In this document: piece after piece, positions 1 through 64,000 of the stretch
Numbering within the stretch: position 1 is the first letter of the stretch
How the letters are laid out: every line of letters starts with the position of its first letter
Assembly: GCA_015056365.1 (NCBI GenBank)
Contig: SVGM01000004.1
Location: forward strand, 62,001-126,000
Origin: Clostridiales bacterium
Lineage (GTDB): Bacteria > Bacillota > Clostridia > Christensenellales > Aristaeellaceae
Direction: 5' to 3'
Length of the DNA: 64,000 nt
Made by a program: the position numbers and the translations under genes
Notes under the pieces: model-generated
Told to the model about the DNA's origin: nothing
Databases searched by the model: none
Seen by the model: the letters and a program-made list of their open reading frames with translations, nothing else

Positions 1-741
1 CCCAGAGGGCAGCTGGCAGCCGGGCAGGTGCCCCAGCGCCGTTTCCGGCGGCAGCACCTTGTTCCGAAGCGTCCCGTTTTCTTTCGCTTCCTGCAGTTCC
101 TCCAAAGTAGCCGCCGTTTCCAGCGTAAATACGCCGCTCTGGGTACGCAGCAAAAACCGCATATGGGCCGGACAATGAAGCGCCCGGCCAAGATCATCGC
201 ACAGGGTACGCACATAGAATCCCTTGGAGCAGCGTACATGGAGCAGCGCCCCGTAATTTTTCGTCATACTGGCCACTTCCAGTGAATGTACCGTTACTTC
301 CCGTTCCGGAATATCCACTGTCTGACCCTGTCTGGCCAGCTCATAAAGGCATCTGCCGTTCTGTTTCAGGGCGCTGAACATGGGAGGACGCTGAGTCCCC
401 TTCCCGACGAATCCTTTCACCGCTTCACGAAGGGCGGCCTCATCAGGATACTGCCCGCCGGTCTCGATGACGGTTCCCTGCGCATCCTGCGTATCCGTGG
501 CGGCGCCAAAAGCGATCTCAGCCACATACGCCTTTTCCTTGTCCTGCATGTAATCAAACAGACGGGCGGCCTTTCCTACCATAACCGGCAGAACACCGGC
601 GGCTTCGGGGTCAAGCGTTCCGGCATGACCGACTTTCTCGCCATCCAGCATACGCCGCACCATTCCTACCACATGGGCGGAAGACATTCCCGGCGGCTTC
701 AGCACATTGATAAAGCCGCACAGCGGTTTGGTTTCACTCAT
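1..741 (-). CDS. truB: tRNA pseudouridine(55) synthase TruB (3' end cut by window edge)
   Basis: The product would make pseudouridine 55 in the T-loop of tRNAs. Translating the minus strand from 741 gives MSETKPLCGFINVLKPPGMS, then GHAGTLDPEAAGVLPV, which holds the GTLDP motif with the catalytic aspartate of the family, and later a KGFYVRTL motif. The frame stays open to base 1, so 247 codons are visible and the C-terminus lies outside. Its ATG overlaps the TGA of the upstream nrnA gene by four bases (ATGA), which indicates translational coupling in the rimP-infB operon, the usual place for truB in Bacillota. Confidence 0.95.
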   Translation of the reverse strand, partial: MSETKPLCGFINVLKPPGMSSAHVVGMVRRMLDGEKVGHAGTLDPEAAGVLPVMVGKAARLFDYMQDKEKAYVAEIAFGAATDTQDAQGTVIETGGQYPDEAALREAVKGFVGKGTQRPPMFSALKQNGRCLYELARQGQTVDIPEREVTVHSLEVASMTKNYGALLHVRCSKGFYVRTLCDDLGRALHCPAHMRFLLRTQSGVFTLETAATLEELQEAKENGTLRNKVLPPETALGHLPGCQLPSG

Positions 742-1736
742 CCGTTTCTCTGCGCCTCCAGCGCCGCCGTCATAGCGGCTTCCATCTTCTCCACAGCCTG
801 ATCAATGGGCAGCTTCATGCCGCAGCCCGCTGCCTGCTTATGTCCGCCGCCGCCAAACTGAGCGGCGACCTGATCCACCCGGTAGGGCGCGATAGACCGC
901 AGGCTGAACTTGATGCTGCCATCCGCTTTTTCATGGGCGTAATATGCCATGCAAACATCTTCCAGATCAATCGCATAATCCACCACTCCATCCACATGAT
1001 TGGGGTCGGCATTGGCGCGGCGAATCTTCTCCATGCTGGTCTGCAAGCCGGCGATCTTGCCATTAGCCAGGAGGCGCAGAGTGGGAAGCGTTTCACTCAG
1101 CAGCCGGACAAAGGTTACTTCCTTGGTCCGGAACAAAAGACGGCTGTACTCAGCCAGCTCCAGTCCGGCTTCCATCAGACCTTCCATCATTTCAAAGCAC
1201 TCGGCATTGACGCTCTCGTAGATGAAATTCCCGGTGTCGGTGGACAGCGCGGTATACAGGCACAATGCTGCGTCCTTGCTGATGGGCGTTTCCGAAGCGC
1301 GATACAAACGGTAGATCAGCACCGCCGTCGCCGGCGCCGTGGCGTCGATCCAGTTGACCTCACCAAAGCCCACATTGGTGCCGTGATGATCGATCACCGC
1401 ATGGGATTTTGCAGCATGATAGAGTGCTTCGCAAGCGCCCATACGATCGGAGCAGCTCACGTCAACGGCTATGGCAAGGGTGTTCTCATCAACCCGGGCA
1501 TGATCAGGAGAGACAAACAACTCCCAGCACGGCAAAAACTGCAGCTGACGGGGAACCGTTCCATCCAGAACAGCGGTCACCTGCTTGTCCATGCCTTTGA
1601 GCAGCATTGCCAGCGCCAATACGCTGCCAAGTGCGTCGCCATCCGGTGCGATATGTGGAAACAGCAAGATGCTGTCCGCCGCATTCACGGCAGACAGCAA
1701 CGCTTGTATGGTTTCAGGATTCTTGTTCTTCCTCAT
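738..1736 (-). CDS. nrnA: Bifunctional oligoribonuclease/PAP phosphatase NrnA (DHH family)
   Basis: DHH/DHHA1 phosphoesterase of 332 residues that degrades nano-RNAs and 3'-phosphoadenosine 5'-phosphate. The sequence shows an N-terminal HIAPDGDALGS motif, the signature VIDHHGTN, and the C-terminal DHHA1 glycine motif GGGGHKQAAGC. I chose the ATG at 1736 (MRKNKNPETIQ) because a GGAGG lies 12 bases upstream. Upstream codons in this frame lie inside rbfA and look like shadow sequence. The start overlaps the end of rbfA by 23 bases and the stop overlaps truB by four. The neighbourhood matches the conserved rbfA-nrnA-truB order. Confidence 0.93.
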   Translation of the reverse strand: MRKNKNPETIQALLSAVNAADSILLFPHIAPDGDALGSVLALAMLLKGMDKQVTAVLDGTVPRQLQFLPCWELFVSPDHARVDENTLAIAVDVSCSDRMGACEALYHAAKSHAVIDHHGTNVGFGEVNWIDATAPATAVLIYRLYRASETPISKDAALCLYTALSTDTGNFIYESVNAECFEMMEGLMEAGLELAEYSRLLFRTKEVTFVRLLSETLPTLRLLANGKIAGLQTSMEKIRRANADPNHVDGVVDYAIDLEDVCMAYYAHEKADGSIKFSLRSIAPYRVDQVAAQFGGGGHKQAAGCGMKLPIDQAVEKMEAAMTAALEAQRNG

Positions 1737-2091
1737 TGGCTTCATCATCCTCCGCATGCACCTGTTTGAGTACCGACGCAATATGGATGCCATACGCGAT
1801 ATTCTGATCCAGTTCGAAGAGCAATTCGGGCGCATAGCGAATGATCATGCTGTGCCCCAGTTCCCGGCGAATATAACCTGCCGCTTTTTTCAAAGCGTCC
1901 AGCATGGGCTTGCGGTTTTCTTCCTCCAGGATGCTGACGTAAATCTTCGCATAGCGGAGATCGCGCGTCACATCGGCACGGGTGATGCTGAACGTACCGC
2001 GAACGCGGGGATCGGAAAGATCCTCACGGACGATCCGATCCACTTCGCGGCGTACCTGTTCGCTGATGCGGTCAATACGTTGATAGCTCAT
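1714..2091 (-). CDS. rbfA: 30S ribosome-binding factor A
   Basis: Small KH-fold protein (125 residues) that binds immature 30S subunits during 16S rRNA maturation. The body is typical: SYQRIDRISEQVRREVDRIV, then DPRVRGTFSITRADVTRDLRYAKIYVS. The C-terminus is a short acidic tail (AEDDEANEEEQES). Its ATG directly abuts the infB stop codon, with no spacer between 2091 and 2092, so translation is probably coupled to infB. Confidence 0.95.
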   Translation of the reverse strand: MSYQRIDRISEQVRREVDRIVREDLSDPRVRGTFSITRADVTRDLRYAKIYVSILEEENRKPMLDALKKAAGYIRRELGHSMIIRYAPELLFELDQNIAYGIHIASVLKQVHAEDDEANEEEQES

Positions 2092-5000
2092 TTAGCGTTC
2101 AATTTCCTCCATGATAAAGCATTCTACGATATCGCCTTCCTTGATATCGTTGAAGCTGTCGAAGCTGACGCCGCACTCGTAGCCGGAGGCCACTTCCTTG
2201 GCGTCGTCCTTAAAGCGCTTGAGGCTGCTCAGCTTGCCTTCGAACACCACGATATTGTCGCGGAGCAGGCGAACCTGAGCGTTACGCTGCAGCTTACCAT
2301 CCTGCACATAGCAGCCGGCGACGGTACCGGCGCCAGTGATACGGAAGGTATTGCGAACCTCGGCATGACCCAGCAGCACTTCTTTGTACTCGGGAGCCAG
2401 CAGGCCCTTCATCGCCTTCTCGATATCCTCGATGGCCTGATAGATGACGCGGTAGAGACGGATATCCACACCGTCATGCTCCGCCGTTTCGCGTGCGGTG
2501 TTGTCAGGACGGATGTTGAAGCCGATGATGATGGCGTCGAAAGCAGAGGCCAGGTTCACGTCGTCCTTGGTGACGGCGCCCACAGCGCTATGCAGCACGC
2601 GGACGCGGACTTCGTCGTTGGACAGCTTCTCCAGCGCCTGCTTCACAGCCTCCACACTGCCCTGCACGTCAGCCTTGACGATCAGGTTCAGCGTGGTCAT
2701 CTTGTTCTGATCCATGCGGCTGAACAGGTTATCCAGAGACACCTTGCTGGTGGCGGCCACGCGGGCTGCCTTGAGTTTGTTGCGGCGCTCTTCAACAACC
2801 TGACGGCCCAGACGATCGTCTTCCACAGCCATCATTTCATCGCCGGCGCTGGGAACGTCAGTGAAACCGGCAATTTCCACAGGCATGGAGGGACCGGCTT
2901 CCTTCACGCGCTCGCCCTTATCGTTGACCATGGCACGTACACGGCCGGCAGCCATACCGGCAACGATGTTGTCGCCCACATGGAGGGTACCATTCTGCAG
3001 CAGAACGGTGGCAACGGGGCCGCGCGCCTTATCCAGCTTGGCTTCCACAACAATACCCTTGGCCATGCGGTTGGGGTTGGCGCGGAGCTGACACATATCG
3101 GCCTGCAGAAGGATCATCTCCAGCAGATTATCCACGCCCATGCCGGTATGGGCGCTGACGGGCACCATGATGGTGTCGCCGCCCCACTCTTCGGGCACCA
3201 GCTCGTGAGCGGTCAGGTCTTGCTTAATGCGCTCGGGGTTGGCAGATTCCTTATCCATCTTGTTGATGGCAACGATGATCGGCACCTCGGCAGCCTTGGC
3301 ATGGTTGATGGCTTCCACGGTCTGGGGCATAACGCCGTCGTCGGCAGCGACAACCAGTACGGCGATGTCCGTAGACTGGGCGCCGCGCTTACGCATGGCG
3401 GTGAAGGCCTCGTGACCGGGGGTATCCAGGAAGGTAATGATCTGGTCGTTTACAGTAACGGTGTAAGCGCCGATGTGCTGGGTGATGCCGCCGGCTTCGC
3501 CCGCAGTAACGTGAGCGTTGCGGATGTAGTCCAGCAGGGAGGTCTTACCATGGTCAACGTGGCCCATGATGGTGACCACCGGCGGACGGGGCAGCAGATC
3601 CTCTTCAGCGTCTTCGAAGTCGGTTTCCGCAAGATTGTCCTCAGCGGTCTTATCCAGCTTCTGCTCAAGGGTAACGCCGAAATCGCTGCACACCAGGCTA
3701 GCGGTGTCAAAATCCAGCTCGCTGTTGATGTTGGCCATCACGCCAAGGAGCAGCAGCTTCTTGAGGATTTCGCCGGCAGGCTTACCAATGCGTTCGGTCA
3801 GATCCTTAACGGTGATGGTTTCGGCCGTCATCACAGCTTCCGTGATGGTGATGGGCGCCATGAGCTGCTGAGCGCTGGGCTTCTTGGCGCGGGCACGACG
3901 GCCGCCGCGGATCACTTCGTCGTCCATGCCATGATAGGTTTCGCGGGCAAGCTGCTTACGATTCTTGGCAACGCGCTCCGGATCATGCTGACGGACGTAA
4001 TTCTTCTTGTTGGGATCGTAGTTGCTGACGCGCTCCTTTTCCATTGCGGGCGCAAGGTCTACAGGCTTGGGACGACCGCCGCCCATAGGAGGACGACCGG
4101 CGCCGCCGGCAGGACGGCCAAAATTGCCGCCGGCAGGACGGGGCGCACCCTGACCCTGTGCATTGGCAGGACGGCCATAGGGACCCTGCTGTCCCTGCGG
4201 ATTAGCGGGACGGCCATAAGGGCCCTGAGGATTGGCGGGGCGGCCGTAGGGGCCCTGCGGATTGGCAGGACGGCCATAGGGACCCTGCTGTCCCTGCGGA
4301 TTAGCGGGACGGCCATAGGGACCCTGCGGATTAGCGGGGCGGCCGTAGGGGCCCTGCGGGTTGGCAGGACGGCCATAGGGACCCTGCTGTCCCTGCGGAT
4401 TGGCGGGACGGCCATAGGGGCCCTGGGGATTGGCAGGACGGCCATAGGGACCCTGCTGTCCCTGCGGATTGGCGGGACGGCCATAGGGGCCCTGCGGATT
4501 GGCAGGACGGGGTGCTCCACCCTGAACAGGTCGGGCATTCTGGCCAGCGGGGCGGGGCTGCTGCACAGGCTTGGCAGCCTGAGGCTTCTCGGCAGCAGGC
4601 TTTTCTGCAGCGGGCTTAGCTTCGACGGGCTTTTCCGCAGCAGCCGGCTTGGTTTCAGCGGCGGGCTTGGCCTGCGCAGGCTGAGTCGTTTCAGCTGCAG
4701 GCTTTTCTGCCTTGGGCGCAGTCTCTGCTTTCACAGGCTTGGACTCAACCTTAGGCTCGACCTTTGCTTCCACCTTGACTTCCTCCTTGGGCGTTTCCTT
4801 GGGCTCGGCCTTGACTTCCGTCTTGGGCTCGGCCTTAGGCGCCTCTTTGGTTACTTCGGGCTCATCGTTATCAGGCATGGTAAACGCCTTGGTATGCTGG
4901 CGGGCCAAGCGCTCCTCTTCGGCCTGCTTTTCTTCAGCGCGATGCTGCTCCTGCTCACGCAGATACTGGGCTTCCAGCTTACGGGCTGCCTGCACCAGAT

Positions 5001-5097
5001 CGTTTGCATTCTTGCGCATGGCAGACACATGATTCAGCGCCGCTTCCGCGCCGGTGAGAAGCTCTTTCGTCGCATCCCTGAGTTTAACTTTCGTCAT
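2092..5097 (-). CDS. infB: Translation initiation factor IF-2
   Basis: GTPase of 1001 residues that brings initiator fMet-tRNA to the 30S subunit. The N-terminal third is charged and low in complexity (E/K-rich helix, then KPAAE/KPV-rich stretch), followed by tandem [10 protein letters not shown] repeats at about residues 192-312. An IF2_N module follows near 415-470, then the GTPase with G1 GHVDHGKTS near residue 511, DTPGHE and NKMD. Domains II, III and IV follow and the protein ends EEIER. A GGGGGTG ribosome site precedes the ATG. The length is at the upper end for the family because of the repeat block. Confidence 0.97.
4160..4520. repeat. In-frame tandem repeats in infB ([10 protein letters not shown] / QQG units)
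   Basis: About a dozen imperfect 30-39 base repeats encode [10 protein letters not shown], alternately with and without an inserted QQG. The units differ by synonymous changes (ggcggg/ggcagg, ggccct/ggaccc), so they are not very recent copies. They sit in the flexible linker before the conserved IF2_N domain and are expected to be disordered and positively charged. Confidence 0.9.
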
Positions 5098-5143
5098 GAA
5101 ACGCTTGCACCCCCGAATAATTTCGCAAAGTATTTTTGGCTAT

Positions 5144-5467
5144 TTACAGCCGAGGTTCTTCTTTTAGCAAGGCCAACAATTTATTGGCCATTCCGCCTGT
5201 TTTCAGGCAGATCACCATGCGCCCCTGCTTGCCGATGGCATGTCCCAGCGCGCCGTCGCTGACGCTGTACAAAGGGGTATCATGGCTATGACAGGCGTCG
5301 GTCACACGCTTGCGGGTGTTTTCCGAGGCGCCCAGATCCATCAGTACGATGGCGGCCCCATCGCTGCGGATCGTGTCCACGCATGCTTCCTGACCGCTGA
5401 TCAGCTGCCCTGCTCTCATGCACAATCCCAGAAAACCCGTCACTTTTCCTTCTGTTTCGGCATTCAT
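5144..5467 (-). CDS. ylxQ: L7Ae/L30e-family RNA-binding protein YlxQ
   Basis: Small protein of 107 residues related to ribosomal protein L7Ae, which binds kink-turn RNAs. It shows the family core GKVTGFLGLCMRAGQLISGQ and a C-terminal LYSVSDGALGHAIGKQGRM segment. The ATG overlaps the rnpM stop by four bases. The position between rnpM and infB is the standard one in Bacillota. The precise cellular role of this paralogue is not settled. Confidence 0.9.
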   Translation of the reverse strand: MNAETEGKVTGFLGLCMRAGQLISGQEACVDTIRSDGAAIVLMDLGASENTRKRVTDACHSHDTPLYSVSDGALGHAIGKQGRMVICLKTGGMANKLLALLKEEPRL

Positions 5468-5760
5468 ACGGTTTTCTCCTGTGCTGACAGCAATTGCTGC
5501 ATGGTTTCTCTCAGGCTCTGCTCTACTTCAGGCGTGAGCCCTACTTCCAGCTGACGGGACAGATGCCCGTGTTTCAGCGCGGAGCCCAGGCATTCCGCCC
5601 GATAGCAACAGTATGCGCCGCGGCCGGCTTTTTTGCCGGTCTCATCCAGGCTTACGATCCCTTCCGGCGAACGAACAACCCGGAGCAGTTCCTTCTTGGG
5701 CTTCATCTCGCGGCATCCGACGCACATACGCATCGGTATTTTGCGCGGTTTGGCGGGCAT
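5464..5760 (-). CDS. rnpM: RNase P modulator RnpM (YlxR family, DUF448)
   Basis: Protein of 98 residues. It carries the YlxR signature [20 protein letters not shown], then [11 protein letters not shown] and a second cysteine motif (YRAECL), as expected for the DUF448 fold. Members of this family bind the RNase P RNA and tune its activity. I chose the ATG at 5760 because AAGGAG lies eight bases upstream; the GTG codons at 5769 and 5766 would sit on that site. It lies between nusA and ylxQ. Confidence 0.92.
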
Positions 5761-5783
5761 GTCCACCACTCCTTGTTCTCAGA

Positions 5784-7031
5784 TCAGAGCGTATCGTCGT
5801 CCTCGCCAGAGGAGAAATCCATGTCTCTCAGCTCTGGCAGGTTGAACTCGGTATCGCCCTGCTGATCGTTCATATTTTCGTAGAACACCTGATAGCCCTG
5901 GGGTTCCTGCTCCATCTCTTCCATAGGCATATCAAACATTTCTGCAGCCTGACTCTGGCTCTTGATATCGATGCGCCAGCCGGTCAGCTTGGCGGCGAGG
6001 CGGGCATTCTGGCCTTCCTTGCCGATGGCGAGACTCAGCTGATTGTCCGGCACCACCACGCGGCAGGCCTTCTCGTTCTCTGCCACAAACACGCTCAGCA
6101 CGTGAGCGGGGTTGAGGGCGTTGGCGATGAACTCGGCAGGATCGGCAGACCACTTGATGATGTCGATCTTTTCGTTCTTCAGCTCGTTCACCACGCGCTC
6201 CACGCGGTTGCCGCGGGGGCCGACACAGGCGCCAACGGGGTCGATGGAAACCTCGGTGGAATGAACCGCCATCTTGGTGCGGCTGCCGGCTTCACGGGCG
6301 ATGGACTTGATCTGCACGATACCGGAAGCGATCTCGGGCACTTCCATCTCAAACAGACGCTTCACCAGGCCGGAGTGCATACGGCTGACGCGTACCTGGG
6401 GACCACGGAGCATTTCGCGGCCGGTGCGGTTGACCGACAGGACGTACACCTTGATATGGTCATCGATATGATACTCTTCGCCGGGCACAAACTCGCTGGG
6501 TTCCATGATGCCCTCGGTGCGGCCCACGTCCACGATCACGCCACGGGGCTCCACGCGCTGCACGATGGCGGTGAGGATTTCGTTTTCCTTCTCGGAGAAC
6601 TCATCATAGATCTTGCCCTGCTCAGCTTCACGGATGCGCTGCATAATGACCTGCTTGGCGGTCTGGGCAGCAGTGCGCAGGAAGCCGTTAGGGGTCACTT
6701 CAATCTCGGCGATATCGCCCATGCGATAGTCGGAGCGGATCTTCAGCGCGTCCTCCAGGGTGAGCTGATTGGCGGTATCTTCCACTTCTTCGACGATGGT
6801 TTTGCGAGCATAGACATGCGCATCACCGGTCTTGCGGTCGAGGTTGACCGACAGATTGGTGGGAGCGACCTCGTCACGGGCCACGTTCTTCTTATAGGCA
6901 GCTTTCAGCGCTTCTTCAATAGCGCCAAAAAGCATCTCTTCCTTGATGTTTTTTTCTGAAGCAAGCGCCTTTACTGCTTCGATAATCGCAGCGTTGCCGC
7001 TGGGCTGCTGGGTTTTCTTGGTGGTTCTCAT
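5784..7031 (-). CDS. nusA: Transcription termination/antitermination protein NusA
   Basis: RNA polymerase-associated factor of 415 residues. The layout is the N-terminal polymerase-binding domain (about 1-130), an S1 domain with [21 protein letters not shown], then two KH domains; the first contains [14 protein letters not shown] and the second [20 protein letters not shown]. The C-terminal tail is acidic and lacks the AR repeats of enterobacteria, as is normal in Bacillota. It is the second gene of the rimP operon. Confidence 0.97.
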
Positions 7032-7061
7032 GTCCGATCTACCTGCCTTCTCAATCCACTA

Positions 7062-7604
7062 TTATTCAAATTCCATATCGGAAAAAGTGCTGTCGTCCAG
7101 CGTGGCGTCCTCGCTGAAGTCCTCGTCTTCCAGAATGATCACCGGCTTGATGATCGCCACAGCCTTGCGTTCAAACGACAGGCTGCGTTGGTCAGCTGTT
7201 TCGATGGTGACGCTGGCGTCATCCATCATGCGCAGATAACCCTGATGCAGCTTGCTGCCCTCCTGAGGGGCGAAAAGCTTTACTTCGACCAAAGCATCGC
7301 GGTTCTTTTCAAAATCCCGAAGGGTCTTGATGGGACGATCCAATCCGGGACTGGAGACCTCCAAAAAGTCGTAGTCCACATCCTCTACCAAAGGCTGGAG
7401 CTGCTTGTGAAAGCGCTCGCAGTCATCCAGGGAAAGGCCGCCTTCCTTGTCCACATAAACACAAAGGCATTTGCCGCGGCTTTCCTTTTGCAGCACCACT
7501 TCAACCAGTTCCAGCGCAAGAGCATCGGCGACCTTCGCCGCTCTTTCCTCCACCGCGTGCACAGACGCAGCCTTCGCGCTGCCAGCATTTCCTTTCTTTG
7601 CCAT
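7062..7604 (-). CDS. rimP: Ribosome maturation factor RimP
   Basis: Factor for 30S subunit maturation, 180 residues. The core reads LALELVEVVLQKESRGKCLC, then YDFLEVSSPGLDRPIKTLRDF, which is the family hallmark (EVSSPGLDRPL). The N-terminus is extended with MAKKGNAGSAKAAS and the C-terminus is acidic. The ATG has AAAGGAG six bases upstream. It is the first gene of the operon and is preceded by a strong promoter and a roughly 245-base leader. Confidence 0.94.
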   Translation of the reverse strand: MAKKGNAGSAKAASVHAVEERAAKVADALALELVEVVLQKESRGKCLCVYVDKEGGLSLDDCERFHKQLQPLVEDVDYDFLEVSSPGLDRPIKTLRDFEKNRDALVEVKLFAPQEGSKLHQGYLRMMDDASVTIETADQRSLSFERKAVAIIKPVIILEDEDFSEDATLDDSTFSDMEFE

Positions 7605-7850
7605 CGCGTACTCCTTTGCTTATGCCCGAAGGAAAACGGCAATCAAAAAGAGTGGTACAATATCGCCATGAGCTTCCGTTACCCGCCTTTGGCTGTCGCC
7701 AAAAGACAGCTGCGCATCCCGCAGGAGGCAACTGTTGCGTACCGAAGCGTACGCGGCAAGCGAGGGAAGCAAGCGATATCCACTCTTTCGATAAACCCTT
7801 CTTTCTATGTGGGCGAAAATGTAAACAGAAACCATCCGCACTTCTGCGGA
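7605..7850 (-). other. Structured 5' leader of the rimP-nusA-infB operon
   Basis: This 246-base stretch separates the predicted transcription start near 7850 from rimP. It holds no convincing gene. On the minus strand it shows a very 5'-terminal hairpin (CCGCA-GAAG-TGCGG, 7836-7849), then GCGTAC-GCTTCG-GTACGC and CTGTC-TTTTGGC-GACAG. No U-rich terminator is visible. It may be an autoregulatory leader, but that is inference. Confidence 0.5.
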
Positions 7851-7857
7851 CATGGGC

Positions 7858-7886
7858 AGTATACCACATTGTTTTGGGAAATACAA
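7858..7886 (-). promoter_or_regulatory. Sigma-A type promoter of the rimP operon
   Basis: Minus strand TTGTAT (7881-7886), a 17-base spacer and TATACT (7858-7863). Both boxes are near consensus and the site points toward rimP. Confidence 0.8.
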
Positions 7887-7979
7887 GCATTTTACGGCAC
7901 TCGAAGAAGAAAAAGTTGCCGAAAAAGCGACGTGTTTCCATGGCATCCTGCTACATTGTGCACAGGGGCGAGCCGCAGG

Positions 7980-8876
7980 TCACAAGTCCTCCAAAAGGCG
8001 CAGGCTTTCTTTGTCCATGAAAGCCGGAGTATACGCGCTGTCGGCGGCTTCCTTTTGTTGCAGATAACCGGGCAGATCCAGCGACAGCATATGATCGCGT
8101 ACTCGAATATATTCCCTTGCCGTAAGCCGCCGGTCAAGCCCTGGCAGATTTACGCCGTTCATGGGGGTATACTGACGCATCAGGCTCACTGGCGTGCCCT
8201 TTGGCAGTTCCTGAGCGATCGTATCCAGAATGTGGATACTCTCCCCTACTCTCAGCGGCAGGATCAAATGCCGTACCAGCGTGCCGGAAAGCATGAGACC
8301 ATCCTCATCATACACCGGCAGTCCCGTCTGTTGACACATCACCTTGATGGCTTCCAGCGTTGCCTCGAAATAATCAGGAGCATCGGCGAGTTGAGCGGCG
8401 GTTTTTTCGCTGGCATACTTGAAATCCGGCAGATAAATATCCACCAGTCCCTTGGCCTGACGGATCATTTTGGTATCCTCATAGCCGCTGGTGTTCCACA
8501 CCACGGGAATTCCCGGTTTGCGGAGGCTCAGCGCTTCCAGGATTACCGGAGCAAAGTGGGTGGGGCTGACCAGATTCAAATTATGCACACCCAACTCCTC
8601 CACCCGCCGGAACAGGACAGACAACTGCTTTGCATTCAGCATACGCCCGTTTTTGCGGTGACTGATGGGCTCATTCTGACAAAACACGCAGCCCAGACTG
8701 CAACCGCTGAAGAATACGGTGCCGCTGCCTTTTGTACCACTGATGCAGGGTTCCTCCCACATATGCGGAGCTGCCCGGGAGACCAGCGGCAGCATGCCCA
8801 TGCCGCAGAAGCCATCGCCGGACTCATCCGTACGAACGGCATTACAGCGTCTGGGGCAGAGATTGCATGTGTACAT
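7980..8876 (-). CDS. Radical SAM protein (pyruvate-formate-lyase-activase-like, COG1313 type)
   Basis: Predicted radical S-adenosylmethionine enzyme of 298 residues. Near the N-terminus it has CNLCPRRC, then at about residues 54-64 the CxxxCxxC cluster motif as CSLGCVFCQNE, followed by a TIM-barrel-like region (LVSPTHFAP, VVWNTSGYE, IYLPDFKYA). This layout matches the PflA-like family whose substrates are mostly unknown. I chose the ATG at 8876 because AAAGGA lies just upstream and the predicted promoter at 8908-8936 would leave earlier codons untranscribed. It is probably monocistronic. The substrate cannot be told from sequence. Confidence 0.85.
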   Translation of the reverse strand: MYTCNLCPRRCNAVRTDESGDGFCGMGMLPLVSRAAPHMWEEPCISGTKGSGTVFFSGCSLGCVFCQNEPISHRKNGRMLNAKQLSVLFRRVEELGVHNLNLVSPTHFAPVILEALSLRKPGIPVVWNTSGYEDTKMIRQAKGLVDIYLPDFKYASEKTAAQLADAPDYFEATLEAIKVMCQQTGLPVYDEDGLMLSGTLVRHLILPLRVGESIHILDTIAQELPKGTPVSLMRQYTPMNGVNLPGLDRRLTAREYIRVRDHMLSLDLPGYLQQKEAADSAYTPAFMDKESLRLLEDL

Positions 8877-8907
8877 ACCGAGTTTCCTTTCGTGATAGAG
8901 TAGGTGC

Positions 8908-8936
8908 AGTGTATCACCAACCCTGATGAATGTCAA
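8908..8936 (-). promoter_or_regulatory. Promoter of the radical SAM gene
   Basis: Minus strand TTGACA (8931-8936), 17-base spacer, TACACT (8908-8913). The -35 box is perfect. The start point would fall near 8900 and gives a leader of about 25 bases, which supports the 8876 start codon. Confidence 0.85.
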
Positions 8937-8942
8937 AGCTAC

Positions 8943-8985
8943 ACAAAAACAACCCGCGAAACAGTGTTGAAGCCGTTCGCGGGTT
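8943..8985 (-). terminator. Terminator of the ABC exporter operon
   Basis: A perfect 10-base inverted repeat (AACCCGCGAA at 8951-8960 with TTCGCGGGTT at 8976-8985) is followed on the minus strand by GTTTTTGTG. It lies 12 bases after the stop of the second transporter gene. Confidence 0.9.
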
Positions 8986-8996
8986 GAGAACTTGGA

Positions 8997-10826
8997 TCAA
9001 GCCGTCTTTTCGAACTGCGCCTGATACAGCTCCGAATAGAAGCCACCTTTTGCCAGCAATTCCTCGTGGTTGCCCATCTCCACGATATCGCCGTCCCGCA
9101 TGACCAGAATCAAGTCAGCGTCGCGGATGGTGGACAAACGATGGGCAATCACAAAGCTGGTACGTCCCTTCATCAGCTCGTTCATCCCCTGCTGGATCAG
9201 TTGTTCGGTACGGGTATCCACGGAGCTGGTGGCCTCATCCAGAATCATGATCTTCGGATCCGCCAGAATAGCGCGGGCAATGGTCAGCAGCTGCTTCTGG
9301 CCCTGGGACACATTGCTGCTTTCCTCGTTGAGCACCATCTGATAGCCGCCGGGCAGCGTCTTGATAAAGTGGTGGGCGTGGGCTGCCTTGGCAGCAGCGA
9401 TCACTTCTTCGTCAGTGGCGTCCAGGCGGCCGTAGCGAATGTTTTCCGCAATGGTGCCGCCAAAGAGCCACGTATCCTGCAGCACCATACCGAACAGCAG
9501 ACGAAGCTCGTTGCGATCAAAGTCGCGGACATCGTGGCCATCCACACAGATACGGCCACCGGTCACGTCGTAAAAGCGCATCAAAAGACGCACCATGGTC
9601 GTTTTGCCTGCACCGGTGGGGCCGACAATGGCCACCTTCTGGCCCGGCTTGATCTGGGCGTTGAAATCGTTGATGATGATCCTGTCGGGGGTGTAGCCGA
9701 AGGAAACATGGTCAAAAGTGACTGCGCCGGTCAGCTGATCGATGGACACGGGATTCGGAACAGTCTGATCCTCTTCTGCTTCCTCCAGGAACTCAAACAC
9801 ACGCTCGCCTGCTGCCATGGTACTTTGCAGCACGTTGGCAATCTGTGCGATCTGGGAAATGGGCTGATTGAAGGAACGCACATACTGGATAAAGCTCTGA
9901 ATGTCGCCTACGGTAATGCGGCCGGTGGCAGCAAAAGCTGCGCCCATGACCACTGCGGCCACATAGCCCAGATTGCCTATCAGATGCATGATGGGATGCA
10001 TCAGACCAGAGAGGAACTGTGCCTTCCAGCCGGAATGATACAGCTTATTGTTGGTCTCTTCAAAGGTCCGGGCGGCGTCATCCTGCGCGTTGAAGGCCTT
10101 GACCACCACATGGCCGGAGAACATCTCCTCCACCTGGCCGTTCACTTCGCCTAAATACTTCTGCTGACCCACGAACATGGGCTGGCTCTTCTTGACCACA
10201 ATGCTCATCAGCACGCCGCTCAGGGGTAGGATACACAGGGCGACCAGCGTCATCTGCCAGCTGATGGAAAACATCATGATGAGTACGCCCACCGCCAGTG
10301 TGATGGAAGATACCACCTGGGACAGGCTCTGGTTCATGCTCATGCCCAGGGTGTCCACGTCGTTGGTCACGCGGCTGAGCACCTCGCCGTGGGTGACGCC
10401 GTCAAAGTAGCTCATGGGCATACGGTGGATCTTGGCTGCCAGTTGCTGGCGGAGTCCGTAGCTGACCTTCTGGCTCATGCCGGTCATCAGCAGGCTCTGC
10501 AGGAAACTCAGCAGCGCACTGAAGGCATACAGTCCCAGCAGCCACAAAAGCAAGCCGCCGATCTTGCCGTAATCGATACCCGCCCCGCCGCTCATCCGGC
10601 TCATCATACCGGAGAAAATCTCTGTGGTGATCTCGCCCATCTTCTTAGGGCCAATGATGGAAAACAGCGCACTGCCCACTGCCAGCACCACTACGCCCAG
10701 CAAGCTCCACTTGTACTGCGCCATAAAACGAACTAGCTTTAGGAAGGTTCCCTTGAAGTCCTTGGCACGCTCCGTCATCCCCATAGGGCCGCCGGGACCG
10801 CGCCGCATATTACCTCTGCGTTGCAT
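8997..10826 (-). CDS. ABC exporter half-transporter, catalytically competent partner
   Basis: Fused transmembrane domain and ATPase of 609 residues in the multidrug/peptide exporter family. Six membrane helices lie in the first 330 residues, followed by Walker A GPTGAGKTT, a Q-loop (MVLQDTWLF), an unusual signature NVSQGQKQLL, Walker B ILDEATSS with the catalytic glutamate, and the switch histidine in VIAHRLSTI. The ATG has GGAGGAGC upstream and overlaps the previous gene by 17 bases. With that gene it should form a heterodimer of the LmrCD/BmrCD/TM287-288 type; the substrate is unknown. Confidence 0.9.
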   Translation of the reverse strand: MQRRGNMRRGPGGPMGMTERAKDFKGTFLKLVRFMAQYKWSLLGVVVLAVGSALFSIIGPKKMGEITTEIFSGMMSRMSGGAGIDYGKIGGLLLWLLGLYAFSALLSFLQSLLMTGMSQKVSYGLRQQLAAKIHRMPMSYFDGVTHGEVLSRVTNDVDTLGMSMNQSLSQVVSSITLAVGVLIMMFSISWQMTLVALCILPLSGVLMSIVVKKSQPMFVGQQKYLGEVNGQVEEMFSGHVVVKAFNAQDDAARTFEETNNKLYHSGWKAQFLSGLMHPIMHLIGNLGYVAAVVMGAAFAATGRITVGDIQSFIQYVRSFNQPISQIAQIANVLQSTMAAGERVFEFLEEAEEDQTVPNPVSIDQLTGAVTFDHVSFGYTPDRIIINDFNAQIKPGQKVAIVGPTGAGKTTMVRLLMRFYDVTGGRICVDGHDVRDFDRNELRLLFGMVLQDTWLFGGTIAENIRYGRLDATDEEVIAAAKAAHAHHFIKTLPGGYQMVLNEESSNVSQGQKQLLTIARAILADPKIMILDEATSSVDTRTEQLIQQGMNELMKGRTSFVIAHRLSTIRDADLILVMRDGDIVEMGNHEELLAKGGFYSELYQAQFEKTA

Positions 10827-12900
10827 CTTCCAGCTCCTCCTTTGACAACTGACTCATGGCGATTTGCCGATAGACTTCGCAATCCTTCATCAATTCCTGA
10901 TGCGTACCTTTGCCCACCAGCTTGCCGTCGTCCAGAACAAGGATCTGCTCGGCATGCATGACAGTGGAGATGCGCTGGGCAACCACCAGCAGGGTGGCAT
11001 TTCCCGTGGCTTCATAGAGTGCGCTGCGGACAGCAGCCTCGGTCTTGAAGTCCAGTGCAGAGAAGCTGTCGTCGAAAATAAAGATCTCCGGCTGCTTGGC
11101 GATGGCACGGGCAATGGACAGGCGCTGTTTCTGACCGCCGGAAACATTGGTGCCACCCTGGGCGATCTCGCTGTCAAAGCCGTTCTCGCGTTCCAGCACG
11201 AATTCCTCCGCCTGAGCGATCTGCGCCGCCTTGCGGATGGTTTCTTCGGTGATGCCTACGGAGCCGAAGGTCAGGTTTTCGTTGACGGTGCCGCTGAAGA
11301 GCACCGCCTTTTGCGGCACCAGACCGATGGCGTCCCGAAGGTCGGTAAGGCGTACGTCGCGCACATCCCGGCCACCCACCAGTACGTTGCCGCTGGTGGC
11401 GTCATAAAAGCGGGGAATCAAATTGATAAGCGTGCTCTTGCCCGATCCGGTACCGCCCAGAACAGCGGTGGTTTGGCCCGGTTTGGCAGTGAAGCTGATA
11501 TGGCAGAGCATGTCTTCATCTGCGCCGGGATAGCGGAAGCTCACATCCCTGAACTCCACCACACCAGCCATGGAAGGATCGAGTTCCACAGGTGTCTCCG
11601 GATCGGCGACCCGAACCTCCGCCGCCAGCACCTCATGAATACGGCCTGCCGACACGCTGGCGCGGGGCAGCATCACGCTCATCATGGAGATCATCAGGAA
11701 AGCGGAGATAATCTGCATGGTGTACTGGATGAAGGCCATCATATCACCCACCTGCATGCTGCCCGCGTCAATGCTGCCTGCGCCCAGCCACATGATCAGC
11801 ACAGAGATGCCGTTCATGGTAAGCATCATTAGCGGCATCATGCCGCCCATGAGGCGTCCGACAAAAAGCTGCGTCTTCTTCAAAGCGGTGGAGGCGGCAT
11901 CAAAGCGTTCTTCCTCGCGCTCCTGCGTACAGAAGGCGCGGATGACGGGCAGACCGGTCAGCGTCTCGCGCAGCACGCGGTTCACGCCGTCTACCTGGGT
12001 CTGCATGATCTTGAAGCGGGGCATGGCAAAAAAGTACAGCACCAGCACGATCATCATCACGATCGCCACGCCCAGCGCAATGACCCAGGACATGGAGGCG
12101 TTGGTCCGAAGGGCGCGGACAATGCCGCCCACGCCCATGATGGGCGCATAGATAATGGTTCTGAGCAGCATGACCATTACATTCTGCACTTGCTGGATAT
12201 CGTTGGTGGAACGGGTGATCAGCGAAGCAGTAGAAAAGGTATCCATCTCCTGCTGGCCGAAGCCCAGCACCTTATCAAAGACCTGCTTGCGCAGATCGCG
12301 GCCAAAACCGGCGCTGGTGCGGCTGCCCAGAAAGCCCACGCCAACGGCTGCCGCAGCGCTGAGCAACGCAATCAGCAGCATCATGCCGCCGTTATACCAG
12401 ATCGCGCGATTCTGAATAGCCCGCAAGTCCATTCCCAGCGCGGTATACTCGGCGCTGACAGCGGCAATGGCGAGCTGCTGCCCGGCGTTCTGGGCAGTGT
12501 CCTCATCCATGGCAGCTTCCTGCATCGCCATGGCAGCAAACGCATTGGCAAACAGGCCGTCCACTTCTGCCCGTGCAGTGCTGTCCATCTCCCGGAGCAC
12601 CAGAATCTCCTCGCCGTCAAGGGTCACGCCAAGGGCCTCAAGCTTCTCTGGGTTGGCCTCATAGCAGGATACAACCTGCTGCGCAGCCGGACCCATCAGG
12701 GGCATAAGTCCATCCAGCGTGCTTTTTCGCAGCGCGTCCGGGGCTGCATGGGTAATGCCCTGCTGCTGAATTCCCTCGTCCACGATAGCCGCCGTATAGG
12801 TAGGCAGCCACAGTTCGCACATGGCCTGCCCGATCAGCAGTGCCATGATGACCAACAGTACAGGCACGTACTTTTTCATATAGGGGATCAATTTGTGCAC
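10810..12900 (-). CDS. ABC exporter half-transporter with degenerate ATP site and large extracytoplasmic insert
   Basis: 696 residues starting at a GTG with AGGAGG seven bases upstream. After the first membrane helix (about residues 11-35) there is an insert of about 125 residues, rich in E/A/M and without membrane segments, before helix 2, so it probably faces outside. The ATPase has Walker A GGTGSGKST and a canonical signature NVSGGQKQRL. Walker B ends FDDS, with aspartate where the catalytic glutamate is expected, and the switch histidine is replaced (VVAQRISTV). This is the non-catalytic half expected in heterodimeric exporters. It is the first gene of the two-gene operon. Confidence 0.9.
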   Translation of the reverse strand: MHKLIPYMKKYVPVLLVIMALLIGQAMCELWLPTYTAAIVDEGIQQQGITHAAPDALRKSTLDGLMPLMGPAAQQVVSCYEANPEKLEALGVTLDGEEILVLREMDSTARAEVDGLFANAFAAMAMQEAAMDEDTAQNAGQQLAIAAVSAEYTALGMDLRAIQNRAIWYNGGMMLLIALLSAAAAVGVGFLGSRTSAGFGRDLRKQVFDKVLGFGQQEMDTFSTASLITRSTNDIQQVQNVMVMLLRTIIYAPIMGVGGIVRALRTNASMSWVIALGVAIVMMIVLVLYFFAMPRFKIMQTQVDGVNRVLRETLTGLPVIRAFCTQEREEERFDAASTALKKTQLFVGRLMGGMMPLMMLTMNGISVLIMWLGAGSIDAGSMQVGDMMAFIQYTMQIISAFLMISMMSVMLPRASVSAGRIHEVLAAEVRVADPETPVELDPSMAGVVEFRDVSFRYPGADEDMLCHISFTAKPGQTTAVLGGTGSGKSTLINLIPRFYDATSGNVLVGGRDVRDVRLTDLRDAIGLVPQKAVLFSGTVNENLTFGSVGITEETIRKAAQIAQAEEFVLERENGFDSEIAQGGTNVSGGQKQRLSIARAIAKQPEIFIFDDSFSALDFKTEAAVRSALYEATGNATLLVVAQRISTVMHAEQILVLDDGKLVGKGTHQELMKDCEVYRQIAMSQLSKEELEDATQR

Positions 12901-12986
12901 CGGGATTCCTCCTCTCCAGCCCGAGATCCATTCTTCTGCCGGATCTGTCCGCTGGCAATTCCTTCATCGAATAAGCAAACATATGC

Positions 12987-13015
12987 ATTGTACCTACCCC
13001 GGCGATAGAAGTCAA
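12987..13015 (-). promoter_or_regulatory. Promoter of the ABC exporter operon
   Basis: Minus strand TTGACT (13010-13015), 17-base spacer, TACAAT (12987-12992). The predicted start near 12980 leaves a leader of about 80 bases before the GTG at 12900. Confidence 0.85.
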
Positions 13016-13068
13016 TGAAACCTGCAAGCGTTCACAGAATATTTACCCTCCTGCTTTTTTCGATTCTG

Positions 13069-13077
13069 TGCTATAAT
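13069..13077 (+). promoter_or_regulatory. Extended -10 promoter of the rRNA methyltransferase gene
   Basis: TGCTATAAT is a perfect extended -10 element. No good -35 box is seen 17 bases upstream. The start would fall near 13084, 24 bases before the ATG at 13108. It is divergent from the exporter promoter. Confidence 0.75.
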
Positions 13078-13107
13078 GACTGCGAACTTTCCAAGAGGAG
13101 GATCTCC

Positions 13108-14280
13108 ATGGCCAACGTTTATCTGCATCGTAATAAGGAACAACGCGTTTTGAGCGGACATCCCTGGGTTTTCCGCAGCGATATCGAACGGGTGGAAGGC
13201 GACCATACCGACGGCGGCGTGGTGCGCGTGCTCTCCAGCCGCAGAAAGTTTCTGGGTATGGCCATTTATAACAGCCAGTCCCAGATCAGCCTGCGTATGC
13301 TCAGCCGCAGGGACGAAAGCATCAACGCCGCCTTTATCCGCAATCGGGTCAAGCGCGCCCTCGATTACCGCCGCCGTTTTGCCGATCTTCGCAGCTGCCG
13401 GCTGATCTTTGCCGAAAGCGACGGCCTGCCTGCCGTCATCGCCGACAGCTTTGGCGACGTGATTGTTCTGCAGGTGCTGTGCCTTGGCATGGAGCGGTTC
13501 AAGCAGGATATCGTGGATGCGCTGGTGGAGGAACTGCATCCTCAGGGCATCTATGAGCGAAACGACGTGCCTGTTCGTGAGCTGGAAGGCATGGAGCAGC
13601 AAACCGGCCTGCTCTACGGCACGGTGCCGGATCTGGTGGAAATGGTAGAAAACGGTGTTCGGTTCCTGGTGGACGTGAAGGAGGGCCAGAAAACCGGTTT
13701 CTTCCTTGACCAGAAGGAAAACCGCGCCGCCATCGCCCCCTTTGTCAAGGATATGCGGGTGCTGGATTGTTTTACCCACACCGGCAGCTTTGCCCTGCAC
13801 GCCGGGCATTACGGCGCAAAAGAAGTCATCGGCGTGGATATCAGCCAGTACGCCTGTGACTGTGCCACAGAAAACGCCAGAATCAATGGTCTGGAGGATC
13901 GGGTGCGCTTCGAATGTGCCAACGCCTTTGATTATCTCCGCTCCGCACAGGACAATCACGAACAGTTTGACGTGGTCATCCTCGACCCGCCTGCCTTCAC
14001 CAAGACCCGCTCCGCTGTGGAGGGTGCGCTTCGCGGCTACAAGGAGATCAACCTGCGCGGCATGAAGCTGGTTCGGGACGGCGGCTACCTGGTCACCTGT
14101 TCCTGCAGCCAGCATGTCACGCCCGCCCTGTTCCACCAAATGTTGCTGGACGCTCAGAAGGACGCCCGTGTGCAGCTTCGTCAGGTGGAATGGCGCACCC
14201 AGGGCAAGGATCATCCCATTCTGTTCTCCTCCCCGGAGACGGAATACCTCAAATGTGCGATTTTCCAGGTATTTAAGTAA
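13108..14280 (+). CDS. Class I SAM-dependent rRNA methyltransferase, RlmI/RlmK type
   Basis: 390-residue methyltransferase that probably makes 5-methylcytosine in 23S rRNA. An N-terminal PUA domain (about 1-80, with SGHPWVFRSDIE) precedes the linker GQKTGFFLDQKENR and a Rossmann domain with VLDCFTHTGSFALHA, DVVILDPPAFTK and a CSCSQHV motif, which contains the cysteine typical of m5C enzymes. The ATG at 13108 has AAGAGGAGG in front; the more upstream ATG lies ahead of the promoter. Twelve bases separate it from the GTPase gene downstream, so the two form a translation-related pair. Confidence 0.9.
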   Translation: MANVYLHRNKEQRVLSGHPWVFRSDIERVEGDHTDGGVVRVLSSRRKFLGMAIYNSQSQISLRMLSRRDESINAAFIRNRVKRALDYRRRFADLRSCRLIFAESDGLPAVIADSFGDVIVLQVLCLGMERFKQDIVDALVEELHPQGIYERNDVPVRELEGMEQQTGLLYGTVPDLVEMVENGVRFLVDVKEGQKTGFFLDQKENRAAIAPFVKDMRVLDCFTHTGSFALHAGHYGAKEVIGVDISQYACDCATENARINGLEDRVRFECANAFDYLRSAQDNHEQFDVVILDPPAFTKTRSAVEGALRGYKEINLRGMKLVRDGGYLVTCSCSQHVTPALFHQMLLDAQKDARVQLRQVEWRTQGKDHPILFSSPETEYLKCAIFQVFK

Positions 14281-14292
14281 GGAGGCCCTTCC

Positions 14293-16266
14293 ATGTCCAC
14301 GCCCCGTACGTTTGGCATTCTCGCCCATGTAGACGCAGGCAAAACCACTCTGTCCGAGCAGCTTTTGTATCGGGCGGGCGCTTTGCGTGCTCCGGGACGG
14401 GTGGATCACGGCAACACGGCGCTGGACACGGAAGAAATAGAGCGCACGCGCGGCATTACGGTGTTTTCCAATCAGGCATGGCTGGAACACCAGGGCCGCC
14501 GCTTTACCATGATCGACACCCCTGGCCACATTGACTTCGCCACCGAAGCCGAGCGGGCACTTTCCGCGCTGGATATGGCGGTGCTGGTGGTTGACGGCAG
14601 TTCCGAACTGGACGCCCATACCGAGGCTCTGTTTCATTTGCTGACTAAAGATTATCAGCTGCCCCTTTTGTTCTTTATCAACAAGACCGACCTGCCTGCC
14701 TACGACGAAGCCCGAATTCTCTCCCAAATCAGTCAGCGACTGACCCAGCGAATCATCTGCATCCGAGACGGTCAGCCGGATCCAGAACAGCTGGCTGTTC
14801 TGGATGACAACTATCTGGAAGCCTATCTAGAGGGAACGGCAAGCGAAGCCATGGGGATGGATACGCTCAAGCGCCTGGCCGGACAGGTCTACCCCGTGCT
14901 CACAGGCGCGGCGCTTTCGGGTCAGGGCGTGGATGAACTGCTGCATATGCTGTGCCTGACGGCGGAGGGGCTTGATGCTTCTGTGACAGCGGGCTCAGCC
15001 GATGAGGCAGAACCTTTCCGAGCCCGGGTATATCAGGTACGCCATGACGCAAACGGCGAACGGGTAACGTTCCTCAGGATTCTCAGCGGTACGCTCCGTC
15101 CCCGTGACCCCTTCCGCTTTGACGGCAACGTGGAGAAAGTACATCAACTGCGGCTGTATCGCGGCGCTGCGTTTTCCTCTATCGAGCAGGCAAGCGCAGG
15201 CGACGCCGTAGGCGTCACCGGATTGACCACGCCCCGCTGCGGAGATCTGCTCCTTAACGATACGCTGGATGAAAATGCTGCGCTGCAGCTCCGGCGTTTC
15301 CAGCCCGTGCTGGCGGTACGGGTGTTGCCGCCTGAAGGCGTATCGCCAACGCTGCTTTTGGAAAAGCTGCGCATTCTGGAGGACGAAGATCCCACCCTGA
15401 ATGTACAATGGGACGCACCTCACAGCGTTGCACTGGTGCAGGTGATGGGCGAGGTGCAGATGGAAGTGCTGACCCAGCTGCTTAGCGAGCGCTTTGGGCT
15501 GAAGGTACAGCTGCTGCCGCCGCTGGTGCTCTACAAGGAAACCATCGCTGCGCCCGTAGTGGGCTGCGGCCATTACGAGCCGCTGCGTCACTATGCCGAG
15601 GCACATTTGCGCCTGTCCCCCGCTCCCCGGGGCAGCGGCATCACCTTTGACAGCCGCTGTCACGTGGACGACCTGCATATATCTTTTCAATCCCTCATCC
15701 GCTCCCATGTATTCGAACGTACTCACCCCGGCGTGCTCACCGGTTCGCCCATTACGGACATTCATGTGGAGCTGCTGTCCGGGCGCGCCCATCTCAAGCA
15801 CACGGAAGGCGGCGATTTCCGCGAATCCACCTACCGCGCGATCCGGCAGGGGCTGATGAAAGCCAAAACGGTTCTACTGGAGCCCTTTTATCGGTTTACG
15901 CTCACCCTGCCCAAGGACAATCTGGGGCGCGCTATGACAGATATTCTGGCTCGTTTCGGCAGCCATGACGCACCTGAAATGCTGGGTGAGATCGTCAGGC
16001 TGAGCGGCCGTGGCCCGGTAAGTGCCTTTCTGGATTATCCCACACAGGTACGTGCCTACTCCCACGGCAAAGGCAGCATCCTGTTTCAGCCGGACGGCTA
16101 CGATGTATGCCACAATCCTGACGAGGTGGTCAGCCAGCTGGGCTACAACTGCGGTGCAGACACAGAAAACCCCACTGGCAGCGTGTTCTGCTCACACGGG
16201 GCCGGCTTCTATGTGAACTGGGACGAAGCGGACCGCTATATGCATCTGGAAGTGGAAGAACCCTAA
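14293..16266 (+). CDS. TetM/TetO-like ribosomal protection GTPase (EF-G superfamily)
   Basis: 657-residue translational GTPase. The G domain is intact: ILAHVDAGKTT, a switch I RGIT, DTPGHIDF and NKTD. Downstream segments match domains II-V of the ribosomal protection proteins, including a domain IV-like stretch RLSPAPRGSGITF and a C-terminal GYNCGAD motif. It has the family length (Tet(M) is 639 residues). Divergence from textbook Tet(M) appears large in the parts I can recall, so a tetracycline resistance phenotype is not assured; a housekeeping ribosome-rescue role is equally possible. AGGAGG precedes the ATG. Confidence 0.82.
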   Translation: MSTPRTFGILAHVDAGKTTLSEQLLYRAGALRAPGRVDHGNTALDTEEIERTRGITVFSNQAWLEHQGRRFTMIDTPGHIDFATEAERALSALDMAVLVVDGSSELDAHTEALFHLLTKDYQLPLLFFINKTDLPAYDEARILSQISQRLTQRIICIRDGQPDPEQLAVLDDNYLEAYLEGTASEAMGMDTLKRLAGQVYPVLTGAALSGQGVDELLHMLCLTAEGLDASVTAGSADEAEPFRARVYQVRHDANGERVTFLRILSGTLRPRDPFRFDGNVEKVHQLRLYRGAAFSSIEQASAGDAVGVTGLTTPRCGDLLLNDTLDENAALQLRRFQPVLAVRVLPPEGVSPTLLLEKLRILEDEDPTLNVQWDAPHSVALVQVMGEVQMEVLTQLLSERFGLKVQLLPPLVLYKETIAAPVVGCGHYEPLRHYAEAHLRLSPAPRGSGITFDSRCHVDDLHISFQSLIRSHVFERTHPGVLTGSPITDIHVELLSGRAHLKHTEGGDFRESTYRAIRQGLMKAKTVLLEPFYRFTLTLPKDNLGRAMTDILARFGSHDAPEMLGEIVRLSGRGPVSAFLDYPTQVRAYSHGKGSILFQPDGYDVCHNPDEVVSQLGYNCGADTENPTGSVFCSHGAGFYVNWDEADRYMHLEVEEP

Positions 16267-16288
16267 GAAAATCGAAATCCACATAAAA

Positions 16289-16337
16289 CCAGCCGGAAGA
16301 GAAGCGCTTTCAAGCGTCTTTTCTTCCGGCTGGTTGT
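16289..16337. terminator. Strong bidirectional terminator hairpin
   Basis: CCAGCCGGAAGA (16289-16300) pairs perfectly with TCTTCCGGCTGG (16322-16333), with further pairing inside (GAAGCGC/AAGCGTC) and TTGTGTTT after it on the plus strand. It ends the GTPase transcript. Confidence 0.85.
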
Positions 16338-16339
16338 GT

Positions 16340-16857
16340 TTAGAAGGAGTAACAATCCTCCACCATCCGGCCATTGATGGCAGAGTACCATGCCCAGCTG
16401 TAATAAGGTGTCAGCCGACCATTCTCCTCAACGCTGTAGCGAACATACCACACCGGCGCAAACACCATGCCGTCTGCTTTGTTATCCGCCGCATGGGAGT
16501 GTACATCAGCTCAAACTCCACGGGCATGGCGTTTTCAGAGCCATCCCGATGCCGTTTGGCATTATCCCGATCAAAGCTGGTAAGCACTTCTTCTGTCGTA
16601 GTGAGACGCTCGGGCGTATCGTATACTTCTCCGGCAGCGTAGGATTCACAAATCGCCATTTCATGAATGCCGCTTCCATTCACAAAAAAGCTGGCGTAGA
16701 TCCCCTCGTTGCGCACTCTCGCTCCGCTGAGCAGCTTATTGAAGTAGAGATAGTACCCTTCGTCCTCAGCGGTGGCACTGTTGAAATCATACTTGGGCTC
16801 GTAGTCCATGCGTCTGCCTTCTTCGACCTCCTTCTGCCACTTCTGTGTCCAGGCGCC
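16340..16857 (-). pseudogene. Frameshifted remnant of an uncharacterised (probably exported) protein
   Basis: The minus strand is open from 16857 (just after an in-frame TAG) and reads GAWTQKWQKEVEEGRRMDYE, then a D/Y-rich body to FELMYTPMRR near 16490. Beyond that the frame breaks into non-protein-like sequence. The protein-like continuation, DGMVFAPVWYVRYSVEENG, with YYSWAWYSAING further on, ends at TAA (16340) in the next frame. A single indel near 16480-16495 explains this. The first in-frame ATG (16809) has no ribosome site, so the 5' end is also lost. It resembles the C-terminal part of clostridial lipoproteins, but I cannot name the family. Confidence 0.75.
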
Positions 16858-16912
16858 CTACACTTGAATAATGCTTCAGCAACGCCGGAGGTTGCACCAT
16901 ATCGTTTTTTCT

Positions 16913-16947
16913 TTGAAAAAAGTCACCCCGCAAAAGCGCGGGATGAC
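16913..16947 (-). terminator. Terminator of the SanA-like gene
   Basis: Minus strand GTCATCCCGC (16938-16947) pairs with GCGGGGTGAC (16922-16931) and is followed by TTTTTTC. It lies just after the SanA-like stop codon. Confidence 0.88.
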
Positions 16948-16960
16948 TGGGGAAGCATCA

Positions 16961-17653
16961 TTACCGATCATTGGTCACATCTCCGTTGCCGAAGATGGGA
17001 ATGCTCTTGCCAAGATACGTGGGTCTGGGCTTGATGAGACCATAGAAGGCGTCCTTGGTTCGGGCGGCCGCCTCCCGCAGGTCAAAATACCGCTGGCGGG
17101 CATAGCGGCGCGGATTGGAAGAAATGCCCACGGCGTCCATCTCCATGGCTCTGGCATTGGCGATGGCGCGGTAGAGATGATAGGTCTGGGTGACGATGAT
17201 GATCTTCTCGCAACCAAAGATCTCTTTGGCGCGGTACATGCTTTCGTAGGTGGAAAAACCAGCGTGATCCATAAAAACGTCCTCAGAGGGAATCCCCCGA
17301 GCGATCGCGTAGTCTTTCATGGCATTGACTTCGTCGTATTCCACCCTGCCATGATCTCCACTCATGAGCAGCTTGGGCGCAAGACCCATTCGATACGCTT
17401 CAATGGCTACATCCAGCCTGTCCCGTAGCATCTGGCTAGGAAAGCCATCCCTGCGCAATCCGCAGCCCAGCACAAGAATGCAGTCAGCCTCCAGTTCACC
17501 TGTGCTGTCCAGCGTATAGACCGAGGAGCGCGTGCTGTATACCATCCAAAGATTGGTACCTGCCACCAGCGTGCCTGCGGCGATTCCCAGGCACAGAATC
17601 AACAGCAAGGCATTCTTTAGCCGGTGATGCTTTGGCTTGTTTGCATCGGACAT
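16961..17653 (-). CDS. SanA/YdcF-like membrane-anchored DUF218 protein
   Basis: 230 residues. A short basic N-terminus and one membrane helix (about 14-36, NALLLILCLGIAAGTLVAG) anchor a DUF218 domain. The domain shows CILVLGCGLRRDG, then LLMSGDHGRVEYDE and the closing IIIVTQTYHLYRA. SanA-type proteins affect envelope permeability and vancomycin exclusion in enterobacteria; the biochemical activity is unknown. A GAGGAAACAAC site precedes the ATG. It appears to be transcribed alone, ending at the hairpin at 16922-16947. Confidence 0.85.
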   Translation of the reverse strand: MSDANKPKHHRLKNALLLILCLGIAAGTLVAGTNLWMVYSTRSSVYTLDSTGELEADCILVLGCGLRRDGFPSQMLRDRLDVAIEAYRMGLAPKLLMSGDHGRVEYDEVNAMKDYAIARGIPSEDVFMDHAGFSTYESMYRAKEIFGCEKIIIVTQTYHLYRAIANARAMEMDAVGISSNPRRYARQRYFDLREAAARTKDAFYGLIKPRPTYLGKSIPIFGNGDVTNDR

Positions 17654-17731
17654 GTTGTTTCCTCGCTTTTCTCATTGGTTCAATCATCAAACGAAATGAA
17701 AACACCTTTTCTTCCCAAGTGATGCCAGAGA

Positions 17732-17767
17732 CGTCAAAAACCGGCATCTATATCAGACGCCGGTTTT
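17732..17767 (-). terminator. Hairpin terminator downstream of the SipW operon
   Basis: Minus strand AAAACCGGC (17759-17767) pairs with GCCGGTTTT (17737-17745), followed by TGACG. The first half of the element is shared with the sequence after the intact ftsH gene (25109-25128), but only here are both arms present. Confidence 0.65.
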
Positions 17768-17912
17768 GGCCTTTTTCGTTTGGGCACCGTTATTCCTGGT
17801 TGTTCCAACAGTCTTGGGCAGCAAGGTTTTCCATGAATGTTTCGCCGGTGATGGTCTCCTTCTCAAGCAGGTATGCGGACAACTGATCCAGCAATTCCCG
17901 GTCCTTCTGCTG
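17751..17912. repeat. Direct repeat copy A: duplicated ftsH 3' end
   Basis: About 160 bases resemble the sequence at 25109-25265 at roughly 80 percent identity by eye, in the same orientation. Shared runs include TATCAGACGCCGGTTTTGG, CCATGAATGTTTC and AGCAGGTATGCGGACA. The two copies bracket the SipW/TasA/pilin operon. Confidence 0.85.
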
Positions 17913-17914
17913 GG
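17790..17914 (-). pseudogene. ftsH C-terminal fragment
   Basis: The minus strand reads KDRELLDQLSAYLLEKETIT and then GETFMENLAAQD, against KDRALLDRLSAYLLEKETIS and GETFMEILAAQD in the intact ftsH at 25164-26987. Here the stop codon has been lost and the frame runs on through CWNNQE to TAA at 17790. No 5' part of ftsH is present. The fragment lies just downstream of the SipW gene and is not expected to be translated. Confidence 0.88.
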
Positions 17915-17923
17915 TTTACTTTT

Positions 17924-19171
17924 TTACTTTTGCCCGGTGTAACGCCTACGTGGTTGCGCATACATTTCCTGTTCTGTCGAAAGAGGAGCACCCTGCTGTG
18001 CGTTTTGGGGCACAACATTGTACGGTCGCTTCACATTACCATTTGGCTGATAAGGCGACTGTCCATGGTCATGCTGGACGTAGTACTGCTGCGGATAACA
18101 CAGCTGAGATTGGAGCTGTTGCGGCAGCTGCCCCCCCTGTTGCGGATAGTAAGGTTGCTGCCATTGTGTCGAATACTCTTGCGCAATACGCTGTTGTTGA
18201 TAACCTTGCTGAGGATAATTCTGTGCACCATAATAGGGTTGCCGATACATCTGCGGTGAAAAATTCTGTTGCAAAGATTGTGGGGACTGTCCCCGCAGTG
18301 AATTGGGCGGAGAGTACAGCTGCTGAGGTGATGCATACTGTGCTGGTTGCTGTACAGCCTGCTGTGGTGGCACATACTGCGCTGGCTGCTGCATGGATTG
18401 CTGTGGTGACACATACTGCGCTGGTTGCTGCACAGCCTGCTGTGGTGGCATATACTGCGCTGGTTGCTGCACAGCCTGCTGTGGTGACATATACTGCGCT
18501 GGCTGCGGCACAGATTGCTGTGGAATATAACCCTGCCGGAAGGAAGAATCAGCAGGCGTTTTTTCTTTAATCAATGGTTTTCCCAGTATTTTTCTAGAAA
18601 AGCGATTGATCAATGTTACCAATCCAAAATGAGCCTTGTCCGAATCTTGGACGGATTGCTCGTTCTTCTGCTTATTTTCAAGCGAATCGGTATAGAACAC
18701 AAAGGCGATCATCAACCCGCAAACCAGGATTGCCACATAAATACCTGGCGGCTGCTGAATGTAACTTGCCAGATAACCCAACTGCGGAATCGCAAAGAGC
18801 GCTTTGCCTATGATATTGTTTGCGCTGACCAGCGATGCATCCACATCCCTGTTTGCATCACCCTTGGTACGGTAACGGACGATTGTTGGATACGTCTCGT
18901 CAGGAACGATTTCCACAATGCGGTGGGTGGCGATCACATTGGGCGAGATGCTGAAGGTAATTACGTCGTTTACCCGGAGTTTACTGGCGTCCACAGCTTT
19001 AACATAGATCAGTGAGCCTGTGGGGTAGGTCGGCTCCATCGAGCCGGTCAGTACGCCATACACCTGAATACCGAAGATGCGAATTCCTGCGATCAGGAAC
19101 GCAAACACCACGGCTACCACTACCAACCCAGTGGAGAGGTTTTTCAAGAACTGAATTTTCTTTTGATCCAC
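17924..19171 (-). CDS. sipW: SipW-type signal peptidase I with long Gln/Pro/Tyr-rich tail
   Basis: Membrane serine protease of 415 residues that should process the TasA-like proteins encoded upstream. It has one membrane helix at about 13-35, the nucleophile motif TGSMEPTYPTGS (Ser44), and ATHRI (His83) where bacterial type I enzymes have lysine; this ER-type dyad defines SipW. TKGDAN follows and a second helix lies at about 143-160. The remaining 255 residues should be cytoplasmic and include five 13-residue repeats and a Q/P/Y-rich end. I chose GTG at 19171 because AGGAGG lies five bases upstream; it overlaps the pilin stop (TAGTG). The tail is not a normal SipW feature. Confidence 0.88.
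   Translation of the reverse strand: MDQKKIQFLKNLSTGLVVVAVVFAFLIAGIRIFGIQVYGVLTGSMEPTYPTGSLIYVKAVDASKLRVNDVITFSISPNVIATHRIVEIVPDETYPTIVRYRTKGDANRDVDASLVSANNIIGKALFAIPQLGYLASYIQQPPGIYVAILVCGLMIAFVFYTDSLENKQKNEQSVQDSDKAHFGLVTLINRFSRKILGKPLIKEKTPADSSFRQGYIPQQSVPQPAQYMSPQQAVQQPAQYMPPQQAVQQPAQYVSPQQSMQQPAQYVPPQQAVQQPAQYASPQQLYSPPNSLRGQSPQSLQQNFSPQMYRQPYYGAQNYPQQGYQQQRIAQEYSTQWQQPYYPQQGGQLPQQLQSQLCYPQQYYVQHDHGQSPYQPNGNVKRPYNVVPQNAQQGAPLSTEQEMYAQPRRRYTGQK
18329..18523. repeat. Five 39-base tandem repeats in sipW (PQQAVQQPAQYxx)
   Basis: In-frame units encode PQQSVPQPAQYMS, PQQAVQQPAQYMP, PQQAVQQPAQYVS, PQQSMQQPAQYVP and PQQAVQQPAQYAS (residues 217-281). Units are nearly identical at DNA level, so slippage or unequal exchange probably changes copy number. 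Confidence 0.92.
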
Positions 19172-19806
19172 TACGGCCTCCTGAAAATACATTCTTTCCT
19201 GTACAGCAAAACCAATCCCATGCTGCTGAGCAGCAGCAGCGCCGTCCATAGCAACGGCCAGGCATGGTCGCCAGTATTGGGAATGTCATAATAATCGCAT
19301 ATATTTTCGAATTCTGCAACTATTTCCGTAGTGGATTCACCATTTAATGTGAACTCAGCAACTATTTCGTGATGTGCATCAAGCTTGAGGGTAATGCAGA
19401 TGTCGTAAACCGAATCATCGTAGATGATATACTTCTGTCCGTCATTAAGCTCATACAAATGATAACAGAAGTTCTTGCCCACATCCTCGGCAGTGAAAGG
19501 CAGATTCACCGTGGCCCAGCCATCGGAGAGGGAGGTCATCTCTGTGATCACGCCGGTATCCTTATTCATCAGGTGAAATACGAAACCAGCAGGGCTGATC
19601 TCCTCGTCGCTCATGCTGAGCACCGTTTTGTGTACGCGTACTGGCACGGAGATATCCTGCGGAGGTAGGTACTCCACGCGGAAAATGTTGTGGATAGTGT
19701 TGGTACGATCGGCTATGTAGGCCACAGTTGAGGGCAGCCCCGTCGCGACAGCGGCCACGACACAAAGGAGCAAAGCCAGCACACGCCACAGATGGCGAAT
19801 CTTCAT
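19171..19806 (-). CDS. Sortase-type surface pilin with SipW-type signal and IPNTG anchor
   Basis: 211 residues. The N-terminal hydrophobic segment ends LPSTVAYIADRTNTIHNIF, the pattern of SipW-processed proteins. Residues about 50-165 resemble the FctA/Spy0128 pilin fold with isopeptide-forming Lys (VRVHKTV) and a conserved YELND segment. The C-terminus has the sorting signal IPNTG, a hydrophobic helix and RKE. Such proteins are covalently anchored or polymerised by sortases, but no sortase gene is in this window. A GAAAGGAG site precedes the ATG, and translation is coupled to sipW. Confidence 0.82.
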   Translation of the reverse strand: MKIRHLWRVLALLLCVVAAVATGLPSTVAYIADRTNTIHNIFRVEYLPPQDISVPVRVHKTVLSMSDEEISPAGFVFHLMNKDTGVITEMTSLSDGWATVNLPFTAEDVGKNFCYHLYELNDGQKYIIYDDSVYDICITLKLDAHHEIVAEFTLNGESTTEIVAEFENICDYYDIPNTGDHAWPLLWTALLLLSSMGLVLLYRKECIFRRP

Positions 19807-19836
19807 GAGGCTTCACTCCTTTCTTGCGTGTAAAGA

Positions 19837-20466
19837 TCAAAATGGGTTCAGAGTATCCAGCGGCAGAGCCATGTTGAGAGCTTCTACGGCAGAGGGGGCA
19901 ACATCGCTGAAGGGTGTTGGGTCGATAGCAAGCACCTGCATCTGCACGAAATCTTTACGGTAGCGGGCAAGCTGCTCACTGGTGATGCTGTTGCTCATGG
20001 TGATCGTGAGCGTCACCTCCGGCGAACTTACGCCGTGATCAAGTGCTGCTATATAGGTAAATGCTTTCATGCGGTAAGGCGTCTGGTCGATGGTGATGGG
20101 TATCCAATCATCGTGCGTAATGAAACCGTTTCCTACAGAAAAGTCGATATCCAGCTCAGGCCAGCTGTCAGCGTCATACTGGATGGCGTAGACCAGTCGG
20201 AAGTATACTTTGCCCTCACCCTGATTTTGCACACAGGCGACACGTGAGGCTGAGCCGCCTGGATAGAGCTGCTGAGGCGTATGATCGGAGACCAACGCCA
20301 CATGGACAGGTGTACCGGCACCACCCTGTTCGGGCAGGCCGAACTCTCCAAGCCAACCGGTCAGGTCTGCGAAAACTTCATCCAAGTCAGGTAGGGCAAA
20401 GGTGCCATTGATCAGCACAAGGCAGACAAGAATGAAACATACGGCAGCCAGCAGGGCTTTTTTCAT
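19837..20466 (-). CDS. Exported protein of the SipW operon, unknown fold
   Basis: 209 residues with a signal peptide (MKKALLAAVCFILVCLVLIN, then GTFALPDL). The mature part is predicted to be beta-rich, with AGTPVHVALVSDHTPQQLYP, RVACVQNQGEGKVYFRLVYA and TLTITMSNSI. The motif of a tight signal followed by a strand-rich domain resembles the camelysin/TasA group, but the T-x-A-Y/F-L-T-D signature is missing. Thirty bases separate it from the pilin gene. It may be a minor subunit or adaptor of the same surface structure; this is inference from position. Confidence 0.65.
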   Translation of the reverse strand: MKKALLAAVCFILVCLVLINGTFALPDLDEVFADLTGWLGEFGLPEQGGAGTPVHVALVSDHTPQQLYPGGSASRVACVQNQGEGKVYFRLVYAIQYDADSWPELDIDFSVGNGFITHDDWIPITIDQTPYRMKAFTYIAALDHGVSSPEVTLTITMSNSITSEQLARYRKDFVQMQVLAIDPTPFSDVAPSAVEALNMALPLDTLNPF

Positions 20467-20501
20467 GGTGCGGGACTCCTTTCATAGGATTCGGAACAGC
20501 A

Positions 20502-20588
20502 GGCAAACCGTGTTTGCCCGCCATCGGCAACCAAAAGGCACGAGTAGCTCGCGCCCTTTGGTTGCCGCCCCTCATGACGCGGGGCGGC
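20502..20588 (-). other. Cluster of three perfect or near-perfect stem-loops between genes
   Basis: The gap between 20466 and 20610 holds three successive hairpins: GCCGCCCC/GGGGCGGC (20564-20588), a 17-base imperfect stem CAACCAAA...TTTGGTTG (20528-20564), and GGCAAAC/GTTTGCC (20502-20518). None has a U-tract on the minus strand, so they look like mRNA processing or stability elements, or partial attenuators, that could lower expression of the downstream pilin and sipW genes. Confidence 0.7.
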
Positions 20589-20609
20589 GAAAAAAGTCAA
20601 GGTCTCAAA

Positions 20610-21995
20610 TTATTTGGCGGTAACAGTCCAGGTGCTGCCGTTATTGACAGCCTCATAGCCTTCGGCTACCCAACTGCTGGGATTGAAACCGAAGGTGCCA
20701 CCGGTGATGATGATGCTGCCATCGCCGAGTATGCCTGCGGTGTAACCGTCGCGGGTAGAAGCGGGGCCAAAGGTACCACCATTTACGTAGACAGTGGCGC
20801 CGCTACCAGCATAGATGTATGCCCTCTTCTGGTTCTTCGTAGGGCTGAAAGAGAACGTACCATCCTCAATGGTGACGACAGTGCCATCGTCTACAACGTA
20901 GAAGTTATAACGGCCGGAGGTGCTGGCGGAGTCCACATAAACGCTGCCACCGTTGAAAACGACTTGCGCACCACCATCGGCACCGATACCGCCACCAGCG
21001 GAAACGATATCTACGTTTTCGTAAGTAACCTCAGCACCTGCACTGATAATGTTGGAGTAGTTTCCTTCGTTGCCTGCGTTCATTACGATATCCTTGAGCG
21101 TAGCATCACCGGTGCTCTTAAGACCAACAGCATTGCTCTGAATGGTGCCGCCGTTGATTTCCATCGTGCCGTTATTGTAGATGGTGCCACTCAAGGTTTT
21201 ATCGTCTAGTTCAATGGTGAATTCGCCACCCTCAGGGATCGTATGGTTATCAGCGGAAATTTCGGCATCAAAAATGATGGTGCTGGAAGTCTCCAGTGCC
21301 GTGACAAGCTCATCAACAGTGGAAACATGGATTACGGTGGGCTCCCCCTCAACATCCCCGCCATTCGCGCCGCTCTCGCCGCCAGCGCTCAAGCCGCCCC
21401 ACTGGGTGGTGTAGGCTTCATAGGCCTCGTCAACAGTGGTGAAACCATCGGTCTGAATGGCAAAGCCATCAACGATGACCTTCAGGTCGTCCACGTTCGC
21501 CATCTCGCCCACGATTTCGCCATTCTCAACAACTACATACTTGCCGTCCTGAAAATCCACCTTGTCGGTCAGGGTCACGCCCTGCAGGAAGGCGGGGGTT
21601 GAGGTACCAGGCAGCAGCTTGTAAGGATGCTTCACAACATAGCTCACATAGCCCTCGTGTATTGTAACGCCTTCAAGAAGCGTGCCCTCGTAGCCCTCCA
21701 ACCAATTAGGCGTGATGTGCCCTGCCAAACCCTCTGGCACGGACACAGTCATCCACACCCAGGCTTCACTGCTCTTGTGGACGTTCTTCACGCCTGCTTT
21801 CTTCTCGACCTCCACGCCTGGCAGCAGCGGGGAGTCCTGTTCGTATTCTTCTTCGACCTCAATATCCACATTGCCCATGGTGAAGGTGTTCTCCACGGTG
21901 TCACGGTCGGTCAGGAAGGCCAGGGTACCACCAGTCGCCATGGCGACGCTCAGCACCAGCGCCAGGATCAGAACCAATTTACGGTTCAGTTTCAT
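20610..21995 (-). CDS. TasA/camelysin-type surface protein with beta-helix C-terminus
   Basis: 461 residues. The N-terminus has the SipW-type signal: MATGGTLAFLTDRDTVENTF, then TMGNVDIEVEEEY, typical of TasA-family proteins. Residues to about 210 form the TasA-like module and are almost identical to the next protein upstream. A Gly/Glu linker leads to a different C-terminal half of about 240 residues, with regular turns such as NNGTMEINGGTIQSN and VYVNGGTFGPAS, indicating a right-handed beta-helix like adhesins. There is no LPXTG motif. CCAAGGAGG precedes the ATG. Confidence 0.8.
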   Translation of the reverse strand: MKLNRKLVLILALVLSVAMATGGTLAFLTDRDTVENTFTMGNVDIEVEEEYEQDSPLLPGVEVEKKAGVKNVHKSSEAWVWMTVSVPEGLAGHITPNWLEGYEGTLLEGVTIHEGYVSYVVKHPYKLLPGTSTPAFLQGVTLTDKVDFQDGKYVVVENGEIVGEMANVDDLKVIVDGFAIQTDGFTTVDEAYEAYTTQWGGLSAGGESGANGGDVEGEPTVIHVSTVDELVTALETSSTIIFDAEISADNHTIPEGGEFTIELDDKTLSGTIYNNGTMEINGGTIQSNAVGLKSTGDATLKDIVMNAGNEGNYSNIISAGAEVTYENVDIVSAGGGIGADGGAQVVFNGGSVYVDSASTSGRYNFYVVDDGTVVTIEDGTFSFSPTKNQKRAYIYAGSGATVYVNGGTFGPASTRDGYTAGILGDGSIIITGGTFGFNPSSWVAEGYEAVNNGSTWTVTAK

Positions 21996-22058
21996 GGTAG
22001 CTCCTCCTTGGTTTATTGAAGTTTCTTTCAGAAGCGCGCGGGTTACGGAGAGATGGAG

Positions 22059-23801
22059 TTAGTTGGGATACTTGACGGTAACACCGGGATAGCTCTCCAG
22101 ACCCTTGACCCCCTGACCGCCGCCGAAGAGCTGGTCAAAAGGAATCAGCACATTATGCGATTCGTCTTCATTGTGATTACACTGAGACAGATCAATACCA
22201 TCCGTGCCGGTACCTGCTTCAACGCGTGCAAACTTGTATTCGCCGGGCCCGTTATAGCTACCGGCACCGAGATCAGCATCTTCGCAGTAGTGGAAGTTCA
22301 CCCAGGGACCGTAGGTAACGGTCACGTTGTTACAGGTAACATAACCAGTAGGATCGGCGACGCCATTGACGCCATCGACCTGACCAATCAGCATACCGCT
22401 GTATCGGTAGAGCCAGTATTGGTAGTTGGCAGCGACGTCATTGATGGCATCCAGCTTACACGCTACGTTGACATTATTAAAGGTAATGGAGCTGTCAGAC
22501 TTGACCATACCAATCACGCCGCCATTACGAGAATCATAGGTACCCCACAGCGGGCCAACCACCGTGTCAGAATCCACGTTTACATTGGTAAACGTACAAG
22601 TGCCGTAGCATTCAGCGGCAACAGCAGCACCGGAATTGTTATAGATGATGACCGTCGCGTCATTAATGCTGATGTTTTCAAAGGTCGTGTTGTTCGCATT
22701 ACCAGCAACACAGGCACCCTCGTTTCTGCCACTGGAAATATATGCACCTTCCATGGTCAGATTCTTAATCACCGCACCCTCAGTGTACGCAAAGAGAGCG
22801 TAGTATTCACCCTCGTACAGCCAGCCCCCGTTTTTGTCATCCAGATTGCTCTGCATGTACATATTGGAGATCGCATAATCCTGACCATTAAAGGTGCCCT
22901 TGAAAGACTTGCCATTTTGCGAGTGACCAATGGGATTAAATTTCGGCTTATTGTCCTCGGCATAGGTCCGTTCACAGCCCAAGCAGATATTACTGCCCAG
23001 CTTCACGGTCTTACCCTCGAAGGTGTTGCCACCATCAACCAGATCGGCCAGACCTGCCAGCTGTTCGGGGGTGGTCAGCACAAACTCGGTATCAGTTTCG
23101 TTATACCAGCTGGTGTCCGAGGCGCCTTCCCAGCAAATGTGATTGGGGTCTTCGTCGCCGTCGCCTTCACCGCCAGTCACGCCGGAAGAACCGCCGTTCA
23201 GGCCGCTCCACTGATCGGTGTAGGCTTCGTAGGCTGCATCAACGGTGTCAAAACCATCAGGCTGCATGGCGAAACCGTCAACGATGACCTTCAGGTCGTC
23301 CACACTCGCCAACTCGCCCACGATTACACCATTCTCAACAACGACATACTTGCCATCCTGAAAGTCCACCATATCGGTCAGGGTCACGCCCTGCAGGAAA
23401 TCGGGGGTAGAGGTGCCAGGAAGCAGCTTGTAGGGATGCTTCACAACATAGCTCACATAGCCCTCATGTACAGGGGTGTCAATCTTCGTGCCCTCGTAGC
23501 CTTCCAGCCATACAGGCACGATGGCATCTTCCAGCTCCGCAGGAACGGATACAGTCATCCACACCCAGGCTTCGTTGGTCGGGTGAACGTTCTTCACGCC
23601 TGCTTTCTTCTCGACTTCCACGCCAGGCAGCAGCGGGGAGCCCTGTTCGTATTCTTCTTCGACCTCAATATCCACATTGCCCATGGTGAAAGTGTTCTCC
23701 ACGGTGTCACGGTCGGTCAGGAAGGCCAGAGTACCACCAGTCGCCATGGCGACGCTCAGCACCAGCGCCAGGACCAGAACCAATTTACGGTTCAGCTTCA
23801 T
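22059..23801 (-). CDS. TasA/camelysin-type surface protein with GLUG-like repeat C-terminus
   Basis: 580 residues. The first about 210 residues duplicate the previous protein (signal with GGTLAFLTDRDTVENTF and LLPGVEVEKKAGVKNVH). After a Gly/Ser/Asp linker the C-terminal 350 residues differ: LTTPEQLAGLADLVDGGNTF, then short strand-turn units (GAVIKNLTMEGAYIS, TFENISINDA) characteristic of GLUG-type beta-helices. Probable SipW substrate and fibre or matrix component. AGGAGGAATAAC precedes the ATG. There are 63 bases to the downstream paralogue. Confidence 0.8.
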   Translation of the reverse strand: MKLNRKLVLVLALVLSVAMATGGTLAFLTDRDTVENTFTMGNVDIEVEEEYEQGSPLLPGVEVEKKAGVKNVHPTNEAWVWMTVSVPAELEDAIVPVWLEGYEGTKIDTPVHEGYVSYVVKHPYKLLPGTSTPDFLQGVTLTDMVDFQDGKYVVVENGVIVGELASVDDLKVIVDGFAMQPDGFDTVDAAYEAYTDQWSGLNGGSSGVTGGEGDGDEDPNHICWEGASDTSWYNETDTEFVLTTPEQLAGLADLVDGGNTFEGKTVKLGSNICLGCERTYAEDNKPKFNPIGHSQNGKSFKGTFNGQDYAISNMYMQSNLDDKNGGWLYEGEYYALFAYTEGAVIKNLTMEGAYISSGRNEGACVAGNANNTTFENISINDATVIIYNNSGAAVAAECYGTCTFTNVNVDSDTVVGPLWGTYDSRNGGVIGMVKSDSSITFNNVNVACKLDAINDVAANYQYWLYRYSGMLIGQVDGVNGVADPTGYVTCNNVTVTYGPWVNFHYCEDADLGAGSYNGPGEYKFARVEAGTGTDGIDLSQCNHNEDESHNVLIPFDQLFGGGQGVKGLESYPGVTVKYPN

Positions 23802-23820
23802 TTGTTATTCCTCCTATCTC

Positions 23821-24576
23821 TCAGGGGTGTGCATCTGTCGTGTTAGTTACTGTCATCTGCGCATCGAAGGCGGCCCATGCCTCAGCTTCATCAGCAAAGC
23901 CAGTGGTCTGGATGGCGTGACCATTCACATCGATGGCGAAATCCGTTAGCTGAGTCAGGTGCGCATTGGTCAACTCGCCCGGGATCTTGATGGTCTCGAA
24001 CAGCGCAGGAAGAACCGCATTCTCTGTGCTCGTGGGTTCCACCGCCTCAAAGTAACGGAACTCCAGTGTGTAGGTGTTCAGTTCCTCGTTCTTCTCCATT
24101 GTGCCGGTGTATACCCACTCGGTGTTATCGCGACCCGTAACGAAATCACCGGGCACGAAACCGTTGGGATACTTTTCGGGGTACTGACTCTGCAGTTCAG
24201 CGAAGATAGCATCAATTTCCGCCGCGTTCGTGATCGTCACCACCATGCGGACATAGGCTTCTTCGCTCCCGGCCTTGACAGTCATGGTCGGGTCCTTGAC
24301 GTACTCGCTGCCGGGAAGGAGGGGGTATTCGTTCTCTTCCTCAGTGCGCTTGTTGGGGTCGGGATGTTCGGGATCTTCGGGATCGTATTCCGGGTCAGGA
24401 ATGGGGTCGCCATTCTCGTCTACCTCGGTCTCATCCACGACGATGTCCACGTTGCCGATGGTGAACTTATTGGTCACGCCCGCGCGGTCAGTCAGGTACG
24501 CGATGGTACCAAACGCTACACTGGACACGATCATCAGTGCACATACCAGCATGATGAGCGACTTTTTCTTCTTCAT
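23821..24576 (-). CDS. TasA/camelysin-type exported protein, first gene of the operon
   Basis: 251 residues. The signal region reads SSVAFGTIAYLTDRAGVTNK and then FTIGNVDIVVDETEVDE, the SipW-substrate pattern. A P/D/E-rich loop (DPEYDPEDPEHPDPNKR) is inserted in the TasA-like fold, followed by YPLLPGSEYVKDPTMTVKAG and an AYVRMVVTI strand. It lacks the long C-terminal beta-helix of the two larger paralogues, so it could be the major structural subunit. AGAAGGAG lies upstream. It is followed after 19 bases by the 580-residue paralogue. Confidence 0.78.
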   Translation of the reverse strand: MKKKKSLIMLVCALMIVSSVAFGTIAYLTDRAGVTNKFTIGNVDIVVDETEVDENGDPIPDPEYDPEDPEHPDPNKRTEEENEYPLLPGSEYVKDPTMTVKAGSEEAYVRMVVTITNAAEIDAIFAELQSQYPEKYPNGFVPGDFVTGRDNTEWVYTGTMEKNEELNTYTLEFRYFEAVEPTSTENAVLPALFETIKIPGELTNAHLTQLTDFAIDVNGHAIQTTGFADEAEAWAAFDAQMTVTNTTDAHP

Positions 24577-24600
24577 GGCAGATGCTCCTTCTGTAGTTCT

Positions 24601-24728
24601 CTATCCTGCGTCCACTGCTTTTGCGGCGAAATGCAACACAATCGTCATTATGTATACAAGTGAGTAGAACAAAACGCAGTGGACGCATTCCTTTTACAAA
24701 TTTTACCACTCAGGATAGTTCGCATCAA
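24601..24728 (-). promoter_or_regulatory. Promoter and nested inverted repeats of the SipW/TasA operon
   Basis: Minus strand TTGATG (24723-24728), 17-base spacer, TAAAAT (24700-24705); the start would be near 24693. The leader contains a long stem: GCGTCCACTGC-G-TTTTG (24670-24686) pairs with CAAAA-GCAGTGGACGC (24608-24623), ending about 20 bases before the ribosome site. A separate 8-base inverted pair, CTATCCTG in the promoter spacer (24711-24718) and CAGGATAG (24601-24608), could be a split operator. The regulator is unknown. Confidence 0.6.
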
Positions 24729-25054
24729 CTCAATTAACAAAATTATCCAATATTTCTAAGAACTTCTTAATAAATCAGACAAAATCAACGCAGAAAATGA
24801 CACCCGCATTACACAAGAAACGCAACAGGCGTGTTTAGCGCACAATTTTTTGTTTCAAATCCATTTCGGTAGCCAGCTCGACTCCTGTTAGGCCGTTCCG
24901 CGGGGGATGTCGGGATATCCACTATCAAACTGTTTAACAAACCAAAGTTTTGCACTTCTTCACAAAGCAAACAATCCTAAAGATTTGTTAAAGTAGTTAT
25001 GGCAACGGGGCAAACTCACGCGTATCCTCTACATATGGCATTCTCCACGCAATC
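24729..25054. other. Non-coding AT-rich gap between the SipW operon and ftsH
   Basis: This stretch of over 300 bases is AT-rich compared with its neighbours. It contains no gene that I can support, apart from the 28-codon open fragment described separately, and no clear transfer RNA or terminator. It probably holds upstream regulatory sequence of the SipW operon. Confidence 0.5.
24835..24921 (-). pseudogene. 28-codon protein-like fragment of unknown origin
   Basis: Between an in-frame TAG and a TAA the minus strand encodes 28 residues beginning WISRHPPRNG and ending TEMDLKQKIVR. It has no start codon and no ribosome site, and is more protein-like and GC-richer than the flanking AT-rich spacer. 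It may be a relic of a gene or mobile element. I do not recognise the family with certainty. Confidence 0.3.
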
Positions 25055-25088
25055 AAAAAGCCTGACCGTGAGCGCAGTCTGGCTTTTT
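25055..25088 (-). terminator. ftsH terminator
   Basis: Minus strand AAAAAGCCAGAC (25077-25088) pairs, with one mismatch, with GTCAGGCTTTTT (25055-25066), which also provides the U-tract. It lies about 75 bases after the ftsH stop. Confidence 0.8.
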
Positions 25089-25108
25089 CTATTTTCAAAC
25101 CTCGTTCA

Positions 25109-25265
25109 TATCAGACGCCGGTTTTGGCTTTTTGTTTCAGAACAGTTCTCCCTAGGTGTTCCGTTAGTCCTGCGCAGCAAGGATCTCCATGAATGTTTCA
25201 CCGGAGATGGTCTCCTTCTCCAGCAGGTATGCGGACAGCCGATCCAACAGAGCACGGTCCTTGCT
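25109..25265. repeat. Direct repeat copy B: 3' end and trailer of the intact ftsH
   Basis: This is the functional copy of the duplicated segment also present at 17751-17912. Similarity includes the last 35 or so FtsH codons and the downstream TATCAGACGCCGGTTTTGG trailer. Confidence 0.85.
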
Positions 25266-26987
25266 GAGAATTGCTTTTGCCTGTTGGTGTGCCTGCGAAA
25301 TCACCTGCTGAACCTCTTGATCCACCTTCGCGGCCATCTCCTGGCTGCACACCAGCGAAGCATCGCTGCTCAGATATGGATTGTTTACCGTCTCTAGCGC
25401 CACCATGCCAAACGTATCACTCATGCCAAAACGGGTGATCATCGCTCGGGCGATGGAAGTAGCTTTCTCGATATCGTTGCTGGCGCCAGAGGTCATCGTG
25501 CCAAAGACCACTTCCTCCGCCGCGCGTCCGCCGGTAAGAATGCACAGTTGACCCAGCAGATCCTCCCGGCTTTGCAGAAACCGTTCGTCTTCCTCGATCT
25601 GCATGGTGTAGCCCAGCGCGCCTGAGGTTCGGGGGATGATGGTGATCTTGTGAACCGGCGCAGCGTCCTTCAGGCGGGCAGCCACCAGCGCATGACCGAT
25701 CTCATGGCTGGCAATGATCCGCTTTTCTTTTTCATTGATCACCATGCCCTTGCGCTGGTAACCTGCAATCACCACTTCCACGCTTTCCTCCAGATCATTC
25801 TGACTCACCTCGCTCCTACCCTGACGAACGGCGCGTAAAGCCGCCTCATTGATGATGTTAGCAAGTTCCGCACCGCTTGCACCGCTGGTGGCGCGGCCGA
25901 TGGTGTCGAAGTCCACGCCGGATGCCACTTTTACATTTCGAGCATGTACCTTCAAAATGGCGATGCGGCCCTGCAGATCAGGCAGTTCCACGGGAATTCG
26001 GCGGTCAAACCGTCCCGGGCGAAGCAGCGCCTTATCCAGACTGTCGGGACGGTTGGTGGCCGCCAGGATCACCACGCCTTTGGCGCCGTCAAAACCATCC
26101 ATCTCGGTCAGCAGCTGGTTGAGCGTCTGTTCCCGCTCATCGTTGCCGCCGATGCCTGTGCCGCTGTCCCGTTTTTTACCGATGGTGTCGATCTCATCAA
26201 TAAACACAATGCAGGGTGCTTTTTCCTGCGCCTGCTTGAACAAGTCGCGCACCTTTGCTGCACCCATACCCACGAACATCTCCACGAACTCGCTGCCGGA
26301 GATGGAGAAAAACGGAACCTTGGCTTCGCCTGCCACAGCCTTTGCCAAAAGGGTCTTACCGGTACCGGGAGGACCCACCAGCAGCGCACCTTTGGGCAGG
26401 GAAGCACCGATGTCCTTGTATTTATCCGGGTTGTGCAGAAAGTCCACGATCTCATGCAGCGCTTCTTTGGCCTCATCCTGACCAGCCACGTCCGCAAAGC
26501 TCTTTCCCGTCTGGCTTTCCACATAGATTTTCGCATGGGATTTTCCAAACTGCATAGCGTTTCCGCCCAGCTTTTTTTGCATCAGTTTACTCAGCAGCTG
26601 ACCGATAAAAACAAAAAACAGAATCGGGAATACCCATGACATGATAAAACTGAGCAGCGGAGAATCCTGGGTGGGAATCACCGCGCCAAAAGACGCGCCA
26701 GACTCTACCAGTTTTTGTGTCAGATCAGGATCAGGCCACAGTCCGGCCTGGTAGTAGCTGACACCTTTTTCCTGCTCATGGGTGGTAAAGAGCAACTGAT
26801 CGCTGTCCATCGCCACCTGGGCAACCTGCTTATTTTCCACCATGGTCAAAAATTCGTCATAGCCAACCTCCTTGACGCGGCTGGCCATCAGCGAAGGAAA
26901 TACCAGCGCGTTCAGCAGCATGAGAATAATCATGGCGATCAAGTAATACGTAATCAGCGGTTTCTTGGGGGATTTCGCCTCTTTCAA
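25164..26987 (-). CDS. ftsH: ATP-dependent zinc metalloprotease FtsH
   Basis: Membrane-bound AAA+ protease of 607 residues that degrades misfolded membrane proteins and short-lived regulators. Two N-terminal helices flank a small extracytoplasmic domain. The AAA module has GPPGTGKTLLAKA, a Walker B (CIVFIDEID) and an SRH. The zinc site is HEIGH. The start is TTG at 26987, eight bases after AAAGGAGG. The gene lies 152 bases downstream of aroQ and may be transcribed separately; no clear promoter was found. Its 3' end is duplicated 7.3 kb away. Confidence 0.96.
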   Translation of the reverse strand: MKEAKSPKKPLITYYLIAMIILMLLNALVFPSLMASRVKEVGYDEFLTMVENKQVAQVAMDSDQLLFTTHEQEKGVSYYQAGLWPDPDLTQKLVESGASFGAVIPTQDSPLLSFIMSWVFPILFFVFIGQLLSKLMQKKLGGNAMQFGKSHAKIYVESQTGKSFADVAGQDEAKEALHEIVDFLHNPDKYKDIGASLPKGALLVGPPGTGKTLLAKAVAGEAKVPFFSISGSEFVEMFVGMGAAKVRDLFKQAQEKAPCIVFIDEIDTIGKKRDSGTGIGGNDEREQTLNQLLTEMDGFDGAKGVVILAATNRPDSLDKALLRPGRFDRRIPVELPDLQGRIAILKVHARNVKVASGVDFDTIGRATSGASGAELANIINEAALRAVRQGRSEVSQNDLEESVEVVIAGYQRKGMVINEKEKRIIASHEIGHALVAARLKDAAPVHKITIIPRTSGALGYTMQIEEDERFLQSREDLLGQLCILTGGRAAEEVVFGTMTSGASNDIEKATSIARAMITRFGMSDTFGMVALETVNNPYLSSDASLVCSQEMAAKVDQEVQQVISQAHQQAKAILSKDRALLDRLSAYLLEKETISGETFMEILAAQD

Positions 26988-27139
26988 ACAAAACGCCTCC
27001 TTTATGGCAAGAGGGGATCACAGGCTCATTTTGCCTGTTACGTGGTGTTTCATTCTTTTTGAAAACACCTTTTCCTGCCAGAAAGGAGACGGGTTTACAG
27101 AGTGGTCACAACTGTTTTACAGTACGGATTTTTGAATCA

Positions 27140-27577
27140 TCATTTGTTCAAAATGCGTTCCTTGAGCATGAGGATCGCCTTCTCATAGCCCTGGAAGCCA
27201 AGTCCCTTGATCTGCGCAATACAGGCCATGGCCGGATAGCTCACATGGCGGAAGCTTTCCCGCTGGCTGACGTCGCTGAGGTGAACCTCCACCGCAGGCA
27301 GAGCCACGGCCTTGAGCGCGTCCAGAATGGCGACGCTGGTATGGGTGTAGGCAGCAGGGTTGATCACAATGCCGTCGGCATTGCCATAAGCGCTCTGAAT
27401 GATATCCACCAAGGCGCCCTCGTGATTGGACTGGTGGATTTCCACTTCGATCTCCTCACGCTGGCACACCTGTCGCACATAGTTTTCCAAATCTGTGTAG
27501 GTCTGAGCGCCATAGATGTCCGGTTCACGGACGCCCAACATGTTCAGATTGGGGCCGTTAAGCACGAAGAGCTTCAT
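27140..27577 (-). CDS. aroQ: 3-dehydroquinate dehydratase, type II
   Basis: 145-residue enzyme that converts 3-dehydroquinate to 3-dehydroshikimate. The sequence carries the type II hallmarks: LFVLNGPNLNMLGVREPDIYG with the catalytic tyrosine, HQSNHEG, GIVINPAAYTHTSVA, and EVHLSDVSQRE. The ATG at 27577 has GGGAGG six bases upstream and overlaps the aroE-aroK end by 20 bases. It is the last gene of the aromatic operon. Confidence 0.96.
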   Translation of the reverse strand: MKLFVLNGPNLNMLGVREPDIYGAQTYTDLENYVRQVCQREEIEVEIHQSNHEGALVDIIQSAYGNADGIVINPAAYTHTSVAILDALKAVALPAVEVHLSDVSQRESFRHVSYPAMACIAQIKGLGFQGYEKAILMLKERILNK

Positions 27578-28796
27578 CAAATCCCTCCCAAATGGCTTGC
27601 GCGCATTCCAGGCGCGTGGTTTCGTTGGCAAAAACGGCATCTGCGCACCGTTCATAGAGTGGCGCTCGTTCCTCATGAAGCCTGTGTACGGCATCCAGGC
27701 CGCCTGCGGAAAGAGGCCGTCCCCGGGTCGCCAGCAGCTCCAGCGGCCGGGTGATATGCGCCACATAGCCATTCATGCGAAGCACCGCACGGTTTTCCGC
27801 ATCCTTGACAGCACCTCCGCCGGTGATAAGGATGCGGCCGCCCTTGAGAGCCTCACGCTGCACAATCGCCTTTTCCCGCGCGCGGAAACCGGCCTCCCCT
27901 TCTTTTTCGAAAATCTCAGGGATACTCATCCCCGCTTCGGCGGCGATCAAGGCATCCGTGTCCACTGCTTCTCTGCCGCTGATGGCTGCCAGTTCCCGGC
28001 CAATGGTACTTTTACCGCAGCCGGGCATGCCGATGAGCACCAGGTTCATCGCCTGCGCACGGAGCTGTTTTTCTGCCGCCTGGGCCCGCTCGGGTACCAC
28101 AGGTTTTCCGGTGAATAGCTCCACGGCCCGCACCGCCTGATACACCAGCATTTTCAGTCCGCCCACGCAGGGAATACCAAGCTTGCCGGCCTCCTCCAGT
28201 AAAGCGGTTCGCAGCGGATTATAGATCACGTCCAGCACGCCTTGCAGGTTGGGAAGCTGCGACAGATCCACAGGTGAGGCGTGTACATTGGGATACATGC
28301 CCACAGGCGTGGTATTGACCAGATAGGCGGCATCCCTGTGCATGGGCAGGTCAGCGTAGGTGTTTTCTCCGCTGCGAGAAATGACCACAGGCCTCCCTCC
28401 CTGCCGGCGAATGACAGCGCAGGCAGTCAGCGACGTTCCACCGCTTCCCAGCACCAGCGTCTTTTTTCCGGCGAAGTCCACGCCAATGCTCTGCGCCATG
28501 CAGGAGAAGCCGTGCGCGTCTGTATTGTCACCGTACAGGCTGCCGTCCGGGCGCTTTACAATGGTGTTGACGCTGCCGATCCAGCGAGCGGTCTCTCCCA
28601 TGTCCGCCAGATAAGGAATCACCGTTTGCTTGTAGGGAATGGTTACGTTGATTCCGCGAAAGTCCTTCTCCCGCATAAACGTATCCACGGCATCCGGCGG
28701 CATGGGACAAAGGTGATACTCGTACTCTGCCAGAAGTCCATGGAGAATCTTGGAATAGCTATGGCCCAGTTTTTCGCCGATCAGACCGTATTCCAT
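27558..28796 (-). CDS. aroEK: Bifunctional shikimate dehydrogenase-shikimate kinase (AroE-AroK fusion)
   Basis: 412-residue fusion. Residues 1-240 are shikimate dehydrogenase: NVTIPYK with catalytic Lys56, GDNTDAHG with Asp93, and the NADP-binding VLGSGGTSLTA. From about residue 250 a shikimate kinase begins, NLVLIGMPGCGKST (Walker A), then VDTDALI and ITGGGAV, with a lid region RGRPL. The two activities are consecutive-but-one pathway steps linked by a short helical segment (VPERAQAAEKQLRAQ). GAGGTG upstream overlaps the pheA stop; the end overlaps aroQ. Confidence 0.95.
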   Translation of the reverse strand: MEYGLIGEKLGHSYSKILHGLLAEYEYHLCPMPPDAVDTFMREKDFRGINVTIPYKQTVIPYLADMGETARWIGSVNTIVKRPDGSLYGDNTDAHGFSCMAQSIGVDFAGKKTLVLGSGGTSLTACAVIRRQGGRPVVISRSGENTYADLPMHRDAAYLVNTTPVGMYPNVHASPVDLSQLPNLQGVLDVIYNPLRTALLEEAGKLGIPCVGGLKMLVYQAVRAVELFTGKPVVPERAQAAEKQLRAQAMNLVLIGMPGCGKSTIGRELAAISGREAVDTDALIAAEAGMSIPEIFEKEGEAGFRAREKAIVQREALKGGRILITGGGAVKDAENRAVLRMNGYVAHITRPLELLATRGRPLSAGGLDAVHRLHEERAPLYERCADAVFANETTRLECAQAIWEGFDEALRA

Positions 28797-28805
28797 GGTC
28801 GCACC

Positions 28806-29945
28806 TCAAATCTCGCTGTAGCTGCCCAGATAGGTGAATACTTCGGGGCCTGCATCCAGTTCGCTAAGCAGTTGCAGAGCGGCCTCGTCGTAGACGGAAG
28901 CATCCAGATCGAAATAGAACATGAACTCGAAATCCGTACCGGCGATGGGACGGCTTTCCAGCTTGGTCAGGTTCAGACCCAGAGCGGAGAACTTGGCGAT
29001 CATGCTGTACAGCGCGCCGGGCTTGTGCTGCACGTTCAGCATCAGACTCATCTTGTTGGCGCCGGGGTAGATCTCCAGATTCTTGGCCACGCAGATGAAG
29101 CGGGTGAAATTACTGTCGCTGTTGGACACATCGGTCTTGACCACAGCGAGGCCATACAGGGCGGCGCAGGCAGGAGAAGAGATGGCAGCGATATCGGTAC
29201 GGTCGCTGCCTGCCACCATCTGCGCGGCAGCGGCGGTGTTTTCACACACGGTGATCTTGACATTGGGCAGGGTCTTGAGGAACTCGCTGCACTGACCGAT
29301 GCCCTGCTCGTGGCTGATAACCTCGTGGATATCGCTGAGCTTCACGCCGGGCTTGGCCAGCAGGCGATGATCGATCTTCAGACGCACGCTGCGTACAATG
29401 GAGAAGCGATACTTGCGCATCAGGTCGTAAACCTCGGTGACGGAGCCATAGGAGCTGTTTTCGATGGGCAAAATGCCATACTGGCACAGGCCGGAATCCA
29501 CCGCCTGCAACACGCCCTCAAAGCGCTTGAAATACATAATGCTGGGCAGAGCGAACAGCTTGTCGCAGGCCTGCTGGCTATAAGCGCCTTCCACGCCCTG
29601 GCAGGCCACCACTGCCTGCTTAGGGAATACCTTGGGGGTATTCTCGACAGCTTGCGCGATATGATTGCTCAGCTCGGTACGGCTGGTGAGATAGCGCTGC
29701 TGATAGCTGCGGCTGATATCGAAAATGGTATTGTACAGCAGCTTGACATACATAGCCATGCTCTCATCCACGCAAGCAGTCTGGCGATTGATAACCTCCC
29801 GCTCCCGGGCGGGATCCAGCACGGGCAAATTGTTTTCTTTTTTATACTTTGCAATCTCCAGCGCCACCTTCATACGCTCGTCAAAATCCTTTACCAGGCG
29901 GCTGTCGATATCATTGATTTGCTGACGAAGTTCCTCCATGCTCAT
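28806..29945 (-). CDS. pheA: Chorismate mutase/prephenate dehydratase (P-protein)
   Basis: 379-residue bifunctional enzyme of phenylalanine synthesis. Residues 1-90 form an AroQ-type chorismate mutase (ELRQQINDIDSRLVKDFDER). From about 110 the prephenate dehydratase follows, with ACQGVEGAYSQQAC, and IENSSYGSVTEVYDLM as the substrate motif. An ACT domain (about 300-379, HKPGALYSMIAKFSALGLN) should give feedback inhibition by phenylalanine; the ESRP-type motif appears as LESRPI. AAAAGGAG precedes the ATG. Confidence 0.95.
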   Translation of the reverse strand: MSMEELRQQINDIDSRLVKDFDERMKVALEIAKYKKENNLPVLDPAREREVINRQTACVDESMAMYVKLLYNTIFDISRSYQQRYLTSRTELSNHIAQAVENTPKVFPKQAVVACQGVEGAYSQQACDKLFALPSIMYFKRFEGVLQAVDSGLCQYGILPIENSSYGSVTEVYDLMRKYRFSIVRSVRLKIDHRLLAKPGVKLSDIHEVISHEQGIGQCSEFLKTLPNVKITVCENTAAAAQMVAGSDRTDIAAISSPACAALYGLAVVKTDVSNSDSNFTRFICVAKNLEIYPGANKMSLMLNVQHKPGALYSMIAKFSALGLNLTKLESRPIAGTDFEFMFYFDLDASVYDEAALQLLSELDAGPEVFTYLGSYSEI

Positions 29946-29989
29946 GAAAATCTCTCCTTTTCATTGGTGGTACAAAATCATTCCGAAAG

Positions 29990-31051
29990 TTAAACTTGAA
30001 TTGAAAGGGAAACCAGCGTTTCCAGCTGGGAAACATCCACAGGATGCAGCTTGCAAAGGCCGATCTTCACTGGCAGTACCAGGGTGAGGGTACCGCCGGT
30101 ACGCTTTTTGTCGGACAGGGCAGCGTCGGTGAGCTGCACGGCTGTATAGGTCGTTTTCGTTGGCAGGCCGTTGCGCTCCAGGGTTGCGATCAGTCGGGAG
30201 ACCACCTGAAGCTCGCACAAACCCAGCTGTGCGGCCAATCGGGCTGCCAGCACCATACCGATGGCCACAGCATGACCGTGGGTCACCTGGTAATCGCTGT
30301 TCTTCTCAATGGCGTGGCCCAGTGTATGCCCCAGGTTGAGCAACTGACGGCTGCCGGTGTCCCGTTCGTCCGCCTCCACCAGAGCTGCCTTAGCCTGTAC
30401 ACAGCGCTGGATCAGTTCTTCAGTATGCTCCGTCCAGTCGCCGTTTTCGAACCACTCGAACACTTCGTTTTCGCCCAGCACGCCGTATTTGATGCTTTCG
30501 CTGACACCGTCTGCAAGGGTTTCGGGGGGCAGGGTCGCCAGCACATCCGGGTCGCACAGTACCAAGCGGGGCTGATAAAATGCGCCCAACTGATTTTTGC
30601 CGGAGGCCAGGTTCACGCCAGTCTTGCCGCCTACGCTGCTGTCCACCATGGCCAGCAAAGTGGTGGGCACCTGAATGAACTTGACGCCCCGCAGGTAGCA
30701 GGCAGCCGCAAAACCAGCCATATCGCCGGGGATGCCGCCGCCCAATGCTACGATACAATCCGAACGGGTCAAATGCTGCTTCGCCATAAATTCCAGCATA
30801 CCCTGCCAATCAGCAAGCGTTTTGTGTTCCTCGCCGGGAGCAATGGCATAACGGCAGGTGGTGAAGCCGCTTTGATTCAGCGACTTTTCGACCCGCGCAC
30901 CGTAGAGGGCGTCTACCGTTTCATCGGTGAGGATGGCAGCCATGCAAGGCTTGCCCAGCACCGTCAGCAGTGCTTCACCAACCCGATCGATCATGCCTCG
31001 CTCTATGCGCACCTGGTAGGGCGTCCCTGTGTTTACATCAACAGTTTTCAC
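29990..31051 (-). CDS. aroB: 3-dehydroquinate synthase
   Basis: 353-residue NAD- and metal-dependent enzyme that makes 3-dehydroquinate from DAHP. It shows the NAD-binding loop VALGGGIPGDMAGFAA, then PTTLLAMVDSSVGGKTGVN, the metal-ligand glutamate region, NLGHTLGHAIE and HGHAVAIGM. Translation starts at a GTG (31051) whose bases overlap the tyrA TGA (GTGA); AGGGGG lies upstream. Second step of the common pathway. Confidence 0.96.
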   Translation of the reverse strand: MKTVDVNTGTPYQVRIERGMIDRVGEALLTVLGKPCMAAILTDETVDALYGARVEKSLNQSGFTTCRYAIAPGEEHKTLADWQGMLEFMAKQHLTRSDCIVALGGGIPGDMAGFAAACYLRGVKFIQVPTTLLAMVDSSVGGKTGVNLASGKNQLGAFYQPRLVLCDPDVLATLPPETLADGVSESIKYGVLGENEVFEWFENGDWTEHTEELIQRCVQAKAALVEADERDTGSRQLLNLGHTLGHAIEKNSDYQVTHGHAVAIGMVLAARLAAQLGLCELQVVSRLIATLERNGLPTKTTYTAVQLTDAALSDKKRTGGTLTLVLPVKIGLCKLHPVDVSQLETLVSLSIQV

Positions 31052-31899
31052 GGTTCATCCCCCTTGCGGTCGGCGATTTCCTTGCGTTCCCGGCCTTCTT
31101 TGAGCAAGGCGCGCATGGCTTCGTTGTCGCCGCTGGCCAGTGCATCCCTGTACTGGCACAGATGGTCGATCAGCTGACTCAGTTCAGCCAGCAACGGTTC
31201 CCGATTGAACTGGAACAGTTCCGTCCACATGTTCTCGTCCAGACGAGCCACGCGGGTCATATCCCGGAAACTGCCTGCGGAGAAGCCGTGGTGTTCCATG
31301 GCAAAGGGGCTGCGGATATATGCGCTGGAGGTCACATGCGCCAGCTGGGAGGTATAGGCGATCACCTTGTCATGGTTTTCCGGCGTAGTGATGACCACAC
31401 GGGCAAAACCAAGTTCCCGCCAGAAGTGCTTGAGATACTCCAGCGTCTGGATGCCGGTGCCCCGGGGCGGGGTCAGGATCATGGAGGCATTCTGGAACAG
31501 ACCTGCGCTAGCATGGTCAAAGCCAGAATACTCCATACCGGCCATGGGATGTCCACCCACAAACAGGAAGCCGTTTTCCTGTGCCACCTGCCACAGCGGC
31601 TCACACACCGCCTTTTTGACACCGCACACGTCCATCACGATGGCGCCTTTTTTGATCTGCGTAGCGTGGTTGGTCACATAGTCCACAGCCGCCTGAGGCC
31701 AGGTGGCAACGATGACTATATCGCAGATGCTGAGCCGTTCGTCCGTCAGATCGGCGTCGATGGCATCCAGCAGGCGTGCCTTGTACATGGTCTGCTCGTT
31801 GGTATCGTAGCCCAGCACGGTATGCTGCGGTGCGTATTTCTTCAGCGTTTTGGCGATGGAACCGCCGATCAGGCCAAGACCGATGACCGCGATATTCAT
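31048..31899 (-). CDS. tyrA: Prephenate dehydrogenase
   Basis: 283-residue NAD-dependent enzyme of tyrosine synthesis. The Rossmann start is IAVIGLGLIGGSIAKTL, followed by MDVCGVK, and GGHPMAGMEYSGFDHA carrying the conserved catalytic histidine. There is no C-terminal ACT domain, unlike some Bacillus homologues, so direct tyrosine feedback may be weak; control could rest on the operon attenuator. Three bases separate it from aroF. Confidence 0.95.
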   Translation of the reverse strand: MNIAVIGLGLIGGSIAKTLKKYAPQHTVLGYDTNEQTMYKARLLDAIDADLTDERLSICDIVIVATWPQAAVDYVTNHATQIKKGAIVMDVCGVKKAVCEPLWQVAQENGFLFVGGHPMAGMEYSGFDHASAGLFQNASMILTPPRGTGIQTLEYLKHFWRELGFARVVITTPENHDKVIAYTSQLAHVTSSAYIRSPFAMEHHGFSAGSFRDMTRVARLDENMWTELFQFNREPLLAELSQLIDHLCQYRDALASGDNEAMRALLKEGRERKEIADRKGDEP

Positions 31900-31902
31900 A
31901 CA

Positions 31903-32922
31903 TCAGACCCCCTTGGGCATCTTGTAGGCGTGAGGCAGGATAGCGTTCACCGACTGCATCACATCGGCAAAAGCGGCGGGCGTCAGGCTCTGAGCACCGT
32001 CGCAGAGAGCATGCTTGGGGTCGTTGTGCACTTCGATCATCAGGCCATCCGCGCCCACTGCGGCAGCGGCCAGCGCCATGGGCTTAACCATCCAGGAAAT
32101 GCCGGTGGCGTGGCTGGGGTCGATGACCACAGGCAAATGGCTCAGTTTTTTCAGCATGGGCACAGCGGACAGATCCAACGTATTTCGGGTAGAGGTTTCG
32201 AAGGTGCGGATGCCGCGTTCGCACAGGATGACGTTGTCATTGCCGCCGGCCATGATGTACTCGGCGCTCATGAGTAGCTCCTGCAGGGTATTGGCCAATC
32301 CGCGCTTGAGCAGGATGGGCTTGCCGGTGTGGCCCAGTTCCTTGAGCAATTCAAAATTCTGCATGTTGCGGGCGCCCACCTGGATCACGTCCACCTCGTC
32401 AAAAAGGCTGAGCTGGCTCAGATCCATGATTTCAGTGACCACAGGCAGGCCAGTGAGCTTCTTGGCCTTCAGCAACAGGGTCAGACCCTCGCCCCGCAAA
32501 CCCTGAAAGGCGTAAGGAGAGGTGCGGGGCTTGAATGCGCCGCCGCGGAGCATGGTGGCACCGGCAGCCTTGACCGCCTGCGCCACGCCGCAGATCTGCT
32601 CCTCGCTCTCAATGGAACAGGGACCGGCGATAACGCTGAAAACATCGCCGCCAACACTGGTATCTCCTACGCTGATAACGGTATCTTCCTCATGGAACTT
32701 ACGGTTGGCATTCTTGTAGGGTTCCTGTACGCGCTTCACATCCTCAACGATGTCCAACGCGCGCAGCAGATCGATGTCCAAATGGGAGGTATCGCCCACC
32801 AGACCCAGAATGGTATGGGAAGCGCCAGCAGAAGAATGAATGGTGATATTCTGGCTCTCCAGCCAGGCCATCAGGTTACCGAGCTGTTTTTCTTCGGGGT
32901 TCTTCTTCAGGACGACGATCAT
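31903..32922 (-). CDS. aroF: 3-deoxy-7-phosphoheptulonate (DAHP) synthase, type I-beta
   Basis: 339-residue enzyme for the first committed step of aromatic synthesis. A ferredoxin-like N-terminal domain (about 1-75) precedes the TIM barrel, with VIAGPCSIES, LRGGAFKPRTSPYAFQG, LLKRG and VIDPSHATG. The N-terminal domain is the type found in enzymes feedback-inhibited by aromatic amino acids. AAAAGGAGG lies in front of the ATG. It is the first structural gene after the leader peptide and terminator. Confidence 0.95.
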   Translation of the reverse strand: MIVVLKKNPEEKQLGNLMAWLESQNITIHSSAGASHTILGLVGDTSHLDIDLLRALDIVEDVKRVQEPYKNANRKFHEEDTVISVGDTSVGGDVFSVIAGPCSIESEEQICGVAQAVKAAGATMLRGGAFKPRTSPYAFQGLRGEGLTLLLKAKKLTGLPVVTEIMDLSQLSLFDEVDVIQVGARNMQNFELLKELGHTGKPILLKRGLANTLQELLMSAEYIMAGGNDNVILCERGIRTFETSTRNTLDLSAVPMLKKLSHLPVVIDPSHATGISWMVKPMALAAAAVGADGLMIEVHNDPKHALCDGAQSLTPAAFADVMQSVNAILPHAYKMPKGV

Positions 32923-33008
32923 GTTGGTTTCCTCCTTTTCCTTTAGGGCAATTTCTCATCTCGGCTGTCAACAGGTGGAAAACCCTCTGCCGCAAGGTTT
33001 CTCAGCAA

Positions 33009-33043
33009 TGAAAAAACCCCTGCGGCATTGAGCCGCGGGGGTT
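33009..33043 (-). terminator. Attenuator terminator in the aro operon leader
   Basis: Minus strand AACCCCCGCGGC (33032-33043), five-base loop, GCCGCAGGGGTT (33015-33026), then TTTTC. It is a strong intrinsic terminator placed 20 bases after the leader peptide stop and 87 bases before aroF, so transcription must be able to read through it. A downstream TGCGGCA near 32985-32995 is complementary to TGCCGCA in its 3' arm and could form a competing fold. Confidence 0.88.
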
Positions 33044-33063
33044 TGCTTTACAAGCATTCCATC

Positions 33064-33156
33064 TCAGGCAGCACAACGCAAAAGAGCCTTACGTGCAAAC
33101 GTAAAGCTAAAGGTAAAATAGTAGAAGGAAGGAACGAGCACACGAGCGAGCATCAT
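33064..33156 (-). CDS. Phe/Tyr-rich leader peptide of the aromatic amino acid operon
   Basis: A 30-residue open reading frame with an excellent ribosome site (AAGAAGGAGG, ten bases ahead of ATG ATG). Residues 11-20 read FYYFTFSFTF, so seven of ten codons are Phe or Tyr, the two end products specific to the genes downstream. It starts about 27 bases after the predicted transcription start and ends 20 bases before an intrinsic terminator. This is the architecture of ribosome-stalling attenuators. The peptide itself probably has no function. Confidence 0.88.
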   Translation of the reverse strand: MMLARVLVPSFYYFTFSFTFARKALLRCAA

Positions 33157-33189
33157 GGAACCTTACCTCCTTCTTGCGTTGATGATGGC

Positions 33190-33219
33190 ATGATAGCACC
33201 GTTTGCGTGGATTTGTCAA
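33190..33219 (-). promoter_or_regulatory. Promoter of the aromatic amino acid operon
   Basis: Minus strand TTGACA (33214-33219), 18-base spacer, TATCAT (33190-33195). The TGA stop codon of the upstream glycerate kinase lies inside the -35 box. Confidence 0.87.
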
Positions 33220-34547
33220 TGCAGATCATGGTTTTTGGTTTGTTTTTCTAATGTTTGCCCATATCGGCGTTCAGGGTGACCAGGTGAAACCAATGTGACA
33301 CAGACATCGTTTACATTGGTTCCGGTGGGGCCGGTCATCAGAAGGTTGTCGCCGCTCTGCAGGGCGTGGTATGCATCGTGATTCCGGAGGGCTTTCGCGG
33401 CTGTTGTACCGGATGATGCGATTTTGCTGATGGTTTTTCCGTCCACCCAGCCCCCTGCTGCATCGGTGGGGCCGTCGGTACCGTCGGTGCCCAATGAAAA
33501 AAAGCATACGCCATCCAAACCTTGCAGTTTTTCAGCCGCAGCCAGAGCCATCTCCTGATTTCTGCCGCCCAAGCCGTGCGTTTTACCCAGCCTCACGACG
33601 GTCTCACCGCCAGCAACAATGGCCAGCTGCCGGCCTTCCCGATAAGCTTTCCGGGCCAGCGCGCTAAAGAAACGACCCGCTTCGTTTGCCTGACAGGTCA
33701 GCGGTGGTAAGAATACACGGACTGGATAACCGATTTTCGCACAGGCTTTGGCGGCCGCAGTACGCGCAAATGTCATGCCGCCGATGATCCGAACAGAAGC
33801 GTTCGGCAGGGTTTTGGGCGTTTCCTGCCAAAGAAGCTGCTCGGCTTTCCCTGACAGCCGCAGGTTGTACGTTTTGACAATATGCACTGCTTCATCGCAG
33901 GTGGTAGGATCCGGACAGGCAGGGCCGGATGCGATCTGGTCGGGCGCATTGCTGAGCACATCGCTCAGGGCGATGGTAATCACCTGCGCCGGAGCACACA
34001 GCTTAGCAAAGCGTCCCCCTTTGACGGCGGACAGCCGCTTGCGAACGGTATTGATCTGACCAATCTCCGCGCCGCAGGAAAGCAGCTGGCCGTTGATATC
34101 CGCTATTTCTGCTGCTGACAGAAGGGGCTTCTCAAACAGTGCCGAACCGCCGCCGGACAAAAGCAGGATCACGCGGTCGTTGGCAGAGAGGTTTTGCACC
34201 ATGGCAATGGCTTCTTCTGTGGCTGCATAGCTATTTGCGTCAGGAACGGGATGGCCTGCCTCCCGAACGGTCAGCTTCGTGCACAAGCCTTCCGGCAATT
34301 GAGCCAACGCATGTTCTTCCACATGGCCGTATTTGGTGATGATCATGGCCTTTTCAGCGATGAAACCGGGCGTCTGCAAAGCAGAGATCGCCATGGCACA
34401 GGCAGCCTTCCCGACCGCCAGCACCAGCGTTCGGCCGTTTTCAGCGCAAGGCGGCAGCGCAGAGATGGCCTTGCGGACATGCTGATCCGGTCTGGCTGCT
34501 TCCAAGATCGCCTGAATCACCCTGTCAATCTCCTGTCGCTGATCCAT
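33216..34547 (-). CDS. Glycerate 2-kinase (MOFRL/DUF4147 family)
   Basis: 443-residue kinase of the GckA/TtuD type that phosphorylates glycerate. It has a DUF4147 N-terminal part (LVLAVGKAACAMA, REAGHPVPDANS, LLLSGGGSALFEKP) and the C-terminal MOFRL motif region GLGGRNQEMALA, then SLGTDGTDGPTDAAGGWVD. The ATG at 34547 has GGAGG nine bases ahead. It lies after rsmI with a 59-base gap. Its stop codon is embedded in the aro promoter. Confidence 0.9.
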   Translation of the reverse strand: MDQRQEIDRVIQAILEAARPDQHVRKAISALPPCAENGRTLVLAVGKAACAMAISALQTPGFIAEKAMIITKYGHVEEHALAQLPEGLCTKLTVREAGHPVPDANSYAATEEAIAMVQNLSANDRVILLLSGGGSALFEKPLLSAAEIADINGQLLSCGAEIGQINTVRKRLSAVKGGRFAKLCAPAQVITIALSDVLSNAPDQIASGPACPDPTTCDEAVHIVKTYNLRLSGKAEQLLWQETPKTLPNASVRIIGGMTFARTAAAKACAKIGYPVRVFLPPLTCQANEAGRFFSALARKAYREGRQLAIVAGGETVVRLGKTHGLGGRNQEMALAAAEKLQGLDGVCFFSLGTDGTDGPTDAAGGWVDGKTISKIASSGTTAAKALRNHDAYHALQSGDNLLMTGPTGTNVNDVCVTLVSPGHPERRYGQTLEKQTKNHDLH

Positions 34548-34606
34548 CACCGCTCGCCTCCTTTGTAGCAAAACAGCGGACGTACCCATCCGTCCGCTGC
34601 CTTTGT

Positions 34607-35470
34607 TCAGTCTTCTTCTGCCAGCATATCCTTCACACGAAGCCCGGCGGCCTTGACGGCATTTTTCCGTTCACCGGCAGCGATCAGTTCCTCCATGCTT
34701 TCCCTAAGGGAAAGTCCGCGGATCAAACCGTCAAATAGCTGCGCTTCCAGCGACAGTTCGCTCTTTTGCTGCTCCGGCTGGGGGATTTCCTTTTCATCCC
34801 AGCGCAGCGCGATGCAATACTCACCCTTGTCGGCCTTAGGATTGCTCTGCAGGGATTGCAGCACATCGCCAACGATCCCGCGCGTGGTCTGCTCGAACTT
34901 CTTGGTCAGGTCGCAACTGGCGCTGACGAAGGTGCCGGGCAGAGTAGCCGCCAGCACAGTCAGCAGGTCAATCACCCGATGGGGCGATTCGTGGATAACG
35001 GCAATCTTGCTGTGCCGCGCCATATCCAGCAGTTTTTCCCGCAGTTCAGTCTTCTGCCGAGGCAGAAAGCCATAGAAGGTAAACTCGCTGATCTCCATAC
35101 CGCTGACGCTGAGCGCCGAAGCCATGGCCGTGGGGCCGGGGACGGCCAGCACCTCAATGCCAGCCTCGATGGCCGCATGGGCCAGCACGCTGCCAGGGTC
35201 ACTGATACAGGGCGTACCTGCGTCGGTAGTCACCGCCACGTCAATGTTCTCCTCCAGCATCCGCTGTACGATCTGTGCGCCCTTGTGCCGCTCGTTGTGC
35301 TCATGGCAGCTGGTCAAGGGGGTATGGATGTCAAAAACGCTCAGCAACTTCTGAGTTACACGGGTATCCTCGGCAGCGATCAGGCTGACGTTTTTCAAGG
35401 TTTCAATGGCTCTGGGGCTCATATCACCCAGATTGCCGATAGGCGTAGCCACCACATACAAAGTAGGCAT
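34607..35470 (-). CDS. rsmI: 16S rRNA (cytidine(1402)-2'-O)-methyltransferase RsmI
   Basis: 287-residue tetrapyrrole-methylase-fold enzyme that methylates C1402 of 16S rRNA. Typical segments are LYVVATPIGNLGDMSPRA, AAEDTRVTQKLL, TDAGTPCISDPG and FYGFLPRQ. The ATG at 35470 has AAGGAAGG six bases ahead, and the preceding in-frame ATG is not supported. It follows rsmH, which modifies the base of the same nucleotide. Confidence 0.95.
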   Translation of the reverse strand: MPTLYVVATPIGNLGDMSPRAIETLKNVSLIAAEDTRVTQKLLSVFDIHTPLTSCHEHNERHKGAQIVQRMLEENIDVAVTTDAGTPCISDPGSVLAHAAIEAGIEVLAVPGPTAMASALSVSGMEISEFTFYGFLPRQKTELREKLLDMARHSKIAVIHESPHRVIDLLTVLAATLPGTFVSASCDLTKKFEQTTRGIVGDVLQSLQSNPKADKGEYCIALRWDEKEIPQPEQQKSELSLEAQLFDGLIRGLSLRESMEELIAAGERKNAVKAAGLRVKDMLAEED

Positions 35471-35489
35471 GCTGTACCTTCCTTTTTTG

Positions 35490-36434
35490 TTATCTGCGCT
35501 CAAACACGCGCAGCTTTGCGCTGCGGGCGCGGGGGTTCTCGTCGGTCTCCTGCTTGCAGGGCTTCACTGCACCGCCAGCCAGCGCCTTGCCCAGCGGCTT
35601 TTTGCCGCAGACGCATACTGGCATCTTGGGCGGGCAGATGCAGGGGTTTTGCAGGCGGCGGAAGGTGTTCTTGGTGATGCGATCCTCCAGCGAATGGAAG
35701 GTGATCACCAGCAGCCGGCCGCCAGGAGCAAGCAGGGAGACAAAATCCTCCAGCGCCTTTTCCAGCGGCGCCAGCTCGTCGTTGACTGCAATGCGCACCG
35801 CCTGAAAGGTTCTGCGGGCAGGATGGCCATCATCCTTTCGGCGCACCGCCTTGGGGATGGCTGCGTCCACGATGGATACCAGATCATTGGTGGTCAAAAC
35901 AGGCTTCTCAGACCGCTTTTCCACGAAAATCTGCGCAATGCGTGCGGCCCATTTTTCCTCGCCGTAGTCGGTAAGAATGCGGCGGAATTCCTGCTCGGAC
36001 ACCTGCGCCAGATACTCAGCCGCCGTCATGCCGCTTGAACGATCCATGCGCATATCCAGCGGCGCATCCTCATGATAGCTGAAGCCCCGCTCCCCCACGT
36101 CCAGCTGATGGCTGCTGACGCCAAGATCAAGAAGCGCTCCGGTCAGGAGCGGCGCATCAGCCGTTTTCAGCAGCTGTGCAGCATCGTGGAAGTTGCCGTG
36201 GATGGCACGGAATCCGGGATAGTCCTTGAGCCGGGCAGAGGCAGCCGCAATGGCTTCTTCGTCACGGTCGATGCCGTACAGGGTGGCTTTGCCGCCAGAA
36301 AGGCGCAGAATGCCTTCGCTGTGCCCGCCGCCGCCAAGGGTGCCGTCCGCATAGACACCGTCCGGTTGCGGATCCATCCATTCCATGACTTCCTCAAACA
36401 ATACCGGAACATGATGAAAACCTGTATTCTCCAT
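35490..36434 (-). CDS. rsmH: 16S rRNA (cytosine(1402)-N4)-methyltransferase RsmH
   Basis: 314-residue methyltransferase acting on N4 of C1402. It shows FHHVPVLFEEVMEWM, the SAM motif DGTLGGGGHSEGIL, LLDLGVSSHQLD, and the C-terminal TFHSLEDRITK followed by a cysteine-containing CICPPKMPVCVCG stretch. In many Firmicutes rsmH begins the cell-wall cluster; here it precedes rsmI instead, and both C1402 enzymes are in one operon. Confidence 0.95.
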   Translation of the reverse strand: MENTGFHHVPVLFEEVMEWMDPQPDGVYADGTLGGGGHSEGILRLSGGKATLYGIDRDEEAIAAASARLKDYPGFRAIHGNFHDAAQLLKTADAPLLTGALLDLGVSSHQLDVGERGFSYHEDAPLDMRMDRSSGMTAAEYLAQVSEQEFRRILTDYGEEKWAARIAQIFVEKRSEKPVLTTNDLVSIVDAAIPKAVRRKDDGHPARRTFQAVRIAVNDELAPLEKALEDFVSLLAPGGRLLVITFHSLEDRITKNTFRRLQNPCICPPKMPVCVCGKKPLGKALAGGAVKPCKQETDENPRARSAKLRVFERR

Positions 36435-36443
36435 GCTTCCTCC

Positions 36444-37064
36444 TCAGAGTCCTAATGCGTCCACCAGAAAGCGAACCCATGCTTTTTTTGTTTGGGTATC
36501 GGTACAGGGCTTGGACTTCAGCTTATACTGGTTATCGAGAAAATAGCTGCCGTCCGGCATCAGAGAAATGGAGTCCAGCGGCCAACCGGGTCGGCGTTTA
36601 TCGCAGGGCTTGTCCGTCAGCCAGAATGCGCCATCCCGGGCTTCCTCCTGCGACTTCATGTAAGTTTGGATACCCTCCGGTGTTTTGACCGCAAAGCCGT
36701 CCAGATAGTACGCCATCACCTTGCCGCCCAGAGAGCCCGCCAGAGAGGAATAGTAGGCGATCATTTCATCATCATCCAGCCGCTTGCCCTGTGGAGTACG
36801 GATGTGCAGCCCGGGCTGGCGGGGATCATCCAGCGGCAGAGCATCCAGATACAACCCACTGTCCTGACAGATACAGTAGTCCGCATACTGGCCGTAGTAC
36901 TCCGCTTTCAGACGGGCGTTCTCCGTGGGGGTATCGCCGGTTTCGCTGGGGTCGCCGGTAATACCCAGATCGCTCAGGGTGACAAACTCCACCGGATAAC
37001 CTTCCAGCCATTCTTCAAACATGCGCAGCTTGGACGGGTTGGTGGTGCCGATCAGCACTTTCAT
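36444..37064 (-). CDS. RdgB/HAM1-like non-canonical purine NTP pyrophosphatase
   Basis: 206 residues. The N-terminus MKVLIGTTNPSKLRMFEEWL is the HAM1/RdgB nucleotide-binding motif, followed by DTPTENARLKAEYY and CQDSGLYLDAL, the acidic site. The C-terminal part diverges from typical RdgB (normally SHR with a conserved basic patch) and is D/K-rich. It would hydrolyse ITP/XTP or a related nucleotide. AGGAGG precedes the ATG at 37064. It lies 70 bases downstream of valS. Confidence 0.8.
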   Translation of the reverse strand: MKVLIGTTNPSKLRMFEEWLEGYPVEFVTLSDLGITGDPSETGDTPTENARLKAEYYGQYADYCICQDSGLYLDALPLDDPRQPGLHIRTPQGKRLDDDEMIAYYSSLAGSLGGKVMAYYLDGFAVKTPEGIQTYMKSQEEARDGAFWLTDKPCDKRRPGWPLDSISLMPDGSYFLDNQYKLKSKPCTDTQTKKAWVRFLVDALGL

Positions 37065-37134
37065 GTTGGGCCTCCTGACAGGTATGGAACGGGGCGAGCG
37101 GGTGAAAACCCGTTCGCCGCCGTTATTGATGCGA

Positions 37135-39858
37135 TTACGCCTGCTTGAGTTCGGCAATACGAGCCACCAGAGACTCCAGCATGCTTTCGTTGGTCTTGAG
37201 CTTTTCCTTCTCCTGCTCCACCAGCTGGGCGGGGGCCTTGCCCAGGAAGCCGGGGTTACTCAGCTTGCCCTTGGCGCGGGCGATCTCGCCCTCCAGATTC
37301 TTCTGTTCCTTCTCCAGGCGGGCGATTTCCTTGGCGAAATCCACCAGATCGCCCAGCGGGATACGCAGCTCGCCGGCTGCGCACACGGCACTGACCACCT
37401 TTTCGCCCGCCAGAGCGTCCTTGCCGCCGATGGCAGCATCGCTCACATAAGCCAGTCGCTGCAGATAGGGCTCAGCCATGGCCAGGGTCTCTTCCCAGCC
37501 GGCTTCGGGAATCAGGGTCACGTGGGTGCGCTTGCCAGCCTGCACGTTCATTTCGGCGCGCAGGTTGCGGATGGCGCGGATGATCTCCATCAGGCCTTCC
37601 ATCTGGCGTTCTTCGGTTTCGTAGGCGTATTCCGCCTTCACCTCAGGCCACTTGGCGGTGATGAGCATGCCCTCGTGGGCGGGCAGATTCTGGTACACCT
37701 CTTCGGTGAGGAAGGGCATGAAGGGATGCAGCAGCTTGAGAATGGCTTCCAGCGTATAGATGAGCACGCCGCGCACATTGTTCTTCTGCTCCTCGTCCTC
37801 GCCCATCAGACGGCCCTTGGACAGCTCAATATACCAGTCGCAGAACTCGCTCCAGGCAAAATCGTAAATGTTCTGGGCGGCGATACCGAAGTCGCCATCC
37901 TCCATGTGAGCGGACACCTCGGTGATCACCTTGTTCAGGCGGCTCAGGATCCACTTATCGGGCAGCTGCAGCTTGGCGGGGTCGATAGCTTCGCGGGTCT
38001 GGGTGTTCATCAGCACGAAACGGCTGGCGTTCCAGATCTTGTTGGCGAAGTTGCGGGCGCTTTCCACCTTCTCGTCGGAATAGCGGGTGTCGTTTCCGGG
38101 GCTGACGCCCATGGCGAGGGAGAAGCGCAGCGCATCGGCGCCGTACTTTTCCACCACCTGCAAGGGATCCACGCCGTTGCCAAGGCTCTTGGACATCTTG
38201 CGACCCTGTTCATCACGCACCAAGCCGTGAATCAACACGGTCTTGAAGGGGGTCTCGCCCATTTCCTCCACGCCGCAGGTGATCATACGGCTCACCCAGA
38301 AGGTGATGATGTCATAACCGGTCACCAGCACGTCGGTGGGATAGAAATACTTGAGATCCTCGGTCTCATCCGGCCAGCCCAGCGTGGAGAAGGGCCACAG
38401 CGCAGAGGAGAACCAGGTATCCAGCACGTCTTCATCCTGATGGATGTTCTTGCTGCCGCACTTTGCGCAGCAGCTGGGATCCTCACGGAGCACCATCATT
38501 TCGCCGCAGTCCTCGCAGTACCACACAGGGATTCGGTGGCCCCACCACAGCTGGCGGCTGATGCACCAGTCGCGGATGTTCTCCATCCAGTTCATGTACT
38601 GCTTGGTGAAGCGTTCAGGCACAAACTGGGTCTTGCCGCTCTTCACAGCCTCGATGGCGGGCTTAGCCAGAGGCTTCATATCCACGAACCACTGCTTGGA
38701 CACCATGGGCTCGATGGCAGTCTTGGAATGGCGATAGCACACGCCCACTTCGTGCTTGATGGGCTCCACAGCCTTGAGCAGGCCCAGCTCGGTCAAATCT
38801 GCCACGATGGCCTTGCGGGCGTCGGCGGTGGTCATGCCGGCATACTTGCCGCAATCCAGCACTTCGGGCTCGTTCTTGCCAGCCTTGCCGGAAGCCAGCA
38901 GTTCTTCGTAGGCAGCCTTGTCGGCAGCGCCGGTCATGTGACCATCGTAGGTGAACACGCGCACAAGTGGGAGCTCATGGCGCTGGCCCACTTCGTAGTC
39001 GTTGGGGTCGTGGGCAGGGGTGATCTTCACAACGCCGGTACCCTTTTCCATATCGGCGTGCTCGTCGCACACGATGGGAATTTCCTTGTTGATCAGGGGC
39101 AGCACCACATGGCAGCCATGCAGGTGGGCATAGCGTTCATCATTGGGGTTGATGGCCACGGCAGTATCGCCCAGCATGGTTTCGGGGCGGGTGGTGGCAA
39201 GCTCCAGCATCTCGCCGGTTTCCTTCACAGGGTAGAGCAGATGCCAGAAGTTGCCGTCCATCTCCTTGTGCTCCACTTCCGCGTCGGAAATAGCGGACTG
39301 GCAGTCAGGGCACCAGTTGACAAGGCGGTTGCCACGATAAATGAGACCCTTTTCATACAGGCGGCAGAAGGTTTCGCGCACAGCCTTGGAGCAGCCTTCG
39401 TCCATGGTGAAGCGTTCGCGGCTCCAGTCGCAGCTGATGCCCATGCGGCGCTGCTGGGTGACAATGCGGCCGCCGTATTCCTTCTTCCAGTCCCACGCAC
39501 GCTTGAGGAAGCCCTCGCGGCCCAGACTTTCCTTGGTGAGGCCTTCCTTGGCCATGGCTTCCACAATCTTCACTTCGGTGGCGATGGCGGCATGGTCGGT
39601 GCCGGGCAGCCACAGGGTGGGATCACCCTTCATGCGGTGATAGCGGATGGGCGCATCCTGCAAAAGGCAGTCCATCGCATGACCCATGTGCAGCTGACCG
39701 GTGATGTTGGGGGGCGGCATCACGATGGTGAAAGGCTTTTTGCCTTCCTCGCGCTTAGCGACGAATGCGCCGCTCTCCTCCCACATTTTGTACAGCTTAT
39801 CCTCGATGGCTTGAGGGGCATACACTTTTTCCATGGAAAATTCCTGATTGTCAGCCAT
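37135..39858 (-). CDS. valS: Valine-tRNA ligase
   Basis: 907-residue class Ia synthetase. The HIGH-type motif is PPPNITGQLHMGHA and the KMSKS loop is GRKMSKSLGNGVDP. The editing domain (TTRPETMLGDTAVA) and a zinc-like CPDC/CAKC region are present, and the C-terminal coiled coil typical of ValS ends ELKQA. I took ATG at 39858 (MADNQEF) because the earlier ATG is part of the GGAGG ribosome site. It is the second gene after the T-box. Confidence 0.97.
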   Translation of the reverse strand: MADNQEFSMEKVYAPQAIEDKLYKMWEESGAFVAKREEGKKPFTIVMPPPNITGQLHMGHAMDCLLQDAPIRYHRMKGDPTLWLPGTDHAAIATEVKIVEAMAKEGLTKESLGREGFLKRAWDWKKEYGGRIVTQQRRMGISCDWSRERFTMDEGCSKAVRETFCRLYEKGLIYRGNRLVNWCPDCQSAISDAEVEHKEMDGNFWHLLYPVKETGEMLELATTRPETMLGDTAVAINPNDERYAHLHGCHVVLPLINKEIPIVCDEHADMEKGTGVVKITPAHDPNDYEVGQRHELPLVRVFTYDGHMTGAADKAAYEELLASGKAGKNEPEVLDCGKYAGMTTADARKAIVADLTELGLLKAVEPIKHEVGVCYRHSKTAIEPMVSKQWFVDMKPLAKPAIEAVKSGKTQFVPERFTKQYMNWMENIRDWCISRQLWWGHRIPVWYCEDCGEMMVLREDPSCCAKCGSKNIHQDEDVLDTWFSSALWPFSTLGWPDETEDLKYFYPTDVLVTGYDIITFWVSRMITCGVEEMGETPFKTVLIHGLVRDEQGRKMSKSLGNGVDPLQVVEKYGADALRFSLAMGVSPGNDTRYSDEKVESARNFANKIWNASRFVLMNTQTREAIDPAKLQLPDKWILSRLNKVITEVSAHMEDGDFGIAAQNIYDFAWSEFCDWYIELSKGRLMGEDEEQKNNVRGVLIYTLEAILKLLHPFMPFLTEEVYQNLPAHEGMLITAKWPEVKAEYAYETEERQMEGLMEIIRAIRNLRAEMNVQAGKRTHVTLIPEAGWEETLAMAEPYLQRLAYVSDAAIGGKDALAGEKVVSAVCAAGELRIPLGDLVDFAKEIARLEKEQKNLEGEIARAKGKLSNPGFLGKAPAQLVEQEKEKLKTNESMLESLVARIAELKQA

Positions 39859-39893
39859 TGTTATTTCCTCCATTCATGATGGTAAATTTGCGA

Positions 39894-40103
39894 TTACAGG
39901 CCGGGGATGAAGTCCAGCAGAACGACTGCCCCGAAAACAGCGATAGCGAGACCGAGGATCCGCACAGGCAGAACCAACCGTTCGCCCCTTTCCCGAAAGA
40001 TAAACCTGACCAGCTTTGTTGCGTACAGACTTAGCAGCACGCCCGCAAGCAGCAGGGTGACTCCCGTGACACTTAACCGGGAAAAGATCTGATCCCAGTT
40101 CAT
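39894..40103 (-). CDS. Small two-helix membrane protein between the T-box and valS
   Basis: 69 residues: MNWDQIFSRLSVTGVTLLLA, a basic cytoplasmic loop (RFIFRERGERLVLP) and a second hydrophobic helix (ILGLAIAVFGAVVLLDFIPG). GGGAGG lies seven bases before the ATG. It is the first gene under the T-box and 35 bases precede valS. No family recognised; position suggests co-regulation with valine charging. Confidence 0.75.
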   Translation of the reverse strand: MNWDQIFSRLSVTGVTLLLAGVLLSLYATKLVRFIFRERGERLVLPVRILGLAIAVFGAVVLLDFIPGL

Positions 40104-40116
40104 CGCATCGCCTCCC

Positions 40117-40362
40117 TTCATTCTCAAAAAGCAAACGGAGCAGCCAACGCCCTCAAAAGGACGGAGCTGCTCCGTGGTACCACCTTTTTTCGCAGCACAA
40201 GCGTGCTGCCTCTCCGCGCTGTAACGTGCGCACACGGCCGGGCTAGTGAATGGTTCACCCGGACTCCCTCCCAAGCGACCTTCCGCCATTCGCGGTTGCC
40301 AAAGCATCTTTCAGCCGGTGGATGCTTCTCTCTGGGGCGGCGAATGAGTACTCCTCTTGTTC
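40117..40362 (-). ncRNA. T-box riboswitch controlling valS
   Basis: The minus strand carries the T-box sequence AGGTGGTACCACGG (40172-40185), stem I elements (GAGGAGTACTC with the AGTA loop-E motif, AGAGAGAAG, and ATTCGC/GCGAAT pairing), and a terminator ACGGAGCAGC/GCTGCTCCGT (40135-40175) followed by TTTGCTTTTT. Uncharged tRNA would stabilise the antiterminator and allow valS expression. A GTC valine codon at 40279-40277 is a candidate specifier, but I did not fold the RNA to confirm. Confidence 0.92.
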
Positions 40363-40368
40363 ACGGGG

Positions 40369-40398
40369 ATGATATGCACAAGGCTGCTTGACATTCAA
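40369..40398 (-). promoter_or_regulatory. Promoter of the T-box/valS transcript
   Basis: Minus strand TTGAAT (40393-40398), 18-base spacer, TATCAT (40369-40374). It has the same spacing and -10 as the aro promoter. Confidence 0.65.
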
Positions 40399-40404
40399 GC
40401 AGCC
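40382..40404 (-). terminator. Hairpin after rpmF overlapping the valS promoter
   Basis: GGCTGCTTGA and TCAAGCAGCC form a perfect 10-base stem with a three-base loop, 20 bases after rpmF. The U-tract is poor (TTGTGC). The -35 box of the valS promoter lies in its loop. Confidence 0.6.
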
Positions 40405-40423
40405 CTGTATGGAGAAGGTTCGA

Positions 40424-40618
40424 TTACTCGTTGTCCTTCTTCTCGGTCATGTCGATGACCTGCACGCCGTTATAGTAACCGCAATTCTTGCACACGCGGT
40501 GGGCGAGCTTCTTTTCGTGGCACTGCGGGCATTCCACGATGCCGGGCAGGCTCAGCTTCCAATTGGCGCGACGGCTGCGGCCACGGGCCTTGGACACTTT
40601 TCCCTTCGGAAGAGCCAT
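40424..40618 (-). CDS. rpmF: 50S ribosomal protein L32
   Basis: 64 residues. It begins [20 protein letters not shown] and has the zinc ribbon CPQC...CKNC typical of one class of L32. It follows the DUF177 gene, the universal partner of rpmF. Confidence 0.97.
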
Positions 40619-40686
40619 AGTTACACCTCCTCATCCGTGTCTACCCACATCCACCTGAATGGTGGTCGGGTTCTGTGGCTTGCGGG

Positions 40687-41199
40687 TCAGCTTTCGCTGC
40701 CCTGTTCCTCAAGCAAGCTCTGCAATGCTGCAAAGGGGCGCTGCGTATGCGCCTCATCCTCAGGAGAGCTCGTGGGGTTATCGTTCTTCCACGCCTTCAG
40801 CTCGGCGCTGCCTTCGCAACCCTCTGTGCATTCAAAGCGCATGGGCAGGTTCAGCATCACCAGCGTAAGCGTCATGTGGTCAAGCGGCACCGCCTTGCCC
40901 TCGTAGCGGAAGAACTCGTCCTCCTCTTCGTTGGCATCCTTGCGGAAGCGCTCGGCAAAAGCGACTGAAACGGGCTCGACTGCAGGCTCCATGCACATGC
41001 AACATGCGCCGTGCGCCACGGTTTCCAGCGTTCCCTCCAACGTAACCACGTCGTCGTAAACACTATACTTACCCTTCAGCGCCACCTCGTCAAAGGTGAT
41101 GGTCTCGCCGCTCACATCCTGAGGCGGCAACTCCAGCTTTGCCTCAAAGGGAAACGTTGTGGCAGGCGATACAAATGCTTTTGATACATCCAGCTCCAT
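40687..41199 (-). CDS. DUF177/YceD-family protein
   Basis: 170 residues with the family pattern: an N-terminal beta domain and a Cys-containing segment CCMCMEPA, then a conserved acidic/aromatic stretch (RFRKDANEEEDEFFRYEG). YceD proteins are linked to 23S rRNA accumulation and are nearly always next to rpmF, as here (68 bases apart). GGAGG precedes the ATG at 41199. Confidence 0.88.
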   Translation of the reverse strand: MELDVSKAFVSPATTFPFEAKLELPPQDVSGETITFDEVALKGKYSVYDDVVTLEGTLETVAHGACCMCMEPAVEPVSVAFAERFRKDANEEEDEFFRYEGKAVPLDHMTLTLVMLNLPMRFECTEGCEGSAELKAWKNDNPTSSPEDEAHTQRPFAALQSLLEEQGSES

Positions 41200-41230
41200 A
41201 GTTTCCTCCTTGATAGCGTGACCATTTTGT

Positions 41231-41259
41231 ATTATATGGTGCATAGCATTGTTTGTCAA
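41231..41259 (-). promoter_or_regulatory. Consensus promoter of the DUF177-rpmF operon
   Basis: Minus strand TTGACA (41254-41259), 17-base spacer, TATAAT (41231-41236). Both boxes are perfect, as expected for a ribosomal protein operon. The gap from 41200 to 41517 otherwise holds only divergent regulatory sequence. Confidence 0.93.
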
Positions 41260-41399
41260 GAGGTTTTTTCACTTGACAACCATGCTTTTGCAAAGAAAAT
41301 CTGCCCGCTGTCCGCAGGGCTAACCTCCGTGTCAGTATAGACGGTTCAGTGGCGCAGGTCAACCTTTTTCTTACAGGCTTTCAAATCCTTTTCTGCCAG

Positions 41400-41428
41400 T
41401 TTTCAAACCCGGCCAAATGTGATACACT
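41400..41428 (+). promoter_or_regulatory. Candidate promoter of the asparagine-synthetase-like gene
   Basis: TTTTCA (41400-41405), 17-base spacer, TACACT (41423-41428). The -35 box is weak. Confidence 0.45.
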
Positions 41429-41517
41429 ATCAGCATTCATTCAGTCGCAGGATCAGACTGTGGCCTTTACGCCCTGCTCCCTGCGATCTTTACACGTCAA
41501 ACGGAGGGATTGCATCC

Positions 41518-43167
41518 ATGAAAGCCGTATGGACAAAAGGCAATGTGCTCCAGCTTACACACTGTCCTGAGCTGGTCAAATTCACCAGCGACCATTTCGA
41601 CTACGAAGACGAGCATTACCGCGTGATATGCGAAGGGCTGATTCTCAACGACCTGCCTCTTCGCGAGCAGCACCCGCAGGAAACGCTGCCCCAGATCATC
41701 CTCACAACTTTTCGGGACGGCGGGATGGAGGCGGTGCTAAACCTGCTGCGCGGTTCCTATGTTATCGCCATTGAGGATAAAGCAGCAGACGAAGCGTATA
41801 TCGCCAACGATATACTGTCCAAAAAGCCGCTGTATGTCCTGCTTGAGGAGGAGCTGTTGATCGCCGGTACCTCCTATCTGGATGTGGTGGCGCTGGCGAA
41901 GGAAAAAAATGTCCATCTGGAGATTGACGCCGCCGGAGCCAATGAGATGATCCATCTGTGCAGCTTCATCGGCGAAGATACCTATCTGAAGCAGATCCGT
42001 TTCCTTAAGCAGCTTAGCTACCTGAAAATCACCAAGGACAGCGCTTCCATCGCCACATATGAATACCAGGCCAAAGCCCCCGTACCGGATACCGACGAGG
42101 AACTGATCGAACGCATCGATCAGCTGTTTACCGATGCATGCCGCATGGCTGCCCGGAAAAACCAGGCTGCCGGCTACCGGCCAGTGTTCTCCCTGAGCGC
42201 GGGGATGGATTCCCGTGTATCCTTCCTCAAGACCATGCCTTTGTTCGAACCGAACGTCGAAACGCCCCTTTGCTTTACCTATGGTGCCGCAGGCTGTATG
42301 GATATCCAGATCGCATCTCAACTGGCCGGTGATCAGCACTGCGACCTGATCATCCACGAGATCAATTCATCCCGGTTCATTCAGGACCGCGAGCAAGTGA
42401 TCGACCAAAGCGAAGGCCAGATGTATTATGCCGGCACCACGGGCCTAAATCGCCTGCTGAAAGCAATGGATACCAGCAGAATCGGCATGGTGATCACCGG
42501 TCTTGGCGGCGGCGAAATCATGGGCGACCTATGGAAACCCAGCACGGGCGCGGATGATGACCGGAAGCTGTTTGATTCGTTCCTTTCCCCCATCCTTCCG
42601 GACGCTGAACAGCGCACGGAACGGATCCAGCAGCTGATGCAGACGTACGCCTCCTACAACGAATTCGTGTCCTTCCAGGACATCCGCACCTGCCACAACT
42701 TTGCCTACACCTCCCGCCTTGCCTTTGAAACCTTCTCCCCCTTCCTTTACGAAGACTTTTTCATGCTGATGCTGAAAATCCCTCAGGAGAAAAAGGCCTT
42801 CCGGCGGCTCTATGCCCAGTGGTACCTGAAACACATCGGTGATCCGCACCCCACGTCCTGCTTTCAGGGGCCTGTGAAGGTGACTCGTCCCACGGCTCCG
42901 GATCAGCTGTTCAAAGGCGTCCTGCGCCGGGCAAAGCGTATGCTGCGCATTCAAAGCAAATGGGACATGAACCCCATCGCCCTCTGGGTGAAGGAAAACG
43001 AAGAAAACCGCGTGTTCATGGATGAATCCCTCAAGGCTGACCTGAACGTCCTCAGGGAAAAACAACCGCAGCTGGCGCAAATGCTGGAAGCAGCCTATAC
43101 CGATGCAGATGCAGACACCAAACTGCGGATCCTCACCGCCAGCGAAATGTACAAGCGTATCCTCTGA
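41518..43167 (+). CDS. Asparagine-synthetase-like protein with degenerate glutaminase half
   Basis: 549 residues. The N-terminal half (about 1-190) has the fold pattern of class II amidotransferases (LLRGSYVIAIEDK, DILSKKPLYV), but the second residue is Lys rather than the catalytic Cys, so glutamine cannot be used in the usual way. The C-terminal half has a variant PP-loop SLSAGMDSR (usually SGGxDSS) followed by a synthetase domain. Such proteins serve in amide or lactam formation in specialised pathways. GGAGGG precedes the ATG. The gene stands alone and ends at a shared terminator. Confidence 0.75.
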   Translation: MKAVWTKGNVLQLTHCPELVKFTSDHFDYEDEHYRVICEGLILNDLPLREQHPQETLPQIILTTFRDGGMEAVLNLLRGSYVIAIEDKAADEAYIANDILSKKPLYVLLEEELLIAGTSYLDVVALAKEKNVHLEIDAAGANEMIHLCSFIGEDTYLKQIRFLKQLSYLKITKDSASIATYEYQAKAPVPDTDEELIERIDQLFTDACRMAARKNQAAGYRPVFSLSAGMDSRVSFLKTMPLFEPNVETPLCFTYGAAGCMDIQIASQLAGDQHCDLIIHEINSSRFIQDREQVIDQSEGQMYYAGTTGLNRLLKAMDTSRIGMVITGLGGGEIMGDLWKPSTGADDDRKLFDSFLSPILPDAEQRTERIQQLMQTYASYNEFVSFQDIRTCHNFAYTSRLAFETFSPFLYEDFFMLMLKIPQEKKAFRRLYAQWYLKHIGDPHPTSCFQGPVKVTRPTAPDQLFKGVLRRAKRMLRIQSKWDMNPIALWVKENEENRVFMDESLKADLNVLREKQPQLAQMLEAAYTDADADTKLRILTASEMYKRIL

Positions 43168-43174
43168 GCAAACC

Positions 43175-43217
43175 AAAAAGCGCCTCATTCGTTTTTTCAT
43201 CGGATGAGGCGCTTTTT
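43175..43217. terminator. Bidirectional terminator
   Basis: AAAAAGCGCCTCAT (43175-43188) pairs with ATGAGGCGCTTTTT (43204-43217), giving U-tracts on both strands. It separates the convergent asparagine-synthetase-like and Gfo/Idh/MocA transcripts. Confidence 0.93.
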
Positions 43218-43311
43218 TGCGTTGTTATTTTTTCATTTGTTTCGTGGTCCGCTCACAGCAAGTTCTGTCCGAGCATCTGAGTTTTCGACCGTTTTCGGAA
43301 AAATCAAATAT

Positions 43312-44481
43312 TTATTTGGTTCCGGAATAGGTATCGGACGTATCAGCGAACACCGCCTGGCTGCCCGCCTTGCGGCGGGATGTAGCAATCCGCTTCATCA
43401 GCTCGTCATAGTACCGGTCTTCATCCAACGGCAGCGTGACCTCTGTTCCCAGGAAGGCAGACAGATGCATGGCGTTGGACAGCGTCAGGCCGTTGATGCC
43501 CTCGCTGCCATGTGCCACCAGCGGCTCGCCCCGCAGGATGGCGCCGGCCCAGGCATTCAGCACGCCGATATGCTGAGGATTCTCGCCGTCGGTTTCCACC
43601 TCCAACACCTTCTTGCCAACGCTGCCAAAGGGGCTGGTGTTGGTCTTGCTGAACTCCGGCTCAGGCGTGTCCAGCACTTCCACAAACAACTGATCGTCCT
43701 CAACGACCATCTTGGCCTTGTCCATCTGAATCTCCAGACGGTTGCTGCCGTCTGCGTCGCCGGTGGTGGTCACGAATACGCCGGTAGCGCCGTTTTCGTA
43801 TTCCACATACGCAGTCACGTCATCCTCCACCTCGATGTCGTGCCACTTGCCAAAGTGAAGATGCGCGTGTACCTTCACGGGCATGCCGCAGATCCACTGC
43901 CACAGATCCAGCTGATGGGGGCACTGATTCAGCAGTACACCGCCGCCCTCGCCGGACCATGTCGCCCTCCAGTCGCCGGAGTCATAGTACGCCTGGGGAC
44001 GATACCAGTTGGTGATAATCCAGTTGGTGCGGCGGATGCGTCCATATTCGCCGCTGTGCACCAGTTCGCGCAACTTGCGATAGACGCAGTTAGTGCGCTG
44101 ATTGAACATCATGCCGAAAACCACTTCCGGATGGCGGGCGGCTTCCTCGTTCATTTCGCGTACCTGTTTGGTATAAACGCCGGCAGGTTTTTCCACCATG
44201 ACGTGAATGCCGCGCTTCATGCACTCGATGGCATAGCGGGTATGGTCGTAATGGGGAACGCTGACCAGGCAGGCATCGATCAGGCCGCTGTCCAGCATAG
44301 CAATGGCGTCGTCAAAATAGACAGCCTTGTCGGTAAGTTCTTTTTTGGCCCACTCCAGGCGCTGCGGATTCACATCCGCTGCCGCCACCAGTTCAATCTC
44401 CGGGCAGCGTCCCTGTAGCACATTACGGGCATGGCCGGAACCCATGTTGCCGATGCCGATGATTCCCAATCTGATCTTCAT
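43312..44481 (-). CDS. Gfo/Idh/MocA-family oxidoreductase
   Basis: 389-residue NAD(P)-dependent sugar or inositol dehydrogenase. The Rossmann motif is LGIIGIGNMGSGHARN, the family motif EKPAGVYTKQ contains the catalytic-area lysine, and the C-terminal domain has GGGVLLNQCPHQLDLWQWI. The ATG at 44481 overlaps the upstream isomerase stop by four bases. With the two epimerase-like genes it forms an operon for an unidentified sugar or cyclitol. Confidence 0.9.
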   Translation of the reverse strand: MKIRLGIIGIGNMGSGHARNVLQGRCPEIELVAAADVNPQRLEWAKKELTDKAVYFDDAIAMLDSGLIDACLVSVPHYDHTRYAIECMKRGIHVMVEKPAGVYTKQVREMNEEAARHPEVVFGMMFNQRTNCVYRKLRELVHSGEYGRIRRTNWIITNWYRPQAYYDSGDWRATWSGEGGGVLLNQCPHQLDLWQWICGMPVKVHAHLHFGKWHDIEVEDDVTAYVEYENGATGVFVTTTGDADGSNRLEIQMDKAKMVVEDDQLFVEVLDTPEPEFSKTNTSPFGSVGKKVLEVETDGENPQHIGVLNAWAGAILRGEPLVAHGSEGINGLTLSNAMHLSAFLGTEVTLPLDEDRYYDELMKRIATSRRKAGSQAVFADTSDTYSGTK

Positions 44482-45335
44482 GCCTTCATTCCTCCTAAAA
44501 CCTTTTTCAATGCCTGGCACGCCGCATCAAAAGCTGCGTCCAGCGATTCATAGGCATACGTGCCCACTACGCTCTTTTCACCTTCCCGTTCCAGTGCAGC
44601 CAGCCCGACGAATTGCCCCAGATGCGGCTCGATGGACAGCCATTGTCCACCTTGCGCCCGATAGGCTTCCAGCAGACGGGCGATCTGTCCCACGCCCTCA
44701 CCCGGTGGCACCACACGGCCGTCCGCAAGGGCGTCCTTGATATGCATGTACTTGACGTAGGGATGAACCAGCATCCATGCATGCCAAGTATCCTGCCCGC
44801 ACTGAATGAAGTTGGCGGGGTCGTAGATGGCCCGAAGTTCAGGAATCTGCGTCAGAATGTCCACGCACCGTTCCGGCGTGTCGCCGTAAATCCCCTTCTC
44901 ATTCTCATGGCACAGGGTAACGCCGCTACCTCGTGCCGCCTCCGCCATCTGGCCCAGGCGATCCAGCACCTGCTGACGGTACACAGCAGGGTCCTCGCTG
45001 CCGGGCAGATAAAACGAAAACATCCGGATATTCGAGCTACCCAGCACATCGGCTACCTCAAGGGTATAGCGCAGCTTGTCCAGTTCAGCCTCAAAGTCAT
45101 CCCTGCCCAGTTCTGTCTTTCCCAGAGGCGTACCCAGCGACCAGACCACAAGTCCCCGATCTTCCAACTGCTTACGCAGTTCTTTCGCCTTGGTCAGTGA
45201 AAGCTTGGTTACATTTTGACCGTCTATGTCCCGCATTTCCACGCCGTGAAGGCTGTTGCGCTGCAGTGCTGCAAACTGCCCGTCCGCGCTGGGACTCGCC
45301 TCGTCGGCAAACGCCGCGAGCCTGAACCATTCCAT
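44478..45335 (-). CDS. Sugar phosphate isomerase/epimerase-type TIM barrel protein
   Basis: 285 residues in the IolE/xylose isomerase-like superfamily. It has FADEASPS near the start, CHENEKGIYGD with probable metal ligands, AIYDPANFIQ, YMHIKDA, and a closing SIEPHL. GGAGG lies eight bases before the ATG. It lies between the second barrel protein and the dehydrogenase. Confidence 0.83.
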   Translation of the reverse strand: MEWFRLAAFADEASPSADGQFAALQRNSLHGVEMRDIDGQNVTKLSLTKAKELRKQLEDRGLVVWSLGTPLGKTELGRDDFEAELDKLRYTLEVADVLGSSNIRMFSFYLPGSEDPAVYRQQVLDRLGQMAEAARGSGVTLCHENEKGIYGDTPERCVDILTQIPELRAIYDPANFIQCGQDTWHAWMLVHPYVKYMHIKDALADGRVVPPGEGVGQIARLLEAYRAQGGQWLSIEPHLGQFVGLAALEREGEKSVVGTYAYESLDAAFDAACQALKKVLGGMKA

Positions 45336-45352
45336 CTGATACGCCTCCTTCA

Positions 45353-46102
45353 TTACTGAAAGCCCATGGCGCGCAGATATTGATAGCTGCGCCGCAGGCA
45401 TTCAAAAGGATCCTCGCCGTTGCAATCGTCCTGTTCCACCAGCATATACCGGGTCAGACCAGCCTCCGCCTTCTCAAACACCCGATCAAAATTGATATTT
45501 CCCTCCCCTATCACCGCCATCTGGCGGCCATAGGCATAGTCCTTGAGATGAATGCAGGGAATGCGTCCCGCCAGCCGCTCCAGCCATTGCGCAGGATCGC
45601 CGCCGCTCGCCTGTACCCAGAAGGTATCCAGGGTGAAGCCCATCTGGTCGGCGGGAAAGTCCTCCGCCAGCTGTTGCAGGAGCGTTTTCCCATCCTGTTT
45701 GCGAAATTCCTGATCATGGTTGTGATACATGAAATACTTTCCGGCGTCGTGGAGCACTTTGGCCACCGGGAGATACTTCTCTTTGAAGCACTGGTAGGTA
45801 TCGCCTTTGGTATCGTCAAAGGAATAATACCCCAGCCCTACCATGTCACACTCAAAAACGTCATGGTCTTTTGCCACCTGCAGGCTATCCCTTAGCAGGC
45901 GGTCGGCAGGCGTATGGGTCAGCACACAGGAAAGACCGGTCTGGGCCAGCTGTTCCTTAAGCCATTGCGGCTCAAAGGCGCAAGTGCCAGACACCTGTAC
46001 CGTGGTGTAGCCGATATCGGCGATTCGTTTCAGCGACTCCCGAAAACCATCCAAATCCTGCGTAAAGGCCCTGACGGTGTACATCTGCGCGCCGATTTTC
46101 AT
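45353..46102 (-). CDS. Sugar phosphate isomerase/epimerase-type TIM barrel protein
   Basis: 249 residues, same superfamily but not a close duplicate of the next gene. Key segments are IGAQMYTVRAFTQD, YHNHDQEF with metal-ligand histidines, FTLDTFWVQASG, and IHLKDYA. GGAGGAAG precedes ATG 46102. It is the first gene of the operon, 25-30 bases downstream of the predicted start point. Substrate unknown. Confidence 0.83.
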   Translation of the reverse strand: MKIGAQMYTVRAFTQDLDGFRESLKRIADIGYTTVQVSGTCAFEPQWLKEQLAQTGLSCVLTHTPADRLLRDSLQVAKDHDVFECDMVGLGYYSFDDTKGDTYQCFKEKYLPVAKVLHDAGKYFMYHNHDQEFRKQDGKTLLQQLAEDFPADQMGFTLDTFWVQASGGDPAQWLERLAGRIPCIHLKDYAYGRQMAVIGEGNINFDRVFEKAEAGLTRYMLVEQDDCNGEDPFECLRRSYQYLRAMGFQ

Positions 46103-46144
46103 TGCGCCTTCCTCCTGTGTCATTCAATTCTCAGCGTTTGTGTT

Positions 46145-46173
46145 ATCATACCCCAGAACCCAGACGCTGTCAA
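46145..46173 (-). promoter_or_regulatory. Promoter of the isomerase/dehydrogenase operon
   Basis: Minus strand TTGACA (46168-46173), 17-base spacer, TATGAT (46145-46150). Confidence 0.88.
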
Positions 46174-46280
46174 TGTAAAAGGCGCCAGTCCCCATGTCGC
46201 CGAACGCACAAAAAACACCCGCACCTCTATCTCACGGCAGCATAAGATTGAGTGGAGGTCAAAATAAATGAGGTGATTTG

Positions 46281-46508
46281 ATGAATTGCTCCAACTGCTG
46301 TCGTCCCACCCGTCGTTGCAACCCCTACGCCGTGGGCGCGTTGGCCTTTCTGGTGATCGTACTGGCTTTTGCCGTCGGTCTCATCCTCGGCGCCATCTAT
46401 TCCGCGACCCTTCTCCCCGTGATTGCTGCGGTGATCGCCTTTGCTGCTGCAATCGTGGTCATCATCATTGCACTGCTGATTTATCTGCGCGTCAATCGTA
46501 ACTGCTGA
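46281..46508 (+). CDS. Small membrane protein with Cys-rich N-terminus
   Basis: 75 residues: MNCSNCCRPTRRCNPYAVGA, then two long hydrophobic segments (ALAFLVIVLAFAVGLILGA and LLPVIAAVIAFAAAIVVIII) and a basic tail RVNRNC. GAGGTGA lies upstream of ATG 46281. Four cysteines near the N-terminus could bind metal or form a disulfide. No family recognised. A perfect hairpin follows at once. Confidence 0.7.
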   Translation: MNCSNCCRPTRRCNPYAVGALAFLVIVLAFAVGLILGAIYSATLLPVIAAVIAFAAAIVVIIIALLIYLRVNRNC

Positions 46509-46514
46509 CCTCCG

Positions 46515-46536
46515 CCCGGTGTGGTAACACACCGGG
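46515..46536 (+). terminator. Perfect hairpin after the small membrane protein gene
   Basis: CCCGGTGTG-GTAA-CACACCGGG is a nine-base stem with a GNRA loop. It has no U-tract, so it may be a 3' stabiliser rather than a terminator. Confidence 0.55.
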
Positions 46537-46673
46537 TACATACGCGTTCTGCTCAAGCAGCACCAATGGGCTCACAGCTTGAACGGTACGGCCAGTGCAA
46601 CAAGGCAACGGCTTGATGACTGCTATCGACCGCAAGGTGCTCTATTCTAAGCAAATAATATAATGTTAACAAC

Positions 46674-46711
46674 AAAAAACCTTACAAACGATTTGTTTGC
46701 AAGGTTTTTTT
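46674..46711. terminator. Bidirectional terminator before the ABC cassette
   Basis: AAAAAACCTTACAAAC pairs with GTTTGCAAGGTTTTTT (one mismatch), with a U-tract on both strands. Confidence 0.8.
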
Positions 46712-46736
46712 GGCAACAGTTGATAATAATGATGCA

Positions 46737-46892
46737 GTTTCACAGAGTTTCAAAAGGTTTGATTTGAAAATGAAACCATAGCAGGGATGTGAAACCATAG
46801 TTTTCAATAACCGATGAAGCACCAAAAACGACCGAACAGACAAAAATCAATATTTCTCCATTTTGATTTACTATGATGTACTCGTAAATCAA
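46737..46892 (+). promoter_or_regulatory. Operator/promoter region of the ABC-LytTR cassette
   Basis: Two GTTTCA (46737, 46747) are followed by two direct repeats TGAAACCATAG (46771-46781 and 46790-46800, 19-base period). Closer to the gene a 9-base inverted repeat, TTGATTTAC and GTAAATCAA (46863-46892), surrounds a -10-like TATGAT (46872-46877) without a good -35 box. A weak promoter with upstream direct repeats fits activation by the LytTR protein of the cassette. Confidence 0.6.
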
Positions 46893-46914
46893 ACCGAAAT
46901 GGAGGATCATGGAT

Positions 46915-47637
46915 ATGCAAGCAATTAAAGCTATGGAACTTGTCAAGCAGTACAAAACTATAACTGCCGTAGACAAGCTCCATTTAGAAATTCAGCAGGG
47001 TGAGTTGTTTTCCCTGTTGGGTGTTAATGGCGCAGGAAAGACCACGACCATAAAAATGCTAACCTGCCTGACAAAACCCACGGCCGGGGATGCTTTCGTA
47101 GGCGGCTACAGCATAATGAAGCAGCCGGAACAGGTAAAGCGGCTGATTGGCGTATCTCCCCAGGAGACCGCTATTGCTCCAAACCTTTCCGTGAAAGAAA
47201 ATCTGGAGCTGATCTGCGGCATCCATGGTTTTTCCAAAGAAAAAACGAAAGCAAAGATTCATGAGCTTTCCACTCAATTTGCGTTGGACACCGTTCTGAA
47301 TAGGAAGGCAGGAAAATTATCCGGCGGCTGGCAGCGCCGTATCAGCATTGCCATGGCACTGATCGGTGAACCCCAAATTCTATTCCTGGACGAACCGACC
47401 CTTGGCTTGGATGTCATTGCAAGGCACGACCTCTGGGAAGTGATTCGCTCGTTGAAAGGCCGTGTAACGATTATTCTGACCACGCATTACATGGAAGAAG
47501 CAGAATCCCTTTCTGATCGCATCGGTATTATGAAAAGCGGTAATCTTCTTGCAGTAGGAACGGTTGAAGAATTGAACAAGAAGGCTGGAACCGATGATTT
47601 TGAAACAGCGTTCGTTTCTATTGTGAAGGAGGCGTAA
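46915..47637 (+). CDS. ABC transporter ATP-binding protein
   Basis: 240-residue ATPase of the DrrA/CcmA type. Walker A is GVNGAGKTTT, the Q-loop GVSPQE, the signature LSGGWQRR (usually LSGGQ), Walker B LFLDEPT, and the switch TTHYMEEAE. I favour the ATG at 46915, nine bases after GGAGG; the ATG at 46909 is only three bases from it. Base composition is more AT-rich than the surrounding chromosome. It pairs with the permease three bases downstream. Confidence 0.88.
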   Translation: MQAIKAMELVKQYKTITAVDKLHLEIQQGELFSLLGVNGAGKTTTIKMLTCLTKPTAGDAFVGGYSIMKQPEQVKRLIGVSPQETAIAPNLSVKENLELICGIHGFSKEKTKAKIHELSTQFALDTVLNRKAGKLSGGWQRRISIAMALIGEPQILFLDEPTLGLDVIARHDLWEVIRSLKGRVTIILTTHYMEEAESLSDRIGIMKSGNLLAVGTVEELNKKAGTDDFETAFVSIVKEA

Positions 47638-47639
47638 GT

Positions 47640-48371
47640 ATGAGAGTGATGACTTTTGCCAAAAGATGCACAAAAGAGATTTTGCGTGATCCCATCAATC
47701 TTGGTTTTGGTCTGGGATTTCCGCTGGTCTTACTGTTGCTGCTGAGCGCTATGCAGGCCAATATTCCGGTGAGCCTGTTTGAAATCGACACACTGACTCC
47801 CGGCATTACCGTATTTGGATTGTCGTTTATGACCCTGTTTTCAGCAACTTTGATTGCCAAAGACCGGGAAAGCGCCCTTTTGCAGAGACTGTACACCACA
47901 CCTCTGACAGGCTTTGACTTTATTCTGGGGTATATGCTTCCTCTTCTCCCCATCGCACTGGGTCAGACCCTGATCTGCTATCTGTTTGCGATGCCTTTGG
48001 GCTTGACGATCAGCATAAACATTGTGTATGCTGTCATTGGGATGATTCCCATGGCTGTTTTCAATATCGCTTTGGGACTTTTATGCGGCAGTGTTTTCGG
48101 TGTGAAACAGGTCGGCGGCATTTGTGGTGCATTGCTTACCAATCTCTCTGCATGGCTTTCCGGTGTATGGTTTGATCTGGAACTTGTGGGAGGCTTTTTC
48201 GAGAAAATCGCCAATGCGCTCCCGTTTATGCACGCAGCGGAACTGGAAAAAGCATTATTCGCCGGGAATTTCGAGCTTGCTGCATCCCACATTCTGCCAG
48301 TGCTTCTGTATAGTGTATTTGCAACAGTGGTGGCGGTGTGCTGTTTCCTTAGGCAAATGAAAAGACAGTAA
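47640..48371 (+). CDS. ABC-2 type permease
   Basis: 243 residues with about six membrane segments (LGFGLGFPLVLLLLL, FGLSFMTLFSATLIA, YMLPLLPIALGQTLIC, and others), matching ABC2_membrane. It is the partner of the ATPase. The substrate is unknown; this LytTR-linked group is usually thought to export drugs, peptides or lipids. Confidence 0.85.
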   Translation: MRVMTFAKRCTKEILRDPINLGFGLGFPLVLLLLLSAMQANIPVSLFEIDTLTPGITVFGLSFMTLFSATLIAKDRESALLQRLYTTPLTGFDFILGYMLPLLPIALGQTLICYLFAMPLGLTISINIVYAVIGMIPMAVFNIALGLLCGSVFGVKQVGGICGALLTNLSAWLSGVWFDLELVGGFFEKIANALPFMHAAELEKALFAGNFELAASHILPVLLYSVFATVVAVCCFLRQMKRQ

Positions 48372-48383
48372 GGATTTGAGGCG

Positions 48384-48827
48384 ATGAAATACAAACTCAT
48401 TATCGACATAAGTGCGGAAGAAGAAATCATAGCAGTTGTTCATGCGCCTTCTTCCCTGACACAGCAGATTGAAGACCTTATCTGCAGTTATTCCGGTGTA
48501 GAGTGCATCATGGGATATCGGGATGACGAGATGCGAAAACTGGCATTTGGGGAAATCGAATGTATTACCATTCTTGACAGAAAGGTGATTGCCATTGATA
48601 CCTGCGGCAACCACTATCGTATCCAGGATCGGCTTCGTGATTTGGAAAGCTTTCTGCCCTCTTACTTTATCCGTATCAACAAATCTACCCTTGCCAATGA
48701 ACATCGTATTGCGCGGTTTGATGCAGTGTTCAGCGGCGGCGTGGATGCGGTGTTTCAATGCGGCTACCGGGAATATGTTTCCAGGCGGTGCTTTGCAGAA
48801 ATCCGAAGGAGGTATGAAGGGGCATGA
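48384..48827 (+). CDS. LytTR DNA-binding regulator without receiver domain
   Basis: 147 residues. The C-terminal 95 residues are a LytTR domain (CITILDRKVIAIDTCGNHYR, FIRINKSTLAN, FQCGYREYVSRR). The N-terminal 45 residues are a short domain but not a receiver, so it is not a response regulator. In this type the following DUF3021 membrane protein acts as the likely sensor or inhibitor. Its ATGA stop/start overlaps that gene. Confidence 0.88.
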   Translation: MKYKLIIDISAEEEIIAVVHAPSSLTQQIEDLICSYSGVECIMGYRDDEMRKLAFGEIECITILDRKVIAIDTCGNHYRIQDRLRDLESFLPSYFIRINKSTLANEHRIARFDAVFSGGVDAVFQCGYREYVSRRCFAEIRRRYEGA

Positions 48828-49270
48828 AAAAATTTGTTTTAGATTTTCTGCGCCGGGGATTTATAGCCTGCGGTCTTGGCCCAATCGTTTTGGCTGTACT
48901 CTATTTGATTTTGCAGCAGTCTGCTGCCGTAGAGACGCTAACTGTAAATCAAGTCTGCATTGGTATATTTTCATTGACCGCCCTGGCCTTTATTGCGGGT
49001 GGCATGAATGCCGTCTATCAAATTGAACGGTTGCCATTAATGGTGGCAGTTTTGATTCACGGTGTCGTTTTATATGTCAGCTATCTTGGCACTTATCTGC
49101 TCAACGATTGGCTGGATTGGGGTGTCACTCCAATTTTAGTTTTTTCGGGTATTTTTGTTGTTGGCTATTTGGCAATCTGGGCGATCATTTATTCCATAAT
49201 CAAAGGGAATACAGAAAAGCTCAATGAAATACTGAAGAAAAGAAAGCAAAATACAGAAGATGCACTTTGA
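48824..49270 (+). CDS. DUF3021 membrane protein
   Basis: 148 residues with four membrane helices (about 10-32, 43-60, 72-93, 104-127). It belongs with LytTR regulators in LytTR regulatory systems, where the membrane protein holds the regulator inactive. The four-base overlap with the LytTR gene supports coupled synthesis. Confidence 0.83.
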   Translation: MKKFVLDFLRRGFIACGLGPIVLAVLYLILQQSAAVETLTVNQVCIGIFSLTALAFIAGGMNAVYQIERLPLMVAVLIHGVVLYVSYLGTYLLNDWLDWGVTPILVFSGIFVVGYLAIWAIIYSIIKGNTEKLNEILKKRKQNTEDAL

Positions 49271-49409
49271 AACTTTTTTGGCACAATGAAACTTTTCACA
49301 GTCACGCTGAAACTATTCCTCTGCGAAAAGTTTCATTGTGGTTGGCTGCACCGCTGAAAACAGCTGTCCAGCACGGCAAAAAATCAATCATTTAAGCTCA
49401 CATTGAAAC
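49268..49409. repeat. TGAAAC repeats and 16-base inverted repeat after the cassette
   Basis: TGAAAC occurs at 49268, 49287, 49308 and 49404, and its complement at 49330, with 19-21 base spacing among the first three. CACAATGAAACTTTTC (49282-49297) and GAAAAGTTTCATTGTG (49325-49340) form a perfect inverted repeat. The same hexamer lies upstream of the cassette. The stretch contains no gene. Confidence 0.8.
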
Positions 49410-49417
49410 TTATCCCC

Positions 49418-49460
49418 AAAAGCAAAAAGCCGAAAACCCTCGTCCTGCAAGGATTTTCGG
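49418..49460 (-). terminator. Second terminator downstream of tRNA-Pro
   Basis: Minus strand CCGAAAATCCT pairs with AGGGTTTTCGG and is followed by CTTTTTGCTTTT. Confidence 0.75.
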
Positions 49461-49468
49461 GAAAAGAG

Positions 49469-49505
49469 TAAGCTCGATGGTTTCGTATCAAAACCATCGA
49501 GCTTA
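49469..49505 (-). terminator. Terminator of tRNA-Pro
   Basis: TAAGCTCGATGGTTT (49469-49483) pairs perfectly with AAACCATCGAGCTTA (49491-49505); on the minus strand CTCTTTTCC follows. Confidence 0.85.
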
Positions 49506-49507
49506 TT

Positions 49508-49584
49508 TGGTCTGGGTGAGAGGATTCGAACCTCCGGCCTCTTGAACCCCATTCAAGCACGCTACCAAACTGCGCCACACCCAG
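49508..49584 (-). tRNA. tRNA-Pro (anticodon GGG), CCA encoded
   Basis: The minus strand folds as a cloverleaf: acceptor CTGGGTG (49584-49578) with CACCCAG, an anticodon stem CTTGA/TCAAG with loop ATGGGGT (anticodon GGG, decoding CCC), a T-arm with GGTTCGAATC, discriminator A and a chromosomally encoded CCA (49510-49508). Confidence 0.96.
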
Positions 49585-49624
49585 ATATTCAACTCGTACC
49601 GCCGTTCTCAGCGGCACGAGTGAT

Positions 49625-49653
49625 ATTATATTATGCTTCGTTCATTTTGTCAA
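49625..49653 (-). promoter_or_regulatory. Consensus promoter of tRNA-Pro
   Basis: Minus strand TTGACA (49648-49653), 17-base spacer, TATAAT (49625-49630). Confidence 0.93.
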
Positions 49654-49776
49654 CACCTATTCCGAGATTTTTTTCAATTCTTTCGGGATCCATCCGTCTC
49701 GTACGTTTGAGAGCAACGTATTCCTGATCCAGGCGCTGTTTTTCGGCCCTCCTGTAACATTCTCCTTATCTCCCCA

Positions 49777-49805
49777 TTGCCAAGAAAAGGTCAGAATGCT
49801 ATAAT
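49777..49805 (+). promoter_or_regulatory. Promoter of pfkA
   Basis: TTGCCA (49777-49782), 17-base spacer, TATAAT (49800-49805). The start would fall near 49812, 22 bases before the ATG. Confidence 0.9.
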
Positions 49806-49833
49806 AAACGTACGAAAAAAGGGGGTTATCGTC

Positions 49834-50907
49834 ATGAAAAGAAAAATCGGTATTCTCACCAGCGGCGGCGACTGTCCCGGTTTGAACGCTGCTATCCGTG
49901 GTGTCGCGCGTGCAGCATATGAAATGTTTGACGCCGAGATCGTTGGTATCCGCAATGGCTACGGCGGCCTGATCGAAGGCGAATACCAGGAGATGAGCAA
50001 AAAGCAGTTCTCCGGCATTCTGACCCTGGGCGGAACCATTCTGGGCACCAGCCGCCGTCCCTTCCGCAACATGCGCGTGGTGGAGGAAGATGGCGTGGAC
50101 AAGGTAGCCGCCATGAAAAAGACCTACAAGGATCTGAAACTGGACTGTCTGGTTACTCTGGGCGGCAACGGTACCCACAAAACCGCCAACCTGCTCAGTG
50201 AGGAAGGTCTGAACGTGATCGGTCTGCCCAAGACCATCGATAACGACATCTACGGAACCGATTTTACCTTCGGCTTCCATACCGCCGTGGATATCGCCAC
50301 TGACGTCATCGACCGCATCCATACTACGGCTACCAGCCATGGCCGCTGCATGGTGATCGAGATCATGGGCAACAAGGCCGGCTGGCTGACCCTTTATGCC
50401 GGCGTGGCCGGCGGCGCGGACGTGATCCTGCTGCCCGAAATCCCCTATGACATCAAAGAAGTGGCCCGTGCTGTGGAAGCCCGCGCCAAGAGCAAGAAGG
50501 CTTTCAGCATTATTGCCGTGGCCGAAGGCGCCATGAGCAAGGAAGAAGCCAAGATGAAGAAAAAGGAACGTGCGGCTTACCGCGCTACGCTCCCCTATGA
50601 CTGCATCAGCAAGCGCATTGCTGCTGAGCTGAGCGAGTTAGTGGGCGTTGAGGCACGTCACGTGGTTCCCGGTCACATTCAGCGCGGCGGCAGCCCCAGC
50701 GCCTATGACCGCGTGCTGTCCACACAGTTCGGCGTACATGCCGCTGAATTGATTCGCGATGAGATCTACGGCGTTACCGTTGCGCTCAACGGCAACGAAA
50801 TCGTCCACAACAAGCTCAGCGATATCGCCGGCGTGCCCAAGCCCGTGCCGAAGGATGACCACGTGCTGGTGACGGCCCGCAATATGGGCATCAACCTGGG
50901 CGACTGA
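49834..50907 (+). CDS. pfkA: 6-phosphofructokinase
   Basis: 357-residue glycolytic enzyme. It shows ILTSGGDCPGLNAAIRG, then TLGGNGTHKTANLL and GLPKTIDNDIYGTDFTFGF. The Gly in GGNG (position 104 in E. coli numbering) is the ATP-type residue, while the Lys of PKTIDND is the residue of pyrophosphate-type and trypanosome-type enzymes. The usual GGDG aspartate is Asn here. ATP is the likelier donor, but PPi use cannot be excluded. AAGGGGG precedes ATG 49834. Monocistronic. Confidence 0.93.
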   Translation: MKRKIGILTSGGDCPGLNAAIRGVARAAYEMFDAEIVGIRNGYGGLIEGEYQEMSKKQFSGILTLGGTILGTSRRPFRNMRVVEEDGVDKVAAMKKTYKDLKLDCLVTLGGNGTHKTANLLSEEGLNVIGLPKTIDNDIYGTDFTFGFHTAVDIATDVIDRIHTTATSHGRCMVIEIMGNKAGWLTLYAGVAGGADVILLPEIPYDIKEVARAVEARAKSKKAFSIIAVAEGAMSKEEAKMKKKERAAYRATLPYDCISKRIAAELSELVGVEARHVVPGHIQRGGSPSAYDRVLSTQFGVHAAELIRDEIYGVTVALNGNEIVHNKLSDIAGVPKPVPKDDHVLVTARNMGINLGD

Positions 50908-50920
50908 TCCTTAATCTATA

Positions 50921-50954
50921 AAAAAACCGATGGACAAGCGTCCATCGGTTTTTT
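50921..50954. terminator. Bidirectional terminator after pfkA
   Basis: AAAAAACCGATGGAC (50921-50935) pairs perfectly with GTCCATCGGTTTTTT (50940-50954). It serves pfkA and the convergent secreted-protein gene. Confidence 0.95.
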
Positions 50955-50964
50955 TATGGGTTGC

Positions 50965-52506
50965 TTATTCCAGCGACGTAAAGAGCAGCAGTTCGAAGCA
51001 GGGATAACTGGCTTCCTGAGACTCTTCGTTTTCATCGCCGCTGACACTGACCGACATACCGGCGCAAGTGCCGTACATCATGATCCGCTCGTCCTTGGCA
51101 AAGGATGGTTCTTCGTTACTGATGACAAGAATGATATTCTTGTAGATATTCTTATCCTTGTTGAGCGCCATCTGGATCAACCACTGATCGCCGCTCTGGG
51201 AGGCATCCACCAGATAGGCCTTATACCCCATGATGCGTCCGTCGTATCCGTCAATATTTTTGATCAGATTGGTATAGCTGGGCTTAATGGCCTGCTTCTG
51301 CAGGTACTGAAGCACATCCTGATCCGACCACTTGCGAGAGAAGGTATACACCAGTCGACGATCCGCAAGGCCTTTGCGGGAGAAGGCCAGCACCAGCTCG
51401 TACTGTCCCTCTTCGGAGGTATCGATATCCACCTTAAAGCGGCCTTCTGCATTGACCCGCTTGGAGGGCAACGGTTCGCCGTTGAGCAGGATCTGAATTT
51501 CAGAACCGGCAACGGAGTCACCGGTAATGCTCAACTGATCGCTCTTGACTTCGGAGGGAATCTCCGTATCCAGGTTCACCGTGAGCAGCATCCGCTCATA
51601 CATAACGGGATAAGAAAGTTCCATCACGTCCTCGCCTTCATATTCAGCAAAGAACGTGACCAGAAAAACACCTTCCTTAGGCAGGTCAATGGTCAGATCA
51701 AATTTGCCGGTTTTATCGGCCGTATCTTCGTAAAGAAGCGATCCGTCGTAGCTCAGGCCCATGACCACCGCAGTAAAATGAACCCCTTCTGCTGCGGTTC
51801 CCTTGATGTGGAACCGGCGCTCGTTAGTCTCTTCCGGCGGAATGGCGGTGATATTGATCTTGGCGCTGGCCACCGGCGGCAGGGGGTGTGTCTCCACAAA
51901 GCGGAATGTCTTCCACACCTTATTCAGGGCGTTGCTGTCCTTATCGGTTACGGAACGGCCATGGATCTGCATATCCAGCGTGATCTCATACCCGTTGTAG
52001 ATGGTGCGTCGCATAAAGCCCCGATGGAGCACTTCACCGCTGTCGCGAAGGGTATATTTCAGCACCAGGAAGCGTCCCGCCTCCATCTTGCTCCAGCTGG
52101 CGGATTGGAAATCATATCCCAGCTCCATATATTCGTTGCGGGGATAATGCCCGAGGCGATAGGAAGCGCGAACATCCTCGCTTTGTTCGTTGACATTAAA
52201 CACGCTGATGGTTCTGTCGTTCTGGACTGCGGTGATTTCAAGGCAAACATCGCCCTCCTCGGACCAGCACTGCATCAGTACGCCGCGCTTGTTGAAATCC
52301 GCCCTCAGCGACTCAACGTCCGTTCCTTTTGATTCCAGCCAGGTAGCGTACACATCCAGGTTTTCCGGCGTCATCACAATGGAATAAGTCTCGGGGATAT
52401 CGATGGTGCCAAAAATCGAATCCAGCACATAGGTTTCCGCGTGCGCACCGGAACACAAAAGAAGCAGCAGCACCGTCGCAACGATCAGCAGCCATTTACG
52501 CATCAT
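50965..52506 (-). CDS. Secreted multidomain protein of unknown function
   Basis: 513 residues. A signal peptide (MMRKWLLIVATVLLLLLCSG, then AHA-E cleavage) is followed by an about 200-residue domain (YVLDSIFGTIDIPETYSIVM), then two Ig-like beta-sandwich segments with KTGKFDLTIDLPKEG and AEGRFKVDIDTSEEG, and a C-terminal domain resembling a small exported module (MGYKAYLVDASQSGDQWLIQ, and MYGTCAG). The C-terminal pattern of short strand-rich OB-like sequence suggests substrate binding. GGAAGG precedes the ATG pair at 52506. I do not recognise a known family. Confidence 0.75.
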   Translation of the reverse strand: MMRKWLLIVATVLLLLLCSGAHAETYVLDSIFGTIDIPETYSIVMTPENLDVYATWLESKGTDVESLRADFNKRGVLMQCWSEEGDVCLEITAVQNDRTISVFNVNEQSEDVRASYRLGHYPRNEYMELGYDFQSASWSKMEAGRFLVLKYTLRDSGEVLHRGFMRRTIYNGYEITLDMQIHGRSVTDKDSNALNKVWKTFRFVETHPLPPVASAKINITAIPPEETNERRFHIKGTAAEGVHFTAVVMGLSYDGSLLYEDTADKTGKFDLTIDLPKEGVFLVTFFAEYEGEDVMELSYPVMYERMLLTVNLDTEIPSEVKSDQLSITGDSVAGSEIQILLNGEPLPSKRVNAEGRFKVDIDTSEEGQYELVLAFSRKGLADRRLVYTFSRKWSDQDVLQYLQKQAIKPSYTNLIKNIDGYDGRIMGYKAYLVDASQSGDQWLIQMALNKDKNIYKNIILVISNEEPSFAKDERIMMYGTCAGMSVSVSGDENEESQEASYPCFELLLFTSLE

Positions 52507-52578
52507 ATTCGCATCCTTCCAACAGGGTTGACAAGCACGTCCATGCGGTTCCGAAAGACCGCCAAGTGTATTCATGTT

Positions 52579-52608
52579 ATTGTAACACAAATGGTACGGG
52601 ATAATCAA
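52579..52608 (-). promoter_or_regulatory. Promoter of the secreted protein gene
   Basis: Minus strand TTGATT (52603-52608), 18-base spacer, TACAAT (52579-52584). Confidence 0.7.
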
Positions 52609-52657
52609 GGCAGGGGTATAAACAAGTGCGTACAGCGGCTGGATAGCCCTGCAGAAG

Positions 52658-52695
52658 ACAAAAAAAGAACAGCACGACAAACGCCATGCTGTTCT
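52658..52695 (-). terminator. Ferredoxin terminator
   Basis: Minus strand AGAACAGCA (52687-52695) pairs with TGCTGTTCT (52666-52674), followed by TTTTTTTG. Confidence 0.9.
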
Positions 52696-52712
52696 GATGG
52701 GCTACCAAAAGA

Positions 52713-52883
52713 TTAAGCCTGCTGGGGAGCACCAACGGGGCAAGCGCCAGCGCAAGCGCCGCACTCGATGCACTTGTCAGCGTCGATCACGAACTTGCCG
52801 TCGCCCTCGGCGATAGCATCCACGGGGCATTCAGCCTGGCAAGCGCCGCAGCTGATGCATTCGTCATTGATGATGTATGCCAT
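52713..52883 (-). CDS. 2[4Fe-4S] ferredoxin
   Basis: 56-residue electron carrier of the clostridial type. Two cluster motifs, [12 protein letters not shown] and [12 protein letters not shown], flank a short loop. The first ATG is preceded by AGGAGG. The gene has its own promoter and terminator and is thus monocistronic. It suggests an anaerobic host. Confidence 0.96.
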
Positions 52884-52938
52884 GGAACAGTTCCTCCTAC
52901 TTTCATAGTCAGCAGACACGCTGCTGCCGTATAGAATA

Positions 52939-52967
52939 ATCATAGCATGAATTCAGCCATTTTGCAA
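52939..52967 (-). promoter_or_regulatory. Ferredoxin promoter
   Basis: Minus strand TTGCAA (52962-52967), 17-base spacer, TATGAT (52939-52944). Confidence 0.8.
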
Positions 52968-52978
52968 GCATTCCCAGT

Positions 52979-54010
52979 TTACTGCTTATTCTTGGCCGCA
53001 TTCAACGCCTCTTCCACAGCGCGGCGCCAGTCGTTATCCTGCTCCACCGGCTGCATGGCTTCTTCCAGTTCTTCCTCATCCACAGCGGCCATATTGTCTT
53101 CGGCCAGGTCATCTGCGCCACTGCTGAAAGCAGGTTTCTTTACGCGGCTTCGTTTTTGCTGCTGTTTCGATTCTGCAAACGGCTTTTCTTGCTGAGGCGC
53201 GGGCTTGGCCCATTTCAGATCGTCCAGCGGGAAGGTTTTGAATTCAGAAGTGTCCCCCTTGACCAGGCGCACAGTGACCGTTTCCTTAAGGATGTTCAGG
53301 TCCACCACCGTGCCATGGCCTTCCGGCGTTTCTACCTCTTTTCCCATCTTGGGCATGCGCTTGCGCGTGGTCTCGTAGTGGTCCTGCTCATACTTCAGGC
53401 AGCACATCAAACGGCCGCACACACCAGAGATCTTCGTGGGATTCAGGGACAGATTCTGTTCCTTTGCCATCTTGATGCTCACAGGCTGGAAATCGCCAAG
53501 GAAACTGCCGCAGCACAGAGGACGGCCGCAGGGGCCAAGGCCACCGAGCATCTTGGCCTCATCGCGTACACCGATCTGCCTAAGCTCGATGCGGGTATGG
53601 AAGACCGAGGCAAGATCCTTTACCAACGCGCGGAAGTCCACGCGGCCATTGGCGGTGAAGTAGAAGAGGATCTTGGTGTTGTCAAAGGTCTGCTCCACGC
53701 CGACCAGTTTCATCTCTAGTTTGTGTTCCTCAATTTTGCGCTGGCAAACCCCATAGGCTTCTTTTTCAAAACGAGCATTGTCCTGCGCATGACGGGCGTC
53801 TTCCTCGTTGGCGATACGGATCACGGGCTTGAGCGGAGAGGCGATCAATTCGTCATCCACCTCGCGCACGCCCGTAATAACCTGGCCATATTCAAGGCCG
53901 CGAGCCGTTTCCACGATCACATAGCTGCCAGCCATGGGCCACAGCTGACCGGGATCGAAATAGTAAAGTTTACCGGCGTTTTTAAAACGAACGCCTACAA
54001 CTGCTGCCAT
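52979..54010 (-). CDS. ricT: PSP1-domain protein RicT (YaaT)
   Basis: 343 residues. The PSP1 core includes VVGVRFKNAGKLYYFDPG, FDNTKILFYFTANGRVDFR, and the two Fe-S cysteine clusters GPCGRPLCCGSF and GVCGRLMCCLKYE. In Bacillus RicT acts with RicA and RicF to stimulate RNase Y-dependent mRNA maturation. The C-terminal 80 residues are charged and low-complexity. ATG 54010 overlaps the holB end by 16 bases. The order holB-ricT is the one seen in Bacillota. Confidence 0.92.
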   Translation of the reverse strand: MAAVVGVRFKNAGKLYYFDPGQLWPMAGSYVIVETARGLEYGQVITGVREVDDELIASPLKPVIRIANEEDARHAQDNARFEKEAYGVCQRKIEEHKLEMKLVGVEQTFDNTKILFYFTANGRVDFRALVKDLASVFHTRIELRQIGVRDEAKMLGGLGPCGRPLCCGSFLGDFQPVSIKMAKEQNLSLNPTKISGVCGRLMCCLKYEQDHYETTRKRMPKMGKEVETPEGHGTVVDLNILKETVTVRLVKGDTSEFKTFPLDDLKWAKPAPQQEKPFAESKQQQKRSRVKKPAFSSGADDLAEDNMAAVDEEELEEAMQPVEQDNDWRRAVEEALNAAKNKQ

Positions 54011-55014
54011 ACGGTTTGTTCCTCCAATAGCTTTATCATTAACTGATCCACAGTAGATTGCCAGTTGACTTGCCCTGCGCGCATGCGCCTGGCCTGAAAA
54101 ATTGCCTCCAGCATGGTGTTGAGTCCATGCACGGATATCTTTTGCGCAATGTCCTGCCACGATGCAGGGAGTTCGCTGAGAACGCTGGCATCCAGCACGC
54201 CAGTACACACCAGCAGCGTTTGATGAATGGCTCTTTCCAGCGCATTCAGCAGCCTGTCGGATTGATCGCGTTCTTCCTTCAAACGGGTGCTGACTGCCAC
54301 CGCAGAAGCGTCGCTAGTGAGCGAAAGAGCTGCGTGTACAAAGGCACGAATGCCTTCCTGATGCTCGTCCTCGCCCAGAAGCGTCAGCGCCGTACCAAGG
54401 TTACCGCCGCTGACGGGCAGCACCTTGCGTATCTGTTCATCGGAATAGCCATTCTTCTGTAAAGCGGTTTTGATCTGAGCATCAGGCCAGGGCGTCATCT
54501 TGACCCTGACGCAGCGGGAGGCAATGGTGCCCAAAGTGGCGCTGAGCTCGTGAGTCATCAGCAAAAACACCACGTTGGCAACCGGTTCCTCCAAAGACTT
54601 CAGCAGACAATTCTGCGCCTGCAGGGTCATCTTTTCCACAGGTTCGATCAGCACAACGCGGTAGCCGGTTCCAAAAGCGTGCTGGGAGACCGTCCGAACC
54701 ACCTCGCGCACCCTGTCCACGCTGATTTGTTTGCCATCATCGGCAAAAACGCTCAAAACGTCCGGTTCATTTCCGCTCATCACCCGGCGACAGGCTTCGC
54801 ATACCCCGCAGGGCTTTTGGGGCGACACACAAAACAGGGCGCAGGCAAGCACCCTGGCAAACGTCCGCTTGCCAAGGCCGCGTGCGCCCGTGAGCAAATA
54901 AGCGTGATTGGCTCCGCCACGACGAAACTGTTCCAGAACAATCCTCAGCCCGGCATTGATCCGTTCATAGTCCATCATGCCGGGCAGGACAGAATGCTGG
55001 TTGATCTGTTCCAA
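53995..55014 (-). CDS. holB: DNA polymerase III delta' subunit
   Basis: 339-residue clamp-loader subunit. It shows HAYLLTGARGLGKRTFA as the P-loop-like motif, a zinc finger CVSPQKPCGVCEACRR, and NCLLKSLEEPVANVVFLLMT. Translation probably begins at TTG (55014) with AAGGAAG just upstream, since the in-frame ATGs at 54978 and 54975 have no ribosome site. It lies 20 bases after darA. Confidence 0.9.
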   Translation of the reverse strand: MEQINQHSVLPGMMDYERINAGLRIVLEQFRRGGANHAYLLTGARGLGKRTFARVLACALFCVSPQKPCGVCEACRRVMSGNEPDVLSVFADDGKQISVDRVREVVRTVSQHAFGTGYRVVLIEPVEKMTLQAQNCLLKSLEEPVANVVFLLMTHELSATLGTIASRCVRVKMTPWPDAQIKTALQKNGYSDEQIRKVLPVSGGNLGTALTLLGEDEHQEGIRAFVHAALSLTSDASAVAVSTRLKEERDQSDRLLNALERAIHQTLLVCTGVLDASVLSELPASWQDIAQKISVHGLNTMLEAIFQARRMRAGQVNWQSTVDQLMIKLLEEQTVWQQL

Positions 55015-55034
55015 GGCTCTTCCTTTCTGCGGTG

Positions 55035-55364
55035 TTACAGTTTGATAAACTGGTCAACCGTCAGCACGAAGACCGTTGCGCCGCCGACCACAACTTCGAT
55101 CGGATAGGGAGAGTAGGAACTGGGCATGCCCACCATGGAAGAAGGCGAAGCAGCCACCTGCTTGCGGCTCTTGCAAACGCTCTCGATAATATCCATGGCC
55201 TGCTGGAAACGGTCATCCTCCACGCCCACCAGCAACGTGGTGTTGCCAGCGCGCAGGAAACCGCCGGTAGTAGCCAGCTTGGTCACGCCGAGACCTTCGT
55301 TCATCATTTGTCCCACCAAACGGGAAGCGTCTTCATCCTGAACAATAGCGATGATCAGTTTCAT
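55035..55364 (-). CDS. darA: Cyclic-di-AMP receptor of the PstA/DarA family (DUF970)
   Basis: 109-residue PII-like protein. Family features are MKLIIAIVQDEDASRLVGQM, TTGGFLRAGNTTLLVGVEDD, and a VVVGGATVFVLTVDQF ending. The Ala/Ser/Pro-rich loop (VAASPSSMVGMPSSYSPYP) is the variable T/B-loop that binds c-di-AMP. AAGGGAGG precedes ATG 55364. First gene of the darA-holB-ricT operon. Confidence 0.92.
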   Translation of the reverse strand: MKLIIAIVQDEDASRLVGQMMNEGLGVTKLATTGGFLRAGNTTLLVGVEDDRFQQAMDIIESVCKSRKQVAASPSSMVGMPSSYSPYPIEVVVGGATVFVLTVDQFIKL

Positions 55365-55405
55365 TCGCAATTCCTCCCTTGTTCATAGACTATTGCACCA
55401 AGGAT

Positions 55406-55434
55406 AGTATACAGCATTTTTGCCAATTGCGCAA
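55406..55434 (-). promoter_or_regulatory. Promoter of darA-holB-ricT
   Basis: Minus strand TTGCGC (55429-55434), 17-base spacer, TATACT (55406-55411). Confidence 0.75.
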
Positions 55435-55440
55435 CGCCCC

Positions 55441-55469
55441 TTGTCAAAGCGGCGTTTTGTCTGTATACT
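55441..55469 (+). promoter_or_regulatory. Promoter of the GNAT gene at 55500
   Basis: TTGTCA (55441-55446), 17-base spacer, TATACT (55464-55469). It is back-to-back with the darA promoter. Confidence 0.85.
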
Positions 55470-55499
55470 GACAAAATCAAAGCCAAAGGAGGAAGCGCA

Positions 55500-56063
55500 A
55501 TGGAGCACAAAGGAACGATCCGACTGGAAACGGAGCGGCTGATCCTCAGACCCTTTGTGATGGAGGACGCCGAAGCAGCCTACCGCAACTGGACCAGCAG
55601 CCCCCTTGTCACCAAATACCTGCGCTGGCCCGCCCACGGAAGCCCTGACGTGACCCGGTACATTTTGAGCCAATGGATCTCGCAATACGCTTCTCCCGAT
55701 TTTTATCAGTGGGCCATTGTTCCCAAGGAAACTGACGAGCCCATTGGCACCATCAGCGCGGTGGATCTGGATGAGGTGACTCATAAAGTGCATATTGGAT
55801 ACTGCATTGGCAGCCAATGGTGGAGGCTGGGCTATACCAGCGAAGCCTTTGCCGCCGTTATTCCGTTTTTCTTTGAGCAGGTAAAGGCTCTCCGGATCGA
55901 ATCGCAGCACGACCCCAACAACCCCAATTCCGGCAAGGTCATGGCCAAGTGCGGCCTTCGCTATGAAGGTACCCTTCGCAAAGCTGACTGGAGCAATCAG
56001 GGGATCGTCGATGCATGCATGTACGGGTTGCTGGCGGAAGACTATTTCCAGACAAAAAGCTGA
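55500..56063 (+). CDS. GNAT N-acetyltransferase, RimJ/RimL type
   Basis: 187 residues. It begins with the family motif IRLETERLILRPFVMEDAEA, followed by EPIGTISAVDLD, GYCIGSQWWRLGYTSEAFAA as the acetyl-CoA binding A motif, and RIESQHDPNNPNSGKVMAKCG. Targets of this group include ribosomal protein N-termini, peptides and antibiotics; the substrate is unknown. AAGGAGG precedes the ATG. Confidence 0.88.
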   Translation: MEHKGTIRLETERLILRPFVMEDAEAAYRNWTSSPLVTKYLRWPAHGSPDVTRYILSQWISQYASPDFYQWAIVPKETDEPIGTISAVDLDEVTHKVHIGYCIGSQWWRLGYTSEAFAAVIPFFFEQVKALRIESQHDPNNPNSGKVMAKCGLRYEGTLRKADWSNQGIVDACMYGLLAEDYFQTKS

Positions 56064-56180
56064 CGTTCCCTTCTATTTCCCAACAAAAAACAGGATCCTT
56101 ACAGTGAGGGGGGATGAAAAGGATGGAGTTATCCTCCTCTTTTCGTCTTGCAAATAACGGAACCGCAAGCCTTGGCTGGC

Positions 56181-56210
56181 TTGTAGTTTTGTGCACTGCT
56201 GTGATAGAAT
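56181..56210 (+). promoter_or_regulatory. Promoter that sets the start of the second GNAT gene
   Basis: TTGTAG (56181-56186), 18-base spacer, TAGAAT (56205-56210). The -10 overlaps an upstream in-frame ATG (56209), so that codon cannot be the start. Confidence 0.7.
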
Positions 56211-56247
56211 GAAAGCGATAAACTTGAATTTGACGGAGTTGAGCGAA

Positions 56248-56718
56248 ATGGAATGCGTTAAAATTGGTGAGCATGATTATGGTGAATTTCACGGGTTGAC
56301 AAATTCTTATTATCGTGAAGGTGAAGACGAGAACACACCGCAAGAGGTAATCGATTCCTTTGTCCGTTTGATGTTTGACAAAGTGATAAACAATGAGATA
56401 TATGGTTGCTTTGTAAAAGACGAGCATAAATATATTGGTTTTGCATTGTGGGCAGTTGATACTGAAGACTTTGCGTTTAGTGAGATGCCAGGGTTTGGCA
56501 CGATTCTGGAGATTGGTCTGATTCCTTCTTATCGAGCCTCTGGTTTGGGAAAGAATTTGGTTACATATATCGAAAACAGCTTGCAGAAAAACCAAATAGC
56601 ACAATGCTATGTATCCGCTTATGGACCTGCACAAAAATTCTGGGCAAGTTGCGGATACGTAGAAAATGGGTCAAAAGCAAGTAACGGTCTGCCCATTATG
56701 ATAAAAACAATCGTTTAA
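56248..56718 (+). CDS. GNAT family N-acetyltransferase
   Basis: 156 residues of lower GC than its neighbours. The acetyl-CoA motif is GLIPSYRASGLGKNLVTYIE and the C-terminal part has AYGPAQKFWASCGYVEN. The start at 56248 is chosen because GGAG lies nine bases upstream and the promoter excludes the ATG at 56209. Substrate unknown. The base composition and isolated setting suggest an acquired gene. Confidence 0.8.
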   Translation: MECVKIGEHDYGEFHGLTNSYYREGEDENTPQEVIDSFVRLMFDKVINNEIYGCFVKDEHKYIGFALWAVDTEDFAFSEMPGFGTILEIGLIPSYRASGLGKNLVTYIENSLQKNQIAQCYVSAYGPAQKFWASCGYVENGSKASNGLPIMIKTIV

Positions 56719-56815
56719 CCAATTCCAATTTGGCGAGCAGCCCAAAATCCACAGGAGGGCGCAATTATACGCACTGTACCAGTGCATTGCGTTTATACAG
56801 GTACATATAAGTAAA

Positions 56816-56853
56816 CGTGCATCCGGCATATCACCGGATGCACGTCTTTTCTT
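56816..56853. terminator. Terminator hairpin between the GNAT and LytTR regulator genes
   Basis: CGTGCATCCGG (56816-56826) pairs perfectly with CCGGATGCACG (56834-56844), followed by TCTTTTCTTG on the plus strand; it can serve both convergent genes. Confidence 0.88.
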
Positions 56854-56911
56854 GTTGCTGGATAACTTGTTCCTTGACAGTTCTCCCCCCAGGATCCTGT
56901 TTTTTGTTGAT

Positions 56912-57664
56912 TTACCGGAACATTTGCTCCAGCTCGTCGTATTTTTCATGGGTAATCAACGCATCATGCCTGGTACCTTCCAGCCTGACCACATACGTCC
57001 AGCGTCCATAGGGCGTGATGTCCTTGATGTGATTCAGGTTGATGATATAGCTCTTGTGGCAGCGGAAAAAACTCTCTTTGGGGAGCCGCTCTTCCATCTC
57101 CGCCAAGGAATCGCCTGTGACATAACGCTCGTCCCGGGTGGTGTAAAGCACCGTGGATCTTTCTTCGCGCTGCACCAGCAGAATATCCTTGAGGTCGATG
57201 AAGCTGACGCCGTTTCGATGATGAAGCATCAGCCGCCCGCTGACCGACCGCTCTTGCCGGTTCACCTCCGGCGCGGATACCCGTCCCTTGCGCTGCTCGA
57301 TGCGCTGTCTTGCCCGTTCCAATGTCTGGATCACGCGCTCCACCTTAAAGGGCTTGACCATGTAGTCAAATGCATAAACCTCGAAGGCGTCGCCCATGTA
57401 AGCGTCGTGGGCGGTAGCGAAGATGACGATCATGGACGGATCCATATCCTGAAGGCTTCGGGCGCATTCGATACCTGTCATCTCAGGCATTTCCACATCC
57501 AGAAAAGCGACGTCCGGCTTGATCGTCTCCGCCAGTTCCACGGCCTCCCGGCCATTGGACGCCTCCGCGCAGAGGGTGAACCCCTCCACACGGGAAACCA
57601 GCTTGCGAAGTACCAGCCTCATTCCTTCGTCGTCATCAGCAATCAGTACCTTGATATCCGTCAT
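56912..57664 (-). CDS. LytR/AlgR-type response regulator (receiver + LytTR)
   Basis: 250 residues. A receiver domain (KVLIADDDEGMRLVL, phosphorylation site VAFLDVEMPEMTG, and a VKPF motif) is followed by a LytTR DNA-binding domain (about 145-250, SFIDLKDILLVQREERSTVL, FFRCHKSYIINL). ATG 57664 has GAGG upstream. No sensor kinase gene is near; it closes the nfeD-floA operon, which is unusual and hints at membrane-linked regulation. Confidence 0.93.
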   Translation of the reverse strand: MTDIKVLIADDDEGMRLVLRKLVSRVEGFTLCAEASNGREAVELAETIKPDVAFLDVEMPEMTGIECARSLQDMDPSMIVIFATAHDAYMGDAFEVYAFDYMVKPFKVERVIQTLERARQRIEQRKGRVSAPEVNRQERSVSGRLMLHHRNGVSFIDLKDILLVQREERSTVLYTTRDERYVTGDSLAEMEERLPKESFFRCHKSYIINLNHIKDITPYGRWTYVVRLEGTRHDALITHEKYDELEQMFR

Positions 57665-57672
57665 ATCGTTCC

Positions 57673-58200
57673 TCATCTATTCCATCTTGACACACTGGGG
57701 CGTGTCAGAATCTCGCTCATCACAACGCCGCGAACCACTTCGCTCGCGTTCCACATTGATCCATTCCCGCCGTGAGCGCCAAAGAGGCTTTCGCCAACAG
57801 GTGAAAGGCTGCTTTCGCCATGACTCAGCGAAGGATCGCAGGCATCTTCGCCCTCGGTGGAATGGTAGGCCAGGCTGCCTGGGGCTCGCCCTGGCATAAG
57901 CTCTTCGCTTGCCAGGAGCGGCCGAGACAGACCCTCATAAGACTGAGGCTTTGGAGCGGCGTGATTTTTCTTCGTCTGTGCTTTTGGGGCAGCGGTGCCC
58001 GCAGAAGCAGCTTTCGCTTGATAGACAGGCTTTGTTTCGGAAGATGTTTCAAACATGGATTGCATCTCGGAAAACACCTTCTGCGCTGCAGAAGAGGTTC
58101 TGCTGCCCTTCTGCGCGGTTTTTTTCTTGCCTTTGTTCAATTTCTTGACGATTGTCGAAACAACCCACATCATGATCAGAAATGAGATTAACCCGTCCAC
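57673..58200 (-). CDS. Hypothetical protein with N-terminal membrane helix
   Basis: 175 residues. The start is GTG 58200 with AGGAGG seven bases upstream. A hydrophobic N-terminus (LISFLIMMWVVSTIV) precedes a basic, low-complexity, Ala/Lys/Ser-rich region with no recognisable domain. It lies between floA and the LytTR regulator, with eight bases to the regulator stop/start region. It may recruit partners to FloA rafts; that is inference. Confidence 0.65.
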   Translation of the reverse strand: MDGLISFLIMMWVVSTIVKKLNKGKKKTAQKGSRTSSAAQKVFSEMQSMFETSSETKPVYQAKAASAGTAAPKAQTKKNHAAPKPQSYEGLSRPLLASEELMPGRAPGSLAYHSTEGEDACDPSLSHGESSLSPVGESLFGAHGGNGSMWNASEVVRGVVMSEILTRPSVSRWNR

Positions 58201-58230
58201 CCACTCACCTCCTTTGCCGTGTCGATGGGA

Positions 58231-59295
58231 TTACTTCTTCTCTTCACCGGGCACAGGAGCACTGGCGGGGGTAGTGGCCTTGGCAATGCCTTCGCGCATG
58301 CTGGTATCGGCTTCCACATTCTTCATCTGGAAGTAGTCCATCACGCCAAGCTTGCCTTCACGCAGAGCGGTAGCCATGGCCTTGGGCACTTCGGCTTCGG
58401 CTTCCACAACGCGGGCGCGCATTTCCTGCACAGCAGCCTTCATTTCCTGCTCGTGGGCAACAGCCATGGCGCGGCGTTCTTCAGCGCGGGCCTGGGCAAT
58501 GCGGCGGTCAGCTTCCGCCTGATCCATCTGCAACTGGGCGCCAACGTTGCGGCCAACGTCCACGTCTGCGATGTCGATAGAAAGAATTTCAAAGGCCGTA
58601 CCGGCATCCAGGCCCTTGCTCAGCACGGTGCGGCTGATCAGGTCGGGATTCTCCAGAACTTCCTTATGGGTAGCGCTGGAACCAACGGTGGTAACGATAC
58701 CTTCGCCAACGCGGGCGATGATGGTTTCTTCACCGGCACCGCCGACCAGGCGCTCAATGTTAGTGCGAACGGTAACGCGAGCCTTGGCACGCAGTTCGAT
58801 ACCGTCCTTGGCGATAGCGGCGACCACGGGGGTCTCGATCACTTTGGGGGTAACGCTCATCTGGACAGCCTGCAGCACGTCGCGGCCAGCCAGGTCGATG
58901 GCGCAAGCCTTTTCAAAGGGCAGCTCAATAGCGGAACGCTGGGCTGCGATGAGGGCGTTGATCACGCGGTCCACGTTACCACCGGCCAGATAGTGGGTTT
59001 CCAGCTGGGACAGGTTCATGCTCAAGCCAGCTTTGCGGGCCTTGATGAGGGGCTCCACCAGACGCTTGGGCTGGATGCGGCGCAAGCGCATACCCACCAG
59101 AGAAGCGATGCTTACATGCACGCCGGCAGCCAGAGAGGTGATCCACAGGCCCAGAGGCACGAAGCGCAGGAAAATGAGAATGGCAATCAACGCCACCACC
59201 AGAATGACTACGATCCAGCCAGCAGCGCTGGAATCATAGCTACGGGTGCTGAAGTTACGGGACATGCTGGACAGCAAAGAAAACAAAGATTCCAT
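58231..59295 (-). CDS. floA: Flotillin-like protein FloA
   Basis: 354-residue membrane-scaffold protein of functional membrane microdomains. A hydrophobic N-terminus ([17 protein letters not shown]) is followed by the conserved flotillin-like FloA core ([20 protein letters not shown]) and a long Ala/Glu-rich helical C-terminal half ([20 protein letters not shown]). It is preceded by nfeD, its standard partner. Confidence 0.94.
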
Positions 59296-59328
59296 ATTAC
59301 AGACTCCTTTCTTTATCCCAACGCGGCA

Positions 59329-59829
59329 CTACTCGCCGCGCAGTTCACGAACAATCACATTCCGGCCATCCACCCGCAGCACCTTGACCGGCGTATCCTT
59401 GGCAATGAACACGCCGTCGGCCTGAACGTTCAGACGGACGCCGTCAAACTCAGCCATGCCGGTGGGGCGAAGCGCGGAAGTGGTGATGCCTTCCTTGTCG
59501 ATGAACACCTTGAGATCCTCGGAAACGTCCAGAGACATAGCGTCCTCCGTATCGTTGAGGATCATGGGCGATTTTGACAGCTTACCCTTGCTGACCGAAC
59601 GCAGAATCAGCGACACCACAATGCCCACAATGGCAAGGATGCACACCGTGATCCCCAGCGCAGCCATACCGCCGTGCTTGACATACGTCATCACGATCAC
59701 CGCGATCTGCAGGATGCAGCCGGCGATGCCCGGCAGACCAAAACCAGGCATAAACGCCTCCACGATCAAAAGGCCCATACCGAACAAAAACATCAGGATA
59801 ATGGGCAGATTCTCAAGCAAAAATTCCAT
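59329..59829 (-). CDS. nfeD: NfeD-family membrane protein
   Basis: 166 residues. Three or four membrane segments lie in the first 80 residues (IILMFLFGMGLLIVEAFMPG, then IAGCILQIAVIVMTYV), followed by a soluble OB-fold domain (GMAEFDGVRLNVQADGVFIA). It is the short NfeD1b type that assists flotillins. GGAGGTAC precedes the ATG. It begins the nfeD-floA operon. Confidence 0.9.
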   Translation of the reverse strand: MEFLLENLPIILMFLFGMGLLIVEAFMPGFGLPGIAGCILQIAVIVMTYVKHGGMAALGITVCILAIVGIVVSLILRSVSKGKLSKSPMILNDTEDAMSLDVSEDLKVFIDKEGITTSALRPTGMAEFDGVRLNVQADGVFIAKDTPVKVLRVDGRNVIVRELRGE

Positions 59830-59869
59830 ACATGTACCTCCCATGCCTTCCGGCATTTGTTTCGAGTGT

Positions 59870-59898
59870 ATCTTAGCACAGCCCCAAGCGGTTGTCAT
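59870..59898 (-). promoter_or_regulatory. Promoter of the nfeD-floA operon
   Basis: Minus strand ATGACA (59893-59898), 17-base spacer, TAAGAT (59870-59875), with TGC just before the -10. Confidence 0.65.
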
Positions 59899-59930
59899 GG
59901 GATAGGCGCTGCGCTATACATCCCGTGCGC

Positions 59931-60551
59931 TCAAATGTCACTTTTTTCAGGCGAACGCGCACGAAGGGAATCCCGCAGGATGGTCAGATCATTTTGATAT
60001 ACCTCTGTTAAGGAACGGTTGTAGATTACGGACGCCGGATGGTACAACGCGAACAGCGGCAGGGTAAACGCTTGCGCCTCAGGCGGCGCGATCACAGCGC
60101 GGCTCCACTGGCCGTGCAAATGACCCACCGTATCCTGGATAAACGCTTGGAGCGCCACATTGCCCAGAGTGACCAATGCACAGGGACGCACGATAGCGAT
60201 CTCCCGCATCAGCCAAGGCGTAAACAGCGCCTTTTCTTCCGCATTGGGCGGCCGGTTGACCGTTCCCCCGGAAGCGCTCTGCTTGGTGGGGCGGATCTTT
60301 ACCACATTGCTCACATACAGCTGCTCCCTCTCCAGCCCTACCGCCTCCAGAAAAGCAGTCAGGTTCTTTCCCGCTTTTCCGACAAAGGGTTTGCCCTGCA
60401 GCGTTTCCTGCTCGCCCGGCGCTTCGCCGATGAGCATGAGAACCGGGTTCTCGCTCAATCCGTCGCCAAACACCAGCGGGCACTGTCCTTCAGGGGATAG
60501 TGCTTGAAAGAAAGCCGTACATTCCTGTTGAAAACGCACCAGCGGATGCAT
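59931..60551 (-). CDS. Uracil-DNA glycosylase, family 4/5-like, lacking Fe-S cysteines
   Basis: 206 residues. Motif A is LIGEAPGEQET with GKPFVGKAGKNL, followed by NVVKIRPTKQ (usually NVVKCRPP) and the closing LYHPASVIYN. The family 4 enzymes bind a 4Fe-4S cluster through four cysteines; here the N-terminal pair is CX13C and the third cysteine is Ile, so the cluster is doubtful. The gene may encode a cluster-free variant. Start at 60551 is chosen because GGAGG lies six bases upstream. Confidence 0.82.
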   Translation of the reverse strand: MHPLVRFQQECTAFFQALSPEGQCPLVFGDGLSENPVLMLIGEAPGEQETLQGKPFVGKAGKNLTAFLEAVGLEREQLYVSNVVKIRPTKQSASGGTVNRPPNAEEKALFTPWLMREIAIVRPCALVTLGNVALQAFIQDTVGHLHGQWSRAVIAPPEAQAFTLPLFALYHPASVIYNRSLTEVYQNDLTILRDSLRARSPEKSDI

Positions 60552-60609
60552 CGTCATCCTCCTTCACCGACCGGATAACGCTATTGTATCCGGCTGACTG
60601 CTGCCTAAA

Positions 60610-61026
60610 TCAGCGAATACCGCTTTGCAAAAGCACAAATGAGTGCAGAATATCTGTGCGCAGCCAGTCCACCAGTGTAAGCAGCATCGCCACCAGCACA
60701 AAAATGACAAAAACGCCCACCAATGAGCTGATCACATCAAAAGCGTGAATGGCTGCAGTGAAGTTGCCTTCCGATTCCACCTCGTCATTGAGATCATCAT
60801 AGGCAGCATCGTCTTCATATGCGCCGGCCTCCAACTCATAGTCAGCATAGCCAGCTTCCGGGTAGGTGGAATAAGCCACTTCCTGATACAGGCCCGGGTC
60901 ATCCGCGTATTCCTGCTGCCCAGCATATGCCTGATCCATCTCGTCATAGGGTTCCAGAACCTCGTCCAGCCTGAGCGGGGGATTCTCCATCTCCAGCTCC
61001 TGCCGTCTGTTGAAACGTCTGCCCAT
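60610..61026 (-). CDS. Acidic single-pass membrane protein, unknown
   Basis: 138 residues. The N-terminal 85 residues are acidic and Tyr/Ala/Glu-rich (DEMDQAYAGQQEYADDPGLY), followed by one long hydrophobic segment (DVISSLVGVFVIFVLVAMLL) and a short tail. CCAAAGGAGG precedes the ATG. It lies between trmL and the UDG gene on the same strand. No family recognised. Confidence 0.65.
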   Translation of the reverse strand: MGRRFNRRQELEMENPPLRLDEVLEPYDEMDQAYAGQQEYADDPGLYQEVAYSTYPEAGYADYELEAGAYEDDAAYDDLNDEVESEGNFTAAIHAFDVISSLVGVFVIFVLVAMLLTLVDWLRTDILHSFVLLQSGIR

Positions 61027-61065
61027 GCTGAACCTCCTTTGGCTGTTTATCTACCAAACGAATCG

Positions 61066-61581
61066 TCAAACGTAATCCATCCATGGCGCAACATCGTCCT
61101 GACGACCGGTCAGTGCGCCTGACTCCTGCATGCCGGGAAAACCATTGCTTTTCAGGGCCTCATAAAGCACGATGGCCACAGAATTGCTCAAATTCAGACT
61201 TCGGGCCTCCGGCACCATGGGAATACGCACGCAGCGGTCATAAACCCGCTCCAGCAGGCTTTCCGGCAAGCCCCGGGTTTCGCAGCCAAAGACAAGAAAA
61301 TCGTCGGGGCGGTACTCCGCCTGTACATAGCTGCGAGGCGCCTTGGTGGAGAGAAAATGCATGCGGGCGTCGGGGTGCGCTGCCAGAAATTCGTCAAAAT
61401 TCTCGTAGACACGGTAGCGCATCATGTGCCAGTAGTCCAGGCCAGCGCGTTTGAGGTACTTGTCCTCCAGGGAAAATCCCAGCGGTTTGATCAGATGCAG
61501 CATGCTGCCTGTGGCCGCACAGGTACGGGCGATATTGCCCGTGTTCTGGGGGATTTCCGGCTGATACAACACAATATTCAT
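61066..61581 (-). CDS. trmL: tRNA (cytidine/uridine-2'-O-)-methyltransferase TrmL
   Basis: 171-residue SPOUT methyltransferase that modifies the wobble base (position 34) of certain leucine tRNAs. The family trefoil-knot motifs are visible: NIVLYQPEIPQNTGNIARTC, VFGCETRGLPESL, and RIPMVPEARSLNLSNSVAIV. The short length without an N-terminal RNA-binding domain is typical of TrmL. It lies 48 bases downstream of recG. Confidence 0.95.
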   Translation of the reverse strand: MNIVLYQPEIPQNTGNIARTCAATGSMLHLIKPLGFSLEDKYLKRAGLDYWHMMRYRVYENFDEFLAAHPDARMHFLSTKAPRSYVQAEYRPDDFLVFGCETRGLPESLLERVYDRCVRIPMVPEARSLNLSNSVAIVLYEALKSNGFPGMQESGALTGRQDDVAPWMDYV

Positions 61582-61629
61582 GGGTTCACCTCACGGTCTT
61601 TCTCAATCATGGATGGAAACGAACGCCTG

Positions 61630-63657
61630 TCAGCTGATGGAGATGCTCCGGTCAAGGACGGTCATGTGTTTTTCTGCCGCCCGGGATACTATCTGCCACT
61701 CTTCATCCAGTTCTGGCTTTGCCTGCAGTTCCTGAGCGCAACCTGCCGCTTCATAGAGCAGCTCCATAGAGCCAAAAGCCACTGCGCCGCCCGGCAGCAA
61801 TGCTTCGCCGTGTTGCCGCGTACCCAGCAATTCGCCGGGGCCGCGAAGTTCCAGATCCTTTCGGGCGATTTCGAAACCATCGTTGGTCTGTGTCAGCGCC
61901 CGCAGGCGTTCGTTGGCCTTGCTGAGCAAAAAGCACCAGCTCTGCTGATCGCCGCGTCCCACGCGCCCACGCAGCTGGTGAAGCTGGGCTAGACCGTAGC
62001 GATCGGCGTCTTCAATCATCATCATGGAGGCGTTGGGCACGTTAACGCCCACCTCGATCACCGTGGTCGCCACCAGCACCTGGATCTCGCCGGCAGCGAA
62101 GGCATTCAGCGTCTCCTGTTTCTCGGCGGCGGGCTGACCGCCGTAGGTAAGCCCTACGCGATACGCCTTCAGTTCGCCTGCCTGCAGCTTGGCCGCATAA
62201 GGTTTTGCAGCCTTCAGGGGATCGGTGGTTTCGCTTTCCTCCACCAGAGGACAAACGATATAGGCCTGCCTGCCCTCATCCAGTTCCTTGCGCAAAAATC
62301 CATACATGCCCTGCCGTTTTTCCTCCGGAACAATGCGCGTGGTCACCGGTTTGCGTCCGGGGGGCAGCTCGTCGATAATGCTGATATCCAGATCTCCAAA
62401 CATTACCAGCGCCAGCGTACGGGGAATGGGCGTGGCGGACATGACCAGCAGATGGGGAGCACAGATGTCCTCACCCTGCCCGGAAACGCCTTTATTGATC
62501 AGGGCGGTGCGCTGTGCCACGCCGAAACGATGCTGCTCGTCGGTAATGCACAGACCAAGTCTGGCGTAGGTGACCTGCTGTCCGATGAGCGCATGGGTCC
62601 CGATCACGATCTGCCATCGCCCGCTTGCAATATTCTCCAGCGCCGCCCTGCGCTCCCGGACGGGCATGCCGCCCAGCAAAAGTCCGCAGCCGATGCCCTG
62701 TTTTTCGCAAAACACGCGAAGGTTCTCGTAGTGCTGCCGCGCCAGGATCTCCGTGGGCGCCATCAGCGCTGACTGATAACCGGCTTTGGCGCAGAGTACC
62801 ATTGCGCCAAGCGCTACTGCTGTTTTTCCGCAGCCCACATCGCCCTGCACCATGCGTACCATGGCCGCAGGACGGGCCAGGTCGTCGGCAATCTCCCGAA
62901 GGGTACGCCGCTGCGCCGCTGTGGGCTGAAACGGCATATTCTGCCAGAACAGCGCGGTATCCGCAGCGCCGATCTCCATGGCATATCCCCTACGCCGCAA
63001 CTCCTTGAGCCCAAGAACCGCCGCCTGATAAAGCAGCATCTGTTCAAAGGCGAAGCGGCGCTGCGCCCGTGCCACTTCCTCCATGCTGGAGGGGCGATGC
63101 AGGGCACGGATACATTCTGCGCCGCTGCACAGATCGTGGCGACGAATCACACCTTCGGGCAAGGTTTCCGGGCACAGGACGTCCACATACGCCAGCGCCT
63201 GCGCAACAATATCTTCATGGACTCTGTGGGGCAGTCCGTCGATGGGACGGTAGACCGGGAGGATGGCCAGTTCCTTTTCCACCGAGGGATTGATCAGCTG
63301 CTTCTTGCCGGCATGGGAGCTGACCACCCCGTACAGCCGGATGCGGGTGACCTTATTGAGGTTTTCGCGCATCCATGGCTGATTGAACCAACAAGCCGTC
63401 AGGGCGCCGGTATCATCAGAAAGCACGCAGGTAACGCGGCTCTTTTTCCCGAAGCGGCTCAGTTTTGCCTCTTGCTCGCGCACCAGTTCAAAGGTACACC
63501 GTTCGCCTTCCAACGCTTGTGCAACCGTGCTGACTGCGCTGGTATCCTTGTATTTCACGGGCACGGCATATAAAAGATCACGCAACGAGTTGATCCCCGC
63601 TGCGTGTAAAGCTTGAAGTCGATTTTTTCCTATGCCGTGAAGCTGTGCAAGTTCCAT
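61630..63657 (-). CDS. recG: ATP-dependent DNA helicase RecG
   Basis: 675-residue helicase that remodels stalled forks and Holliday junctions. The wedge domain (GIGKNRLQALHAAGI) is followed by helicase motif I GDVGCGKTAVALGA, the variant Walker B box (CITDEQHRFG), motif III (VMSATPIPRTLA), and motif VI (QLRGRVGRGDQQSW). GTGGAGTAAGC before the ATG is the ribosome site, and the start lies two bases after the fakA-like stop. The yloV-recG neighbourhood is common in Bacillota. Confidence 0.97.
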   Translation of the reverse strand: MELAQLHGIGKNRLQALHAAGINSLRDLLYAVPVKYKDTSAVSTVAQALEGERCTFELVREQEAKLSRFGKKSRVTCVLSDDTGALTACWFNQPWMRENLNKVTRIRLYGVVSSHAGKKQLINPSVEKELAILPVYRPIDGLPHRVHEDIVAQALAYVDVLCPETLPEGVIRRHDLCSGAECIRALHRPSSMEEVARAQRRFAFEQMLLYQAAVLGLKELRRRGYAMEIGAADTALFWQNMPFQPTAAQRRTLREIADDLARPAAMVRMVQGDVGCGKTAVALGAMVLCAKAGYQSALMAPTEILARQHYENLRVFCEKQGIGCGLLLGGMPVRERRAALENIASGRWQIVIGTHALIGQQVTYARLGLCITDEQHRFGVAQRTALINKGVSGQGEDICAPHLLVMSATPIPRTLALVMFGDLDISIIDELPPGRKPVTTRIVPEEKRQGMYGFLRKELDEGRQAYIVCPLVEESETTDPLKAAKPYAAKLQAGELKAYRVGLTYGGQPAAEKQETLNAFAAGEIQVLVATTVIEVGVNVPNASMMMIEDADRYGLAQLHQLRGRVGRGDQQSWCFLLSKANERLRALTQTNDGFEIARKDLELRGPGELLGTRQHGEALLPGGAVAFGSMELLYEAAGCAQELQAKPELDEEWQIVSRAAEKHMTVLDRSISIS

Positions 63658-63659
63658 GC

Positions 63660-64000
63660 TTACTCCACAGAAATGAGATAGTAGTAGAGAGGCTGACCGC
63701 CCATCTGCATTTCAACGTCACACTCGTCATACAGCTCAGCCAGTTCGTCCGTCAGGTGCTGAGCGTCGGCTTCCGCCACATCCTTGCCGTAGTAAACGGT
63801 GATCAACTCGTCATCATCGGTGATGATTTCCTTCATCAGGTCACGGGTAACGTCATGGATGCTATTGCCGACGGTGTGAATCTTGCCATTGTAAAGGCCG
63901 ATGATGTCGCCTTCCTTGATGTGCAGATCTTCGTACTCGGTATCGCGCACTGCGTAGGTGACGGTACCGGTGCGCACACGCTGAGCGGCTTCTTCCATGC
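63660..64000 (-). CDS. Fatty-acid kinase-like protein FakA/YloV (C-terminal part, cut by window edge)
   Basis: Only the last about 113 codons are visible. They encode MEEAAQRVRTGTVTYAVRDT, then KEGDIIGLYNGKI, and the ending ELITVYYGKDV...GQPLYYYLISVE, matching the C-terminal domain of the DAK2-domain YloV/FakA family. The N-terminal kinase domain lies outside the window. The first visible ATG (63998) is internal, not a start. Confidence 0.85.
   Translation of the reverse strand, partial: MEEAAQRVRTGTVTYAVRDTEYEDLHIKEGDIIGLYNGKIHTVGNSIHDVTRDLMKEIITDDDELITVYYGKDVAEADAQHLTDELAELYDECDVEMQMGGQPLYYYLISVE

Follow-up and report, generated by a model that had tools for sequence, protein, structure and literature searches.

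A Phe/Tyr-rich leader ORF and a covarying antiterminator point to ribosome-mediated attenuation of an aroF operon in Clostridia

The enterobacterial pheA and trp leaders are ribosome-mediated attenuators. Aromatic operons of the Bacillota are mostly discussed in terms of T-boxes and repressors, and Panina reportedly studied aromatic regulation in low-GC Gram-positive bacteria in 2003. Leader-peptide attenuators are nevertheless in print for this phylum. Those reported include histidine leaders in the B. cereus group and other bacilli, in Peptostreptococcaceae and Lutispora, and in Erysipelotrichales (PMC9413887, PMC2965389), and a leader-peptide attenuator of the Staphylococcus aureus ilv-leu operon that has genetic support (PMC5794164). 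Also described is the uORFC-13-1 motif of Acholeplasma, in which a uORF with at least one Phe codon lies just before a terminator and aroF; attenuation was proposed for this motif, which has 24 examples from Acholeplasma and environmental sequences (PMC8632094). The original prediction for the locus described here had set it against the usual control of Bacillota aromatic operons, and because these his, ilv-leu and Acholeplasma aroF attenuators are published, the contrast is softer than was claimed. Among the titles and abstract openings listed, from a library with few subscription papers, we found no earlier account of a Phe/Tyr leader before aroF in these Clostridia. What is new is the mixed Phe and Tyr leader on an aroF operon, together with its spread across an order of Clostridia.

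The window is the whole 64,000-nucleotide stretch of DNA analysed, and all the features that follow lie on its minus strand. The promoter, ribosome site, 30-codon ORF with seven Phe/Tyr codons and terminator before aroF that had been claimed can all be located in the sequence. The promoter is of the sigma-70 type (33190..33219), with a -35 box TTGACA (33219-33214), an 18-nt spacer and a -10 box TATCAT (33195-33190), giving 11/12 matches; similar boxes are seen in part of the aligned relatives. Within the 5'-UTR the sequence CAACGCA (33175..33181) is the complement of 33080-33074, and in the MFE fold it forms the tentative anti-antiterminator P1. It is followed by the Shine-Dalgarno (SD) sequence AAGGAGG (33166..33172) and the leader ORF (33064..33156), which runs from ATG at 33156 to TGA at 33066-33064 and encodes MMLARVLVPSFYYFTFSFTFARKALLRCAA. 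The control codons 11-20 (33097..33126) read TTC TAC TAT TTT ACC TTT AGC TTT ACG TTT, placing seven aromatic residues (F11, Y12, Y13, F14, F16, F18 and F20) within ten positions. Five are Phe and two Tyr, and Trp is absent from the whole leader. The last aromatic codons are spanned by the hairpin H1 (33085..33108), formed by AGCTTTACG and CGTAAGGCT and defined by the alignment count. The end of the ORF supplies the antiterminator strand, region 2 (GCGTTGTGCTG, 33069..33079); its partner, region 3 (CGGCTCAATGC, 33025..33035), is the upper 5' arm and loop of the intrinsic terminator. The latter (AAACCCCCGCGGCTCAATGCCGCAGGGGTTT, 33011..33044) is a GC-rich hairpin beginning at 33044, followed by a U tract that ends at 33011.

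The aromatic leader ORF exceeds chance. No SD-preceded ORF with at least seven F/Y in 10 aa arose in 2000 dinucleotide shuffles of the 350-nt upstream region. A scan of 464 kb of the 2.6-Mb genome (the window plus 20 further stretches) yielded 2554 SD-preceded starts opening ORFs of 8-45 aa, nested starts being counted separately, and among these only the aroF leader combined at least five F/Y/W in 10 aa with a downstream terminator. The fold of the leader transcript is more stable than those of 200/200 shuffles (z = -4.69).

Directly 5' of the leader lies a MOFRL/DUF4147-family gene on the same strand (33216-34589), and the -35 box overlaps its stop codon. This gene ends at 33216, just before the leader, so that the hairpin could in principle be nothing more than its terminator, with the ORF a product of chance. 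We regard this as the least probable of the explanations considered, and hardly credible, since a promoter and a ribosome site intervene between the gene and the hairpin, and the ORF with its terminator turns up again ahead of DAHP synthase both within the family and in 17 others.

Could the leader RNA bind a ligand, a protein or a tRNA, in the manner of a T-box, riboswitch or TRAP-like element, and so drive the terminator with the ORF incidental? Aromatic operons of the Bacillota are often assigned to T-boxes, and a search of the genome gave 11 T-box matches at E <=0.001, five of them above the curated cut-off. At the aroF leader itself the T-box covariance model (RF00230) gave no match, and no Rfam family reached its cut-off either there or in the 20 relatives searched. 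Thus none of the Rfam amino-acid leader families is found at the curated cut-off at this leader: His_leader scored 20.7 bits on the leader strand and 25 on the other (cut-off 49), Leu_leader scored 16 bits (cut-off 50), and a Phe leader family was absent from the matches at the locus up to E 10. The SD-preceded aromatic ORF lies far above shuffles, and its codons appear to track the content of the operon. A binding RNA is therefore a highly improbable explanation. Elsewhere in the window a T-box leader lies upstream of valS, identified by Pfam (40154-40373, minus strand; 95.3 bits against a cut-off of 93). One T-box match in the same genome, below the curated cut-off, precedes pheS, and genes next to further matches include serS, cysS and methionyl-, isoleucyl- and prolyl-type tRNA synthetase genes, the isoleucyl and prolyl types having been identified by reading.

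Pfam agrees with the claimed gene order aroF-tyrA-aroB-pheA-aroEK-aroQ, again on the minus strand. The DAHP synthase gene aroF (31903..32922; PF00793 and PF18152) starts with ATG at 32922 and is followed by tyrA, encoding prephenate dehydrogenase (31048..31899; PF02153, PF20463), aroB, encoding 3-dehydroquinate synthase (29990..31051; Pfam), and pheA, encoding chorismate mutase-prephenate dehydratase (28806..29945; PF01817, PF00800). Then come an aroE-aroK fusion of shikimate dehydrogenase and shikimate kinase (27558..28796; PF08501, PF18317, PF01202) and aroQ, encoding a type II dehydroquinase (27140..27574; PF01220), whose start was deduced from the domain match. All six genes are thus present as predicted, but the operon is not the full aromatic set that had been proposed, because aroA and aroC sit outside it. 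The sole match in the genome to chorismate synthase (aroC) is on another contig (C5:13057-14106), immediately preceded by an EPSP-synthase-family match (C5:11732-13000). That family, which we take to include MurA as well, has three further matches in the genome, on other contigs and none of them inside the aroF operon. We followed twelve DAHP synthase loci further downstream. Two belong to the genus of the window and share the tight aroB-pheA junction; of the ten from other genera, nine have a gap of 2.3-2.5 kb at this junction and one lacks a match to aroB. In the two loci searched (L315 and L316) the gaps contain EPSP synthase and chorismate synthase. There is no match to PF00425, the chorismate-binding domain of TrpE/PabB, in the source genome (88% complete), which suggests that this organism may not make Trp from chorismate. 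The lack of Trp codons in the leader fits with this.

How general is the leader? Sixteen of the 17 genomes in the genus of the window carry a DAHP synthase of the aroF kind. The leader is seen at 14 of these loci; at another (L015) the contig breaks off, and the last (L014) shows the aromatic run without a usual in-frame start codon. L014 keeps the run and a terminator-like hairpin, and no in-frame ATG, GTG or TTG opens the run; it may use a non-standard start codon, be misassembled or be a leader in decay. When the 17 genus genomes were searched with a covariance model of the leader end, 14 strong hits resulted, all of them aroF leaders, which carries no weight because those sequences had gone into the model; a second strong target was not found in these 17 genomes. 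One of the weaker hits (E 1.8e-4 to 0.1), in G010, is the L014 leader; G015, a genome with no DAHP synthase match, also gave hits, none of them an aroF leader.

At the level of the family, 200 genomes were searched, of which 136 had a DAHP synthase match among the matches listed. The sample of 136 loci comprises 36 taken straight from the searches and 100 picked from the listed places; these 100, and 40 picked likewise for the order, were spread over genera and families and are a non-random sample from the matches listed. Among the 122 upstream regions placed in the first round, 108 contain an ORF with at least four F/Y/W in 10 aa, an SD sequence being optional. The strict rule (at least five F/Y/W in 10 aa plus an SD sequence) selects 94/121, L015 being left out since its contig ends within the gene, compared with 12/1210 shuffles and 0/121 reverse strands. 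Fourteen loci placed later, mostly a second DAHP synthase paralogue, stand outside this count; nine have at least four F/Y/W in 10 aa (one lacking an SD sequence) and three pass the strict rule, bringing the family total to 97/135. By the strict terminator rule, in a count that omits one segment under 40 nt, 103/107 leaders have a terminator after them, compared with 5/535 shuffles; a looser rule accepts 106/108 leaders, yet also 33% of shuffles.

The leader extends into other families of the order. Of 64 loci, 8 were dropped for ambiguous orientation, and the strict leader rule selects 35 of the 56 placed upstream regions, drawn from 17 of the 24 families. All 35 also have a terminator by a looser rule, with which 11% of shuffles comply. 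Among loci from named genomes, the best 80 of a longer list, 52 pass the strict leader rule, 49 of them with a terminator. The holders include Oscillibacter valericigenes (L216), Angelakisella massiliensis (L226) and Bittarella massiliensis (L259), the first two of which are Oscillospiraceae in the NCBI taxonomy; the order of the window is probably the same group as these Oscillospiraceae. The leader was not found upstream of aroF in, for example, Faecalibacterium sp. An122 (L291) or Desulfosporosinus (L278, L281). Homologous leaders lacking Phe/Tyr codons would have spoken against attenuation, and the aromatic codons are in fact kept in most, though not all, of the upstream regions.

The RNA pairings were counted in an alignment of 17 close leaders; as these sequences are related, the shuffle counts derived from it are not probabilities. 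The antiterminator, in which the end of the ORF pairs with the upper terminator arm and loop, is paired in 97.1% of cells, and double changes occur in two of its pairs (three cells). None of 500 shuffles reached its covariation score, and versions slid out of register pair at 27-58%. The terminator helix is paired in 95.6% of cells, with six pairs showing double changes, and H1 in 97.4%, with four. Counts of further pair types were no higher than in shuffles for the antiterminator, terminator and H1 (95, 95 and 252 of 500, respectively). H1 was judged in the genus by this alignment count, an automated hairpin finder having placed its arms inconsistently. It is conserved, and in the window it has no bases in common with the antiterminator strand. 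Antiterminator and terminator do have bases in common, and region 2 is predicted to be masked once a ribosome stands at the stop codon. Thus an alternative antiterminator pairing, the absence of which had been named as a ground for abandoning the original prediction, does exist: it excludes the terminator, and it is conserved with compensatory changes.

Beyond the close relatives the pairing was tested with the letters of the terminator loop, which are free of the constraint of the terminator stem. In 104 family loci their mean pairing with the leader end was 0.66, falling to 0.35 when the leader end was shuffled, and 87 of the 104 lay above their own shuffle mean. The 17 that did not include the Tyr-rich L034-L036, L039, L043, L046 and L068. 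The leaders of this Tyr-rich group are of the YAKYYYVLYR kind, and the group may possibly use another switch geometry. In a test of the duplex energy of the whole arm, 50 of 106 loci had no more than 5 of 100 shuffles reaching the observed value; this test is weak because GC-rich arms pair with much, and the loop-only test is cleaner. L037 and L054, where the choice of ORF is doubtful, were excluded from the loop, P1, switch-model and H1-finder tests, and L074 and L075, in which no terminator was found, from the terminator count onward; all four were excluded from the codon counts.

These pairings also bear on the possibility that free amino acids make the leader peptide stall its own ribosome, so that the pause would not be a wait for charged tRNA. 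TnaC is an example of such nascent-chain sensing. The peptide end KALLRCA is well conserved within the genus of the window, as this would require, but that end is encoded by region 2, whose conservation is explained by the RNA pairing. Other clades have a different peptide end, or an ORF that closes before it, whereas the aromatic run stays, as in most cases does the RNA pairing, and the run itself varies in order and length. The 3' arm of H1 lies wholly or partly beyond the leader stop in some relatives and yet is retained, so that what is conserved is the RNA and not the peptide. We consider nascent-chain sensing very unlikely, if the least improbable of the alternatives to charged-tRNA sensing.

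P1, the pairing of the 5'-UTR with region 2, was considered as a general anti-antiterminator and rejected, being no better than shuffles family-wide (n = 104, median rank 0.465, 14 loci at no more than 10/200). Of these 14, L055 is spurious: the string for its start codon could not be located. In the genus, 6 of 14 leaders lie at no more than 10/200 shuffles. The window is not one of them; P1 is present in its MFE fold, but 72 of 200 shuffled UTRs reach its duplex energy. For the 1:2 hairpin that in trp/phe-type attenuators competes with the antiterminator in the absence of a ribosome, H1 and P1 are thus tentative candidates.

Conserved aromatic leaders combined with a covarying antiterminator argue for the class of mechanism originally put forward, ribosome stalling, and we conclude that the leader very probably attenuates transcription in the trp/phe manner, through the ribosome. 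The sequences themselves show the parts, how they are conserved, and that the pairings covary and exclude one another; from this we infer that ribosome and polymerase are coupled, that the level of charged tRNA is sensed, which way the response runs and that starvation for Phe or Tyr induces the operon. In the proposed mechanism RNA polymerase would transcribe the leader with a ribosome following. When charged Phe-tRNA and Tyr-tRNA are plentiful the ribosome would reach the stop codon and cover region 2 (33079-33069), allowing the terminator (33044-33011) to form and ending transcription before aroF. When either is scarce, the ribosome would stall on one of codons 11-20 and leave region 2 free, and a stall at the later control codons would also open H1. 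Region 2 could then capture the terminator loop and upper 5' arm (33035-33025) while the 3' arm has yet to be transcribed, giving readthrough into aroF-tyrA-aroB-pheA-aroEK-aroQ.

The switch was modelled on a transcript ending at the terminator loop, the readout being the pairing of the terminator 5' arm and loop with upstream RNA; the ribosome was assumed to cover 13 nt past the start of the A site, or 12 nt past the stop. For the window, the calculated upstream pairing is 0.70-0.71 with the ribosome at any of the seven aromatic codons, 0.08 with it at the stop codon and 0.54 without a ribosome, so that on this model the nascent leader without a ribosome is not clearly off. The corresponding medians for 104 family loci are 0.73 for the best stall, 0.19 at the stop and 0.42 without a ribosome. 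Stall and stop differ by at least 0.2 in 97 of the 104, a difference that is partly built in because hardly any upstream RNA is free to pair once the ribosome is at the stop; stall and no ribosome differ to this extent in 61. If the terminator 3' arm is included, the terminator wins at equilibrium in every modelled state, and thus the switch must act during transcription. Known attenuators likewise switch during transcription.

The codon content of the leaders appears to follow the content of the operon. The 104 family leaders, taken as whole chosen ORFs, contain 370 Phe, 339 Tyr and 14 Trp codons. Phe is encoded by TTT in 301 cases and TTC in 69, compared with 54 and 80 in eleven genes of the window; this bias may owe as much to the conserved CUUUA of H1 as to decoding. 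We sorted the 130 loci with enough downstream sequence by the first operon gene matched after aroF. Where this is tyrA, 75 of 91 loci have a strict leader, with 332 Phe and 280 Tyr codons and Trp in 3 of the 75. Where it is aroB, 11 of 14 do, with 70 Phe and 25 Tyr codons and Trp in 4 of the 11. The remaining loci have chorismate mutase next (strict leader in 1 of 3) or none or another gene (6 of 22; 21 Phe and 22 Tyr codons, Trp in 2 of the 6). Comparing tyrA and aroB loci, Fisher tests gave p 0.0003 for Phe/Tyr and p 0.004 for Trp. The pattern had been seen before these values were calculated, and they assume independent codons and take no account of kinship (2 of the 11 aroB leaders are identical). 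It thus appears that the share of Tyr and Trp codons follows operon content. A single genus of the family accounts for six Trp-bearing leaders (L080, L082, L105, L109, L110 and L113); the two operons read from that genus (L315, L316) have no tyrA match. On balance we lean slightly towards a broader reading, in which an old, order-wide attenuator gates entry to the shikimate pathway in Clostridia of the Oscillospiraceae kind, its codon mix evolutionarily tuned to the end-product branches encoded. If so, one tiny ORF would be a weighted sensor of several amino acids.

Our analysis indicates that an attenuator of the classical leader-peptide kind recurs over many families of one order of Clostridia, including in a genome that has a T-box match before pheS. 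It offers many natural variants of one attenuator, differing in region 2, region 3 and codon content, and thereby opens two questions to testing: how two or three amino acids are weighed by a single leader, and how an attenuator outlasts the drift of its own sequence. T-box leaders (RF00230) have in common with it the sensing of tRNA charging via a terminator switch, but bind the tRNA directly and need no ORF. The Bacillota His leaders also work by leader-peptide attenuation, on histidine genes and in few lineages, while the S. aureus ilv-leu leader has Leu and Ile codons and precedes a branched-chain operon. On a comparison of descriptions, the Acholeplasma uORFC-13-1 motif is set apart from the leader here, which has a long Phe/Tyr run, occurs in Clostridia and has a covarying antiterminator. 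Closest in design are the enterobacterial pheA (PheL) and trp leaders, which share an ORF rich in codons for the operon product, competing antiterminator and terminator, and a biosynthetic operon on the 3' side. The aroF leader differs from these in that H1 of the window does not overlap the antiterminator strand, and in that it mixes Phe and Tyr codons and would control the entry to the pathway together with both of its branches.
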